Positions 1 through 58,661 of a stretch of DNA of 58,661 nt are shown one piece after another; within the stretch, counting starts at the first letter, position 1; every line of letters begins with the position of its first letter. Made by a program: the position numbers and the translations under genes. The notes below the pieces were generated by a model. That model was not told where the DNA came from and made no database searches. It saw only the letters and a list, made by a program, of their open reading frames with translations. The stretch lies in the NCBI GenBank assembly GCA_003577105.1, contig QEUQ01000007.1:1-58661 (forward strand), given 5' to 3'. This DNA comes from Acidobacteriota bacterium (GTDB lineage: Bacteria; Actinomycetota; Acidimicrobiia; ATN3).

Positions 1-38
1 AGCCAGACCGACAGATCAACAGCAAGGCACGGAGCCAG

Positions 39-1124
39 TCATAGATAGCGAGTCAGACCTACCCCCGAGACCGTGACCCTTACATCATGAGTGTCATAGT
101 CCATCCAGAAATGATCCCCAAACTCATCGTCCCTGATAACTTCTACTGACTGGCTTCGCAATCCTGAGTAGTAGGCATGTCCTGATGTGTCTTCCATGGA
201 GGATGCACCGCGCTTGGCTGCCCTCCGCATCATCATGTCTTTGAACGGCAGTATCGGTATCGGAGCCGAGAGGCCAAATTCGGCCTGGGCGCCTGTCGGG
301 CCCGAGTCCTGAAGCCAGTCGATCAACGGAGGGAACACATCCCAAACGTAGTTCTCGCGGTTGTGATTGCTGTAGGAGTCCTGTGAGGAGTGGAAGAGGA
401 AGACGACCGCGGTTCGTTGCGACACGGCCTGCCGCACCATGTCTTTCGCCGCAGCTAGAGAGAGAGCGTTGTCGGTCAGCGATGCTTGCACCGGGTCAAA
501 CGTCTCTACGCGATACGGGTCCGGGGGGCTGCTGACAACGCAGCAAAGGCTCCCTCGGTAGAAATCATGGCTTCGCGAGACAATCTGACGGACTCTCTCA
601 TTCTGTGCGCCCACTGGATAGGCGCCCGTGGTCGGCGTAATGCCCGTCTTCTCATAGATCTTCGACTGAGCAGCATGGAGGATCTCTTCAAGGGCTGTTT
701 CTGAAGCAGCCGCAGTCACAGCGTAATTCTCATGGCACCAACCATGAGTTCCGATCTCGTGACCTGATTGGGCAATCGCCAGGACGTCGGCCTCATCGAG
801 ACCCCAGTTGGAGTTTTCCGGCGCGCAATTGTCATAGGTGAATCCGGGCGGCCAGAAGAAAGTGCCTTTGACACCCTTGTCGTCAAGCACCTGGAAGAAG
901 TCCACTGTGTTCCCGTTTTCGGTAGGGGTGTCGCGGTAGCCATCGTCCGCTGTGAACACCACCGCTGGCCCGGCCTCCCCCCATGGCGGCGACATCACCT
1001 TGTAGAGCTCCGGCTGGGACTGACGAACCGGAACCGGGGTGTCTTCCGCAGCAGCAATGCCAGCCGCGGTGATCATCAAAACGACTGCCAAGAGCAGCGC
1101 AAGAAAAGTGCTGTAGATGCGCAC
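39..1124 (-). CDS. Secreted polysaccharide deacetylase (NodB/CE4-like)
   Basis: This is probably an exported carbohydrate esterase that removes N- or O-acetyl groups from wall or capsular polysaccharide. From the GTG at 1124, an AGGGAGG ribosome-binding site lies 5 nt upstream, which favours this start over an upstream ATG at 1145. Residues 1-26 form a signal peptide ending in an Ala-rich cleavage site. The NodB core is visible as TADDGY (about 58-63, the catalytic and metal-binding aspartates) and H127-GWC-H131 (the metal-binding HxxxH). A later FLFHSS segment fits the closing His motif of the family. It sits about 130 nt downstream of the methyltransferase/wecB block on the same strand, so it may be the last gene of that transcript. 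The exact substrate cannot be read from sequence. CE4 fold assignment is confident. Confidence 0.85.
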   Translation of the reverse strand: MRIYSTFLALLLAVVLMITAAGIAAAEDTPVPVRQSQPELYKVMSPPWGEAGPAVVFTADDGYRDTPTENGNTVDFFQVLDDKGVKGTFFWPPGFTYDNCAPENSNWGLDEADVLAIAQSGHEIGTHGWCHENYAVTAAASETALEEILHAAQSKIYEKTGITPTTGAYPVGAQNERVRQIVSRSHDFYRGSLCCVVSSPPDPYRVETFDPVQASLTDNALSLAAAKDMVRQAVSQRTAVVFLFHSSQDSYSNHNRENYVWDVFPPLIDWLQDSGPTGAQAEFGLSAPIPILPFKDMMMRRAAKRGASSMEDTSGHAYYSGLRSQSVEVIRDDEFGDHFWMDYDTHDVRVTVSGVGLTRYL

Positions 1125-1256
1125 GGCGGCCTCCCTGAAGCACACTCATCTCTGGATTGCCGCCTTGGATTGAACATATGCTAGTAGTGATTCGACCAGC
1201 CTGAGTGGCAATCGAGCTCGCCATTCGCGCGGATTTCGTCACCCCCGCGACTAAGG

Positions 1257-2291
1257 TCAGCTGCGGTCCGATACTTCGGCAAGTATCCAGACACCCATGC
1301 CCCCTCCCCGGCGGAATTGGATTCGCCGCAAGGGCGTCAACGCTATGCCAAGAGCGAGCCAGAGCGAGTTCTCGACTCGATGGCGCAAAACTGGCTTTTC
1401 CAGCCCTGACGTTTGCTGAAGCGCCTCAGCCTGTTCGTCAACGCCCGCTTGGCGCCACCCGGCGCGGCCGCCAGCCCTCGCAGTCACCTTCTTGATGGCC
1501 TGATTCAACGCCACTGTGAACGTCAGCCCCCATGTAACGAGGCCGTCGTGTGTCGTCGCCTTGACTACCTTGAACCCGGCCGCCTCTACCGCCTTGGCAG
1601 CCGTCTCAGGCGTGAAGAAATTGATGTGTCCCGGCTCATAAATGTTCCACGACCTGCCAAGTAGCTTGCCGTACCAAGCCCGAAGATTGGGCACATCAAC
1701 GTACAAGCGCCCTCCGGGAGCAATCAGCGACCTGAGGCTCGCGAGCGTGCCAACGGGGTCGGGCAGGTGCTCCAAGACGCTATCAAGTATTACCAGGTCA
1801 AACTGGCCCGCTCCGAGATCGGCATCGTCGACATATTCTTCGATAATCCTGAGGCCGAACCTCTCCCGCCCGAATCGCGCGGCGGCAGATGACGGCTCGA
1901 CGCCTGTAACGTCGCATCCATAGCGGCGAAAGGCCGCCAGGTTGTGGCCGATTCCGCATCCGACCTCCAAAACGCGCGGCCGCTTCTCCGGGGAAGCATC
2001 GAGGAACTCCCGAAGCGCAAAGTAAACGCGGTCACGCCAGACACTCTCGTGTCCCGGCAACGACAAGTCAGCCGCCTTGGCACGGGCCCAGGCTTCGCTG
2101 TAGGTCACAGGGTTTTCATCTGCGTGGTAGCGGTCTCGATCCGGTCCAACGTTTCGCCGAACTAGGGCGCATCCCGCGCACCGAACGATCTCGACATCTT
2201 CGCCCTGCAAATTCGAGACGCGGCGTCGCTCATCTAGTTCGCTTGACCCGCATAGCGGGCAGTCACCTGCGAAATCCCCCGTCGGACTCAC
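1257..2291 (-). CDS. Class I SAM methyltransferase with N-terminal zinc-ribbon
   Basis: Likely a small-molecule or sugar methyltransferase of the Methyltransf_23 type working on the locus's glycan. Four cysteines in two CxxC pairs (C11, C14, C38, C41) make an N-terminal zinc-ribbon-like module. The SAM-binding motif I, VLEVGCGIGHN, follows at about 107-117, and LVILDSVLEHLPDP gives motif II/post-motif. This arrangement resembles C-methyltransferases of deoxysugar pathways but lacks enough evidence to name a substrate. Its ATG overlaps the wecB stop by 4 nt (ATGA), so the two are translationally coupled. An alternative is methylation of a protein or lipid target, which I think less likely inside a glycan locus. 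Confidence 0.85.
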   Translation of the reverse strand: MSPTGDFAGDCPLCGSSELDERRRVSNLQGEDVEIVRCAGCALVRRNVGPDRDRYHADENPVTYSEAWARAKAADLSLPGHESVWRDRVYFALREFLDASPEKRPRVLEVGCGIGHNLAAFRRYGCDVTGVEPSSAAARFGRERFGLRIIEEYVDDADLGAGQFDLVILDSVLEHLPDPVGTLASLRSLIAPGGRLYVDVPNLRAWYGKLLGRSWNIYEPGHINFFTPETAAKAVEAAGFKVVKATTHDGLVTWGLTFTVALNQAIKKVTARAGGRAGWRQAGVDEQAEALQQTSGLEKPVLRHRVENSLWLALGIALTPLRRIQFRRGGGMGVWILAEVSDRS

Positions 2292-3436
2292 GCTGCATCC
2301 CCGCCAACAAGGACGTCAACAATGCGCTCCGCCGCACAGCCATCTCCGTATGGGTTGACTGCCCTTGCCATTTCGTCATACGCGGACGGGTCCAACAGCA
2401 ATCGGCTGGCCGAAGCTGCAATCCGGTCTGCCGACGGTCCGGTGAGCAACGCCGTTCCCGCCTCGATGCCCTCGGGACGCTCGGTCTCAGTCCGCATGAC
2501 AAGCACAGGCCTTCCCAAAGTCGGAGCCTCTTCCTGAATCCCACCTGAGTCCGTGAGAACCAACGTCGCATGTTTCATCAGGTGAACCGTTGTCGCATAG
2601 TCGAGAGGCTCCGCCAGAAGTACTCGCTCCGCGTTACCGAGAATTCGCCTGACCGGTTCCGCTACGCGCGGGTTCATATGCACCGGATAGATCACGACAA
2701 CATCGGGATGCGCCGCGACGACCCTCTTGATCCCGTCGCAGATCTCTTCAATTCCCTTCCCAAAGTTCTCACGCCTGTGAGCGGTCACCAATATCAGTCG
2801 CCGGCCCGAGGCCTCGGTCGACGGGGGCTCACCTGACACCGGCAAACCGACGATTTCCAAGAGCTCCCTAGCGCGATCAGTAACCGGCCTCTTCGCCGTC
2901 TCGAGCAACGCGTCGATAATCGTGTTCCCGGTCATCCAGATTCGCGACGGATCCACCCCCTCCTCGATCAACTGCGCCTCGGCTACCGGAGTAGGAGCAA
3001 AGTGGTAGGTACCGACAAGGCTCACGACTCGACGATTGAATTCCTCGGGAAATGGCGAGCGCATATCGTGCGAGCGAAGCCCGGCCTCCACATGAGCAAC
3101 ATCGATCCCGGCATAAAACGCTGCCACTGCGGCGGCCATGACAGTGGTTGTGTCGCCTTGCATGACGACGATTTCGGGTCGCTCATTTGCATACACAGCG
3201 GCGAGATCGCTAATCATCGCCGAGGTGAGCTGCTCTAGGGTCTGGCCTTCTGTCATGACGTTGAGATCCAGATCGGGCGCAATCCCGAATAGCTCGAGAA
3301 CTTGGTCGAGCATCTCCCGGTGCTGCCCCGTCACACAGACGCGTACATCGGCCTTCCGGATCTTCAGCTCATTGATAACTGGAGCGAGCTTGATTGCTTC
3401 TGGCCGCGTGCCCGCGACTACCAAGATCCGGCTCAC
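2288..3436 (-). CDS. wecB: UDP-N-acetylglucosamine 2-epimerase (non-hydrolysing)
   Basis: Interconverts UDP-GlcNAc and UDP-ManNAc in the cytoplasm, providing ManNAc-type sugars for surface polysaccharide. The 382-residue length is normal for the family. Diagnostic segments are GTRPEAIKLAPV at residues 9-20, the central TAHRRENFGKG motif, and the C-terminal DSGGIQEEAPTLGRPVLV motif that binds the nucleotide diphosphate. The start is a GTG. It lies 9 nt downstream of the SDR gene and overlaps the methyltransferase gene by 4 nt, so it is inside a tight four-gene operon on the minus strand. No dedicated UDP-ManNAc dehydrogenase is seen nearby, so ManNAc may be used directly. Confidence 0.95.
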   Translation of the reverse strand: MSRILVVAGTRPEAIKLAPVINELKIRKADVRVCVTGQHREMLDQVLELFGIAPDLDLNVMTEGQTLEQLTSAMISDLAAVYANERPEIVVMQGDTTTVMAAAVAAFYAGIDVAHVEAGLRSHDMRSPFPEEFNRRVVSLVGTYHFAPTPVAEAQLIEEGVDPSRIWMTGNTIIDALLETAKRPVTDRARELLEIVGLPVSGEPPSTEASGRRLILVTAHRRENFGKGIEEICDGIKRVVAAHPDVVVIYPVHMNPRVAEPVRRILGNAERVLLAEPLDYATTVHLMKHATLVLTDSGGIQEEAPTLGRPVLVMRTETERPEGIEAGTALLTGPSADRIAASASRLLLDPSAYDEMARAVNPYGDGCAAERIVDVLVGGDAA

Positions 3437-3445
3437 GCAACCGCC

Positions 3446-4489
3446 TCAGTCGTCAGCGGGACCAACGTTGCGCACAGCCGATGACATGCCAGGCCCGAAA
3501 CGCGCGGAATCCTCGATCTGATCCCAGTTCTCCTTGAACCAGAGGATCGTCCGCTCGATCCCAACCTCAAACGGCGTCGAGGGCGAGTAGCCGAAAAGCG
3601 AATTGGCCTTTCCCACGTCGGCTAGGAGTCGAGACTTGGTGTCCCACTTGCGACGTGTCCCGAACTTGATCCCGGCATCATTGCCCGTCGCGGCATTTAT
3701 CAAGTTTGCCAGGTCCACGATCCGGGTCTCGGCGCCGCTGGCAAGATTGAACTCCTGACCAATCACGTTGCCGTCAACTCCCGCATGCATCAAGCCCTCA
3801 ACTATGTCTTCAACGTAGGTGAAATCTCGGGTCTCCTCGCCTGAGCCGGTGATGGGAAGAGGCCGGCCCTTCATAGCCCAATAGATGAAATTGGGGATCA
3901 CGTTGCGGTATTGCCCCGGGATCTCTCCCGGTCCGTACGAGTTGAAGAAGCGCGGCTTGACGACGGCGAGGCCATAGTGATCGTGAAAGAAGTTGCAGTA
4001 CAGCTCACCTAACATCTTGGTGATCTGGTATGGCGTGCTCAGATGGAGCGACATGAACTCTTCGGTCAGCGGCAGTGGCGCGTCGCTGCCGTAAATCGAG
4101 CACCCTGACGACGCGTATACGAACCTCTCGATGCCGGCGAGGTTCGAATACTCGAGAAGCCTGAGCGTGCCCATCCCGTTGACCATGAGATCGTGCTCGG
4201 GGTGATCCACCGAGTTTTGATTTGCGAAGAACGCCGCGAGGTGAAAGACAACCGACGGCTGCTCTGCGAAGACCCGCTTGAGTAGCACTTCGTCAAGGAC
4301 AGTCCCTTCGACGAAGAGAACTGCGGGGTCGGAGGGCACGTTCCACCGCTCGGCCGATGACAGGTCATCGAGCACGATTACCTGAGCGCCAGCTCTAGCT
4401 AGCGCAAGCGTCAAGTTGCTGCCAATTGCTCCCGCACCGCCGGTGACAAGAACTTTCTTACCTTGATACAGCGAAGATACATCGCTCAA
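3446..4489 (-). CDS. NAD-dependent sugar-nucleotide epimerase/dehydratase (extended SDR)
   Basis: Acts on a nucleotide sugar, most likely as a 4-epimerase or 4,6-dehydratase supplying a building block to the glycan. The Rossmann glycine motif is G17-x-x-G20-x-x-G23, followed by D41/D42 at the end of the second strand, typical for NAD preference. The catalytic Ser/Thr lies in YASSGCSIYG (about 125-134), and the Tyr-Lys pair is Y154-x-x-x-K158 in TPYQITK. The later PRFFNSYGPGE motif is typical of UDP-glucose epimerase-like SDRs. Length (347) fits. Its ATG overlaps the upstream glycosyltransferase stop by 4 nt. The precise reaction is not determinable here. Confidence 0.9.
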   Translation of the reverse strand: MSDVSSLYQGKKVLVTGGAGAIGSNLTLALARAGAQVIVLDDLSSAERWNVPSDPAVLFVEGTVLDEVLLKRVFAEQPSVVFHLAAFFANQNSVDHPEHDLMVNGMGTLRLLEYSNLAGIERFVYASSGCSIYGSDAPLPLTEEFMSLHLSTPYQITKMLGELYCNFFHDHYGLAVVKPRFFNSYGPGEIPGQYRNVIPNFIYWAMKGRPLPITGSGEETRDFTYVEDIVEGLMHAGVDGNVIGQEFNLASGAETRIVDLANLINAATGNDAGIKFGTRRKWDTKSRLLADVGKANSLFGYSPSTPFEVGIERTILWFKENWDQIEDSARFGPGMSSAVRNVGPADD

Positions 4490-5712
4490 CTGCCGCTCCC
4501 CGCGATCCTCTCGAAAATCTTCTCATACTGCGCCGCCACGCTCTCAGGCGAGCAGTGCTCCTCGGCAAATCGCCGCCCCTCGCTACCCATCTTCTCGCGC
4601 AAATCGGGCTCTGCGCGCAAGAGCGATATCGCGTCGGCCAGAGCTACGGGATCCTCAGGCGCTATCGCGACTCCGCAGCCGACCTCCTGAAGCAGGGCCG
4701 GGGCATCGCCATTTGGGTCAAGCGCCGCGATAACGGGCCTTCCGGCAGCCATCGCGCTGATGATCTTCGAAGGCACTACGGGGGTCTTGACCTCGGCTTC
4801 AAGAGTCGTCAGACAGACATCGCTCGAATGAAGGATGCGCGGATAGCGCCCACGAGGCTGCATTGGCATCCACACGACGTTCGGGAGATCCATGGAGTCG
4901 GCCTTGGCAACGAGCCGCTCCTTCTCTACGCCATCGCCAACCAGTAGGAACGCGACCTCCTCGTCGTCTTCGAACATCTTCGCTGTCTCCAGGATTACGT
5001 CGAGATCCTGCGAATAGCCCATGACCCCGGCGAAGGACGCAATGAAGTGGCCTTCGAGTCCCAACTCGCCCTTGTAGTACGTGCTGTCGTGCTCGGATTC
5101 GAGGTGCGCAGTGTCCACACAGTTGTGGACAACCTCGCACTTGGAGCGATCGGCCCCGACTCCCACTGCATGCTCGAGATTGCCCCGCGAGTGGAAACTC
5201 AGGGCTTCTGCACGCGAATAGAGAAAGCGTTCGAGCCATCGGGCGGCCTTGATCAGAAATGGCTGACGAAGTATCCCGAGATCGATTGCGCTCTGAGGAA
5301 AGAGATCCTGGACGTTGATCACGAAAGGGACCCGGCGAAAGACGCGAAGCATCAATGCGGTCAGCCCCAGCGTAAGTGGCGGGGAATAGACAAGCACTGC
5401 GTCGGAGCGCTTTCGGCGGAACGCCGCAGCTGCAAATGCAGCCGCGGAGGCCAGCTGCCAGAAGCCGCGCCCGGCTGGAGTATCGCGCGCGATTTGAGGT
5501 ACCCAAACACGGGTGACGTCCATGCCGGTCATAGATTCGTGCGCGATGAATCGCTTTGTCTGGCCTCGCCCCTTCGCGTGATAGCTCGGAATCCCTGTTA
5601 TCACCTCGACTTCGTGGCCGCGCTCGACGAGGGCGGCACCGATGTCGTGGAAAAGATGCGATGCCGATCCGATCTCGGGAGGAAAATATGAAGTCAACAA
5701 GAGGATTCGCAA
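4486..5712 (-). CDS. Glycosyltransferase family 4 (WbuB/WcaI-like)
   Basis: A GT-B fold glycosyltransferase transferring a sugar from a nucleotide donor during repeat-unit assembly on the cytoplasmic side of the membrane. The N terminus MRILLLTSYFPPEIGSASHL and the INVQDLFPQSAIDLG segment are typical of WbuB/WcaI-type GT4 enzymes. The C-terminal donor-binding region includes VPSKIISAMAAGRPVIA. It is the first gene of the minus-strand operon with the SDR, wecB and methyltransferase genes, and it faces a second, related GT4 gene across a 154-nt divergent intergenic stretch. Donor and linkage are unknown. Confidence 0.9.
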   Translation of the reverse strand: MRILLLTSYFPPEIGSASHLFHDIGAALVERGHEVEVITGIPSYHAKGRGQTKRFIAHESMTGMDVTRVWVPQIARDTPAGRGFWQLASAAAFAAAAFRRKRSDAVLVYSPPLTLGLTALMLRVFRRVPFVINVQDLFPQSAIDLGILRQPFLIKAARWLERFLYSRAEALSFHSRGNLEHAVGVGADRSKCEVVHNCVDTAHLESEHDSTYYKGELGLEGHFIASFAGVMGYSQDLDVILETAKMFEDDEEVAFLLVGDGVEKERLVAKADSMDLPNVVWMPMQPRGRYPRILHSSDVCLTTLEAEVKTPVVPSKIISAMAAGRPVIAALDPNGDAPALLQEVGCGVAIAPEDPVALADAISLLRAEPDLREKMGSEGRRFAEEHCSPESVAAQYEKIFERIAGSGS

Positions 5713-5866
5713 CCGCGCCTCCGAGTGAATCCCCCAGCTGACGGCGCGGCCCCGGCGAGTGCCGGTGCGCCACGACTAGCCATCAATTCTAGCGCCCTTG
5801 CTGCACGCGCAGTCACGGGCACCGTGTCACAATTCGGCCTCTGTGAGCACAACACCTACCAACTCC

Positions 5867-7126
5867 ATGCGCGTAGCCTTCCTGTGGCCGTACTACCCGC
5901 CCGAAATGGGTGCTGCCTCAAATCGAGGTACATCACTGGCTTCGTTCCTCAAGTCGAAGGGCTGTGAGGTTTGGGTGTGTGCACCTGAGCCGTCGTATCT
6001 GGTCTCCGAGGATGAACCCGAACCCGAGGTGCCGGTCACGCGGCGAATCCCCGCCCGAGTACGCACAAGACTTGGATCAAGGGTGCTGCGCCTGATCATG
6101 GAGGCAATGGCGGCACTCGCCGCTATTCCGAGTGCCCTTCGGCTCATCAAGAAGTCGGATGTGGTTGTCGTCTCCTCTCCACCGCTGCTCTTCGGCTTAG
6201 CGGGAGTGATCGCGGCACGGCTCGTGCGCAAGCCTGTCCTCCTCGACGTCCGCGACCTGTGGCCCGACGTGCTGATTGAATCCGGTGAATACCGACCCGG
6301 CACCCTCACGAGAATTGCAGCGACGGCGGCCAAGATCGCGTACCGGTCGGCAACTGCCGTCTCAGTGGTTACAGAAGGCAGCATCGCGAAGATCGAATCC
6401 AAAAGAGTGGGCCGGGAAGAGATCCTGCTCGCCCCCAACGGTGTCGAGGAGGCTCTGGTTAGACCTGGCAGTTCCGGCCAATTCGCGGCAATTCAAGAAG
6501 CAGCCTTACGCACGCGGAAAATCAGGGAACGGCGGCTGCAATTTCGCCTGGTATATGCAGGACTTCTCGGGCCCGCGCAAGGAGTGGGCGCGCTTCTTGA
6601 CGCACTCGAAACGCTGCAGGTGCCGGTGCGAGTCGATGTCGTGGGACAAGGTTCGGAGGCCGCTGCAATTGAAGAGCGGGCGGCTGCACTTGATGTCGAG
6701 TTTCGCTTCCACGGCTTGGTAGGCCGAACGCAGGCCCTCGGGATCTCCGCGCGTGCCGATGCAGCATTTGTGCCACTCTCGTCATCGAAGATGGCCGACA
6801 CGATCCCGTCGAAGATCTTCGAGTCTATGGCCCTCGGGATTCCCGTAGTGGCGGTCACGTCGGGCGAAGCAGCAAGGATCATCGAGGTGAGTGGTGGCGG
6901 CCTGGTTAGTGAGCCGGGAGATGCTCTGGCGCTCGCGGCCAATATCTCGACTCTTGTCGCTGATCGAGATCTGGCGACCGCGATGGGGCGGAGGGCCCAG
7001 GAATTCGTCGCGCAGAACTATGTGCGAGAAGTCTTTTTTGAGGCCATCTACGACCGGCTTACGTCAATGAGCGTGCGCTCCAGACACCGAAGCACGTCAG
7101 CCTCAACCTCCAACACCGGCGCGTGA
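5867..7126 (+). CDS. Glycosyltransferase family 4
   Basis: GT-B glycosyltransferase, presumably adding one residue of the repeat unit. I place the start at the ATG at 5867 because the protein then begins MRVAFLWPYYPPEMGAAS, which aligns with the start of the divergent gene's product. A GTG at 5843 and an upstream start at 5798 would add unconserved residues; none has a strong Shine-Dalgarno. LLDVRDLWPDVL and IPSKIFESMALGIPVVAVT are the typical GT4 signatures. It overlaps the heparinase-like gene by 4 nt (GTGA), so the two are co-translated. Similarity to the gene on the other side of the divergent promoter suggests an old duplication. Confidence 0.88.
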   Translation: MRVAFLWPYYPPEMGAASNRGTSLASFLKSKGCEVWVCAPEPSYLVSEDEPEPEVPVTRRIPARVRTRLGSRVLRLIMEAMAALAAIPSALRLIKKSDVVVVSSPPLLFGLAGVIAARLVRKPVLLDVRDLWPDVLIESGEYRPGTLTRIAATAAKIAYRSATAVSVVTEGSIAKIESKRVGREEILLAPNGVEEALVRPGSSGQFAAIQEAALRTRKIRERRLQFRLVYAGLLGPAQGVGALLDALETLQVPVRVDVVGQGSEAAAIEERAAALDVEFRFHGLVGRTQALGISARADAAFVPLSSSKMADTIPSKIFESMALGIPVVAVTSGEAARIIEVSGGGLVSEPGDALALAANISTLVADRDLATAMGRRAQEFVAQNYVREVFFEAIYDRLTSMSVRSRHRSTSASTSNTGA

Positions 7127-8877
7127 ACTTCTTACGCGCCTCCAACCGTCTGAAAACGACCGATCCCAGATATGTGCTGCCCGGAATTCGGCGCCTTGCA
7201 GTCTCAAAGCTCAAGATGCGCTTTCCACGGCGAATTCCACACCTTGAAGTGGATAGGGCATCGCTGCGTTGTCTCGCGGACACCCCGGCGTGCCCTAGCG
7301 AGAGCGATCCTGTAATCGCGGCTGCGGACCGGTTTCTGGTAGGTGGAATCAACCTGCTCGGACGGGACATGCAGCCCTGGATTGAGGGCTGGAGAAGCGA
7401 CCCGAGGACTGGCTTCACTTGGCCGGCGGGCGGAGGTAAACGGTCCATCCCCCCTGGCACAGATGTCAAAGCGCCATGGGAGATCTCCCGCTTCTACTTC
7501 GCCCCTTGGCTAGCGGGAGCGACAGCTGCGAGCGGTGACAAGCGATATGCCGATGCGCTCTGCGAACTGGTAACGGACTGGGAGGCCGAGAATCCGCCGG
7601 GTACCGGAGTCAATTGGCAAGTGCCAATGGAGGCGTCAATTCGCGCGGCCAACTGGGTGATTGCGCTGGCAACGCTGAGTGACATGGATTCCGAGTTCGA
7701 TGCGATCGCTAACGCAATGGAGGCGCCGCTCAACCTGCACGGGGCCTTTGTTGCCCGAAATCTCGAATTAGGTCCGGGCCCGCCAACTAATCACTCACTT
7801 GTGGGTGCCGCAGGTCTCGCACTTGTTGGGGTAGCGCTCAGGTCAAGGCAATGGACCCGACTTGCCCGGATGACGCTAGAGGAGCAGGCACGTCGACAGG
7901 TGAAAGCAGACGGATCGCATGTAGAAGGATCCATTTCGTACCACAGGTTTTGCATGGAGGCGCTCGCAATCGCCGCGTGGGCCTTTCGAATCTCTGGGGA
8001 TGCGAGCGAAGCACTCGAAGAGGCCGTCACCAAGATGCTTGATTTCACATCTGCCTACACCAGGCCTGACGGCACCGCTCCCGAACTGGGCGACGCCGAC
8101 GACGGGCGCTTCGTCGTCCCTTCAGGCATGTTCGCCCACGAGAAGATACGCCACGAATATCTGCGATGGCTGGTTCCGCCAGAGCCTTATGACATCAAGG
8201 AACCTGCGCCGTGTGAGGTATTCGACGCGTACGCGTTTCTACGAAATCGAAGGGACTGGATTAGCTTTCGATGCGGCCGCTTTGGGAAGTACGGCGGCCA
8301 CGTTCACGCCGATCAGCTCCACGTAACGTGGAGCAGGGGCGAGCGAAATGTTCTTCTTGATCCTGGAACTGGCGATTACACGGGGAACCCAGACCTCAGA
8401 AACCGCCTTCGCTCGGCCAGTTCTCATAACGCGCCCATACTCGACGGGGCAGAACCGAACCGATGGGATGCTGGCGATCTCTTCTACATGTCCGATAACA
8501 CCAAGGCAGAGCTTCTCTCACGAGGAGATGACCACGTGCAAGGGAGGCACTCCGGCTACGCAGGTCGCGCTGTAACACGCGAAGTCCGGCTCACCAATGG
8601 ATTGCGTATCGACGACAGCATCGACGGCAATGGCGAACATGCGTTGAACTGGACGTTCGTACTCGGTGGACAATGGAAACTGGAAGGCGGGCGGGCCACT
8701 GGAGCCCTCGGCGGCGCACAATTTGAAATCATTCTTCCCGAAGGGTGCGAGGGGGGCCTTGAGCCGATAGAGATTTCGACGGCATATGGGGAGTTATGCG
8801 ACGCGACGGCGCTCCAAGTCGCCTGGAAGGGAAACCTACCTGCTCGCTTTGGCTTCAGGTTCGCAGCCGCTGATTGA
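7123..8877 (+). CDS. Heparinase II/III-like polysaccharide lyase
   Basis: A 584-residue protein with the alpha/alpha-toroid and C-terminal beta-sandwich layout of the heparinase II/III family, which cleaves uronic-acid-containing polysaccharides by beta-elimination. Helical repeats with WQVPMEASIRAANW and GPPTNHSLVGAAGLAL represent the N-terminal domain. The C-terminal domain has GHVHADQLHVTW, LDPGTGDYTGN and SSHNAPILDG, segments usual around the catalytic groove. No clear signal peptide is seen, so cytoplasmic or membrane-associated action, or non-classical export, is possible. The GTG start overlaps the preceding GT4 stop by 4 nt. Such lyases inside capsule loci may trim or release the polymer; the presence of uronic acid is inferred. 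Confidence 0.85.
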   Translation: MNFLRASNRLKTTDPRYVLPGIRRLAVSKLKMRFPRRIPHLEVDRASLRCLADTPACPSESDPVIAAADRFLVGGINLLGRDMQPWIEGWRSDPRTGFTWPAGGGKRSIPPGTDVKAPWEISRFYFAPWLAGATAASGDKRYADALCELVTDWEAENPPGTGVNWQVPMEASIRAANWVIALATLSDMDSEFDAIANAMEAPLNLHGAFVARNLELGPGPPTNHSLVGAAGLALVGVALRSRQWTRLARMTLEEQARRQVKADGSHVEGSISYHRFCMEALAIAAWAFRISGDASEALEEAVTKMLDFTSAYTRPDGTAPELGDADDGRFVVPSGMFAHEKIRHEYLRWLVPPEPYDIKEPAPCEVFDAYAFLRNRRDWISFRCGRFGKYGGHVHADQLHVTWSRGERNVLLDPGTGDYTGNPDLRNRLRSASSHNAPILDGAEPNRWDAGDLFYMSDNTKAELLSRGDDHVQGRHSGYAGRAVTREVRLTNGLRIDDSIDGNGEHALNWTFVLGGQWKLEGGRATGALGGAQFEIILPEGCEGGLEPIEISTAYGELCDATALQVAWKGNLPARFGFRFAAAD

Positions 8878-8955
8878 GCCCATCCCGAGACAGAACCACG
8901 GACAAGGCTGGGGCCTTAGCGCACACCCCCGATTTCATGCAAAGGCTGACCAGCC

Positions 8956-9615
8956 TCAACCGGCGGTTAGACGCGCCGCTATCTTCTGGGAAACGGCGAA
9001 GTACTTGCCCTTCACCCAGGGAAATCGCCGCCAGAAGAGTGAGACGCGCACGTCGAATCCGCCTGCCTGAAAAGCCTCCTTGAGTTGCCGGGGATACACC
9101 GGCACCATGTTCGGAGAAGCCCACGGTCCATAGAGGGTCTTGCGCGCTACCAGAGGGTTGTGAAAGTTTGGCTCTCGGCCGAGGTATGAGCCGCCCGGGC
9201 GCAGGACGCGTGCGATCTCGCTGACGACCACGTCGAGACCGGGCATGTGACAGAGAGCTCCATTGCAAATGACCAGGTCAAAAGTATCTGCAGGATGCGG
9301 CAGGGAGAGTGCGTTTGCCGCAATAACGCTCAGGCGAGCGTCGAGACTGGCCCCTTTGCGAGCAATTCCAATCATCCGCCACGGCACTACGTCCGAGGCG
9401 ATGTAGGCCGCCGGAGAGTACCGCTCGGCCACCAGCGCGCCAATCAGCCCCTCGCTAGCGCCAATTTCCAGGATTCGTTTGCCTTCGAAGACCTCCGGAA
9501 AGCCATCGATCCAGAGTGGAAGATCGTCAGCCAACCACGCGTACGGCGCGGGTTCCTCAATGCGGTCCGAGAAGAACGCCTTCTCGCCCAAATAGTCGAA
9601 GGATTTCCCGGTCAA
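8956..9615 (-). CDS. Class I SAM-dependent methyltransferase
   Basis: A 219-residue Rossmann methyltransferase. Motif I reads ILEIGASEGLIGALVAE, followed by an acidic residue at the end of strand 2 (YIASDVVPW). FDLVICNGALCHMPGLD supplies motif II and EIARVLRPGGSYLGREPNFHNP the post-motif, all typical of Methyltransf_11. It is the last gene of a three-gene minus-strand operon and overlaps the GT2 gene by 4 nt. The likely target is a sugar of the glycan or a lipid-linked intermediate, but the substrate is not visible in the sequence. Confidence 0.85.
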   Translation of the reverse strand: MTGKSFDYLGEKAFFSDRIEEPAPYAWLADDLPLWIDGFPEVFEGKRILEIGASEGLIGALVAERYSPAAYIASDVVPWRMIGIARKGASLDARLSVIAANALSLPHPADTFDLVICNGALCHMPGLDVVVSEIARVLRPGGSYLGREPNFHNPLVARKTLYGPWASPNMVPVYPRQLKEAFQAGGFDVRVSLFWRRFPWVKGKYFAVSQKIAARLTAG

Positions 9616-10445
9616 CTCCCCTCATCGTCTCCCGCTGGGTAAACCTCAAGCTCCACCAGCTTCGCTGCAATGAGGGTTGGATACCAGAAATCATGCATCA
9701 CGTAGTAGATGAACCCGACCCGCCCATCTAGGAAACCGAAGCGCAGGAAATAGCGGTATATAAAGAACGCAAAAGGTAACAAAAGCGGTGGCAACCGCGA
9801 GAGGACGTGCTTGTGAGTGAAGGCCCGCGCACGCCCCTCGGTGACTGACTTGTCGCGCTTGACCCCGGAACGGCGATCCTCCGCTTCTCGTTGGGCATAG
9901 AAGTCGTGCTTCATGACCCAATCGCGTAGCGGCTTCTTGTTCTCGTGAATCATGTGGTGCTTCAACCGGCCGGTCTGCCCCTCGACGTTCACGTACTCCA
10001 GAGTCCGGGTCTGCTCGACCACCTGGGAAACCGGAGGGTGAAGCAAATGAAGCAGGTAGTTGTTTTGATGCCCGCCGTATCGCAGGGGGCGGCCGAGAAA
10101 CCACATCTCCCGGCGAATGTAAAAACCCACCACTCCGTCTGAGGGGTCCGGAAGCTCCCGAAGCTCCTTGTTCAGTTCGGGCGTTAGTCGCTCGTCGGCA
10201 TCGAGGAAGAGAATCCAATCGACATCGGCACGCTCAGCAAGCACCCAGTTGCGAGTCTTGGCTTCGGTGACGTACTCGTAAAACACGATTTCCGCCCCGT
10301 ACTTCTCGCAGATCTCCAAAGTGCTGTCGGTGCTGCCGGAGTCAACAATCAAGACGTGGCAGTCAAGTCCATCGAGTGACGTGAGCACGTCTTCAATGTG
10401 CGCTTCTTCATTCTTCGTGAGGATTACTACTTCGAGCCGGCTCAA
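9612..10445 (-). CDS. Glycosyltransferase family 2 (WaaE/KdtX-like)
   Basis: A GT-A glycosyltransferase of about normal length (277 residues). It begins LEVVILTKNEEAHIEDVL, then VLIVDSGSTDSTLEI, and the metal-binding DxD-like LDADERL is at about 82-88. This combination matches the WaaE/KdtX-like branch of GT2, which adds sugars to core or glycan acceptors. The C-terminal half has hydrophobic stretches (LLLPFAFFIYRYF) that could anchor it to the membrane. It overlaps both neighbours by 4 nt. Acceptor and donor are unknown; the absence of other lipopolysaccharide genes argues for an exopolysaccharide role. Confidence 0.88.
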   Translation of the reverse strand: MSRLEVVILTKNEEAHIEDVLTSLDGLDCHVLIVDSGSTDSTLEICEKYGAEIVFYEYVTEAKTRNWVLAERADVDWILFLDADERLTPELNKELRELPDPSDGVVGFYIRREMWFLGRPLRYGGHQNNYLLHLLHPPVSQVVEQTRTLEYVNVEGQTGRLKHHMIHENKKPLRDWVMKHDFYAQREAEDRRSGVKRDKSVTEGRARAFTHKHVLSRLPPLLLPFAFFIYRYFLRFGFLDGRVGFIYYVMHDFWYPTLIAAKLVELEVYPAGDDEGS

Positions 10446-11647
10446 TGAGATGCAGCCGCCTCAATGATCTCCACAAGCTCTTCGCCGTATTGCTTCCAGC
10501 TCGGCAAGATTCGTTCTTGGTGTCGCTGGGCCTGAACGACCATTTCAGCCCTCTCCAGCCCATTGTCGGCCAGCTGGCGGATCTTTTCAGCGCCGGCCTC
10601 CGGCTCAAGTGGAGGGAAGTAGAACGCGCCCGGGCCGAGCATTTCCCTGTTGATGGCGGTGCCGGCTGCAACAACTGGCATGCCGGCGCTCGTCGCCTCG
10701 ATCATCGGGAATCCAAACGACTCGCACAGCGACGGATAGACAAAACAATCTGACTCACCAAATAGCCGATCGAGGTCGCTTCGGGGCAAATCGGCAAGGT
10801 TCCGGAAGCGCCCCGAAATCCCCCGCGTACGCATGGCGTCCTTCAGCTGCGCAGCAAGGCGCGGGTTGTCAGCTGGATTGGCGCAAATCGTGATTTCGAA
10901 GTCCAAGTCCATGTCTTCTAGTGCTCGCGCGAGCGGCACCAAATTGATATGCGCCTTGTGGGGTTGGAGCTGGCTTACATAGAGGATCCGGACCGGCTCA
11001 TCCCACGGTTTCGCGGAAGGCTCGACATGCTCCGCGTCCGAGCCATAGCGAAGGAGCTTGATCGGCACCCGTAATCCGTAGTCGGCGGCTACCCCGTCTG
11101 CCATTGCTTGGCTCGGTACGACGAGGACCGCTGATGACATCGCAACTCGACGCAACAGCTGAGCGCGCGCTCGAATCAGCGCTCGCGCCGTGAGACTCCT
11201 GTTGAACCCGGCGAATCGACAAAAATATGTCGAATCGGGGAGCATGCACACTCTGGGTACAGGCGGGCGCATCGCTCCGTAACCGAGTAGGGCGAGCGAG
11301 ATGTCCGCTCCCTCCCTGACCAGGATTTCTGAGTAGCTGTGATTGTCCCACTTGAGACGCTCATACGCGTTCTTGAGAGGTGCGTCGATGCGTCGAACCT
11401 CCTCAGGAAGGTCGATTTCAAGTGATGCGTCGAGGCAGAAGACGTACTCGTGGTGGGGGGCGGCCTCGACTAGGGCGCGAGCTGTCTCGTGAATCAACAG
11501 CGTCGCACCGCCCTCCTTGCCCTTGCGGGCGGCTACGGCATGTACGAATACTCTCAACTGAATTGCTTTTCCCGATCCGCGCTCCGCGTCGGCTGGAACC
11601 GCGTGCCCAAAGATTACCGGAAACCCACGATCCGGCGTCAGGGCCAT
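10442..11647 (-). CDS. Glycosyltransferase family 4 (GT1-like)
   Basis: GT-B glycosyltransferase. VRILYVSQLQPHKAHINLV opens the C-terminal nucleotide-binding domain, and YPSLCESFGFPMIEATSAGMPVVAA is the typical E-x7-E donor-binding segment. The first 30 or so residues from the ATG at 11647 are poorly conserved in type. A TTG at 11557 (giving LRVFVHAVAARKGKEGG) may be the real start, since the glycine-rich KEGGATLLIHE loop normally comes close to the N terminus. It is the first gene of the minus operon with the GT2 and methyltransferase genes, and is divergent from the next GT4. Confidence 0.87.
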   Translation of the reverse strand: MALTPDRGFPVIFGHAVPADAERGSGKAIQLRVFVHAVAARKGKEGGATLLIHETARALVEAAPHHEYVFCLDASLEIDLPEEVRRIDAPLKNAYERLKWDNHSYSEILVREGADISLALLGYGAMRPPVPRVCMLPDSTYFCRFAGFNRSLTARALIRARAQLLRRVAMSSAVLVVPSQAMADGVAADYGLRVPIKLLRYGSDAEHVEPSAKPWDEPVRILYVSQLQPHKAHINLVPLARALEDMDLDFEITICANPADNPRLAAQLKDAMRTRGISGRFRNLADLPRSDLDRLFGESDCFVYPSLCESFGFPMIEATSAGMPVVAAGTAINREMLGPGAFYFPPLEPEAGAEKIRQLADNGLERAEMVVQAQRHQERILPSWKQYGEELVEIIEAAASH

Positions 11648-11721
11648 GAGCTCAGGGTGATGAACTACGTCCTCTCGACGCGGAAGTAGGATCGTCGGAC
11701 CGACCAGGAGAAATCGTCAGC

Positions 11722-13185
11722 TTGAGGCAGCACCATATCGATGCCGGCGACCTGGCGATTACTCGCCGGGGACTGACCGGGAAAATTGCACGCATTGCGC
11801 TGAATCTGCGAGCACACTTGAGCGACGCAATTGTCACTGGCGACGAAGACACCGCTATGGCGATTCGGCGAATTACAGGCGGCACAGGAGCGCCGGTTCG
11901 GGTAGAGCAGTCACACCTGGTTCCCGATCCAAGACCTGCCGACTCGACGATGCCCGCAGAGGAGTTGCGGCGCGGACGCGTCATGGTGCTAAGCCCCGAC
12001 AACTGCACCTTTGGGGGCATCCAACGCTACACATGGACTTGGGGGGAAGCTGCTCTTGACCTCGGATACTCGGTGAGAATCGCAGCTCTCTGGAAACGCG
12101 GGACCGTCCAAGGGGAAGGCGTATCGAGGGTGCGCGCCGCCTGGTTCACCTTCAAGACCGTGATCACGGCGCTCGTCAGACGCCCTGACGCCGTCATATC
12201 GGCCCACCTTTCCCTTTCTCCTGTCGCGCTGATTATCAGGCGACTCACTGGGGCGCCATATGCAGTGACTCTCCACGGAAACGAGGCATGGCGAGGGGAG
12301 TTCGGCAAGCGGGCCGAGTGTGCAATCCGAAAGGCCGATCTGCGAATTCCCGTGAGTCACTTCACCCGCGATGTTCTGGCCGAAATGCTCGGTTTCGAAC
12401 CGCAACGCTTCTACGTAACCGGCGGACTCCTCGCACCTGAGCTTCAGCTCAGGGCCGAAAAGTACCGAGTCACCCCGTCACTTGAGCAGATGGCAGATGT
12501 GCCCTGCAACGAGCAGGCGCCGCGATACCTACTTACGGTAGCTCGCCTCGATCTCAATGCTCCCTACAAGAGACACGACCTGGTGCTCAGAGCCGTTGCC
12601 GCGCTAGCTAGCGATTACCCGGAACTGACGTACCACATCGTCGGAGATGGCCCGTACCGGACAGACTTAGAGGCGCTCACCGCTCAACTGAGAATTGAGG
12701 ACCGAGTCAAGTTCCTCGGGCGAATCTCGGAAGAGGCACTCGCAGAGGAAAACGCGAATGCCTACGCTTTCGTCATGCCTAGCCGAATTTCCCTCAAGCC
12801 CTCGGAGGGAGAGGGCTTTGGCTTCGTGTACCTCGAGGCCGGGATTTACGGGGTGCCATCGATTGCTGCCAACGGCGGAGGTTCGACCGAGACGGTGCTT
12901 GATTCGATCACCGGATTGCTCGTTGAGCCGGACTCACTTGAATCGCTTATCGCTGGTATCCGTGCGCTGCTCGACGACAAAGCACTGCGAGACCAACTCG
13001 GCGAGATGGCGCCGCTCCGGGCGATTGAATTCAGCTATCCGATCTTCCGACGCAAGTGCCGCGCAGTGCTGCTTGCGCTCACCGAAGATCAAGATCCCCA
13101 GTCGGTGGAGCCCGAGCACGACCCCCGCGCAATCGCCCAGTGGATTCTGACGGGCCCGGGGGGCGTCACCGGGGCGTCAGCATGA
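11722..13185 (+). CDS. Glycosyltransferase family 4, paralogue A with N-terminal extension
   Basis: GT-B glycosyltransferase with a start at TTG 11722; AGGAG lies 11 nt upstream. The GT4 core begins near residue 92 (VMVLSPDNCTFGGIQRYTW) and contains ISAHLSLSPVA, LTVARLDLNAPYKRHDLV and the SEGEGFGFVYLEAGIYGVP donor-binding segment. The first 90 residues form a separate module with the signature DEDTAMAIRRITGGTGAPVR and SHLVPDP. The same module occurs in the paralogue at 14765-16192, with differences concentrated at third codon positions, so it is genuinely translated. I do not recognise a family for this module. The two paralogues are about 70-75% identical by eye in the GT core and flank the initiating sugar transferase gene. 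Confidence 0.88.
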   Translation: MRQHHIDAGDLAITRRGLTGKIARIALNLRAHLSDAIVTGDEDTAMAIRRITGGTGAPVRVEQSHLVPDPRPADSTMPAEELRRGRVMVLSPDNCTFGGIQRYTWTWGEAALDLGYSVRIAALWKRGTVQGEGVSRVRAAWFTFKTVITALVRRPDAVISAHLSLSPVALIIRRLTGAPYAVTLHGNEAWRGEFGKRAECAIRKADLRIPVSHFTRDVLAEMLGFEPQRFYVTGGLLAPELQLRAEKYRVTPSLEQMADVPCNEQAPRYLLTVARLDLNAPYKRHDLVLRAVAALASDYPELTYHIVGDGPYRTDLEALTAQLRIEDRVKFLGRISEEALAEENANAYAFVMPSRISLKPSEGEGFGFVYLEAGIYGVPSIAANGGGSTETVLDSITGLLVEPDSLESLIAGIRALLDDKALRDQLGEMAPLRAIEFSYPIFRRKCRAVLLALTEDQDPQSVEPEHDPRAIAQWILTGPGGVTGASA

Positions 13186-13214
13186 TCGCCTTTGCCACCG
13201 TTGGCGGGCGATCA
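13183..13214 (+). other. Nested hairpin at the stop codon of GT4 paralogue A
   Basis: TGATCGCC (13183-13190, starting with the stop codon) pairs with GGCGATCA (13207-13214), and GCCA/TGGC form an inner stem with a CCGT loop. It is followed by AAAATGATAGG rather than a T-run, so it may stabilise the message end or attenuate transcription before the sugar transferase gene instead of terminating it. Confidence 0.5.
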
Positions 13215-13388
13215 AAATGATAGGATGAGCAGGCAAACTAGGGGCCCGCGACGGCGGGACAACTGCGTGAAACGTCTAGGGGCGGAACAGCGTTAATCGC
13301 GATTGGGGAGCTGGCAAGTCACCGAGAACGTCGTGGCAAGCCAAGTTTGTAGCACCTCGACAACCGATGAGGGTAGGAGCAGCAAGAA

Positions 13389-14744
13389 GTGCGCGCCGCT
13401 GCAATTCGACGGACCCTATATGTCGCATACAGCCTCGTCTTTCTCGCGCTGGCACTCGCATTGCTGGGCACTCACTCGGCGCTTCAGCAGCGCAGCGTAT
13501 TTTCAGATTTCGTCTACTGGGCAATAGCAATCGCCGCAGTGGCGTCCATTTCGGCGTGGGTCTTCCAGCTTGGCGACACGACTCGCGGGTGGGGATTTGC
13601 TGAGGGGATTTGGGCGGGGTTGAAGGCCTCGACACTCACCCTATTGATAATCTCGGCCGCCGGACTGCTAGCGGTCAGGGATATTCCGCGACAGGTCACG
13701 CTTGGTTTCTTCGCGCTGATGCCACTCGCAGTGCTGTTGGTCAGAATTCCATTTCAGCGGGCCGCTGAGTCAATGGCTGCCAAGCGGCTGGTAGTCGTGG
13801 GTACGGAGTCTGAAGTCGAGGAGCTCAGCTCAGAGCTTGTGCCGCACGGCAATGACTACAAGATCGTCGCTCATGTAAACGGCTTCATGGGCAAGCCCCG
13901 TCAATCTGATCTTGGTGAGTGGCTCGAGATCGGCGAGAACCAGATTCGAGCCGCGGTCGCCGACAACCTCGCAGACATGATTCTCATTAGCCCCGAGAAG
14001 CTCAACGACTTCGAGCTGCTGGCCCAGATCTCGGAGATACACTCAGGGGGCGTCAGAGTCCGAACGTTTGGTGAGTTCTACGAGGAACGCTTTGGCAAGG
14101 TACCTCTTTCGCAGATAAACGAGGCTTGGTTTCTCTTCGACTCCGCCGAGCTGCATCGCTCAACATATATGCGATTCCGCCGTGCTCTCGATCTCGTCTC
14201 AGGTGTTTTCGGCACGTTGATCTTGGCCCTCGCCTATCTCCCAGTTGCCGCAGCTATCAAGCTTCAAGATGGCGGACCCGTCTTCTACACGCAGGAGCGC
14301 GTGGGTAAGGGCGGGAGAGTCTTCAAGTTGATCAAGTTTCGGACGATGCGAGTTGACGCCGAAAGCGACGGGCCTCAGTGGGCCAAACCGGGAGACACCC
14401 GCACAACCAGAATCGGCCAGTTCCTGAGAAAGTCTCGCCTTGACGAGCTTCCCCAGTTCGTAAATGTGCTCCGTGGTGACCTCAGCTTGATCGGACCCAG
14501 GGCCGAGCGACCCGAATTCGTTGCCCAACTCGAGGAGCTGATCCCCTTTTACTCTCGTCGCCACCTAATCCGACCCGGTTTGACCGGCTGGGCACAGGTT
14601 TCCTACCAATACGGTTCAAGCGTCGAGCACGCGATGGAAAAGCTGCAGTACGAGTTCTACTACATGCGCTATCAGTCAGTATTGCTCGACCTCAGAATCA
14701 TGGCTAATACCGCCCGGGTGGTCTTCTCGATGAGTGGCGTCTGA
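13389..14744 (+). CDS. Polyprenyl-phosphate sugar-1-phosphate transferase (WcaJ/WbaP type)
   Basis: Starts glycan assembly by moving a hexose-1-phosphate from a nucleotide sugar onto undecaprenyl phosphate at the inner face of the membrane. The N-terminal half has four hydrophobic segments (about residues 10-30, 40-60, 75-98, 105-125), then a CoA-binding-like nucleotide domain (RLVVVGTESEVEEL). A further membrane segment precedes the catalytic PGT domain with VFYTQERVGKGGRVFKLIKF, RLDELPQFVNVLRGDLSLIG and RPGLTGWAQVSYQYG. The GTG start has GGTAGGAG about 8 nt upstream. Length (451) is usual. It lies between the two paralogous GT4 genes, implying that they act early on the same lipid-linked intermediate. 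Confidence 0.95.
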   Translation: MRAAAIRRTLYVAYSLVFLALALALLGTHSALQQRSVFSDFVYWAIAIAAVASISAWVFQLGDTTRGWGFAEGIWAGLKASTLTLLIISAAGLLAVRDIPRQVTLGFFALMPLAVLLVRIPFQRAAESMAAKRLVVVGTESEVEELSSELVPHGNDYKIVAHVNGFMGKPRQSDLGEWLEIGENQIRAAVADNLADMILISPEKLNDFELLAQISEIHSGGVRVRTFGEFYEERFGKVPLSQINEAWFLFDSAELHRSTYMRFRRALDLVSGVFGTLILALAYLPVAAAIKLQDGGPVFYTQERVGKGGRVFKLIKFRTMRVDAESDGPQWAKPGDTRTTRIGQFLRKSRLDELPQFVNVLRGDLSLIGPRAERPEFVAQLEELIPFYSRRHLIRPGLTGWAQVSYQYGSSVEHAMEKLQYEFYYMRYQSVLLDLRIMANTARVVFSMSGV

Positions 14745-14764
14745 CGGGCAGCGATACAAGTCCG

Positions 14765-16192
14765 TTGAAGTTGCGTCGCGTCTGCGCTGATAACAAGGCG
14801 TTCACGGGTTCTGGATTCATTCGCCGAGTGGCGCGCATGCGACTCATCGTGAGCGCGCATGTCGCCGATGCGCTATCAGTTGACGACGAGGACACTGCCA
14901 TGGCGCTTCGTAAGGTGACGGGCGGAACCGGTGCCGCCATAAGAGTCGCCGAGTCGCACATGGTTCCCGACCCCCGACCGGGCGAGGCATTTGAGCCTGG
15001 TGACACTCTGACTGGCCGAGGAGTGCTCATCCTCACTACGGACAATTGCACTCCGGGCGGAATTCAGCGCTACGCATGGACTTGGGGCGAGGCGGCTCTC
15101 GATCTGGGCCGCGCGGCTCGGATTGCATCACTCTGGAAGCGCGGCGCCGTAAACGGCGTAGGAGTCTCGAGGCTGAGGGCGGCCTGGTTCACTCTCAAGG
15201 TACTCGCAACGGCCCTGATCCGCCGGCCCCAGGCAGTGATCGCTGCGCACTTGGCACTTTCACCCGTAGCGATGATCGTCAAGAGACTGCTCGGTACCCC
15301 TTACGCCGTGGCGCTCCATGGAGATGACGCCTGGGCCGAGCCGGTCGGCATGACCCGCCAAGCAGTATGCAGTGCTGACTTGCTGATTCCCGTCAGCCAT
15401 TTCACCCGAGAAGTGGTCACCGAGATGCTCGAGTTAAGCCGAGATCGCTTCTATGTGACAGGGAGTATCCTCTCGCCGAAGCTCCAGCTGAAGGCGATGG
15501 ATATCCAACGGGAGTCGGCGGGCGCGGAGGCAGTTACTGCAGATTCAGGCAAGGATGTCTCGGGCAACCAGACCCTGCTCACGGTCTCACGCCTCGATCT
15601 CAATGCTCCCTACAAACGCCATGACCTTGTGCTTCGGGCAGTCGCATCGCTGGCGCCCGAATACCCGGACCTCAAATACCACATCATCGGGGACGGCCCG
15701 TATCGAACCGACCTGGAGACGCTGGCCGCGGAGCTGGAGATCGAGGACCGCGTGAGCTTCCTCGGTCGAATCCCAGAGGAATTGCTCGCCGACGAAAATG
15801 CCGCTGCCTATGCCTTTGTAATGCCGAGCAGAATTTCACTTGACCCACCCGAGGGTGAGGGCTTCGGACTTGTCTATCTTGAAGCAGGAATCTACGGAGT
15901 ACCATCGGTGGCAGCGAACGGCGGCGGCTCGGCTGAGACGGTTTTGGACGGCGTGACAGGTATCCTTGTCGAGCCAGACTCGCTGGATTCACTTGTGGCT
16001 GGGATTCGAAAGCTCCTCGACGATGAGGCGCTCAGGGGCCAGCTCGGTAAGACAGCGCCCCTGAGGGCAATCGAATTCAGCTATCCGGTCTTTCGCAGGA
16101 AGTGCGCGGCAGTCCTCGCGGCCCTCACCGAGGGCGAGAATCCCCTGCAAGTTGAGGCGGAACATGATCCTCATGCAATTGCACCTGGATAG
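14765..16192 (+). CDS. Glycosyltransferase family 4, paralogue B with N-terminal extension
   Basis: Near relative of the GT4 at 11722-13185, with the same unusual N-terminal module (DEDTAMALRKVTGGTGAAIR, SHMVPDPRPGE), then the GT-B core with TTDNCTPGGIQRYAWTWGEA, LTVSRLDLNAPYKRHDLV and PEGEGFGLVYLEAGIYGVPS. The start is a TTG 20 nt after the sugar transferase stop, so the genes are probably co-transcribed. The C-terminal tail VEAEHDPHAIAP matches the tail of paralogue A. Retention of two copies suggests that they transfer the same or similar sugars to different positions, or have diverged in donor choice. The function of the N-terminal module is unknown. Confidence 0.88.
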   Translation: MKLRRVCADNKAFTGSGFIRRVARMRLIVSAHVADALSVDDEDTAMALRKVTGGTGAAIRVAESHMVPDPRPGEAFEPGDTLTGRGVLILTTDNCTPGGIQRYAWTWGEAALDLGRAARIASLWKRGAVNGVGVSRLRAAWFTLKVLATALIRRPQAVIAAHLALSPVAMIVKRLLGTPYAVALHGDDAWAEPVGMTRQAVCSADLLIPVSHFTREVVTEMLELSRDRFYVTGSILSPKLQLKAMDIQRESAGAEAVTADSGKDVSGNQTLLTVSRLDLNAPYKRHDLVLRAVASLAPEYPDLKYHIIGDGPYRTDLETLAAELEIEDRVSFLGRIPEELLADENAAAYAFVMPSRISLDPPEGEGFGLVYLEAGIYGVPSVAANGGGSAETVLDGVTGILVEPDSLDSLVAGIRKLLDDEALRGQLGKTAPLRAIEFSYPVFRRKCAAVLAALTEGENPLQVEAEHDPHAIAPG

Positions 16193-16196
16193 TGAA

Positions 16197-18434
16197 ATGA
16201 AGCAGCTCGTTCAGAACAACCAGACGGGCGAGATCGAACTCGCCGAGATTCCCCGGCCGATCCCAAAGACAAACGAGATTCTCGTGCGGAATCTGGCGTC
16301 GGCCGTAAGCAGCGGCACAGAACGCGGCAATATGGATTTCGCGAGGGCCAGTCTTCTAACCAAAGCGAGGCGGCGGCCTGACCTCGTGAGCAAGGTTGTA
16401 AACAAGGCCCGTCAAGAAGGAGTCGCCCAAGCCTATCGCGAGGCGCGCGCCCGTCTTGACCTGCCATTTCCCCTTGGCTACTCCTCCGCCGGCATAGTCG
16501 TCGACGCCGGACCTGGCGCATCGCTGTTTCCTCCTGGAACGCTCGTCGCGTGTTCAGGTGCACACTGCGCCACTCACGGCGAATGGATAACTGTTCCCGA
16601 AACGATGGCTGCCGCAGTACCTGAAGGTGTGAGCGCCGAGGAAGCCTCCTTTGCCACTCTGGGTGCGATTGTCGTACACGGTATGCGGATCGGAGAAGTC
16701 TCGCTCGGTTCGAACGTCGCTTTCATCGGGCTCGGCCTGCTCGGCCTGCTCGGCGTCCAGATCGCGAAGGCTGGCGGGATGCGCGTCTGTGCCCTCGATA
16801 TCTCCAAGCAGAGAGTCGCCAAGGCGCGCGAACTCGGCGCGGACCTGGCAATTGAATCCGGCGAGACAGCGGTCGATGCTGTTCACGCCTGGGCCGGAGA
16901 GGCGGGCGGCGCTGACACCGTGATCGTCTCGGCGACATCGCAAACCAACGATCCACTGATACTCGCCGCCGAAATCGCCCGGGAGCGCGGGGCGCTGGTA
17001 CTTCTGGGAAATTTCCCTCCCGACTTGCCGCGCCGGTATGGATACGACAAGGAGCTTTCGCTCCGCTTCACCCGCGCATGGGGACCGGGTACATATGACC
17101 CCGCATACCAGGAACGCGGTCACGAAGAGGGCTATCCCCCTTCTCTTGTACGGTGGTCGGCACGCCGCAACATGTCGGCATATCTCGATCTTGTTGCGGC
17201 TGGTGGCGTCACTGTGGAGCCGCTTGTGAGCCATCGCTTTGGAATCGACGATGCCGTCGAAGCGTACGGGGCACTGAGCGATTCGGCAGCCCTCGCAATC
17301 TCGATCCACTATCCCCACGCCCATGAGCCGAAATCCGGCAGAGATCTCACGGAGTCTGCCGATGGTGCGCATCACGAATCCGAGACGAGCGCGGCTGCGA
17401 ACTCGGCGGTCCCAGCGGCCAGAACCAACGCGCGACCAAAGCGCGGAATGGCCAGAATCGGCGTTATCGGAGCCGGAAACTACGCCACGACACAGCTCCT
17501 CCCCACGCTCGCGAAAGCGGAGGGAGTGGAGCTGCGAGGGCTGTCCTCGGCTTCGGGGCTCAAGTCGTGGTTTGCCGCTCGAAAATATGGCTTTGATTAT
17601 CCCGCCGCTGACGCCGCAACCATCATTGAAGATCCCGAGGTAGATGGGGTGATTGTCGCCACACGCCACAACCTCCACGCCTCACTCGCCACAGCGGCTC
17701 TACGCGCAGGCAAAGATGTATGGGTTGAAAAGCCTCTGGCGCTCACGTTTGAGGAACTTGAAGAGGTTGAATCCGCCGCAGAATCGACCGGCAGGGCGGT
17801 GATCGTAGGCTTCAACAGGCGCTTCTCACCATTGAGCGCGACGGCTCGCTCGGTGCTAGCCAATTCAGCTGGGCCGATGCAGATCAGCATGACAGTCAAT
17901 CCCGGTCCACTCGAGGCTGGCCACTGGGTACTCGATCCATCTGAGGGGGGCGGTCGCCTTCTCTCTGAGGGGTGCCACTTCTTTGATTTGGCCAACTTCC
18001 TTGTCGGAGCTGCTCCCGCCGGAGTCGAAGTTAAGCGAGTCGGCGGCGGTGAGCCCACGACCGATGGCTTCGCTGCAACTGTCGAATACGCAGACGGCTC
18101 GGTCGCTCACATCGCATATGCGGGCGCGGGACCGCGCGGCTTCGGAAGGGAGCGGATCGTCGCAATTGGAACCGGAGTTGCAGTTGCTATCGACAACTTC
18201 AAGACGCTGACCACATCAGCTGGCATTCGCAGTCGGAAGACGAGACACATGGCTCTGCAGAAGGGATTCGACGAGCTGGCCGAGCAATTCATCACGGTCG
18301 TCAAACTTGGCGGTGGCACAGAACTTACCCGCGAAGCGTTGGTTTCGTCGGCCTTGACCCTTTCAGCGCATGAATCACTACGACAAGGCAAGTCCCTCGC
18401 CGTAACCCCGGCGGGCCGCCCTGTTATGCCATAG
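16197..18434 (+). CDS. Two-domain oxidoreductase: zinc-type alcohol dehydrogenase fused to Gfo/Idh/MocA
   Basis: A 745-residue fusion. The N-terminal half is a medium-chain dehydrogenase-like domain (LPFPLGYSSAGIVVDAG near 80-100, Rossmann GLGLLGLLGVQIAKAGGMRV near 180). The second half, from about residue 418, begins MARIGVIGAGNYATTQLLPT, the Gfo/Idh/MocA Rossmann motif, followed by the EKP motif in WVEKPLALTFEE and GFNRRFSP. This fusion is a recurring protein of surface polysaccharide loci; its reaction is probably oxidation or reduction of a sugar in an unusual building block. The ATG at 16197 lies 4 nt after the upstream stop; upstream ATGs would overlap the GT4 gene. The convergent Wzy-like gene overlaps its end by 11 nt. 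Confidence 0.9.
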   Translation: MKQLVQNNQTGEIELAEIPRPIPKTNEILVRNLASAVSSGTERGNMDFARASLLTKARRRPDLVSKVVNKARQEGVAQAYREARARLDLPFPLGYSSAGIVVDAGPGASLFPPGTLVACSGAHCATHGEWITVPETMAAAVPEGVSAEEASFATLGAIVVHGMRIGEVSLGSNVAFIGLGLLGLLGVQIAKAGGMRVCALDISKQRVAKARELGADLAIESGETAVDAVHAWAGEAGGADTVIVSATSQTNDPLILAAEIARERGALVLLGNFPPDLPRRYGYDKELSLRFTRAWGPGTYDPAYQERGHEEGYPPSLVRWSARRNMSAYLDLVAAGGVTVEPLVSHRFGIDDAVEAYGALSDSAALAISIHYPHAHEPKSGRDLTESADGAHHESETSAAANSAVPAARTNARPKRGMARIGVIGAGNYATTQLLPTLAKAEGVELRGLSSASGLKSWFAARKYGFDYPAADAATIIEDPEVDGVIVATRHNLHASLATAALRAGKDVWVEKPLALTFEELEEVESAAESTGRAVIVGFNRRFSPLSATARSVLANSAGPMQISMTVNPGPLEAGHWVLDPSEGGGRLLSEGCHFFDLANFLVGAAPAGVEVKRVGGGEPTTDGFAATVEYADGSVAHIAYAGAGPRGFGRERIVAIGTGVAVAIDNFKTLTTSAGIRSRKTRHMALQKGFDELAEQFITVVKLGGGTELTREALVSSALTLSAHESLRQGKSLAVTPAGRPVMP

Positions 18435-19980
18435 TTTGGGCTGCTTCCCGTAGTTCCACCCCACGCGACCGCCTGGTTCGATTCGCGGACCGGGGGCTTT
18501 CCGCCGAGGCCCAGTCCACTGAGTGGTACAGCGCGAGGGAAAGGAATCCAAAAATCAAGCTTCGCTGAACAATCAAGGTGCTAAGAGATGCGAGCTCGGA
18601 AGTGTAGATCGTGGTACCGATCGCTGTGCAATAGACCACCAATGCACGCTTCGAACGAAACCGGCTGAAGATCCGCATATGAATTCCAAGTATAAATCCC
18701 AATCCAAGTGACCCCAGCGCGACTCCGTTCATGCCAGTTCTCATGAACAAATCGCCTGTGAATCCCGTCGGGGAACCCGAATTCGATGACCCTTCCCTGT
18801 AAACACGGGTGATGATTCCCGCGTTCTCGCTTGACGGCTTTCCCTTCCACAGGAACCTAGGAAACAGGGTTCGAGGAATTATGTTCATGTACTCCTCACT
18901 TCCCCAATACGGAACTTGCGAAGGGGTCTTTCGCAGAATGAGGGCGACGTTCTCAAGGTTATCCGCAATCTCGCGTGTCATCGCAGTCCACGTCTTCCCC
19001 AACGCATCCAACGGGCCGCGTCCCCACTCGCCAAAGGTTAGGCCGATTGATGCCTCAAGCACGTTGAACACATCACCCCGGGCTACCCTCCCTTCGTTCA
19101 CCGCATCGCGAAAGGCATAGTTGCCTGGGGCGATGAAAACGACGAAAGCCATCGCCACCACTAGCGACTTCAGCGGGAACTTCACCCTCAAGCCAAGCAT
19201 GACCAGCAATACCGGTACGAACGCATGAAGGATTGCCCCCTTGAAACCGATCGCAACCGCGTAGATGAGTTCCGCTACAACAACTATGCCGAGGAGGATC
19301 TTTGCCGCCGGCGCTGCGTTCTTCTTCTCAACAACGACCTCCAGGAAGAGGGCCGCTAGGACGACGAAAGCCAGTTGTCCGCCGTAGGTCAGGATCATCT
19401 GGTACGAATAGCCCCTGCTTCCCAGATTCGTAGCCACATAGCCAAATTGCCCGTTAACAAATTGAATCCCCCTCGCCAGGATTGCCAAACCCCAGATCGC
19501 GACAACCGCGGGAAGTGAAAGCGCGCCGGCCACTACGCGTGGCTGCCGGTCGCCAAGCCTTCCTGGGAAGATCACCAAGTAACCTGCGACCATCAATGCA
19601 TTGGACAGAACGGTAATTGCCATGGCCTGGTGAAACTCCCTGAAGCTTCCCGCAAGCACACGGTGGACTGTGTCGGGGTCGATGAATTTCTGGAAAGTGA
19701 AGGGCCCGTAGATCAGGAACCAATAAAATGTCAGGGTCGTAATCGGCGATGGGTACGGCCACGGCGTGCGCTCTCTCATAAGGCGCGCTGTGAAAAACAA
19801 GAGCACTACATAAACCAATACCATGCCCGCATGAATCATGCTGTCACCGCTCACGGTCGCGGCGAGCACGAGTGGAACGACGCCGAGGGCAACGGCACCG
19901 ATCCTCAGCAGTGGGCGCCCCGGATGAATACTGACCTCAGCGGGCAGGGTCGATGGGTCCACCTCTGGCAAGGCAGACAC
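18424..19980 (-). CDS. Wzy-like O-antigen/repeat-unit polymerase (multi-pass membrane protein)
   Basis: A 518-residue protein with roughly ten to twelve predicted membrane helices, a pattern fitting oligosaccharide repeat-unit polymerases that join lipid-linked repeat units outside the membrane. Supporting segments are RGYSYQMILTYGGQLAFVVL in the middle and IPRTLFPRFLWKGKP followed by a Gly/Ser-rich loop and FTGDLFMRTGMNG in the large external loop, typical of this family. The GTG start at 19980 has no strong ribosome-binding site, so a downstream start is possible. It is convergent with the two-domain oxidoreductase. Sequence diversity in this family makes the polymerase role an inference from topology and neighbourhood. 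Confidence 0.8.
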   Translation of the reverse strand: MSALPEVDPSTLPAEVSIHPGRPLLRIGAVALGVVPLVLAATVSGDSMIHAGMVLVYVVLLFFTARLMRERTPWPYPSPITTLTFYWFLIYGPFTFQKFIDPDTVHRVLAGSFREFHQAMAITVLSNALMVAGYLVIFPGRLGDRQPRVVAGALSLPAVVAIWGLAILARGIQFVNGQFGYVATNLGSRGYSYQMILTYGGQLAFVVLAALFLEVVVEKKNAAPAAKILLGIVVVAELIYAVAIGFKGAILHAFVPVLLVMLGLRVKFPLKSLVVAMAFVVFIAPGNYAFRDAVNEGRVARGDVFNVLEASIGLTFGEWGRGPLDALGKTWTAMTREIADNLENVALILRKTPSQVPYWGSEEYMNIIPRTLFPRFLWKGKPSSENAGIITRVYREGSSNSGSPTGFTGDLFMRTGMNGVALGSLGLGFILGIHMRIFSRFRSKRALVVYCTAIGTTIYTSELASLSTLIVQRSLIFGFLSLALYHSVDWASAESPRSANRTRRSRGVELREAAQTMA

Positions 19981-20110
19981 GGCATCACGCGAGCGAACTT
20001 GAGGTAATGCCTCTACAGCGATTTCAGGAGCACCTTTGCTCTAGGCCTTGTGGCGATCTTGCAGACGTGGGCGGCGTTGTGCGACTAGCCAATTCTACCG
20101 CCTGAAACAA

Positions 20111-20142
20111 ACTGAGCCGGTGGCTATCGCCACCGGCTCAGT
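20111..20142 (-). terminator. Rho-independent terminator after the large secreted protein gene
   Basis: A perfect 14-bp stem (ACTGAGCCGGTGGC paired with its complement) closes a 4-nt loop. On the minus strand it is followed by TTTGTTTC. It lies 67 nt past the stop of the gene at 20209-23049, in the right orientation for a strong intrinsic terminator. A second hairpin at 20163-20184 precedes it. Confidence 0.85.
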
Positions 20143-20162
20143 GCTTCGTTCTTTGCAGTCAA

Positions 20163-20184
20163 CCAGTGCCGAGACTGGCACTGG
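20163..20184 (-). other. Hairpin between stop codon and terminator
   Basis: CCAGTGCC and GGCACTGG form an 8-bp perfect stem with a 6-nt loop, 25 nt after the stop of the secreted protein gene and just before its terminator. No T-run follows it. It may protect the 3' end of the message or support termination. Confidence 0.5.
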
Positions 20185-20208
20185 CTGGCTGGCCGAACCT
20201 CTTCTCCC

Positions 20209-23049
20209 TTAGGCAGGCGTGTCCTGGTTGATGCCCGACGATGGCGAGGTGACGTTTGTCGCCCCGGCAAAACCGGTCTGATCCAAGTACCAGCGCACGC
20301 TGCTTGGCGTACCCGACGGCGGCGTGAAGCGGAGTCGGTACTGCCAGCCTGTGGCAGCTGTGGTGCCCAGCTTCATGCTGTATGCACCGCCCGCGCCGCT
20401 CACCGTCGAGCCAGCCGACTTTGTACCTGTGCTATTCCATGCGTCGATGGTGTAGCCAGCTGTCGGAGTGCCCAAAGTCGATGACGTTCCGCTCACGTTG
20501 CCCGCAGCACGGACTGAGAAGTTGGCCGTACCCGGTGCCGCAACCGACGTTGCTTCACCGTAGGACCATCCACCGCCCCACCACTGGTTCTCGTGAGTCG
20601 AGTCGGCACCGGTAAGGACCTTGTAGCTCGCAGCCGCAACACCGAGGTTGTAGCGACCGGTGGAGCCTGTCGAGGTCCACCCGGCAAATGCACCGGTACC
20701 TGAGTTGTAGGCATAGACCGGAGCGCCTGCAATGTCTGCAGCGGTCGATGCATCTTTCACATAACCCTGCAGGGCACTCGCCGCCGGCAAGGTCATGTTG
20801 ACCGCTGCCTGCGGTGCGCTCACCAGATCAGCCGTACCCCAGCTGTCCTTCAGGTTGTACCACTTCGCCTGGAGGCTCGCGGCCACGGGAGCGACCGCGT
20901 AGACCTTGTAGGCACTTGCGGCAGTCGCTACACGAACACTCCAGTTACCGGAACTGTCCGCCGAGACGGCTCCAACGTTTTGCCCGTCGGAGTTCCTGTA
21001 CGTGTACACCGAGCTGCCGGCGGCTGCCGCTCCCAGTGAACCCGAGATCGTCGAGCCCGAGGTGAAGTTGTTCGTCACCAGGGCACCCGGCGAAACGGCC
21101 GTACCAGACGAGAAGTTGTCTGCTGGTGTTCCAGTGCTCGAGTACCAACCCACCAACGGCGGATTACCGACCCCGTCGGCCACTGAGAACCGCAACTTGA
21201 TTGATGCGGGCGAGACTGCACGGTTGTACGAGCCATTGCCCGTCAACGCCGTGGCGGTCGCATCGAGAGTCGTACCGGTGCTGTTGTAGATCACGACATC
21301 GCCTTGATCCGTGCCCGTAGTCCACGAACCGCCGCGCGTCACTGAGCCACTGACTGTCGTACCGGAGGCCACTGTATTGGTTAGGGCTCCGGCAAACGCA
21401 CCATCTCCAGTCTGAAGCGGGGTCGCTCCGACCGACGGTGAGTACGTTGATGCGTCAGCCCATCCATTGGGCGCCACGGTGCCAACCCAACGAGGCACAT
21501 ATGGCGAACCCTGTGGCGGCGAAACAAGCAGCTTGTAGCTTGGCCCGCCTGTGTTGGTCCTTATGTAGTACCGGCCATCACCGAATCCCGGCGAGATATA
21601 CGGGTAGTTACCTGGATTGCCAACCGTACGCGAGCAACCGTAGCTCGGGGTTTGCGATCCCGGACCAGGCCCTGCGGGCACTGCGCTGCCGTCATAGGGC
21701 AAGTTGCCGCCCATGCAGGCCACGCCGGCTGCTGCCGAGCCCGTACCGCCAGTTGAGTTGACGATCGCGCCGGTAGCCGAGTCGAAGGCATATACATCTG
21801 CCACGGTTGCGTCAGTACCGCTCGTGGCAACCACACCCCTCACTCCCGTCGGGCATGACGGATAGCCTGAGGAATACAGCTGCTTCGTGTTCCTGACGAC
21901 CGTGTGACCTGGACTTGTCACGCCGTCGGTCGACGCCGCTTGCGCTCCGTAACCGCCACAGACGTTTTGTGTGCGGGCAATCCGCTTGCTGGAGCCATAC
22001 ATGTCGGACGCGAGCGACAGCTCCATGATGGCGTTGCAGGGATTTGGCGGTGTGCTCAGGAGGCCACCGCAGGTCTTGTAGTTGGTACCGCTGGAGCCCA
22101 AGCGGGCATCGTCGGTTCCCATCATCGAGATGGTATATGCACCAGGAACCGGCTCGTCTTTATAGAGGAACAATGACTGGAAGATCATGAATCCCTGGTT
22201 GCCGCCTAGTGTTCCGACCGTCAGGCCGGCGCAGCCGACTACGGTCCAGCGGGCATACGCGTATCGCTGACGGCGGACATCCCAGAGCTGGCCTTTCGGG
22301 TCAGCATAGCCGCCCGGAGGTACCGGACCCCAGGAACGGTTCACGGGGCCGGCATCGTTTGTGACCATTACGATGTGAGGAAGTCCGTCACCTGGTTGGT
22401 ACCAACCCGCCGAGGTCTCTGCAGTTGTATTCCAGTTGGTCGGGCAGTTCACCGAACCGGGTCCGGCGCCGCTAAGTGTGTCGCCAGAACGCGCTTCGCG
22501 CGCCCACTTGCATGTGTTGCCGAAGCCACCAATGAAGACTCCGTCGAAGCAAACATATGCCGTCGCCGTGCCTGAGTCGTGACCACCGGTGATGTTTACG
22601 GGGTTAGACCCCGAGTTACCTGGACGGCCGGCCCGGCCCGGGAAGCGGAAGCCGGTCGGGAGCTGTGTACCCGAGAGAATTTGGAAGTCAGTATCGGGTG
22701 AGTAACCTGGCTCAATTGTGAAAGTCGCGTCGCCGTGCCCAATGTTTGCATTTTGCAGGCATGCCTTGTCGGCGGCGTAGCTAGCACCAATGTCTATGCA
22801 GTTCTTTGTAGCGCGGTTGGTAGTCATGATCTTCAGCGCCGGAGACGAACCAGGTACGGCCTCGTAAGTCGAGGCTGCCGTGCTCGTCAGAAGGACATCC
22901 ACAGCACTGACCATCGCCCCGCCCCGCATGTCAATAGCTTCGGCGGCTGGTTGGTTGGCATTGGTCACGAGCATCGCAATCAGCGAATACACGAGCGCTG
23001 CAACACAAATTGCGCCCATCAGGCGTCGCTTCACAGAACTGGCCAGCAT
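20209..23049 (-). CDS. Very large secreted protein with carboxypeptidase-regulatory-like repeats
   Basis: A 946-residue exported protein of unknown role. The start is ATG 23049, 6 nt after AAGGAGA; a longer reading frame upstream lacks support. Residues 8-30 form a signal anchor (MGAICVAALVYSLIAMLV). The N-terminal half is rich in Gly, Ser and Cys with several NC, CGG and GNTC cysteine sites that could pair in disulfides. The C-terminal half carries at least five repeats of about 80-95 residues. Each has a V-x-AY-N/D-S-x-TG strand segment, a YK-V/L core and an aromatic W-[YWV] followed by A-x-x-V-x-P, like CarboxypepD_reg or CNA-B type beta-sandwiches. No sorting motif is visible at the C terminus. 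It is monocistronic with its own terminator and lies at the border of the polysaccharide locus, so a matrix or surface-layer role is plausible. Confidence 0.75.
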   Translation of the reverse strand: MLASSVKRRLMGAICVAALVYSLIAMLVTNANQPAAEAIDMRGGAMVSAVDVLLTSTAASTYEAVPGSSPALKIMTTNRATKNCIDIGASYAADKACLQNANIGHGDATFTIEPGYSPDTDFQILSGTQLPTGFRFPGRAGRPGNSGSNPVNITGGHDSGTATAYVCFDGVFIGGFGNTCKWAREARSGDTLSGAGPGSVNCPTNWNTTAETSAGWYQPGDGLPHIVMVTNDAGPVNRSWGPVPPGGYADPKGQLWDVRRQRYAYARWTVVGCAGLTVGTLGGNQGFMIFQSLFLYKDEPVPGAYTISMMGTDDARLGSSGTNYKTCGGLLSTPPNPCNAIMELSLASDMYGSSKRIARTQNVCGGYGAQAASTDGVTSPGHTVVRNTKQLYSSGYPSCPTGVRGVVATSGTDATVADVYAFDSATGAIVNSTGGTGSAAAGVACMGGNLPYDGSAVPAGPGPGSQTPSYGCSRTVGNPGNYPYISPGFGDGRYYIRTNTGGPSYKLLVSPPQGSPYVPRWVGTVAPNGWADASTYSPSVGATPLQTGDGAFAGALTNTVASGTTVSGSVTRGGSWTTGTDQGDVVIYNSTGTTLDATATALTGNGSYNRAVSPASIKLRFSVADGVGNPPLVGWYSSTGTPADNFSSGTAVSPGALVTNNFTSGSTISGSLGAAAAGSSVYTYRNSDGQNVGAVSADSSGNWSVRVATAASAYKVYAVAPVAASLQAKWYNLKDSWGTADLVSAPQAAVNMTLPAASALQGYVKDASTAADIAGAPVYAYNSGTGAFAGWTSTGSTGRYNLGVAAASYKVLTGADSTHENQWWGGGWSYGEATSVAAPGTANFSVRAAGNVSGTSSTLGTPTAGYTIDAWNSTGTKSAGSTVSGAGGAYSMKLGTTAATGWQYRLRFTPPSGTPSSVRWYLDQTGFAGATNVTSPSSGINQDTPA

Positions 23050-26036
<2,987 letters not shown>

Positions 26037-26040
<4 letters not shown>

Positions 26041-27335
26041 TCGAGCGATACACCCTCCCTGAGATCGCGGAGATCTGGAGTGATCAGTCGCGCTTTGAAG
26101 CCTGGCTCGAGGTAGAGACCCTCGCTGTCGAGGGATGGGCAGAGCTCGGCGTGATCCCGGAGCAGAGCGCTCGCGCGATTCGCGAACGAGCAACTGTCTC
26201 GGCCAAGCGCGTCAACGAAATCGAGAAGGTCACCGACCACGACGTAGCCGCATTCGTCCAGGCCGCCGCAGAATCCGTTGGCGAGGAAGGGCGCTGGATT
26301 CACTACGGCCTGACCTCTTCGGACGTCGTCGACACCGCGCTAGCGACACTCATGGTCAGGGCGATGCGACTGATCGAGGAGGAGGCCGACGCGCTCTTTC
26401 TCGCTACTCGCGACCTCGCATTTGAGTATCGCGACACGCCGTGCGTAGGGCGCACCCACGGCGTGCACGCTGAGCCAACGACATTTGGCGCCAAGATCGC
26501 CGGCTGGGCCTTCGAGATCGACAGGGGGAGACGCCGTCTCGCGAGGGCGCGCGAGACCGTATCGGTCGGCAAGCTTTCAGGTGCGGTCGGTACTTATAAC
26601 GCGGTACGCCCCGAAGTCGAGCAATTTGTCTGCGAGAACCTAGGCCTTGTGCCAGAGGGCGCTTCGACCCAGGTTGTGGCCCGAGATCGCCACGCGGAAT
26701 ACATGTGGGCAATCGCGGCAATGGGAGCGAGCCTCGAACGTTTCGCTCAGGAGATCCGCCACTTGCAGCGGACTGAGGTCCGCGAGGCCGAGGAGGCCTT
26801 TGGGCGAGGGCAAAAAGGCTCATCGGCCATGCCGCACAAGAAGAACCCGATCACGTGTGAGCGAATTTGCGGACTTGCCCGGATCTTGCGAGCGAACTTG
26901 GGAGCGGCACTCGAAGACGTGGCGCTCTGGCATGAGCGAGATATCAGCCACTCGTCTGTCGAGCGAGTGATCCTTCCGGACTCGACCGCGCTCATTCACT
27001 ACATGCTGGTCAGATTTAGGAGAATCGTCGAGAACATGCGGATCTACCCCGACCGCATGCTGGAGAACCTCAACGCGAACGGAGGTCTTGTATTCAGCCA
27101 GCGAGTTCTGCTCGCACTTGTTGAGTCAGGGCTGTCGCGAGATGACGCCTACGCGAGTGTGCAGCGCAACGCTCTCCGGTGCTGGGAAGAAGGCGGCGAC
27201 TTCCGGTCACTTCTTGAGGCAGACTCGGAGGTAACGGAACATCTCAGCGAAGAGCGCTTGGATCAGTGTTTCGACATTGGCGCGTCGCTAATGGGTATCA
27301 CTCCAATCTTCGAGCGCTTAGGAACAATCACATGA
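26037..27335 (+). CDS. purB: Adenylosuccinate lyase
   Basis: Removes fumarate in two steps of purine synthesis: SAICAR to AICAR and adenylosuccinate to AMP. Length is 432 residues. The fumarase/aspartase signature GSSAMPHKKNPITCERI is present at about 261-277, with VGRTHGVHAEPTTFG (catalytic His region) and the N-terminal RYTLPEIAEIWSD. It is translationally coupled to purD and purC by ATGA overlaps. In this operon it therefore serves the purC product (SAICAR) and the purA product directly. Confidence 0.97.
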
Positions 27336-28222
27336 CGCTGGAGCGAATCGGGAGTGGCAAAGTCCGCGAACTGTACGACGCAGGACCAGGCTTGCTTCTC
27401 CTAGTAGCGACCGACCGAATTTCGGCCTACGACGTCGTCCTCGATGACGAAATTCCCGACAAAGGGCGGGTGCTGACGGGCCTATCGCTCTTCTGGATCA
27501 CGCAGCTCGACTCGATAGTGAAAACGCACTTGGTGACGAGCGATCCTGGTCGCTTCCCGAGCGAAGCCGCCGTAGTTGACGACCTGGCGGGGCGAGCAAT
27601 GCTTGTCAGGCGTGCCGAAATGCTCCCAGTCGAATTCATTGTCAGGGGATATCTCTTCGGATCCGGCTATAAGGAGTACCTCGAAAAGGGAACCGTCTCG
27701 GGGATCCGACTTCCAACAGGGCTTCAGCTTGCCAGCCGCCTCGAGTCACCCTTGGTGACCCCGACCACCAAGGCAGAGGAAGGTCACGACGAGGCAATTA
27801 CCCCAGAGCAAGCCGCCGAGCTCTGTCCGCCTGGTACATACGACAAAGCAGCCGAGGCAGCACTTGCGGTTTACGAGCGCGCTCATGAACTCGCGCTCGA
27901 TGCCGGTGTTGTGATCTGTGACACAAAGTTCGAATTCGGAGTGGCCGACGGCGAGCTGCTGCTCGCCGACGAAGTCCTGACCCCCGACTCGTCGAGGTTC
28001 TGGCCGGCCGCCCAGTACAGAGCTGGCACGGACCAGCCAAGCTTCGACAAGCAATATGTGCGCGGCTATCTCGACAACACCGATTGGGATAGGACTCCGC
28101 CTGCCCCCCGTCTGCCTGCTTCAGTGGTCGCCGAGACCCGTGCGAAGTACATAGAGGCATTTGAACGTCTCACGGGCGAGACTTTCGCGGCCTACTTGGA
28201 TCGGTACGGCGCCTCGGTATAA
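27332..28222 (+). CDS. purC: SAICAR synthetase
   Basis: Condenses CAIR with aspartate using ATP. From the ATG at 27332, which overlaps the purB stop, the protein is 296 residues and begins MTLERIGSGKVRELYDAG, the expected N terminus; an earlier in-frame ATG at 27266 would sit well inside purB and is not needed. Other motifs are ATDRISAYDVVLDDEIPDKG, VEFIVRGYLFGSGYKEY, KFEFG and LADEVLTPDSSRFWPA. It is longer than the roughly 240-residue Bacillus-type enzyme and closer to the eukaryote-like/actinobacterial form. The end of the gene overlaps a promoter for the next gene. Confidence 0.96.
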   Translation: MTLERIGSGKVRELYDAGPGLLLLVATDRISAYDVVLDDEIPDKGRVLTGLSLFWITQLDSIVKTHLVTSDPGRFPSEAAVVDDLAGRAMLVRRAEMLPVEFIVRGYLFGSGYKEYLEKGTVSGIRLPTGLQLASRLESPLVTPTTKAEEGHDEAITPEQAAELCPPGTYDKAAEAALAVYERAHELALDAGVVICDTKFEFGVADGELLLADEVLTPDSSRFWPAAQYRAGTDQPSFDKQYVRGYLDNTDWDRTPPAPRLPASVVAETRAKYIEAFERLTGETFAAYLDRYGASV

Positions 28223-28223
28223 T
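28196..28223 (+). promoter_or_regulatory. Sigma70-type promoter overlapping the purC stop
   Basis: TTGGAT at 28196-28201, a 16-nt spacer, and a perfect TATAAT at 28218-28223 that includes the purC stop codon. It would start transcription near 28230, about 90 nt before the BY-kinase gene, making that gene at least partly independent of the purine operon. Confidence 0.6.
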
Positions 28224-28317
28224 TGAGAACGCTTGCGGTGGCTCGCCGTGTCGAGTCCGCGCATTCCGATAAGAGCCGCCACGGCCGCACCACTTTCCGA
28301 CTGCGGAGCATATCTAC

Positions 28318-30042
28318 GTGACCGAATCACACGCGACCACCCTTGAGCTGCGCGATTACCTTGGGATTCTGAGGCGGCGCAAGTGGTTCATCATCCTCCC
28401 AACTGTAGTGATTCTTGTTGCCGCAATTACCGCGTCACTCTTGACCACGCCGATCTACGAGGCGTCTGCCGACGTGCTGATCCAGTCAAACAAGCGAAGC
28501 AGCGTGATTGCTGACGTGGCAATGCCCGCAGAAGACCCTGCTCGAGAACTCCAAACTCAAATCCAAGTGATCACAAGCCGACCGGTAGCCGAAGAGACCG
28601 CCAAGCGTCTCCAGCTCAACGTTCCGCCTGAGGCAATTCAGGCCCGGGTAACGGCCCAGGTTCTAGGTCAAACATCAATTATTCGGGTTCGGGCCCGTGA
28701 CGCGTCGGCTTCTCTCGCACGCGACATCGCTAACGGAGTCTCGGCGACCTACATCGACCTTCGGCGAAAGTCCGCACTAGACAGCTTCGCCCAACAGGCA
28801 AACGATCTTCAACAAAAGGTCGACGAGGCTACTGCTGAGCTTCAGCAGCGCGACGCCGAACTAGCGGATGCCATATCGAAGACCAGGGGCGAGAAGACAA
28901 GCGACACCGGTTCACAGGCACTAGTTGCCACACTGACAAATCGGCGAGAACAAGCGGCCGCTGTTCAAAGCTTCTGGAAGACGGCCCTCGACAAACTACA
29001 GATCCAAAGCAACCTGCAGACCTCGTCTGCCGAGACCGTCGCTCCCGCGACGCTGCCCACCGCACCAGTCGAGCCAAAGCTCTCCCGAAAGGTGATCTTC
29101 GCGCTGACGATCGGAATCCTCCTAGGTGCAGGTATCGCATTTCTCGTTGAATACCTCGACGATTCGCTCCGATCAAAGCAAGACGCTGAGAAGGCATTTG
29201 GTGCGCCGATTCTCGGCATGATTCCGCGGGCGCAATCTTGGAACGACCGCAGGAGCGCAATGCTGCTGAGCGTCAAGGATCCCGCGTCAACGACCGCTGA
29301 GGCCTATCGGAGTGTGCGAACCAATCTTCAATTCTCCCTCCTCGATTCGGGCTCGCGCGTAGTGCTGGTCACCAGCCCGTCGGCAAGCGAGGGCAAATCG
29401 ACGACGGCCGCCAACATTGCCGTCGTGCTTGCGCAATCGGGGAAGAGCGTGATCATCGTTGACTGCGACCTGAGGCGCCCGAGGGTCCACAAGTTCTTCG
29501 AGTTGCGTAACACCGAAGGGGTAACGACAGCGATTCTCGCCGAGCGACCATTGGTGGACTTGCTTCAGAGGCCTCGAATCGCGGGTGCGCCACCCTCGCT
29601 TCTGGCGCTCACCTCGGGACCGATTCCGCCGAACCCGGCTGACCTTCTGGGGTCTGCCCGGGTGTCCGAGCTGATCGAGACTCTCGGTACTCTTGCCGAC
29701 TACGTGGTCATCGACAGCCCTCCGATCGTCCCTCTCTCGGACGCGGCCGTACTGGCGCCCAAGACCGACGGAGCAATCATTGTCGCCAAGGCCGGCCAAT
29801 CGAGCAGGCGGGCCAGCGCTCAGGCCGCCGAGAAGTTGGATGCAGTCGGCGCCGAGCTCCTCGGCGTTGTGCTCAACGAGGTCACGCCCAACTTCGGTGA
29901 GCCCGGCTACTACTACGATTACTACTACTACTACCAGTCCTACCGCCCGATTCCCGAGAAGCAAGGGTCAAAGAGGGGCGGCGGACGAAGGTCGAAGGAC
30001 TCGGGTGGCGCCCGCGCGGCACAGACGGCGGGCTCTCGCTAG
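28318..30042 (+). CDS. Chain-length regulator with tyrosine autokinase (Wzz-BY-kinase fusion)
   Basis: Controls polymer length and export at the membrane through cycles of tyrosine autophosphorylation. The 574-residue protein has a Wzz domain with TM1 at about 22-45, a coiled-coil periplasmic/external segment (about 155-235), and TM2 at about 258-278. The cytoplasmic kinase has Walker A SASEGKSTTAANIA near 354-367, Walker A' VIIVDCDLRRPR and Walker B YVVIDSPPIVPL. The tail at about 530-545 is a tyrosine cluster (YYYDYYYYYQSY), the autophosphorylation site, followed by a basic segment. The start is a GTG. Fusion of the two halves is more often described in Proteobacteria, while many Gram-positives split them. 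It presumably works with the Wzy-like polymerase upstream. Confidence 0.93.
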   Translation: MTESHATTLELRDYLGILRRRKWFIILPTVVILVAAITASLLTTPIYEASADVLIQSNKRSSVIADVAMPAEDPARELQTQIQVITSRPVAEETAKRLQLNVPPEAIQARVTAQVLGQTSIIRVRARDASASLARDIANGVSATYIDLRRKSALDSFAQQANDLQQKVDEATAELQQRDAELADAISKTRGEKTSDTGSQALVATLTNRREQAAAVQSFWKTALDKLQIQSNLQTSSAETVAPATLPTAPVEPKLSRKVIFALTIGILLGAGIAFLVEYLDDSLRSKQDAEKAFGAPILGMIPRAQSWNDRRSAMLLSVKDPASTTAEAYRSVRTNLQFSLLDSGSRVVLVTSPSASEGKSTTAANIAVVLAQSGKSVIIVDCDLRRPRVHKFFELRNTEGVTTAILAERPLVDLLQRPRIAGAPPSLLALTSGPIPPNPADLLGSARVSELIETLGTLADYVVIDSPPIVPLSDAAVLAPKTDGAIIVAKAGQSSRRASAQAAEKLDAVGAELLGVVLNEVTPNFGEPGYYYDYYYYYQSYRPIPEKQGSKRGGGRRSKDSGGARAAQTAGSR

Positions 30043-30141
30043 AGCGCACGATGGGTTCCAAGATGCGACTGACAGCGCACCGAATAGCAGAAGAAATGTC
30101 TTCGAATCCCCGCTGAAATAGATAATCGGTAAAGATGTTAA

Positions 30142-30234
30142 GTAACTGATTGGCGGAGTCGATTAGTTACACGGGTCGGGCGGACCCATTCCCGGGGCGT
30201 AAGACGGAGCTACGCGACCAGAGGGAGATCAGCC
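30142..30234 (+). promoter_or_regulatory. Structured leader with three hairpins ahead of the Cys-rich protein gene
   Basis: Three stem-loops follow one another. The first, 30142-30170, pairs GTAACTGATTG with CGATTAGTTAC (11 pairs including three G-U wobbles, 7-nt loop). The second, 30173-30187, pairs GGGTC with GACCC. The third, 30197-30215, pairs GCGTA with TACGC. The ribosome-binding site AGGGAGAT follows, then the TTG start at 30235. None has a terminator T-run. It does not match a riboswitch class I can recall. Confidence 0.4.
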
Positions 30235-30936
30235 TTGGGCTGGTGCTACACATTCGGAGTAAATTGCGACAGCGGGTGCAAACACCCCATGTTGGTTCGG
30301 GACACGCTGGACGCGTGCGAGTGCGAAGTTTGCGGAATTTCCTGCACAGGCCGGTTCGCAAATTGCTGGAGATCGATCTTTCAGGCGAGCGGCAGAGTTG
30401 TGCAGATGCGCTGCCTACCGCCATCACTGCCGCAGCCGTCTGAAGCTGCTTCTGCCTCGGGACTAGCCGAGGGGACTGAGCCGCTGATCACCAATTCGCC
30501 CACCGCGAGTGCGCAGGGCGAACCGGGCTCCGGTGCCGGTGCCAGTGCCGACTTGGCCGAAGCGACCACCGGAGAGCGGGGGGCCGACCTGAGCCAAGAC
30601 CTGATGGCGCTCCAGGAAAGAGTCAGTGAGATTGTGGGCTTGATCCAAGAGCTAAGCCTCGAAAACGAGGCCCTCCGAAACGCACTTGCCTCGATCACTG
30701 CTCGAATCGAAGATGTGGATTCGTCACTGAAGTCAGCGGGGGCATCGATGAGACCTGTCACTCACGTCGTTCGCGCTTCAGGCGAATCAGGAGAGAGCTT
30801 CACGAGGCCAGGCCGGGCTGTTGCACATCCAGATGTCGTGCATCGCCAGCAATACCCAAACACTGGGCCATCAGCTGATGATGAGTTCGTGACCCATCCC
30901 GTCGCTGCTGAAGGATCAGGCGGAGGCATCGGCTAG
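30235..30936 (+). CDS. Cysteine-rich protein with Ala/Gly linker and coiled coil, unknown function
   Basis: I do not recognise a family. From the TTG at 30235, which has AGGGAGAT at good distance, the 233-residue product starts with a dense cysteine module: C4, C11, C15, C28, C30, C33, C37, C44 and C60, including CECEVCG and NCDSGCKH. The spacing suggests metal binding or several disulfides; no signal peptide is visible. A low-complexity Ser/Ala/Gly/Glu linker (about 70-120) follows, then a heptad-like coiled coil (LSQDLMALQERVSEIVGLIQ onward, about 120-165) and a polar tail. It lies 192 nt after the BY-kinase gene on the same strand. The sequence is compositionally consistent with being coding, but the product's existence should be treated as probable, not certain. 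Confidence 0.6.
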   Translation: MGWCYTFGVNCDSGCKHPMLVRDTLDACECEVCGISCTGRFANCWRSIFQASGRVVQMRCLPPSLPQPSEAASASGLAEGTEPLITNSPTASAQGEPGSGAGASADLAEATTGERGADLSQDLMALQERVSEIVGLIQELSLENEALRNALASITARIEDVDSSLKSAGASMRPVTHVVRASGESGESFTRPGRAVAHPDVVHRQQYPNTGPSADDEFVTHPVAAEGSGGGIG

Positions 30937-31068
30937 GGAACTCAGGGTGGTCCGGCGCTTGGGCGCGTCGGCAAGGGCGGTGTGTGTCGTCTTGCCGAAT
31001 TCCTGAGAAGCGTCAGTACCTTTGCAGCGAGGGCGCCTGCGGTCGGTGCTCTCGGGCTCGTTCTAGGA

Positions 31069-31107
31069 CTCAAGAGCTTGAGTTGCTCTAGACCTCAAGA
31101 GCTTGAG
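31069..31107. repeat. Two 25-nt-spaced copies of a hairpin-forming repeat
   Basis: CTCAAGAGCTTGAG occurs at 31069-31082 and 31094-31107; each copy is an inverted repeat (CTCAAG/CTTGAG) and is followed by a GCTCnaGAC core. They sit between the convergent ends of the Cys-rich protein gene and the VPYTG protein gene, just past the stop of the latter, so they may act in termination or mRNA end protection. No long T-run accompanies them. Confidence 0.55.
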
Positions 31108-31119
31108 GCGCTCCAGACC

Positions 31120-31632
31120 TCAGACAGGGATCCGGCGGCGTCGGAAGGTGACTACGAGCACCGTTCCCACCAGCAGCAGGCTCGCGCCGACAATCGCAAT
31201 CATGATCAGATTGCGTGTGCCCGTATATGGAACGGTGCTGGTTGCGGGCTGCGATGAAGAAACGGTAATCGTGTTGCAGAGCTGCTGTGAACTGCCGGTA
31301 GGTGTCACGCCGGTATAGCAAACCGTGTATGTGCCAGGTGTAGAAGGAGCAGTCATGGTTCCGACTGCGCAGCCGTCGGCGCCCACAACGATCGTCCCGA
31401 CGTTTTGACCGCCGATCGTAACGGTGACCGTGCTACCCGGCTCGAATCCACACCCGCGACCTTCAAATGTGCCGCCGGGACCCGGAGTATTGGTGCTCAG
31501 ATCCAGCACGTTGGGGGGAGGGGTAGGCGTGTAGGTCTGTGCCAAAGCACTGGTGCCCACGACCATGAACACGGCTGCGACGGCCATAGCAACGAGGGCG
31601 TGGCGCCCCATGCGACCCCACCTGTTGATCAT
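31120..31632 (-). CDS. Small secreted protein with VPYTG wall-sorting-like C terminus
   Basis: A 170-residue exported surface protein. The ATG at 31632 has AGGAG 5 nt upstream; a longer frame from 31701 lacks this. The signal peptide (about residues 9-32) ends at SALAQ. The mature part has a Pro-rich start (YTPTPPPN) and one Ig-like/beta-sandwich domain with paired cysteines (RGCGFEPGSTVTVTI, DGCAVG, YTVCYTG, LCNTI). The C terminus has VPYTG, a hydrophobic helix and RRRR, the layout of an LPxTG-type sorting signal with Val for Leu and Tyr for the x position. No sortase is encoded in this window, so a distant sortase is assumed. It could also simply be a membrane-anchored protein. Confidence 0.75.
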   Translation of the reverse strand: MINRWGRMGRHALVAMAVAAVFMVVGTSALAQTYTPTPPPNVLDLSTNTPGPGGTFEGRGCGFEPGSTVTVTIGGQNVGTIVVGADGCAVGTMTAPSTPGTYTVCYTGVTPTGSSQQLCNTITVSSSQPATSTVPYTGTRNLIMIAIVGASLLLVGTVLVVTFRRRRIPV

Positions 31633-31806
31633 GCGTGCTCCTCCCCGGATATTGGGCTTGTTGCTCGTATTCCCGTATTGGCCGCCGGCATTGTGCCACA
31701 AAACGGCGGCTTGTGTCCGGCCGACATGCCTAGTCAGCGATCATCCCCTCGCTGAAAGGACATGGATGGGATCGCCGAGCATCGACAATCTTACTCTATC
31801 GAGTCC

Positions 31807-33882
31807 TTAACGGCGCCAACTAGCCGACCATTCCACCGCTTCTTGCGGATTTCCGTCAAAAAGCAGCGTCCTTCCGCCAAGAGCTGCAAATCCAGAGGGT
31901 TCTGCCACAGTACCCGAGTCAAATGATACCTCGGCACGTATTGAATCAGGGCGAATCCTCGGCTGAGGCACATATAGCAATTCGAACCTGTTCTTCGCAG
32001 CGCCGGACGCATCGTCGCTTGCAGGCGGCGTCGGAACCCGATACTCGAGCTCCACGGTTCGCGTCTCCCCCGGGCGCACCAGAACCGCAACCGAAAAGGC
32101 AGCGTGGCCGGCATCGGGCAAAACGCTGAGCAGCGAGTCTTTCGATTCGCCGCCGGTCACAAACGACCCCTCAGGTGCATAGAGAGTCAGGTAACCGAAG
32201 TAGTCCCCGGGCTTCCTACTCTCGAGCTTCTCATCTCCACCGAGTATGTACTCGGGAAGATCTGCAGTCGCCTGATTCTGGAGGGTCATCTTGACATTCA
32301 CGCTCGATGATCCGTCTGGAGCAACCCGCGATCGGTAGTCGATCGATTGCTTCATGTAGTAGTCCAGCTTGCTTCCTGAGAAGTTCTGGAGGGTGTATGA
32401 GAAGAAGCCGCCCGTGGGCTTCTTCAGCTGCCCGCCAATAGGCATGCCCGCCAGGCTTGCCTGCTCGCCGGCGTGGCGTGAATAGATCATGAGCCGCCGC
32501 TCCCTTGCGGCCTGGTCAAACGCGCTCCCCAAGACCCGCGCCCGCTCACCTGAAATCTGAAAAGCAGCAGTGATCGCTCGCTGCGCGGCAACGCCCAGAA
32601 ACTCCTTTCGGACTTCTTGAGAGGCAAACGACTTGTAAGCACCATTCATCGCGAAGTCGGCGAAGCTCCGCTCGTCAAGAGTCACGGGGGGATCCTGGAA
32701 CGCAATTGGCCCCGTTGCTCTAAGCAGGTAACCGAGGGCAACGCCGTCGATGAATATCGCTCCGTCAAGCTGCTGGCCTGTCCGCTCCTTGTACATGGAT
32801 GTGAGGATCTCGCCGACTATCGAGAACTCCGGCGAAACGTTGGCCCGCTGCCAAGCAAAGGTGGGGTTGGCCCACGACCACCGATCGACGAATTCCTGAC
32901 TAAGCGGAACCTGTGCGGGAGCGCTCAGCTTGATTTCCGTGATCGGGCCGGAGCGACTCCAGCTGATGGCGCCAGAGTTCGCCTCGATGATGCCGTACGA
33001 AAGGATCATGCCCTCAGCGTTCATCTCCGCATTGTTGCCGATCGCCACCAGGTAGCGGCGGGGGCCATCGCCTCCGAGAAATGGCGGCAGCACGGTCAGA
33101 TACCCGTCGAGCTTCGCGAGCGCATCTCGGGCTTCTACCAGCTTCTCCAGCATTTCTTCCCTGGCGCCCGCGACGCTCCCGGCAAGGCTTCCCGCGGGGC
33201 TCCCGGCCACCTGGGCCGCAGCTGCTTCAACCCGTATGTGAGCAGAGCGCACCGCTGGCTGGATCTCCTCGACCGCCTTGAGATCTACCCGGCCGTCGGC
33301 GAGCGGGAAGACCAGTTCGCCCTTTGGCCCCTGGAGGCGGCGTGCCGCATCGAGGATGTTCTTGCCCGCGTCTGCTGTAGAAGCGCCCGCCGAAGCCATG
33401 GCCGACACAGCGCGCAAGTTCGGCCCTGCGACGGGGAACATCTTCGCGATCTTCAGCTCAAAGGCCGAGTCGAGTGCGTTTCTTCCACGTATGAAGGAAT
33501 CAGCTGCCCGCCCAAGGTGATCACGGGCCGAGCGCAGGTCCTTCGCCTCGAGAGCGTCGACTGCCTGCTGTGATTCGGACCTCGCGACCTTGAGTTCTGC
33601 CGAGACCTTTTGCAGCCGAACGAGTGCCAGCACGACAAGTGCGAACGCGACTGAGGCAAGAAGAGCTACTGCTATGTAGATTCGGCGCTTGATCTTTGCG
33701 CGCCGCCGCCGGGCCGCGGAGCTGCGCCGCCGCCTCTTCTTTCTTTGCATGTGCACTTGGGGTTCCATGCGGGGAGTTCGGCCCGGGCGCGCATCAACTG
33801 ATGGTGAGTCCGAGGACGCAGAGCCCACGGGGCTTGACGCCTCTCCACCGGAACCGGCGATCGACGAATCTTGTTCTGACAT
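31807..33882 (-). CDS. DUF4012 membrane-anchored protein
   Basis: A 691-residue protein found in actinobacteria, often near surface-polysaccharide genes; its function is unknown. A disordered Ser/Gly-rich start is followed by a strongly basic stretch (about 44-68, RKKRRRRSSAARRRRAKIKRR). A single transmembrane helix lies at about 69-90, then a helical region. The DUF4012 core begins at PRRYLVAIGNNAEMNAEGM (about 268-286). The C-terminal half is beta-rich with SVNVKMTLQNQATADLPEYI. Basic residues before the helix put the N terminus inside and the core outside. It is on the opposite strand from both purine operons, facing away from purS. A role in attaching or modifying surface polymers would fit the neighbours but is inference. 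Confidence 0.85.
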   Translation of the reverse strand: MSEQDSSIAGSGGEASSPVGSASSDSPSVDARPGRTPRMEPQVHMQRKKRRRRSSAARRRRAKIKRRIYIAVALLASVAFALVVLALVRLQKVSAELKVARSESQQAVDALEAKDLRSARDHLGRAADSFIRGRNALDSAFELKIAKMFPVAGPNLRAVSAMASAGASTADAGKNILDAARRLQGPKGELVFPLADGRVDLKAVEEIQPAVRSAHIRVEAAAAQVAGSPAGSLAGSVAGAREEMLEKLVEARDALAKLDGYLTVLPPFLGGDGPRRYLVAIGNNAEMNAEGMILSYGIIEANSGAISWSRSGPITEIKLSAPAQVPLSQEFVDRWSWANPTFAWQRANVSPEFSIVGEILTSMYKERTGQQLDGAIFIDGVALGYLLRATGPIAFQDPPVTLDERSFADFAMNGAYKSFASQEVRKEFLGVAAQRAITAAFQISGERARVLGSAFDQAARERRLMIYSRHAGEQASLAGMPIGGQLKKPTGGFFSYTLQNFSGSKLDYYMKQSIDYRSRVAPDGSSSVNVKMTLQNQATADLPEYILGGDEKLESRKPGDYFGYLTLYAPEGSFVTGGESKDSLLSVLPDAGHAAFSVAVLVRPGETRTVELEYRVPTPPASDDASGAAKNRFELLYVPQPRIRPDSIRAEVSFDSGTVAEPSGFAALGGRTLLFDGNPQEAVEWSASWRR

Positions 33883-33972
33883 GGCGCAATCGTAGCTAAC
33901 GGCGTATCAGGCAAAGCGGCACCTGGAGCGGCGCGTGTTCAGATACGTCACAAACAGCGGGAGCGGTTGTGG

Positions 33973-34004
33973 CTCACCCTATCGGTGGCAGGTAGGGTGA
34001 GAAC
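33973..34004 (+). promoter_or_regulatory. Hairpin covering the purS ribosome-binding site
   Basis: CTCACCCTA (33973-33981) pairs perfectly with TAGGGTGAG (33993-34001), with an 11-nt loop. The right arm contains the purS Shine-Dalgarno AGGGTGAG, 3 nt from the ATG at 34005. A folded leader would hide the site, so translation of the second purine operon could be controlled here. No sensor domain is evident upstream. Confidence 0.5.
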
Positions 34005-34268
34005 ATGCGCTCGAAAGTCACCGTTCTGATCCGCCTCAAAGAAGGAATCCTCGATCCGCAGGGGAAGGCGATCGAAGAGAGTCTCCCCGCACTTGGATAC
34101 GGCGGAGTCGAATCGGTGAAGGTCGGCAAGGTGATCGAGATGATCGCAGAAGGCGCCGACGCCGCAGAGATCGAATCACGCGTACGGGCCATGTGCGACG
34201 CGCTCCTCGCCAATCCGGTTATCGAGGACTACGAGGTTGAACTCACAGCCGCGAGGGAGGGTGGGTGA
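34005..34268 (+). CDS. purS: FGAM synthase subunit PurS
   Basis: Small structural subunit (87 residues) of the three-part formylglycinamidine ribonucleotide synthase, bridging PurQ and PurL and helping channel ammonia. It begins MRSKVTVLIRLKEGILDPQG, the usual N terminus, and has the expected GYGGVESVKVGKVIE segment and the C-terminal MCDALLANPVIEDYEVEL. The start is ATG 34005, inside a hairpin-flanked leader. The purQ GTG overlaps its stop by 4 nt. It opens the second purine operon. Confidence 0.95.
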   Translation: MRSKVTVLIRLKEGILDPQGKAIEESLPALGYGGVESVKVGKVIEMIAEGADAAEIESRVRAMCDALLANPVIEDYEVELTAAREGG

Positions 34269-35002
34269 GCGAACAAGGCGGCCCGCTCGTTGCCGTCATC
34301 GTCTTTCCCGGCACCAACTGCGAGCTAGATGTTGTCTGGGCACTCGACTGCGCGGGCGGACGCGGCGAACTCGTCTTCCACGACGTGAGCGATCTGAGTA
34401 GGTACGACGGTGCGATCCTTGCGGGTGGGTTTGCCCACGGCGACTACCTTCGCCCAGGCGCAATCGCCAGGTTCTCACCGGTCATGGATGGTCTTCGCGA
34501 GCTTGCACAGGCCGGCAGGCCAGTTGTCGGCATCTGCAACGGATTCCAAGTTCTGTGCGAGGCCGGTTTCCTCCCGGGCGCCTTGCAGAAGAATGCGGGC
34601 CTCACATTCATTTGCGCTCCCGCGAACCTGAAAGTGGAACGAACCGCCAGCGCCCTCACCTCCCTGTGCACACAAGGCCAGATCTTGGAGAACGTCCCGA
34701 TAAATCACTTCGAGGGCAACTACACGGCCGACGAAGCAACCTTGAGGTCGATCGAGGAGCGCGGTCAAGTCATTCTCAGATATTGCGGGCCAAGCGGAGA
34801 CACCAGCGAAGAGTGGAATCCGAACGGTTCCGCGAATTCGATTGCCGGAATCTGCAACGAAGCGGGCAACGTCGTCGGCCTCATGCCGCATCCGGAGAGG
34901 GCGATGGAAGAGATCACGGGATCGACATCGGGGCGCCCGCTACTCGAGTCCTTTGTCGAATCTGCCCGGCAGAGCCACGGCGCTGCACTGGGCGTCAAGT
35001 AG
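34265..35002 (+). CDS. purQ: FGAM synthase glutaminase subunit PurQ
   Basis: Class I glutamine amidotransferase that releases ammonia from glutamine for PurL. The 245-residue protein has VAVIVFPGTNCELDVVWALD at the N terminus and the catalytic Cys in VVGICNGFQVLCEAG. The His and Glu of the triad are in GLMPHPERAMEE near the C terminus. The GTG start overlaps the purS stop. The gap to purL is 25 nt. Length is about 15-20 residues above the Bacillus form, which is not unusual. Confidence 0.96.
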   Translation: MSEQGGPLVAVIVFPGTNCELDVVWALDCAGGRGELVFHDVSDLSRYDGAILAGGFAHGDYLRPGAIARFSPVMDGLRELAQAGRPVVGICNGFQVLCEAGFLPGALQKNAGLTFICAPANLKVERTASALTSLCTQGQILENVPINHFEGNYTADEATLRSIEERGQVILRYCGPSGDTSEEWNPNGSANSIAGICNEAGNVVGLMPHPERAMEEITGSTSGRPLLESFVESARQSHGAALGVK

Positions 35003-35027
35003 CCGCGCCAATCGTGGTTTGTCGAGC

Positions 35028-37364
<2,337 letters not shown>

Positions 37365-37462
37365 CGTGCCGAGCCCTGCACCGCTACAGGATCCGCAGCA
37401 CAGAGGGCTTGCGCCGATATGCGATACTCCACGAGTAATCGAACCGCTACTCGGGGACCAAG

Positions 37463-38977
37463 TTGTCCGGCACTACCGATGGCCTCCGCGAGGCATGTGG
37501 CGTCTTCGGGGTTTACGCCCCCGGTGAAGCCGTAGCGAAACTTACTTATCTTGGCCTCTACGCGCTACAGCATCGCGGGCAAGAGTCGGCGGGGATTGCC
37601 GTCTCAAACGGCACAAGTGTTCATGTACTCAAAGACATGGGCCTCGTCGCCCAGGTCTTCGACGATACGAAACTGGCCGGCCTCCACGGACATCTCGCCA
37701 TTGGTCACGTTCGCTACTCGACAACCGGCTCGAGCACATGGGCCAACGCGCAGCCTGTCTATCGCGCAACTGCGGATTCGGGTTTCGCGATGGGGCACAA
37801 CGGAAACCTCACGAACGCCCGTGAGCTGTATGCGACGGTGCGATCTGATGGTCCGACTCCGGGGAGCGACTCAGACATCATCGCCGCACTGCTAGCTGAC
37901 AATCTTCCGGCGGGGCGGTCAGATGGGCGAGCACTGGAGAAGGCGCTCCTCAAAGTTCTGCCTCAACTTCAGGGCGCATTCAGCCTGGTAATCATGGATG
38001 ACTCCCGACTGGTGGGAGTCCGTGACCCAATGGGCTTCCGCCCACTTTGTCTGGGGCGCCTCGAAAAGGGATGGGTGATCGCGTCAGAGACCTGCGCTCT
38101 CGACATCGTGGGTGCTCACTTTGTGAGAGAGATCGACCCTGGCGAAATGGTTGTGATTGATGCAGGCGGGGTCCGGAGCCACCAGCCGTTTGCGGACCAC
38201 CGAGCGGCGCTGTGCATTTTTGAATTCGTCTATTTCGCCCGCCCCGATTCGAGGCTTTACGGAAAGAACATTCACGCGACCCGCAGGCGCATGGGCGAAC
38301 TGCTCGCGGCCCAAGCGCCCGTTGACGCCGACCTCGTCATGCCAGTCCCGGAATCCGGAATTCCGGCCGCTCAGGGATTCAGCCAGGCAAGCGGTACGCC
38401 CTACGGAGACGGGCTGGTGAAGAATCGCTATGTCGGGCGAACCTTCATTCAACCGAATCAGATCATGCGCGATCAGGGCGTCAAGCTAAAGCTGAATCCA
38501 ATCATCGAGAATATTGCGGGGAAGCGCCTCGTCGTATGCGATGACTCGATCGTGAGGGGATCGACTTTGCGACAGATCGTGAGCCTGCTTCGTGAGGCCG
38601 GAGCCAGAGAAGTACACCTGCGGATCAGCTCACCTCCGTACCGTTGGCCCTGCTATTACGGCATGGATACCTACGACCGCTCCGAGTTGATCGCCTCCTA
38701 CCTCACAGTCGGCGAGATCCGCGATTACGTGGGTGCAAATTCACTCGAATACCTCGAGCTCGACAGACTGATCACGGCCACTGGGGTTCCAAAGGGCAGC
38801 TTCTGCACGGCTTGTTTCACCGGCGAATACCCGGTGCCCGTTGCCGAAGAACTCGCAAAGAACTCCGTCGAGATCGTCGGAGAGGCGGCCATGGCCTCCT
38901 CGGTGGCGTTGGCGGGCGAAGGTACCGGCGAACAACTCGTACAGGAAGACTCCAAGACCTCAAGGGGCGCCCCTTGA
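37463..38977 (+). CDS. purF: Amidophosphoribosyltransferase (Fe-S type)
   Basis: Makes 5-phosphoribosylamine from PRPP and glutamine, the committed step of purine synthesis. The catalytic N-terminal Cys is C12 in REACGVFGVYAPG, so an 11-residue propeptide must be removed, as in the Bacillus-type enzyme. The four [4Fe-4S] ligands of that type are present: C251 (CIFEFVYFARPDS), C397, C448 and C451 (SFCTACFTG). The PRPP loop is VVCDDSIVRGSTLRQI. The start is TTG 37463 after GGGGACC. Its stop overlaps the purM TTG start (TTGA). A short hairpin (CGAGTA/TACTCG, 37432-37453) lies just before the start region. Confidence 0.96.
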   Translation: MSGTTDGLREACGVFGVYAPGEAVAKLTYLGLYALQHRGQESAGIAVSNGTSVHVLKDMGLVAQVFDDTKLAGLHGHLAIGHVRYSTTGSSTWANAQPVYRATADSGFAMGHNGNLTNARELYATVRSDGPTPGSDSDIIAALLADNLPAGRSDGRALEKALLKVLPQLQGAFSLVIMDDSRLVGVRDPMGFRPLCLGRLEKGWVIASETCALDIVGAHFVREIDPGEMVVIDAGGVRSHQPFADHRAALCIFEFVYFARPDSRLYGKNIHATRRRMGELLAAQAPVDADLVMPVPESGIPAAQGFSQASGTPYGDGLVKNRYVGRTFIQPNQIMRDQGVKLKLNPIIENIAGKRLVVCDDSIVRGSTLRQIVSLLREAGAREVHLRISSPPYRWPCYYGMDTYDRSELIASYLTVGEIRDYVGANSLEYLELDRLITATGVPKGSFCTACFTGEYPVPVAEELAKNSVEIVGEAAMASSVALAGEGTGEQLVQEDSKTSRGAP

Positions 38978-40080
38978 AGATCAGACTCCGCGGCGGCCGG
39001 GTACAGAAGGAGCCAGGCGCCTCAATCACCTACTCAGACGCCGGTGTCGATATTGCAGCTGGCGAAAGCGCGGTGGAGCGAATCAAGGAGAAGGTCCGAA
39101 GGACGTTCAGACCTGAGGTCCTCGGCGACATCGGCGGGTTCGGCGGACTCTTCGCGTTTGATCCGTCAAAATACAGACACCCCGTATTGGTCTCCTCCAC
39201 AGACGGGGTGGGCACCAAACTCATGGTCGCACGAATGATGGGGCGCAACGACACGATCGGGCGCGACCTTGTGGCGATGTGCATCGACGACTTGGTCTGC
39301 CTTGGAGCCGAACCGCTCTTCTTCCTCGACTACATCGCCTGCTCTCCACTTGATCCGGACTTGATCTCAGACGTCATCGAGGGAATCGCTGAAGCCTGTC
39401 GCGAGGCCAACTGCGCTCTCGTCGGAGGAGAGATGGCCGAGCACCCCGGCATGATGAACGAGGGTGAGTACGAGCTTGCCGGCTTCGCTGTGGGAGTGGT
39501 CGAGAAGGACCGCATGATCACAGGGCACGGAATAGCACCGGGCGACGCGATCATTGGAATTGAGAGCGGCGGACTCATGAGCAATGGGTATTCCCTGGCT
39601 CGGACCGCGTTGCTCGAGGTGGCCGGCCATTCGCTCGACGAGCGGCTGCCCGGCCTGAGTCATCGTCTCGGTGAGGAGCTGCTAAGGCCAACCCCCGTCT
39701 TTGCCTCAGCGATCACATCCCTCATTGAACATGTCGAGGTCAGGGGGATTGCCCACATCACAGGTGGTGGAATCCCGGGAAACTTGATCCGGATCCTTCC
39801 GGAAAAGACGGAGGCCGTCGTAGACGCCTCGCGCTGGGAGCCCGACCCGATCTTCGCGGTCATCCAGGCGGCGGGAAACGTCGAAATCGATGAGATGTAC
39901 AAGGTCTTCAACATGGGCATCGGCATGATGGTCGTAGTGGCTGAGGCGGATGCCCGTGAAACCATCGATCACCTGCGCAGCCGAGGCCATCACGCGCATC
40001 ACGTTGGCCTAATCCGCAAGGGAAAACGCAAGGTGACACTTGAAGGGGTCTCAGCGGCTCAAGCCGTCGGCGTCAAGTAA
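38974..40080 (+). CDS. purM: Phosphoribosylformylglycinamidine cyclo-ligase (AIR synthetase)
   Basis: Closes the imidazole ring, FGAM to AIR, with ATP. The start is TTG 38974, overlapping the purF stop as TTGA; a longer frame from within purF encodes an unrelated stretch. The product is 368 residues, with about 20 extra at the N terminus before ITYSDAGVDIAAGE. Family motifs are DIGGFGGLFAFD, LVSSTDGVGTKLMVA, GGEMAEHPGMM and AHITGGGIPGNLIRILP. It is last of the purS-Q-L-F-M set and is followed 125 nt later by a histidine kinase gene on the same strand. Confidence 0.96.
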   Translation: MKIRLRGGRVQKEPGASITYSDAGVDIAAGESAVERIKEKVRRTFRPEVLGDIGGFGGLFAFDPSKYRHPVLVSSTDGVGTKLMVARMMGRNDTIGRDLVAMCIDDLVCLGAEPLFFLDYIACSPLDPDLISDVIEGIAEACREANCALVGGEMAEHPGMMNEGEYELAGFAVGVVEKDRMITGHGIAPGDAIIGIESGGLMSNGYSLARTALLEVAGHSLDERLPGLSHRLGEELLRPTPVFASAITSLIEHVEVRGIAHITGGGIPGNLIRILPEKTEAVVDASRWEPDPIFAVIQAAGNVEIDEMYKVFNMGIGMMVVVAEADARETIDHLRSRGHHAHHVGLIRKGKRKVTLEGVSAAQAVGVK

Positions 40081-40205
40081 GGTATTGGCGCCGCCGAAAC
40101 CTCACACATGCGGAAATTCCGGCCCAGGCGCCCTAGTCAGTGCCGGATGTGAGGATCCTGCAATCTCAGCCGTCGGCCGGGGCTTTCGCCGCGCGGGGAG
40201 GCACG

Positions 40206-41933
40206 TTGCCCGAATCTGAAAAGAAACCCGATAACGATCGAAGCGAGGCAGCTCGTTTCGCTGCTCAGCGCAGCCAGGATGACTTCAAGCGCTCCATCGT
40301 CGCCCAGGCCAAGGCGGCGGGTATTCGCAACCTCGACAGGCCTTCACTCGAGATGGTGGATAAGCGGCGCACCCAGCTCTGGATAGCCATGACCGCAGTG
40401 CTATTGACGACGAGCGTGACGCTGGTTGCAGTTTCGCTGTTCGCGTCTGCCGCAGACCGGCGGGATCTCGTGGACGCAACGGCCCCGTGGCTCAAGTGGG
40501 TATTGATCGGATGCTCAGCTGTCTTCTGCTTGTATGTGATTGACAGGGAGCTTGCTCTGCGCAGACTGGAGCGCTCACTGATCGACGAGAGGGTCATGAC
40601 CGCCGCGCTCTCAAATCGCCTGAAAGAGCTCTCGGCCCTCGCCGACGCCGGGAAAGCAATCAATTCGATACTCGAACTCGATGACGTTCTCGGAATCATC
40701 CTCTCCGCTGCGCTGGGCCTGCTTGGCGGAAGTGAGGGCTCAATTATGCTCATGGATGAGGACGGCGAGAACCTCGAGTTGTACACGTTCAGGGGATCAA
40801 CGGACCGGTACAAGCCGGACACGCGAGTGCCAGCAGATCAGGGAATTGCCGGACACGTTGTGCAGCACCGGGAACCCCTAGTGATAGCGGGTACGCCTGA
40901 CCCAAGTGATTTTCCCGGCTGGATCGAGAAGAAGGTTCCTATCCACTCGGCGATGTGCGTTCCCCTGATCTCGCGGGGCGAGGTCCTCGGCGTACTCAAC
41001 GTCAACGACACGGTTGGCGGCCGTGATTTCAACGACTATGACGTTAGAACGCTCAAGCTCTTCGCAGATCACGCGTCGGTCGCAATCTCGAACGCCCGAA
41101 TGTTTGAGACCGAAAAGGACCATGTGAATCGCCTCGTCGAGGTTGATCGCATGAAGTCGGAATTCGTGGCAACCGTCAGTCATGAGTTACGCACCCCGCT
41201 GACGTCAGTTCTCGGAGCCGCAGCTACATTGAAGAGAAATAGGCGCCTCGACGAAGCGGCCCGCGACGAGTTCCTCAACATGATTGAGCGCCAGGGAAAT
41301 CGCCTGGTCCGCCTGGTGGAAGACATCTTGTTTGCGTCGAAGATCGAGGCCGGCGAGAGTCCTCTTCAGATCGAAGAAGTCAACGTCGGCGCTGTGGTCG
41401 CCGAGGCAGCCACCGACCTGCAAGCTCGCCCGGGAGGGGACCGCATCGTCATCACTCTCCCCGAGAGTCCGCTAGTTGCATATGCAGATATCGGAGCGGT
41501 ACAGCAGGTGCTCCTAAATCTTGTCGAGAACGCGTTCAAGTACGGGGGCACAGACGGAAAGATCACGGTCAAAGGCTGCGACGCCGGTGAGTACATCGAG
41601 ATCGGGGTCGCCGACGAAGGGCCCGGGATCGCTCCGGAAGATCAGGAATTCATCTTTGAGAGATTCCGGCAGGCCGACAGCTCGATCAAGCGCAAGTCGG
41701 TCGGCGTCGGCCTTGGCCTCTACATCGTCCGCAACTTGATCGAGGGGCAAGGAGGGCATCTTCGGCTCGTGAGTGACGTAGGCGTAGGGGCTGAGTTCAT
41801 TTTCAGCCTGCCAAAACAGCCGCCGGACTCGACTGACGGCCATGATCGGTCGGAGACTGCATCTGAGAGGTTAGGTAAGGGAGATGGACCGGCAAGTGCC
41901 GGCGCGCTCAATCGAGAGGAGGCCGGCGTCTAA
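40206..41933 (+). CDS. Membrane histidine kinase with GAF domain
   Basis: A sensor kinase of the HisKA class. From TTG 40206, with GAGG 4-5 nt upstream (an alternative GTG is at 40140), it has an N-terminal basic cytoplasmic stretch, two transmembrane helices separated by only about 20 residues, a GAF domain (EGSIMLMDEDGENLELY to ILNVND-type segment, ending near FADHASVAISNARM), and a coiled linker. The H-box SHELRTPLTS has the phospho-accepting His codon at 41181. N, G1 and G2 boxes follow as NLVENAFKYGG, VADEGPGIAP and GVGLGLYIVRNL. The short external loop suggests that the GAF domain senses an internal ligand. The receiver gene starts immediately after its stop, so they are likely partners. 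Confidence 0.9.
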   Translation: MPESEKKPDNDRSEAARFAAQRSQDDFKRSIVAQAKAAGIRNLDRPSLEMVDKRRTQLWIAMTAVLLTTSVTLVAVSLFASAADRRDLVDATAPWLKWVLIGCSAVFCLYVIDRELALRRLERSLIDERVMTAALSNRLKELSALADAGKAINSILELDDVLGIILSAALGLLGGSEGSIMLMDEDGENLELYTFRGSTDRYKPDTRVPADQGIAGHVVQHREPLVIAGTPDPSDFPGWIEKKVPIHSAMCVPLISRGEVLGVLNVNDTVGGRDFNDYDVRTLKLFADHASVAISNARMFETEKDHVNRLVEVDRMKSEFVATVSHELRTPLTSVLGAAATLKRNRRLDEAARDEFLNMIERQGNRLVRLVEDILFASKIEAGESPLQIEEVNVGAVVAEAATDLQARPGGDRIVITLPESPLVAYADIGAVQQVLLNLVENAFKYGGTDGKITVKGCDAGEYIEIGVADEGPGIAPEDQEFIFERFRQADSSIKRKSVGVGLGLYIVRNLIEGQGGHLRLVSDVGVGAEFIFSLPKQPPDSTDGHDRSETASERLGKGDGPASAGALNREEAGV

Positions 41934-42383
41934 GTGCTCAAAGGTCGGAATCGAATACTGATAGTTGATGACGAACCGGACATTCTCCTCATGCTCCGGG
42001 TTAATCTCGAGGCGGAGGGGTACGAAACACTTCTCGCAAGTGACGGTGCCACCGCATTGCGGCGAATCGAGGAGGAGAGGCCGGACCTGGTGCTTCTCGA
42101 CATCATGATGCCCATCGTTGATGGCTGGGGGGTTCTCGACGAGGTCGGGGGGAGTGATTCCGGACCGCGGGTGATCATGCTCTCGGCGAAGGCCGGCGAA
42201 GACGACGTGCTTCGCGCATGGCGAAACGGCGCGGACGAATACGTGACCAAGCCCTTTGACCCTGACCGGCTCATGGTTTTGGTCGAAGAGGTCCTTGAAC
42301 GCTCGGCTGACGACCGCAAGGCTCGACGGGAGAGCGCGATCGCCCAATCCGCGGAGGTCTCCGGTGAGGGCGGCGAGCCGTGA
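41934..42383 (+). CDS. Stand-alone receiver-domain response regulator
   Basis: A 149-residue protein made of one receiver domain and a polar tail with no DNA-binding domain. The acidic pocket is DDEPD near residues 10-14, the phospho-acceptor is D56 in LVLLDIMMP, and the Thr/Lys pair lies in LSAKAG and VTKPFDPD. The GTG start is adjacent to the stop of the preceding histidine kinase gene, indicating that this is its partner. Lacking an output domain, it probably acts by protein contact or as a phosphorelay link, possibly to the next kinase. The next gene starts 20 nt before its stop. Confidence 0.88.
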   Translation: MLKGRNRILIVDDEPDILLMLRVNLEAEGYETLLASDGATALRRIEEERPDLVLLDIMMPIVDGWGVLDEVGGSDSGPRVIMLSAKAGEDDVLRAWRNGADEYVTKPFDPDRLMVLVEEVLERSADDRKARRESAIAQSAEVSGEGGEP

Positions 42384-44997
42384 GCTCTACCCCGGCGACT
42401 CGGTCGTGAGTGACACGCCTCGCGAAGGCGCGCGAGACAGCCGAGTGGTCATTTGGGGCATAGCTGCCACGGTTGCATACATCGCCATTGCCTCAGCCGG
42501 CCTGCTTCTCGTCCCGCTCGAGCCGGGAAGGCAGCTGAGCATCGCAGGAATCACTTCGCTCATACCCCTTCTCGCGTCAGGGGGAGTCTTCGCTCGCCTC
42601 GTGGCCGATGAGCAGGCGGCCAGGGCGACACGTCACTGGCGGCTGTTCGGGATTGGCTGTGTCGTGATGGCGGGCGGCATGGCCGGCTGGGTTCTAAGCG
42701 GAGTGTTTGGCAAGAACTCCGTCGCGACCGCAAGTTCGGCCGCAATTGTCATCGCGATTCCAATGTTCATCCGCGCTCTCGCTGGACGAGTTCGGAGTAC
42801 CGGGACGATCTCAACTTCCCGCCTCGACCTCCTCGACTTGCTGATAGTTGTAACGATCGTCGTCGGCTACATCGGCACATTCGCATGGCTCCCAATGCTC
42901 GAGCGACGGGGCTACGCGATAGCAATTCTGCTAGTCGGCGGCTTCGTAGTCACTTCGACCGCCTTCTACGCAACCCTGCTCTTGCTGCGACGCGGGAAGG
43001 GTTCGATCGCGCCGGCAGATCGCGCAATGCTGATCCCGTTCGCCACCATGGCACTTCTCGAAGTCGGGGCGTCGTACCACCTCTGGTACACAGATGGCCC
43101 GGCAAGCCCGCTTCTCTTTGTCGGCGGCCTCGTCGGGCTTGCACCTCTGCCCCTGATGCCCCTGCTCGACCTACATTTCTCCAACCGTGCCAGTGCCGCC
43201 CCGCCAGCGCGTAGGCGATCCTCGGCCATTGTTCTCTTCGCGCTCATTGCCTTGCCGCCGCTCTACATCTACCCCTTCGCCGCGCGAACACTCGTCTATT
43301 GGCAGGTGATCTTCAGAGGATTCACGACAGTCGCGGTTGCGTCGCTGATTGCGGCTCGTCAAGTCGTGATGGTCAACGAGAACCGCGAGCTCGCCGATAC
43401 GCAGCAGTCGCTTGCTCGCCTGTGGAAGCGGGAAGCGGCTCGGGGCCAGGCGCTGCTCGGGCTTCTCCGCCGCGTCGCTGAGGGCAAAGAGTTGTCGGTG
43501 GTCCTCGATGCTGCGTTGGCGGCCGCTGTTGAAACCACAGGTGCGACCCGGGCTTTCTTCTTCACGAGGGAGAAGGGGGAAGTCGGAAGTGGCTCGGTGA
43601 TCAAGGCCACCGGCCTGACCGACGACGAAATCGCCGAAATCGAGTCCGTTGATTTCGATCCGGTGAGTCTCTTCAGGACCTTCTCGGGCGGGCGCACCGT
43701 CACCTATGCAAAAGAACCTGTCCCGGGCCTTTCGGAAACTTCGAGCCGCTTCGGTGAACGCCAGCTTGCTGCGGTTGCGGTCACAGGGTGGGAATCGGGC
43801 GGCCTTGGAGCCCTCTGCTGTGACTCTGGTCAGTCGGACTATGTCTTTGCTGCGGACGATCTCGAGATGCTCGAGGCAATCATTGACCACATCGGAATCG
43901 ACCTCGGCCGCGAGCGTCTCTTCAAGGAACTCGCGGCCTCGGAGGAGCGATACCGGCTGCTCGTTGAAGATGCAACAGACGGCGTTTGCGAGCTCGACGA
44001 GGAAGACCGAATTCTTTTCACAAATGCAGCCTTTGCCGAAATGGTCGGACGGCCGATAGGCAGCCTCCCGGGAAGACGTCTCGAAGAGATACTAGAGATT
44101 GAGAGGGACTCCGCCGCTGGGGGCTCGCGGGAGCTGATTGCGGCCGTTGAGAGGCAGGGTGAAACAGCCCACGTGGAGCTCCGCACGGCTCTGCGGCGCG
44201 ACGGAAGAATCCAAGCGGTTGCCCGTGACGTCACCGAGCGAACTGTCGCCGCTGAGAGAATCGAGTCGCTCTATCGCGAACTTCAGGAGAAGGAGCGGGA
44301 CCGCGCATCCGCCTTTGCCCAGCTGATCAGGGCGTCGGACGACGAGCGGGCAAAGATCGCGTCTGACTTGCACGACGGACCGGTTCAGGAACTCTCGACA
44401 CTTGCGATCCAGCTAGATCTCGCGAAGACATTTCTCAAGCGGGACCAAGCGAAGCAGGCCGAGGAGCTGCTCGCCGATATTCGCAAGCGCATCAGCCGGG
44501 AGGTTCTCGCGCTGCGGCATCTGATGATGGAGCTGCGCCCGCCGGTCCTTGACGAGCGAGGGCTCTACCAGGCCATCGAGAACTACGCTAGGACTTTTGA
44601 ACTCGAAACGGGGATTGTCGTGCGGCTGGCCGAGACTGACAATTCAAAGTTCACAAAGCCAGTCGAGACAGTTCTTTATCGAATCACTCAAGAAGCTCTT
44701 GCAAACGTACGAAAGCACTCTATGGCCCGTGAGGTTGAGATCGAACTCTCGGGTACCCCTGAGGCCGGGGGGGACTCGGACATCTCCGTTGCGCACCTAG
44801 TCATCTCAGATGACGGGGTGGGCTTCGATCCCGATTCCGCAAAGGCAGCCGTCGCTCGCGGGCACATTGGGCTGGCGTCAATGAAGGAACGTGCCGAACT
44901 TGCAGGAGGGGAATGCGCAATCGAGTCCTCTCCAGGGCAGGGCACTGTCATCCGCGTACAGATCGGCGCGCCGGTGATGTCACATGCCGGTAACTAG
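42364..44997 (+). CDS. Membrane sensor histidine kinase with GAF/PAS domains (HisKA_3, NarX/DegS type)
   Basis: A sensor of 877 residues from GTG 42364, chosen because GGAGGT stands 5 nt upstream; it overlaps the receiver gene by 20 nt. About eight to nine membrane helices fill residues 20-320, followed by a helical linker, a GAF-like domain (about 375-520), and a PAS-like domain starting at RYRLLVEDATDGVCELDEED. The HisKA_3 dimerisation segment DDERAKIASDLHDGPVQEL has its His at 670, and the HATPase core is YRITQEALANVRKHS, ISDDGVGFDPD and GHIGLASMKERAE. The multi-helix module may bind a hydrophobic or membrane signal. It overlaps the REC-GGDEF-HD gene by 14 nt, its likely target. Confidence 0.9.
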   Translation: MRAASRELYPGDSVVSDTPREGARDSRVVIWGIAATVAYIAIASAGLLLVPLEPGRQLSIAGITSLIPLLASGGVFARLVADEQAARATRHWRLFGIGCVVMAGGMAGWVLSGVFGKNSVATASSAAIVIAIPMFIRALAGRVRSTGTISTSRLDLLDLLIVVTIVVGYIGTFAWLPMLERRGYAIAILLVGGFVVTSTAFYATLLLLRRGKGSIAPADRAMLIPFATMALLEVGASYHLWYTDGPASPLLFVGGLVGLAPLPLMPLLDLHFSNRASAAPPARRRSSAIVLFALIALPPLYIYPFAARTLVYWQVIFRGFTTVAVASLIAARQVVMVNENRELADTQQSLARLWKREAARGQALLGLLRRVAEGKELSVVLDAALAAAVETTGATRAFFFTREKGEVGSGSVIKATGLTDDEIAEIESVDFDPVSLFRTFSGGRTVTYAKEPVPGLSETSSRFGERQLAAVAVTGWESGGLGALCCDSGQSDYVFAADDLEMLEAIIDHIGIDLGRERLFKELAASEERYRLLVEDATDGVCELDEEDRILFTNAAFAEMVGRPIGSLPGRRLEEILEIERDSAAGGSRELIAAVERQGETAHVELRTALRRDGRIQAVARDVTERTVAAERIESLYRELQEKERDRASAFAQLIRASDDERAKIASDLHDGPVQELSTLAIQLDLAKTFLKRDQAKQAEELLADIRKRISREVLALRHLMMELRPPVLDERGLYQAIENYARTFELETGIVVRLAETDNSKFTKPVETVLYRITQEALANVRKHSMAREVEIELSGTPEAGGDSDISVAHLVISDDGVGFDPDSAKAAVARGHIGLASMKERAELAGGECAIESSPGQGTVIRVQIGAPVMSHAGN

Positions 44998-46768
44998 GGT
45001 CGTCGTCGTCGACGACAACGACGGCATTCGCAAAGCTCTCGTCGATCTACTCAGCGCGCACAGCGACCTCGAAGTGGTTGGCCAGGCAGCCGACGGAATC
45101 CAGGCCGTCGAGATCGCTGAGCAGCTCAAGCCAGACGTGATCTTGATGGATGTGAAAATGCCGGCAATGGACGGCATCGAGGCCACTCGCCGAATTCGCG
45201 CATCCAATCCTGCAATTCAAGTCGTTGCCCATACCGCTTACGAAGACGCGACCCTCGTGTCGGACATGGTCAAGGCAGGCGCCAAAAGCTACCTCCTTAA
45301 AGGCGCCGATTCAGATGCGATCTATGACGCTCTTGCTTCGGTGGTAGGGGGGCGAGCCACACTCGACGAAGTAGCGACACGACCCGTGCTCGACGAGCTC
45401 GAGTCGCTCTACGCGCGCGAGCAGGATCGGACCCGAGAGCTTGAGGCACTGGTGCGCCAGCTGCAAGAGCTGGCAATTACCGACTACCTGACCGGCCTCT
45501 ACTCCCATCGATACTTCCACGACCGGCTCGAGGAGGAACTCGTGCGCGCCCAGCGCTATCGCAGGCCACTTTCGTTGCTCGTCATTGACATTGACGACTT
45601 CAAGTTGGTCAATGAGCGCTTTGGCTTCACCGCCGGTGATGAGGTCCTGCGAGAGATGGCAGTCCGCATGCGCCGGCATTGCAGATCGATCGATATTCCG
45701 TGCAGAACTGGTGGAGAAGAGTTCGCGATCATTCTTCCTGAGACCTATTCCACGGCGGGTGGGCATGTGGCCGAACGAATTCGCAAGGCAATCGAGTCGC
45801 AGCCCTTCGACATAGCCGGCCGGGTCACCTGCTCGATAGGGGTCGTCGGATACCCAAGTGACGCAACCGGACGAGACGACTTGCTGACAAAGGCGGGTGT
45901 GGCACTGAGCCGGGCCAAGGCCATTGGCAAGGACACTGCTCTCGTGTATCGCCCGACTTGGACCGAGGAATCATCGGACACGTCAGATGCGCTGAGGCGC
46001 GAGTTCCTGCTCCGATCGGTCTTCTCGCTCGCCGCAGCTGTAGATGCTCGGGATCGCTACACAGCTCAACACTCCCAGCGCCTCGCCGAGTACTCGACTC
46101 GGATCGCGACCGCAATGGAGATGTCAAAGAGCGAAGTCGAGCTGATGAGGATCGCAGCCCTTCTTCACGATGTCGGCAAGATCGGCGTGCGCGACGCCGT
46201 ATTGCTCAAACCTGGCCCACTGACTGAAGAAGAGTTCATCGAGATGAAGTCCCACCCTGAGATCGGGGTAAGGATCCTGACCGGGGCCGTGGACCGCTGG
46301 GTGCTCGACGTCGTGAACCATCACCATGAGCGCTTCGACGGCATGGGATATCCCGCGGGTCTTGCGGGCGAGGAGATCCCCGTCGGAGCGAGGTGTTTGC
46401 TTGTGGCCGACGCCTTTGATGCCATGACTAGCGATCGCGTCTATCGAAAGGCCCTTCGCATGGAGCAGGTGCTCGACGAACTGGTCAGGCACGCTGGAAC
46501 GCAGTTCGATCCAGAAATTGCTGACGTCTTTGTTCGCCTAATCACCGAGGGAGAACTTGCCAGCCTCTATCGGGCGGGCGAGAACGGCGAGACGAGTGGA
46601 TCCGATGAGCATGGTGGCGCGGAGTCTCCTGGGCTAGACGGGGACGACGCCTCCACGACGAGCACCATCAGCGGACCTGCTCCTCCGCCGCCTCCCGTAA
46701 GTACCAGCACTGTTGCGTCTTCGCTCACATCCGGCGATGACCCCCCAGTTGAGGGACACGAGGGTTAG
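44984..46768 (+). CDS. Response regulator with GGDEF and HD-GYP domains
   Basis: A 594-residue c-di-GMP enzyme controlled by phosphorylation. The receiver domain is at 1-120, with D10/D11 and phospho-acceptor D56 (LMDVKMPAMDG). A coiled linker leads to a GGDEF domain whose active site GGEEF is intact (243-247), so diguanylate cyclase activity is likely. The HD-GYP domain has H395-D396 (LLHDVGKIGV) and G455-Y456-P457 (FDGMGYPAGLAGEEIP), the metal and GYP signatures of c-di-GMP phosphodiesterases. Having both activities in one receiver protein suggests a switch set by the upstream kinase. A Ser/Pro/Thr-rich tail (about 540-594) is low complexity. No c-di-GMP effector such as PilZ is evident nearby. 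Confidence 0.92.
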   Translation: MPVTRVVVVDDNDGIRKALVDLLSAHSDLEVVGQAADGIQAVEIAEQLKPDVILMDVKMPAMDGIEATRRIRASNPAIQVVAHTAYEDATLVSDMVKAGAKSYLLKGADSDAIYDALASVVGGRATLDEVATRPVLDELESLYAREQDRTRELEALVRQLQELAITDYLTGLYSHRYFHDRLEEELVRAQRYRRPLSLLVIDIDDFKLVNERFGFTAGDEVLREMAVRMRRHCRSIDIPCRTGGEEFAIILPETYSTAGGHVAERIRKAIESQPFDIAGRVTCSIGVVGYPSDATGRDDLLTKAGVALSRAKAIGKDTALVYRPTWTEESSDTSDALRREFLLRSVFSLAAAVDARDRYTAQHSQRLAEYSTRIATAMEMSKSEVELMRIAALLHDVGKIGVRDAVLLKPGPLTEEEFIEMKSHPEIGVRILTGAVDRWVLDVVNHHHERFDGMGYPAGLAGEEIPVGARCLLVADAFDAMTSDRVYRKALRMEQVLDELVRHAGTQFDPEIADVFVRLITEGELASLYRAGENGETSGSDEHGGAESPGLDGDDASTTSTISGPAPPPPPVSTSTVASSLTSGDDPPVEGHEG

Positions 46769-46787
46769 CGCCCGGCCAGACGGGCCA

Positions 46788-48704
46788 ATGCGGGGAAATG
46801 CGGCCGTCCTCGCCGAGGCGCAGGCATTTCTGGAAGCGTCGATTGTCAGCCGCCCCGACCTCGATCGCGCCTCGCGACTAGCGGACGACTGCGATGCCAA
46901 GGGAGAGATCTCAGCCGCAAGCGCTCTGCGCAATCTCGTCGTCAAAGCCACTAGTTCGAACCCCGAAGCTCTCGAGGCGACAGCTGCCGCACTCAACTCA
47001 ATCGAGGGGATCCGGTGCGCCGGACGCCCACAGCCGTCGATATCCGCCGGGGCAACAAGCCTTGGCCGAATTTCCTTTGATCCAACTGCGCCACCCAAGG
47101 TTGCCCAGCTGTTCTCGCGCCTCGTCGATCTCAGCGCCCAAGCTCGGTCCGATCCTGGCGCGTTCGTCGCGTGGTCTCGAACTGTTCTGTCAACAACGTC
47201 ACGCAATAGGCGAGCCGAGATCGTCTGGTCATTGCCGTCGGCCGGCACCGCCGAAGCTGCCCGACTGATCCTCACTACACCGGGGCTTGGCCGATGCACA
47301 ACAGATGCCCTAACGACAATGCCGGACGCCAACGAGGTGCTGCTCGAATTCATCTCGGAATCGCTCCAGTCAACTCAACTTCTCGAGACAGAAGTCGATG
47401 CGGTCTTGGCTGCCATCTCCGCGCTAGTGCGCCTTGGCCATAGCAGCGACTCCCTCGAGCTGGCCGATGCTCCTCACGCAGAACTCAGGGAAGTCGGCAG
47501 ATGCCTCGCGTCGAGTGGTCTGCCAGCCAATGGCGACTCGGCATTGTCACGGGGAATATCGGCGATCCTCAGGTACGACTCCGAAAGCGGCCAGGACTCG
47601 CTCAGCAGTTGGCTGGCCGACGCGGCCCCCCCGGAGGTTCTCAGGGTCGGTCGGTTTGTCGCCGGGTGGCCCGAAGGTGAAGCCTCCGGTGCGGCGGCCT
47701 TGGACCGATGGCTGAACCACGGCAACTTACCTGCATATGGGGCACTAGTCGTCGGAGCCGAACCTGCGGGCGCGGCGTCGATGCTGATCGAGAGAGGACG
47801 AGAGCTTGACCATGCGCTCGTCGATCTACTGCCTAGTCTGGCTTCGAGGATCGCGATCCTCAGCGAGGGCGGCCAACACGATGCCGATGACAACGAGAGC
47901 GCCCCTCTGGATCCGGCAATGGCGTACTTCTCCGCCGGTGGAACCGCGGCCGCGCCAACCGATAGTCGACGTGACGAGACCCCCCTTGGGACTGCCGGAA
48001 TTCACGAGCTAGCTGAGCTGGCGGCAAACGGCAGCCTCGCGGCCATGGGGGCAATAACCGCTTCTCAGGACCTCGCCGCGCGTCGCTACGAGGAGCTACT
48101 CCTGACATCCGTATTCCCCTACATCGCTACCGAGGCCGCTGCTGCAGTGGCAGCCAGGGGCTCGGCTGGCGCGCGCTACGCATCACACCTGCTCGACTCG
48201 GGCGACCCTTCACTCCTCGAAGCCGCGTTTCACATCCTGGCGAAGTGTGCTCTTGAGGATGCGCGCGACGACCTTCTTGACGCGCTCGGCTCCAATGATC
48301 CCTGGATCCTAAGAGCCGCAGCGTCTGCTGCCGGTCAGGCTGCCGCGGCAACCGCTGATCGAGAGATATCAAGAGCCCTCATCAATGCGATGACTCGAAT
48401 CGCCGGAGGCGCTCTGACAGTTGTCCCCGAAATTGCCGCGATTGGAAATGCTCGGGCGATAGACCAAGTAGTAAAGCTCAACGAGCGCGGCCAGCTCTTT
48501 GACTCTGGGCGCGACGACCAATTGCTCGCTGAACTGCTCGCATCGGGAGATCAGGCGCGCCAAGGCGCCATCGGGAGGGCGGAGCGGGAACGCGAAATTC
48601 TGCATGAGCAGTGGCGGGGCGAAGGGCGCCTTGACAACTTTGGCAGCGGAAAGCTCCATCAGCTCGTCAAGCGAATTCGAAATCGGGGTGGCAGCGCAAA
48701 GTGA
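46788..48704 (+). CDS. Large Ala-rich helical-repeat (HEAT-like) protein, unknown function
   Basis: About 638 residues, mostly amphipathic helices rich in Ala, Leu, Asp and Ser with a periodic A-LLD-x-L/E-A pattern, especially between about 440 and 590 (LLDSGDPSLLEAAFHILAKC, LGSNDPWILRAAASAAGQAA). This is the look of HEAT or armadillo scaffolds. No membrane segment or catalytic motif is visible. Start choice is uncertain: ATG 46788 is favoured because it follows the preceding stop, but ATG 46737 would overlap it. It is joined to the next gene by a GTGA overlap. Being next to a c-di-GMP enzyme, it may be a docking partner, but that is inference. Confidence 0.6.
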   Translation: MRGNAAVLAEAQAFLEASIVSRPDLDRASRLADDCDAKGEISAASALRNLVVKATSSNPEALEATAAALNSIEGIRCAGRPQPSISAGATSLGRISFDPTAPPKVAQLFSRLVDLSAQARSDPGAFVAWSRTVLSTTSRNRRAEIVWSLPSAGTAEAARLILTTPGLGRCTTDALTTMPDANEVLLEFISESLQSTQLLETEVDAVLAAISALVRLGHSSDSLELADAPHAELREVGRCLASSGLPANGDSALSRGISAILRYDSESGQDSLSSWLADAAPPEVLRVGRFVAGWPEGEASGAAALDRWLNHGNLPAYGALVVGAEPAGAASMLIERGRELDHALVDLLPSLASRIAILSEGGQHDADDNESAPLDPAMAYFSAGGTAAAPTDSRRDETPLGTAGIHELAELAANGSLAAMGAITASQDLAARRYEELLLTSVFPYIATEAAAAVAARGSAGARYASHLLDSGDPSLLEAAFHILAKCALEDARDDLLDALGSNDPWILRAAASAAGQAAAATADREISRALINAMTRIAGGALTVVPEIAAIGNARAIDQVVKLNERGQLFDSGRDDQLLAELLASGDQARQGAIGRAEREREILHEQWRGEGRLDNFGSGKLHQLVKRIRNRGGSAK

Positions 48705-49414
48705 AGGTACCCCCCGATGCCATGCGGAGATTCCTTGAAGATGCGACAGAGCACCGCCGCCGCGTCGCTGAGGCAGAGGCGCGTGAGGCCGCTGCGGCTC
48801 TCGCCCGTGAAGCTGCTGCCGTCGCACTAGTCGGAGGACTTGGATCTGAGAGGGCCGGTGGCAATGAAGCCGGTGTACAACGCGCTCGGCGGGAGGGACG
48901 CGCTGCGGGAATTACTGCCGGAGGGGCCCCCAAACTGATCGACCGTGTCTTCGATCACCTGGCCCGCCCAACCCTCTCGGCACCGTGGGAGGAGCTCGCC
49001 CGTGCAGCCGATGAGCTACTGCTCGAGGATCTCGCTAGGTCACTTGATCGCCTGTCAAAGGCACGCGGGACATCTGACGAGCCGGCGTGGAGAATCGCCG
49101 TAGCCCTTGCAGCGGAAGGGGCTCGACGGGTCGAGGTTGAGTCGGTCTGCGAAGGAGTGGCGGCAGGGCGGCAGATCCTCTCGACGATGCCTAGGGCCCG
49201 CGTCAAAGGCGTTGCCGCCGAACTCGCTATCGGCGAAACAGGCTGGATCCTCGTGGACGCCGATGGCGCATCCGTATGCCTGGGGCCATCACCCGTGAAC
49301 GCGTCACTTGCGGCAATCCTCGCCGAAGGCAATCCCGTCGAGTTCGAAGCTGTTCTCGCCCGTGACGAGGCGCTCGGTGCGATGGCAATCCTCGCGGCCA
49401 TTGGCAAGAGCTAG
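48701..49414 (+). CDS. Uncharacterised protein coupled to the helical-repeat gene
   Basis: I do not recognise a family. The 237-residue product starts at GTG 48701, overlapping the helical-repeat gene's stop by 4 nt. Residues 15-75 are a charged Ala/Glu/Arg helix likely to form a coiled coil (HRRRVAEAEAREAAAALARE). The middle (75-165) is helical, and the last 70 residues have a beta-like character (GETGWILVDADGASVCLGP, SLAAILAEGNPVEFEAVLAR). It ends convergent with the zinc-ribbon gene, the two stops sharing the palindromic CTAG at 49411-49414. The tight coupling argues that it forms a complex with the helical-repeat protein. Confidence 0.55.
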   Translation: MKVPPDAMRRFLEDATEHRRRVAEAEAREAAAALAREAAAVALVGGLGSERAGGNEAGVQRARREGRAAGITAGGAPKLIDRVFDHLARPTLSAPWEELARAADELLLEDLARSLDRLSKARGTSDEPAWRIAVALAAEGARRVEVESVCEGVAAGRQILSTMPRARVKGVAAELAIGETGWILVDADGASVCLGPSPVNASLAAILAEGNPVEFEAVLARDEALGAMAILAAIGKS

Positions 49415-49725
49415 TCGAGCCACCCGACCCTGAGCCAGGCCCGGTGTTCACATGCCGGGCAAACGAGCCACCGCGAGTGGGTCTTCCACGGGAACCACAG
49501 ATACAGGGGGATGTGCATTTTCAGGAGCTCGAGGTAGTCCACCCGGCTGACACGTGTGCATCTCTCGCACGAGAGCGTCACTGTCCCCGGACGCCGTCCC
49601 GCTGATGAGAAGAGAGCCTCGCGCCCCTCGGCGCTCTCAAATGCAATCTCCTCGCCTGAGACCTTCGCAGACTCAGGAGGGTCTGCAACTGAAAAGAGCG
49701 CCGACCTTCCCTCTGGATCCTTCAA
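49411..49725 (-). CDS. Small zinc-ribbon-like protein downstream of parA
   Basis: A 104-residue protein with two CxxC pairs, SCERCTR (about 52-58) and VCPACEHRAW (about 88-97), separated by an aromatic-rich stretch (LYLWFPWKTHSRW). This suggests a single zinc-binding fold. The first 45 residues are polar and probably disordered. The start is TTG, and its TTGA overlaps the parA stop, so it is translationally coupled to parA. Function is unknown; a protein adaptor for the ParA ATPase is a reasonable guess, replacing the usual ParB partner. Confidence 0.6.
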   Translation of the reverse strand: MKDPEGRSALFSVADPPESAKVSGEEIAFESAEGREALFSSAGRRPGTVTLSCERCTRVSRVDYLELLKMHIPLYLWFPWKTHSRWLVCPACEHRAWLRVGWLD

Positions 49726-50495
49726 GCCGCCACCCCTTTTCGAAGCGCTGTCGCGATTTCGACGTAGGAAAGGGCTCCCGGGATCGTGGGAGCGTATTCA
49801 AAGATCGTCTTGCCGGCCGCGGGCGCCTCCGCGAATCGAACGCTCTTGCGAACTGGCGGACCGATCAGCTCGAGTCCGTAAATGCGCGAGACCTCCTCTA
49901 AGACTTCGCGGCCGAGATTGGTGCGCGAGTCGAACATGGTCGCGATTACACCTCTGACCTCTAGCTCGGGATTGGTGAAGCGACGAACTTCGTCGACGGT
50001 CTCGAGCAACTGCCCGACGCCCCGGTAGCTCAGGGTCTCACACTGGATCGGAATTACCACCTCATGGGCGGCAGTCAAACCACAGATCGTGAGAATTCCG
50101 AGGGAGGGCGGGCAGTCGATGATGATCCAGTCGTACTCGTCTTCGACAGGCTCAAGTCCACGCGCGAGCGCGAACTCCCTACCTGTCTTGCCGCTCAGGA
50201 CCACCTCAGCACCGGCGAGGTCGATGTTCGCCGGCAAAATGTCCAGGTCTGCCGTCGAACTCTTTAGGGCGACTATTGCCTCTGGAGCCTGAACCCGTCC
50301 GAGGATTACGTCATGGATCGACGGTTCACACGAATCCGGATCCAGGCCGGCACAGAACGTCAAGCACGCCTGCGGATCAAGATCGACAAGTAAGACGCTG
50401 TCTCCTAGGTCGGCGAGTGCCGCTCCTATCGCCTGCGCGGAGGTGGTCTTTGCGACTCCCCCTTTTTGGTTTGCGATGGCAACTTTGCGAGACAT
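49722..50495 (-). CDS. ParA-family ATPase (MinD/ParA-like)
   Basis: A Walker-type ATPase that positions cargo using ATP-dependent DNA or membrane binding. The 257-residue protein has the deviant Walker A KGGVAKTT at 11-18, Walker A' LLVDLDPQACLT and Walker B DWIIIDCPPSLGILT. The C-terminal part resembles chromosomal ParA/Soj proteins. No ParB gene and no ordinary parS-like sites are seen nearby; the coupled partner is the zinc-ribbon protein instead. Such orphan ParA proteins often serve large complexes, so cargo other than the chromosome is possible. Direct repeats at 50558-50589 lie upstream on its promoter side. Confidence 0.88.
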   Translation of the reverse strand: MSRKVAIANQKGGVAKTTSAQAIGAALADLGDSVLLVDLDPQACLTFCAGLDPDSCEPSIHDVILGRVQAPEAIVALKSSTADLDILPANIDLAGAEVVLSGKTGREFALARGLEPVEDEYDWIIIDCPPSLGILTICGLTAAHEVVIPIQCETLSYRGVGQLLETVDEVRRFTNPELEVRGVIATMFDSRTNLGREVLEEVSRIYGLELIGPPVRKSVRFAEAPAAGKTIFEYAPTIPGALSYVEIATALRKGVAA

Positions 50496-50801
50496 GCGGG
50501 CATCTTAGGCGCGATGGGCGTGCGCGGCGCATCCCGTAACGGCGCTTGGCATGACAATCCGCCCTCAATGCACTCTCCGCCCTCAATGCGCTGAAGGTGA
50601 AGTTCTATTCGCTCTTTGCGTTCAGGTTGCAATCGGGACATCGGCCCCAATAGGCTCAGTCCGTCCTGATTGCGCTGGCTACCGGCCTGTCACCCTCGGT
50701 GAGGAGGTGGCGAAATGCGTCTTCTTGGATCGGGGAATGATGGTGCAGCAACCGGCTTGTTGCCGGAAGTTATGCGCTAGGAGCGGAGGTACATAGGAGC
50801 G
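50496..50801. promoter_or_regulatory. Divergent parA-bldC intergenic region with a 14-nt direct repeat
   Basis: This 306-nt stretch contains no convincing gene. TCCGCCCTCAATGC occurs at 50558-50571 and again at 50576-50589, an 18-nt period that puts both copies near one and three-quarter helical turns apart, about 65-95 nt upstream of the parA start. It could be an operator. The bldC side has GGAGG followed by AGGAG close to its ATG. Clear -35/-10 pairs are not visible. Confidence 0.45.
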
Positions 50802-51011
50802 ATGGCGGACCGATCAACACCAGGCAGACCTGAGCAGGAAGCACTCCTGACGCCTTCCGAGGTTGCCGCCATGTTTCGTGTCAACCCCAAGACCGTGACC
50901 CGCTGGGCGCGAAGCGGGAAGATCTCGGCAATTCGCACTCTCGGTGGCCATCGCAGATTCCTCGAGTCCGAAATCCGCAAGTTCCTCGAGCCAGAGCAGG
51001 AAGAGGGCTAG
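50802..51011 (+). CDS. bldC: BldC-family transcriptional regulator
   Basis: A 69-residue MerR-like DNA-binding protein without an effector domain. The helix-turn-helix region LLTPSEVAAMFRVNPKTVTRWARSGKI and the wing ISAIRTLGGHRRFLESEI match the BldC family, which binds direct repeats cooperatively and controls development or cell-state genes in Streptomyces. The ATG at 50802 follows AGGAG closely. The gene is divergent from parA and convergent with the E2-like gene. Its presence supports an actinobacterial host. Targets here are unknown. Confidence 0.9.
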   Translation: MADRSTPGRPEQEALLTPSEVAAMFRVNPKTVTRWARSGKISAIRTLGGHRRFLESEIRKFLEPEQEEG

Positions 51012-51080
51012 GCCCCAGGCCGCTGGCTAGGCGCCCGGGCTGCCAGCAACCGAGCCTGCAGACTACGGGCTAGGCCCCAG
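51006..51080. repeat. 14-nt direct repeat at the convergent ends of bldC and the E2-like gene
   Basis: GGGCTAGGCCCCAG occurs at 51006-51019 and 51067-51080. The first copy holds the bldC stop codon and the second, read on the other strand, the stop of the E2-like gene. Between them GCTGGC and GCCAGC can pair. It may form part of a two-way terminator, but the T-run is absent. Confidence 0.4.
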
Positions 51081-51897
51081 CACCCTCCGGGTCTTCAACC
51101 ATCGCCCTCAGCTGTTCAAGCGCCGCCTGAGCGTAGAGGCCGTCTTCCACCCTCTCGTCGTAGCTCCACCTGAGATGAGCCACCCGGCCCACCGCCAGCT
51201 CGCCGTCACGCACGACGGGAGCGTCTTTGGTCTGCCCTATCACACAGAAGATCGGGCAATTGCCGTACTCGAACAGGTGGTGAAAGCCGCCTTCCATCTT
51301 CAGGCTGCCAAGATTTGCGATGAAGATCGAGCAGAACATCGGGTCGCCATCTATATAGAACCTCGGTAGCAGGCCCATGGCATCTGCGAGGCGCTCCAGA
51401 GCCACCACAAATCGCAAGAGCGGGCCAGGGAGCTTGAGGAAGAGATCTAGCTCCTTGTCAGTGTGGCTCTTCTTGTCGGAACGACCCTCTTTCAGATCCG
51501 AATAGAGATAGTCAACGATCTCTTCAAGACTCTGACCGGCCTCGAAACGGCGCTTGACAACAAAGACTGGTGAGTCGTCGTCAAAGCGCTTCTTCGCCGA
51601 GAACGAGACGTCTATGCCGTTGCGCTGCCAGAGCTTGCCGCCTGCGACGAAACGGTTGAGGCGCGGCCGCTGCTGATAAGTCTGCAAGGCCGCCCATAGG
51701 ACCACGTGAAAAATCGTGATCTTGGTATCGGGGTGCGCTGCGTTGAACTTCTCTATGAAGGGCTCGGTCTTGGTGAGATCAACCTCCTGATCGAAGTAGA
51801 ACGCACCCTCGTTTCGCCCCCGAATCAAGTACGGCATGATCCGGCGATATGCCGGAACATCACGGCAAAGGGTCCCGTCGACGCGTCTGTTGAACAT
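51070..51897 (-). CDS. Stand-alone E2/CAT-fold acyltransferase homologue lacking the catalytic His
   Basis: A 275-residue protein matching the catalytic fold of 2-oxoacid dehydrogenase E2 components and chloramphenicol acetyltransferase, without lipoyl or binding domains. Evidence is the ITIFHVVLWAALQTYQQRPRLNRF segment, GIDVSFSAKKR, and the C-terminal SIFIANLGSLKMEGGFHHLF, GQTKDAPVVRDGE pattern. The active-site motif, normally HRxxDG, reads YDERVEDG (about 51135-51170): Glu replaces the catalytic His. The protein is thus either non-catalytic or uses other chemistry. It starts 2 nt after the amidase gene's stop on the same strand, so the two are co-expressed. Actinobacterial relatives exist but their role is unclear to me. 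Confidence 0.78.
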   Translation of the reverse strand: MFNRRVDGTLCRDVPAYRRIMPYLIRGRNEGAFYFDQEVDLTKTEPFIEKFNAAHPDTKITIFHVVLWAALQTYQQRPRLNRFVAGGKLWQRNGIDVSFSAKKRFDDDSPVFVVKRRFEAGQSLEEIVDYLYSDLKEGRSDKKSHTDKELDLFLKLPGPLLRFVVALERLADAMGLLPRFYIDGDPMFCSIFIANLGSLKMEGGFHHLFEYGNCPIFCVIGQTKDAPVVRDGELAVGRVAHLRWSYDERVEDGLYAQAALEQLRAMVEDPEGAGA

Positions 51898-51899
51898 GT

Positions 51900-53315
51900 C
51901 TAGAGGGGAGATCCCGGAGCTACGAGAGGCCAGGGGCGTTCACGCTCCGCAATTAGCCCCAGGTCGAGGAGGAGCTGCTCCTCGTGGTGGCGCCCCATTA
52001 CTTGCATGCCGACCGGCAACCCCCGGCTTAGGCCGACTGGAATCGAAATCGATGGACTGCCATAAATGTTGGCCGGAATCGTCAGTGCGCCGTTGTTGGC
52101 AAGGCTCACCTGCTTATCGCCCACCTGGGTACGCAGAGGACCGGTCGCGTCAAAGGCGACATCGGGGCACGATGCAGTGATCACGAAATCAACTTGATCG
52201 AAGACGTTCGCAAGCGCCTCATTCATGATGATCCGCCTCGTCTCGACAATTGTCCGGCGCCTGATGTCGTAGTAGTCGTTTGCCAGCTTTGCTGCGAAAC
52301 CAATCTCGGGCGTGAGATCCGCCGCGCAATCGGGATACCGCTCCTCAAGATCTGCGAAGACGCCCGCGAGTCCGGCAAAGGCCCATTCACTTCCGAGATC
52401 GGGCAGCTCGATGTCGACGTCGACCTGCTCGAGGCCGGCATCTTCGATAAGTAGCTTGGCATGCTCGAGAATGAGCTCCTCAATCTCGGGGTGGACAACT
52501 GCCACGCCGAGAGTCGGGTTGACAGCCACCTTGCGCCCCTTGAGATCCATGGTGCCGAGATCCTGCTCCCAGCTTCGGCCATCGTGCAGAAGCGAGTAAG
52601 GGTCGTGGCGCTCGAAGCCTTTGCACACGTCGAAATACCTGGCTGTGTCACGGATTGATCGTGCAAGGCAGCCTTGAACCGCTGTCATGGAACCGACCAT
52701 GGAGCCCGGACCCTTCGGAATCCTGCCGTAGGTGGCCTTCAGGCCGGGGAGGCCCGTGAAGGATGCGGGGATCCGGATTGATCCGCCACCGTCGCCTCCG
52801 TTGCCAATGGTCATGAGGCCGCCTGCCACCGCGGCAGCGGCCCCACCCGAGGATCCGCCAGGTGTGTGCTCGAAATTCCAAGGATTCTTTGTTGCGCCGT
52901 TGAGCTTCGTGTAGGTGAGGTTCACCCCGCCGAATTCACTCGCGGTGGTGAGGCCAAACAGAACCGCGCCCGCCTCGCGTAGGCGCTTGACAAAGATTGA
53001 ATCTCCCTCAGCTACCTTGTCTTTCAGCGGGAGGGAGGCACTTGTGTCCGGCCAGCCCTCGACTTGGTCGAGCTCCTTGATGCCGAGCGGAACTCCACCG
53101 AGCGGCTTGCTGACGTCTGCGTTCTTCGCGGCCGACCTTGCACTCTCTGCGTCAACGTGAGAGATCGCATTGAGTTCCGATGCCTCGACAGCGGCCAGCG
53201 TGGCCTCGAGTTCCTCGACGGGATTGCGCTCGCCTGACCGAAAGGCGTCGACGAGCGAGCACATGTCGCCGAGCCATGGAGTCTTGGTGTTGTCACTCAT
53301 AGTGACGGCAAGCAT
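51900..53315 (-). CDS. Amidase (amidase signature family)
   Basis: Hydrolyses an amide by the Ser-cis-Ser-Lys mechanism. The triad is visible as K80 (PLGIKELD), S155 (HTPGGSSGG) and S179 (GDGGGSIRIPASFTGLPGLK). Length (471) is normal. The start may be ATG 53315 or ATG 53300 (MSDNTKTPW); the second fits the common N terminus better but neither has a clear ribosome-binding site. It is not adjacent to gatB/gatC, so a role in tRNA amidation is unlikely; a metabolic or xenobiotic amide is more likely. The E2-like gene follows 2 nt later. Confidence 0.88.
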   Translation of the reverse strand: MLAVTMSDNTKTPWLGDMCSLVDAFRSGERNPVEELEATLAAVEASELNAISHVDAESARSAAKNADVSKPLGGVPLGIKELDQVEGWPDTSASLPLKDKVAEGDSIFVKRLREAGAVLFGLTTASEFGGVNLTYTKLNGATKNPWNFEHTPGGSSGGAAAAVAGGLMTIGNGGDGGGSIRIPASFTGLPGLKATYGRIPKGPGSMVGSMTAVQGCLARSIRDTARYFDVCKGFERHDPYSLLHDGRSWEQDLGTMDLKGRKVAVNPTLGVAVVHPEIEELILEHAKLLIEDAGLEQVDVDIELPDLGSEWAFAGLAGVFADLEERYPDCAADLTPEIGFAAKLANDYYDIRRRTIVETRRIIMNEALANVFDQVDFVITASCPDVAFDATGPLRTQVGDKQVSLANNGALTIPANIYGSPSISIPVGLSRGLPVGMQVMGRHHEEQLLLDLGLIAERERPWPLVAPGSPL

Positions 53316-53363
53316 TACGCCACAGGGACCTCTTGCACAAGCGGCCGTCTGATCCCTGGTTGC

Positions 53364-54137
53364 TTAGCGGACCGCCACCCGAATGATCGGAGCCCCAGAC
53401 CGGGTGAAGATCCCCTCTGGACCGTACTTGGGCGTGGCCTCAGCCCTAAGCCGACTACTTGCGCGTACCATCGGTGACGTGGCGATCGAGCGGGCCGGGG
53501 CGTCCGGGGCATCCAAGCGAGCGGAACGGGCCGAGCGAGCGGAGCCGGCCGGACAGGCCGAGCCAGCGGACCGGGCCGACCGGGCCGAGCCGGCCGACCG
53601 GGCCGAGCCGGCCGAACGGGCCGAGTGAGCCGAGCCAGCCGGGCGACTCCGAATCAGACCCGACGCGAGATCTGCAATAACCCAATTGATCCCGCGCAGC
53701 ACCAGCGTCGAACGGCTCGGCCACCACCCGGGCAACCGCTCGGGACGAAGCCCCGCATAGATCGCTGCGCCAACGCAGGCCAGTGCGAGCACCGTTAGTG
53801 CTACCCCCGCCACAACTCCGCAGGTACCCGGCGCGCATAAGCCGCTGACTGGAATTGCGTCGAATCCCCAGTTGGTCAATCCAAGCCCGGCGAGAAGACC
53901 GACCGCTGCATTGGCGGAATACCCCGCAACCCACTTGGTGCGCATCGCTGCTCCGCCGCCCGAGATACCGGAGAGCAAAGCCTCAATTGAAATAGCTTCT
54001 TCTGCCGACGCCGCCGCACCCTCGGTGCCCAATCCGGGCGCGTGAGGTGGGATTGCAGTGCATGGGGAAACCTCGTCGGCGCCCCCTGTGACACCAGCCG
54101 GCACTTGTACGCGGAAAAGATCCTGTGAGACCAACAC
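53364..54137 (-). CDS. Putative membrane protein with minisatellite-encoded tail
   Basis: A 257-residue hypothetical protein starting at GTG 54137 with only a weak ribosome-binding site. The N-terminal 75 residues are polar. Two hydrophobic helices follow (about 72-92, AVGLLAGLGL; 101-127, CGVVAGVALTVLALACVGAA). After a basic segment the tail (about 160-215) is a Ser/Ala/Arg/Gly repeat (SARSAGSARSAG and variants) encoded by a GGCCGA-based tandem repeat. The last 40 residues look unique again. The repeat is open in several frames on both strands, so the reading frame of the tail is less sure than that of the membrane part. No function can be assigned. Confidence 0.5.
   Translation of the reverse strand: MLVSQDLFRVQVPAGVTGGADEVSPCTAIPPHAPGLGTEGAAASAEEAISIEALLSGISGGGAAMRTKWVAGYSANAAVGLLAGLGLTNWGFDAIPVSGLCAPGTCGVVAGVALTVLALACVGAAIYAGLRPERLPGWWPSRSTLVLRGINWVIADLASGLIRSRPAGSAHSARSAGSARSAGSARSARSAGSACPAGSARSARSARLDAPDAPARSIATSPMVRASSRLRAEATPKYGPEGIFTRSGAPIIRVAVR
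53500..53640. repeat. GC-rich minisatellite based on GGCCGA/GGGCCGAGC units
   Basis: About 140 nt of near-tandem units (variants of CGGGCCGAGC, GGCCGACC and CGGCC), lying inside the 3' half of the membrane protein gene. The array is open in alternative frames on both strands: Ser-Ala-Arg-Ser on the minus strand, and Pro-Ser-Arg-Pro-x-Gly or Ala-Glu-Arg-Ala on the plus strand. Copy number is likely to vary by slippage. Confidence 0.7.
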
Positions 54138-54269
54138 CGAACAGCCCTCAGTATTGGTGCCGCGAATTTGTAGTTAGTTTGACCCGACAGCCATGCGGGT
54201 CAGCCGCAGAGTCGCATCATAACCGGGTACCGTGACAATTTCACGACCAGGCAACCAGGGGGCGCAGAG

Positions 54270-54704
54270 ATGCCTATTGAACTCATCCCACTGTGTAAGG
54301 CCGAAGCGGTACTAGCGCCGCCGATGCCCGTCAGAGATCCCTACGGAAGCACCTTGTTGATATTCGAGGTCGAGAGCATCTCCGTTGAGGGGGAGCGGAT
54401 TCGAGCGGAACTCGCTGGGCAGGCGTCGGCGGACTGGATGCGCCTCAGCCCCGACATGATCGGCACGCTCGATGTGCGAGTCACGCTCAAGACTCACGAC
54501 GGCGCGCTTATCTATGGCGAGTACCGGGGGCGCGTAAACACGGTTGAGGGCGATCCAGACGTGAGCGCTGTCGTCTTCGCAGCCCCGCTCTTTTCCACCT
54601 CGGATGCGCGCTATGAGTGGCTAAACAGGATCCAGGTGATTGCAAAAGGGCTCGTCTCGGCCGATAGCCGTCGCCTCAACTATGAGATGTACGAGGTGCG
54701 CTGA
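54270..54704 (+). CDS. DUF3237 family protein
   Basis: A 144-residue protein with the DUF3237 pattern: an N-terminal beta region, ASADWMRLSPDMIGTLDVRVTLKTHDGALIY in the middle and FSTSDARYEWLNRIQVIAKG near the end, followed by the family's typical YEMYEVR close. DUF3237 is a small beta-barrel of unknown function found as a stand-alone protein in many soil bacteria. The ATG at 54270 follows GGGGGCG within a weak ribosome-binding site. It stands alone, divergent from the membrane protein gene. Confidence 0.8.
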   Translation: MPIELIPLCKAEAVLAPPMPVRDPYGSTLLIFEVESISVEGERIRAELAGQASADWMRLSPDMIGTLDVRVTLKTHDGALIYGEYRGRVNTVEGDPDVSAVVFAAPLFSTSDARYEWLNRIQVIAKGLVSADSRRLNYEMYEVR

Positions 54705-54846
54705 GGTCCGCCTAAGGGCATCCGGATGATCGCCGGAATTCGCCGTGTGGACACCCAGTGGGGATGAGCCGAGGCCACGAGTACTCACCCATTGGGTCGC
54801 TGACGAAGTCGCCGACCGACGCGAGGGCCCTGGTGACCGATCCGAA

Positions 54847-54874
54847 GCTGTCGGCTGTCGGCTGTCGGCTGTCG
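54847..54874. repeat. Heptanucleotide tandem repeat (GCTGTCG x4)
   Basis: Four exact consecutive copies of GCTGTCG lie between the DUF3237 gene and the end of the DUF4143-type ATPase gene. Because 7 is not a multiple of three and no gene covers it, copy-number change here would be neutral for coding. Confidence 0.85.
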
Positions 54875-54881
54875 CTGCTCG

Positions 54882-56126
54882 TCAGATGATCGACCACCAC
54901 GGGGCCGCTAATACGTCAGGAGTCAGCCACTCGAACAGCGTGCCTGTGTGGAGCAACAGACCGGCCCGACTCGAGTCCGGATACTCGGCTCGAAAGACTC
55001 GGAGAGCATTTGCATCTGAGATTCGAGGCCGTTTCGTCGACTTGACCTCAATAGGCATTAGAGCCCCAGCGGACTCGATTACGAAATCCACCTCGTCTCC
55101 GACTGTCGTGCGCCAGTAGTAGATCTCGATTTGCGAATCAGATGCGTCACGCCAGCACAACAAGTCTTGCAGCACGACGTTTTCGAGATGCGCGCCCGTC
55201 GGCCGCTCCTCGCCCGAGATGTGCAGAGCGAGGCCCACGTCGCCCCAATAGAGCTTGGGCGATTTCACAAGGCGCTTGGTGCGGTTCACAGCGTACGCGG
55301 GAACGCGAATCAGCATGTAAGACGCCTCGAGCAGGTTGAGGTACCTATGAACGGTTGGCTGAGGGATCGCGACGTCACGGCCAATCTCGGTCTGGTTGGC
55401 GATCTGGCCGATTCTTAGACAGATCGCTCGCATGAAGCGCCGGAAATCAGGAAGCGACGAGACCGATGCGAGTGAGCGCAGGTCTCGTTCGAGATAGGTG
55501 CGGACGTACCCGCCGAACCAAATTGCTCGATCAGCTTCCGAGCGCATTTGAATTGCCGGAGTCGGAAAACCCCCTCGGCGAGCGAGAGCCTTCCAATCAG
55601 CCGGATGTGAGTCACTGTCTCTCAACAACTCCAACCATTCACTCTCGGGCGTGCTGACCAGCTCATCCCAACGGCCGGAGGACCCAATACCGAGCTGCTC
55701 TCGACGAGTCATCGGCCAGAGTGTCAAGTAGCTTGCTCGCCCCGCCAGCGACTCCGAGACATTCTTGGCTAGCAGCAAATTCGTCGAGCCCATAAGGAGA
55801 AACTGCCCCGGCTCTCTGTCCCTGTCGATCGCCCGCTTGACCGCCCGCAAGAGATTGGGCTCGAGTTGAACCTCGTCGAGCGTGACCGGTTTGGCTCCAC
55901 CTACAAGCGCATCCGGGTCGCGATGGGCGAGGTCTGCGACGTCGAGATCGTCAAGGGAGAGGAATCTACGATGATCGGGGGCAAGATCCTCGACGAGGGT
56001 GGTCTTGCCGGCCTGACGAGCGCCTGTGACAACAACAGCGGGCATGGCATTGAGGTTCTTTGTGAGAGCGCGCTGCAGGTGCCTAGGGAGAGGCGCAGAT
56101 CGATTCATAACGTGAATGATATTCAT
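54882..56126 (-). CDS. AAA ATPase with DUF4143 domain
   Basis: A P-loop ATPase of the AAA_14/DUF4143 family, frequently carried on accessory DNA. The Walker A is VVTGARQAGKTTLVED near 32-47, Walker B KPVTLDEVQLEP, and sensor residues lie in LLMGSTNLL. The C-terminal DUF4143 part has PDFRRFMRAICLRIGQIANQ, a winged-helix-like segment, and YYWRTTVGDEVDFVIES...PIEVKS, which resembles a PD-(D/E)xK nuclease-like core (E-V-D-F-V-I-E, E-V-K). Two ATGs, at 56126 and 56108, lie inside a large palindrome. The biochemical role of the family is unknown to me. It is divergent from the toxin-antitoxin pair. Confidence 0.85.
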   Translation of the reverse strand: MNIIHVMNRSAPLPRHLQRALTKNLNAMPAVVVTGARQAGKTTLVEDLAPDHRRFLSLDDLDVADLAHRDPDALVGGAKPVTLDEVQLEPNLLRAVKRAIDRDREPGQFLLMGSTNLLLAKNVSESLAGRASYLTLWPMTRREQLGIGSSGRWDELVSTPESEWLELLRDSDSHPADWKALARRGGFPTPAIQMRSEADRAIWFGGYVRTYLERDLRSLASVSSLPDFRRFMRAICLRIGQIANQTEIGRDVAIPQPTVHRYLNLLEASYMLIRVPAYAVNRTKRLVKSPKLYWGDVGLALHISGEERPTGAHLENVVLQDLLCWRDASDSQIEIYYWRTTVGDEVDFVIESAGALMPIEVKSTKRPRISDANALRVFRAEYPDSSRAGLLLHTGTLFEWLTPDVLAAPWWSII

Positions 56127-56139
56127 TCACGTTATGAAT
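56103..56139. promoter_or_regulatory. 37-bp interrupted palindrome over the start of the ATPase gene
   Basis: ATTCATAACGTGAATG (56103-56118) and CATTCACGTTATGAAT (56124-56139) are perfect inverted copies separated by ATATT. Both candidate start codons of the ATPase (56126 and 56108, minus strand) lie in it. It could be an operator for autoregulation or a hairpin over the ribosome-binding site. Confidence 0.75.
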
Positions 56140-56187
56140 AGCAATAAATTGAAGTATGTATGGCGGGCGAGAGCGTCGCGAATGCCA

Positions 56188-56218
56188 ACTTAGTCCACTA
56201 TACTTAGTCCACTTGACA
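56188..56218. promoter_or_regulatory. Tandem operator-like repeats upstream of the antitoxin gene
   Basis: ACTTAGTCCACT occurs at 56188-56199 and 56202-56213, a 14-nt period. A consensus TTGACA follows, overlapping the second copy (56213-56218), a possible -35 for the antitoxin operon starting at 56285, though the -10 is poor. On the minus strand the sequence holds TATAGT. Such spacing is typical of sites bound by Phd/YefM antitoxins. Confidence 0.5.
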
Positions 56219-56284
56219 GAGCACTGTACCATGCCCAGGTAGGAGCGCTCTGAGACCGAGCAAGACTGATACGCGGAGTCGGGC

Positions 56285-56509
56285 ATGGCCTTACAAGTGA
56301 ATGTGCACTTCGCCAAGACCCACCTTTCCGGGCTGCTGGACGATGTGCGGGCGGGCCATGAGATAGTCCTCGCAAAACGTGGCGTCCCTTACGCGAAACT
56401 CGTGCCTATTGAGGATCCACCCAAGCGAGATCTTGGATTCGTCAATTACCGCGTACCGGAGTCCTTCTTCGAACCACTGCCTGATGACGAACTAGAACTC
56501 TGGAAGTAG
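56285..56509 (+). CDS. Antitoxin of the Phd/YefM type
   Basis: A 74-residue antitoxin. MALQVNVHFAKTHLSGLLDDVRAGHEIVLAKRG and YAKLVPIE form the N-terminal DNA-binding and dimerisation fold (the AKTHLSxLLDxV pattern), and the acidic, aromatic-containing C-terminal tail (FFEPLPDDELELWK) would block the toxin's active site. It precedes the PIN toxin gene by 1 nt. Expression is likely autoregulated through the repeats at 56188-56218. Confidence 0.9.
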   Translation: MALQVNVHFAKTHLSGLLDDVRAGHEIVLAKRGVPYAKLVPIEDPPKRDLGFVNYRVPESFFEPLPDDELELWK

Positions 56510-56510
56510 C

Positions 56511-56897
56511 GTGCGCCTGCTGCTAGACACCCATGTGCTCTTGTGGGCTCTCACCGAACCTCGCAGGCTGTCTCGAAAATCGAGATCGGCAATCGAGAAT
56601 CGCCGCAATCACCTCTTTGTATCGAGTGCATCGGCATGGGAGATCGCTACCAAAATCCGCTTGGGACGCCTCCCTCGGGCAGAGGCACTTGCGCGCAGCT
56701 TGCCTGAGTACGTCGATGAACTCGGCGCATCTAGCCTTCCGATTGGGTTGGATCACGGGTTGCTAGCTGGCGCTCTCGAGGCTGATCACGCCGACCCGTT
56801 CGATCGAGTGCTGGCTGCTCAGGCGAGCCTGGAGGATCTCAAGATCGTCACCAGCGATCCCGCCTTTGAGCAACTCGGCGCGACAACGTATTGGTGA
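56511..56897 (+). CDS. PIN-domain toxin (VapC-like ribonuclease)
   Basis: A 128-residue Mg2+-dependent RNase partner of the antitoxin. Acidic residues of the active site are visible: D6 in LLLDTHVLLWA, the Glu in SASAWEIATK, and the two Asp in ADHADPFDRVLAAQA and VTSDPAFEQL. The LLDTHVLLWAL start is typical for toxins paired with Phd/YefM-like antitoxins. The start is GTG, one base past the antitoxin stop. The pair sits beside a DUF4143 ATPase and a gene remnant, consistent with accessory DNA. Confidence 0.92.
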   Translation: MRLLLDTHVLLWALTEPRRLSRKSRSAIENRRNHLFVSSASAWEIATKIRLGRLPRAEALARSLPEYVDELGASSLPIGLDHGLLAGALEADHADPFDRVLAAQASLEDLKIVTSDPAFEQLGATTYW

Positions 56898-56933
56898 GGT
56901 GGGCACTCGTGAACAAGGCCTCACCCGGGATCT

Positions 56934-56952
56934 GGGCGCTCAGCTAGCGCCC
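56934..56952. terminator. Possible terminator after the toxin gene
   Basis: GGGCGCT and AGCGCCC form a 7-bp stem with a 5-nt loop, between the convergent toxin gene and the channel-like gene. Only a short T-tract (ATTT) follows on the plus strand. A second, longer pairing (GGTGAGG with CCTCACC, 56893-56925) overlaps the end of the toxin gene. Confidence 0.45.
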
Positions 56953-56972
56953 CTGGCATTTAGCGGCAACGC

Positions 56973-58115
56973 TCAGTCGGGCGGGTGAACCGGGCCCGGG
57001 TTCTTTGCCGGGCGCTCCGCCCATTCGGTCATTCGGCGGACGCTTCGCTTCGTTCTGATGGCGGGCGGGAGAATCGGCATCGCTCGGTCGCTCGACCATG
57101 GCGCCCATGGCGCAACCAGCAAACCGGCGAGGGCTATCAGCACGACGTCATAGTTGACACGCCAGCCCGCGAAGTCGCGCCAGGCCTGGTCGCGATCTGA
57201 CTTGAGCGCCACTCCGGCTTCCTCAAGCTCGTCACACGCGTCGTCGAACTCCTCCCGCGTGATGCTGATCGGATCCCTCGGGTCGGGGTCTGGGTCATAA
57301 GGGATCCCAAAGACGGATGCGATCCGGCGGAGGGATGTGAAGCCGGCGCGGATACAGATCTCAGCGGCTGCATCCCGCTCGCCCTCAACAACGGAGGAGC
57401 GTAACGATGCCGCGTCGAGCACTGCTCCGGCCGCAGTGATCCACGACCGGTTTGGATCGGGGGATCTGAAGAGGGGAAGGACCGCGAATGTCGTGTGCGA
57501 CTCCTCGAGTCCGGCAAACAACTCCTCCCACTCCTGAAAGGTGGTGCGCAGCTCATCCCAATGACCGATGACGTAGAAGCGAGCGAGCATCTCGACCCCG
57601 CGCGGAGGGCTACCCGCCCGAACGGCAATGGTTGCCACAGCGCGTTCCCTCTCTGAAAAGGTCGAGTAGAGAATCGGCAGGTAGGCGATCAACAGAGCCA
57701 CGATGCCCATGCCGATTCCGGCTTGGCTGAATGAGAGGAGGGTCGAGATTCGATTGTTCGGCGCGGCATAACCAAGCGTGAAGAGAGAGGACCCCGACTG
57801 CCTCACGGCACTTGAGGCGGTTCCCATTTCGATCGACCAGTAGATCAGGGAGTAGCCGGCGAGGATAAGGATGATCCACACGACGGCCAGTCCGAGCACG
57901 ATTGTCGGGCCAAGGGCGGCCAACGCACGATCCTTGTCAGCAAAGGTGCGCGACGCCTTGGCCCTCCACAGAAAGAGGTACCGCACGATCACTGCTGCGA
58001 TACGGGTGAGGACGACCGGCACTGCTCGTGGCAGCACGAGGGTACGTATCGCCGACCGGAGGGTGAGGGCCACGATGATGGCCCCAGCGGCTGCTGACAA
58101 GATGCGTAGTGCCAT
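56973..58115 (-). CDS. Membrane protein with ion-channel-like pore segment
   Basis: A 380-residue protein of uncertain role. The start is ATG 58115, 6 nt after AGGAA; a GTG 6 nt upstream is possible. The N-terminal half has three or four membrane helices (about 5-20, 72-95 and 128-150). Between two of them lies SSLFTLGYAAPNN, which resembles the pore loop of two-helix K+ channels (T-x-G-Y) but has Ala instead of the second Gly (GYA for GYG). The rest (about 160-320) is soluble, with a DEL-rich helical region, and a further helix lies near 325-345. It may be a channel that has lost normal selectivity or a mechanosensitive type. It is on the minus strand after the toxin gene. Confidence 0.6.
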   Translation of the reverse strand: MALRILSAAAGAIIVALTLRSAIRTLVLPRAVPVVLTRIAAVIVRYLFLWRAKASRTFADKDRALAALGPTIVLGLAVVWIILILAGYSLIYWSIEMGTASSAVRQSGSSLFTLGYAAPNNRISTLLSFSQAGIGMGIVALLIAYLPILYSTFSERERAVATIAVRAGSPPRGVEMLARFYVIGHWDELRTTFQEWEELFAGLEESHTTFAVLPLFRSPDPNRSWITAAGAVLDAASLRSSVVEGERDAAAEICIRAGFTSLRRIASVFGIPYDPDPDPRDPISITREEFDDACDELEEAGVALKSDRDQAWRDFAGWRVNYDVVLIALAGLLVAPWAPWSSDRAMPILPPAIRTKRSVRRMTEWAERPAKNPGPVHPPD

Positions 58116-58160
58116 GGTCACTTCCTGATCCGCTCCCTCTCGATGTGCATCAAATTGATA

Positions 58161-58445
58161 TCACTCGAATGGATCGAAGATGTCCCGCATCGGCCGCGAC
58201 GAGAGGGCTTGGTTCCGTATCCGAAGCAGTTCGGGGCCAGCTACATATAACCTGCCCCGCTTTTCGCCGTGTGCTATTAGCAGGCCCGACTCGACCATTC
58301 GTTGGAGGTCGCGAGTCGCGCCCTGCTCGCTGATCTCTCCGGCTAGTGCTGCGAGATAGGAGTTCCGCGAACTCGACTCCGTAGTACCTCGGCGATGCCG
58401 GATCGCGCGGGCGCATACTGGACATACAGCCACTGGCGAGTTCAC
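58161..58445 (-). pseudogene. Remnant of the C-terminal region of a Fic protein
   Basis: A 94-codon open stretch on the minus strand that encodes only the winged-helix end of Fic-type proteins: SYLAALAGEISEQGATRDLQ, ESGLLIAHGEKRGRLYVAGPELL. The FIC core with HPFxxGNGR should lie upstream (beyond 58445) but is not there; the DNA up to the window edge is more AT-rich and open in no frame with such a motif. The first 18 residues do not look like the Fic family and include a CPVC pair, suggesting a fused or random start. It is best read as a truncated gene, though an independent small DNA-binding protein is not excluded. Confidence 0.55.
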
Positions 58446-58661
58446 AGATTGCAGCCATTGGCACGCATCTTGTCCAGTTTAGGTGATTCACAGCATTGGT
58501 ACCATTTCTCTTATATAGGGTGCTTAATGTTCTAAGTTAGTTATGACCCAAAGATTACTGTAGTTCGCCAGACAAACTCGCAGGTGGGCCTGGTCGGTCT
58601 CAAGTATTTCCTCAGCGCTAGTAACCGATTTGGCGACGTAAGTCTGGACACAAATCGGCGC
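58446..58661. other. AT-richer end of the window, no gene
   Basis: The last 216 nt have visibly more A and T than the rest. I see no coding stretch. CCGATTT and AAATCGG form 7-nt inverted arms near 58625-58658. The change in composition beside a broken Fic gene fits the edge of an acquired segment. Confidence 0.4.

Follow-up and report, generated by a model that had tools for sequence, protein, structure and literature searches.

Why does a gene for a small cysteine-rich protein lie beside the gene for a polysaccharide chain-length kinase (BY-kinase), and what could its product do there? In the window analyzed here, meaning the whole 58,661-nucleotide stretch of DNA, the two genes are neighbors. 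The preliminary description, made from the letters of the window, had pictured a metal- or disulfide-stabilised head on a coiled-coil stalk, possibly a sensor or scaffold in glycan export.

The gene and its N-terminal Cys module

The gene occupies 30235..30936 of the + strand and encodes 233 aa from a TTG start, with a syntenic orthologue in G001, a second genome of the same order that belongs to a different family from the window's. Codon bias, which had been proposed as a check on the frame, marked it as coding: its log-likelihood was the best of the six frames, at 14.8, where shuffled versions averaged -37.8 (sd 9.0). Comparison of the module with the G001 orthologue gave pN 0.33 and pS 0.82, the changes being mainly synonymous. 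The TTG start is supported because G001 has ATG at the same residue and because M1-G2 was identical across all 29 members of the family described below. The frame is a genuine gene, and the homologue search proposed for the Cys module returned this 29-member family, with the orthologue in G001.

The N-terminal Cys module (30235..30420, +; 62 aa; alignments A4/A5) carries C4, C11, C15, H17, C28, C30, C33, C37, C44, and C60. The claimed dense segment of nine Cys was there on counting, with all nine in residues 1-62 and zero further downstream. In window numbering, seven Cys (C4, C15, C28, C30, C33, C37, and C44) were invariant in the 29 members, as were M1, G2, F7, G8, and M19, while H17 was near-invariant (>90% of the 29 members; exceptions D in L063 and A in L048). 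C11 and C60 are extra Cys of the window and G001 proteins. We named and defined this group here as the 'MGWC' Cys-module family. The window protein fits its signature, M-G-x-C-x2-F-G-x(6)-C-x3-M-x(6,8)-C-x-C-x2-C-x3-C-x(6,7)-C, right at its N-terminal end and matched profile A5 (29 rows, the window itself being one) with E 6e-21. As seven Cys and one His are the number for two tetrahedral zinc sites, we infer two metal sites; the seven invariant Cys and near-invariant H17 fit such a pair.

A two-module profile (window and G001) first drew distant members of the class, and refined profiles gave the 29 modules, all in one class. From gene content and the leaderless signals described below, this class probably belongs to the Actinomycetota and is likely Acidimicrobiia. 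An even draw of the class had the module in 4 of 395 genomes, and in the order of G224 matches at E 0.001 were found in 20 of 397 genomes, two of them weak and partial. The phylum draw outside the class gave nothing convincing: a weak match in G830 was rejected as a 64-aa frame across a longer opposite-strand hydrolase-like ORF, and the frame of another in G555 contains a stop. Viral contigs, plasmids, and phages yielded zero relatives, and a search of genome contigs with the window protein and a two-row profile, the MGWCHEFG form not being represented, yielded no match. Family proteins range from 178 to 1235 aa with a shared architecture, and the module stands at the N-terminus in every member.

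Searches of Pfam, NCBIfam, PHROGs, and PADLOC with the module gave weak matches only and no family. The weak Pfam matches of members were to Zn_ribbon_DUF2089, AZUL, and zf-LSD1 (best E 0.0084), with just 7 of 20 members tested reaching E 1 or better, and the window protein matched none of the known zinc-finger Pfam families above the curated cut-off. The best PDB sequence match had E 0.014 across 16 residues. AlphaFold models of the module were of low confidence (mean pLDDT 57.6 with 20 rows and 65.9 with 29 rows, the central part of the second reaching 75-80), and Foldseek against the PDB with the second, low-confidence model as query found nothing significant (best E 2.3); the fold search is weak evidence because the models stayed low-confidence. 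The module resembles zinc-ribbon and treble-clef domains in its short-spaced Cys pairs, small size, and probable structural metal, but differs in its pattern, C-x10-C-x-H-x(8,10)-C-x-C-x2-C-x3-C-x(6,7)-C, and the low-confidence model brought no fold match. The literature search found no description of the module. The architecture that the preliminary description did not recognise thus matched no Pfam, NCBIfam, PHROG, PADLOC, or PDB family and, judged by sequence, the Cys-module family is new to the libraries and to the literature found, with a clear signature.

Coiled coil, regulator link, and cellular location

The module is followed by a disordered-looking linker rich in Ala/Ser/Pro/Gly in translation (30421..30609, +), a predicted coiled coil with heptad periodicity at residues 126-167 (30610..30735, +), and a C-terminal tail (30736..30933, +) that is missing from the G001 orthologue. 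The coiled coil proposed earlier held up well, as the 42-residue heptad stretch was hydrophobic at 11 of 12 a/d positions and 0 of 5000 shuffles were as periodic. The heptad test showed a strong segment after the linker in both the window and G001 proteins, and a Pro/Ala-rich linker followed by a coiled coil was also judged by eye in other members. A helix motif, FDxLRxEL...RQQ, forming a recognisable first helix, was common to 12 relatives; it was not convincing in the window protein (score 17, p 0.05).

Six members, all in genome family f50, end in or precede a SARP-type BTAD domain. BTAD (PF03704) scored above cut-off in L049, L052, and an ORF in a different frame that overlaps the L051 member at its end; for L054, L087, and L089 the shared C-terminus was recognised from sequence similarity, not by domain scan. 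At L051 the Cys-module ORF (9714-13424) and the overlapping BTAD ORF (13265-15007) reflect either a frame break or two genes. The C-terminal BTAD of SARP/BTAD regulators (PF03704) is thus shared with some relatives but absent from the window protein, in which a Pfam scan found no BTAD and no recognised DNA-binding domain; in contrast to those regulators, the N-terminal Cys module and coiled coil match no Pfam model.

The window protein showed neither a clear signal peptide nor a membrane helix (maximum 19-residue hydropathy 0.73). Because it lacks a convincing membrane segment and has BTAD-linked relatives, it is probably cytoplasmic. An exported or disulfide-bonded head was rejected on the missing signal peptide and the BTAD-linked relatives, and a head on a stalk beyond the membrane is unlikely. 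Of the two ways of stabilising the head suggested at the outset, metal is favored over disulfide since the protein appears cytoplasmic.

Gene order and neighbors

The gene order in both the window and G001 was purB-purC-BY-kinase-Cys-module gene-LPXTG-DUF4012-purSQL, with the genes for the LPXTG-like and DUF4012 proteins on the opposite strand. The block from BY-kinase to DUF4012 sits inside a purine-biosynthesis run (window 24691-37364), as it does in G001. Apart from the Wzz/BY-kinase gene (28318..30042, +; PF02706, E 3.3e-12), no Wzz-domain gene was found in the window genome. The kinase has a Tyr-rich C-terminal tail, YYYDYYYYYQSY (window 29910-29940), similar in G001. On the - strand follow a wall-anchor-like protein (31120..31701) with a VPYTG sorting signal, LPFTG in the G001 orthologue, and a DUF4012 protein (31807..33882; PF13196, E 3.7e-28). 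The placement between a kinase and a wall-sorted protein was therefore read correctly, the LPXTG-like end resting on a PF00746 score of 15.1 bits, below the 20-bit cut-off. Two copies of a perfect 14-bp palindrome, CTCAAGAGCTTGAG, lie at window 31069-31082 and 31094-31107, in the interval that separates the Cys gene from the LPXTG-like gene converging on it, and are candidates for an operator or a terminator. The Bifidobacterium longum EPS locus has DUF4012 beside wzz among glycan genes (PMC5412050), a pairing that it shares with the window locus; the latter adds the Cys-module gene, which did not appear in the portion of the Bifidobacterium gene table covered.

A BY-kinase gene directly adjoined 6 of the 29 members (window, L063, L059, L091, L093, and L094). 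It was upstream on the same strand in the window, L063, and L059, and divergent in L091, L093, and L094. The gap between kinase and member coding sequences was 33-194 bp in five of these, and in L091 the Wzz match ends 109 bp from the member's start. These six members fall into three regions of the module tree, and its deepest split, which is supported, has some of them on either side; many other inner branches are weak. In G000, G001, and G888, the sole Wzz-domain gene found is the member's neighbor. A count over seven genomes gave 14 Wzz-domain genes, six adjacent to a member and four more within about 25 kb of one on the same contig; this overstates the general rate of adjacency because five of the seven genomes were picked after adjacency had been seen. 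Genetic linkage to the BY-kinase is kept beyond the window's order, although adjacency is not interaction.

An envelope-glycan gene (BY-kinase, DUF4012, CapD, Ugd, GalE, glycosyltransferase, or RodA) lay within 5 kb of 16 of the 29 members, and nearly half of the family was not near glycan genes. In L062 (3-2690), a single ORF fuses DUF4012 to a Glycos_transf_4 (WecA-like) domain. Other members neighbor hrcA/dnaJ (L048, L050, and L053), dnaG/rpoD (L055 and L056), or the cytochrome-oxidase genes ctaB/ctaD (L051, L052, L054, and L089), and the hrcA/dnaJ, dnaG/rpoD, and ctaB neighbors suggest other or broader roles. The proposed link to glycan export therefore stands in part: the BY-kinase association recurs beyond the window's order, but these neighbors and the six BTAD-tied members make the family broader than glycan export.

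Candidate roles and translation signals

We tentatively favor, at somewhat under an even chance, a zinc-stabilised coiled-coil protein that acts as a cytoplasmic adaptor or scaffold of envelope-polysaccharide machinery and also as a regulator input domain. The module (C4, C15, H17, C28, C30, C33, C37, and C44) would fold around probably two zinc ions and serve as a protein-docking head, and the coiled coil would form a dimer or oligomer. Head and coiled coil together would bind inner-face parts of the BY-kinase/DUF4012 system or, in relatives, perhaps CapD or RodA complexes, and in the six BTAD-linked relatives the same head, N-terminal to or just ahead of the SARP/BTAD regulator, would be its input domain. 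This adaptor reading draws on the synteny with G001, the invariant module, recurrent BY-kinase adjacency, glycan neighbors, the BTAD link, and the lack of a membrane segment; it is weakened by the near-half of the family off glycan loci, the low-confidence fold models, and the H17 exceptions.

A transcription regulator or RNA-polymerase-associated protein, whose module binds DNA, a sigma factor, or polymerase and whose stand-alone members control neighboring envelope operons, is rather unlikely. The BTAD-linked members, the hrcA and rpoD neighbors, and the divergent arrangement with the BY-kinase in L091, L093, and L094 speak for it, but the window protein has no recognised domain for binding DNA, the BTAD region would alone supply this function where present, and in the window, G001, and L059 the gene lies downstream of the kinase in the same orientation. 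Distinctly less probable is a thiol/redox sensor whose Cys cluster reversibly binds zinc or Fe-S and signals oxidative stress to partners in the envelope or in regulation. The seven invariant Cys with CxC-x2-C-x3-C spacing and the location of some members beside hrcA/dnaJ or cytochrome-oxidase genes suit such a sensor; nothing specific contradicts it, but structural zinc sites show such spacing just as well, and no recurring redox partner gene was seen beside the BY-kinase-linked members.

Translation signals differed within the family. A TANNNT motif beginning between -15 and -11 relative to the start codon occurred in 23 of 29 members (shuffles: mean 0.66, maximum 4/29 in 2000), mostly without a Shine-Dalgarno site (examples L052:9325, L057:9962, and L094:9455), and in 50 of 321 neighboring genes, whose start codons were chosen crudely. 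A TANNNT some 12 bp ahead of the start is the hallmark of leaderless genes, which are frequent in Actinobacteria (PMC3160421), and these 23 relatives probably have leaderless mRNAs. The window and G001 copies have instead a leader and a Shine-Dalgarno site, and we infer that they may be co-transcribed with the BY-kinase. The ribosome-binding site called good in the preliminary description, AGAGGGAG (30220..30227, +), is plausible but weaker than stated, AGGAGG in G001 being better. The structured leader was likewise overstated: the window leader folded little better than its shuffled versions (z -1.45), and its main, imperfect hairpin (30142..30170, +) is not conserved in G001. A riboswitch in this leader was rejected on that z score and for want of an Rfam match. 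That the Cys-rich gene start acts mainly through translation, as a regulatory peptide or attenuator like leaderless Cys-rich upstream ORFs, is very improbable: the leaderless mark (PMC3160421) would suit it, but the encoded proteins, of 178-1235 aa, share an architecture and have low module pN/pS, and in the window and G001 copies a Shine-Dalgarno site takes the place of that mark.

Taken more widely than the adaptor reading, the family would be a new class of metal-stabilised cytoplasmic adaptors in one actinobacterial class, with a single portable N-terminal module coupling envelope-polysaccharide machines (the BY-kinase, possibly CapD or RodA complexes) to one another and to SARP-type transcription; we regard this extension as unlikely, though less so than the redox sensor. 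A module listed nowhere before is now defined, with a clear signature, a syntenic BY-kinase partner, and natural links to regulator domains. Beyond the kinase/phosphatase pair, few cytoplasmic partners are known for BY-kinase chain-length systems, and a conserved neighbor of the BY-kinase is therefore a direct handle on the organization of glycan assembly in poorly studied actinobacteria.
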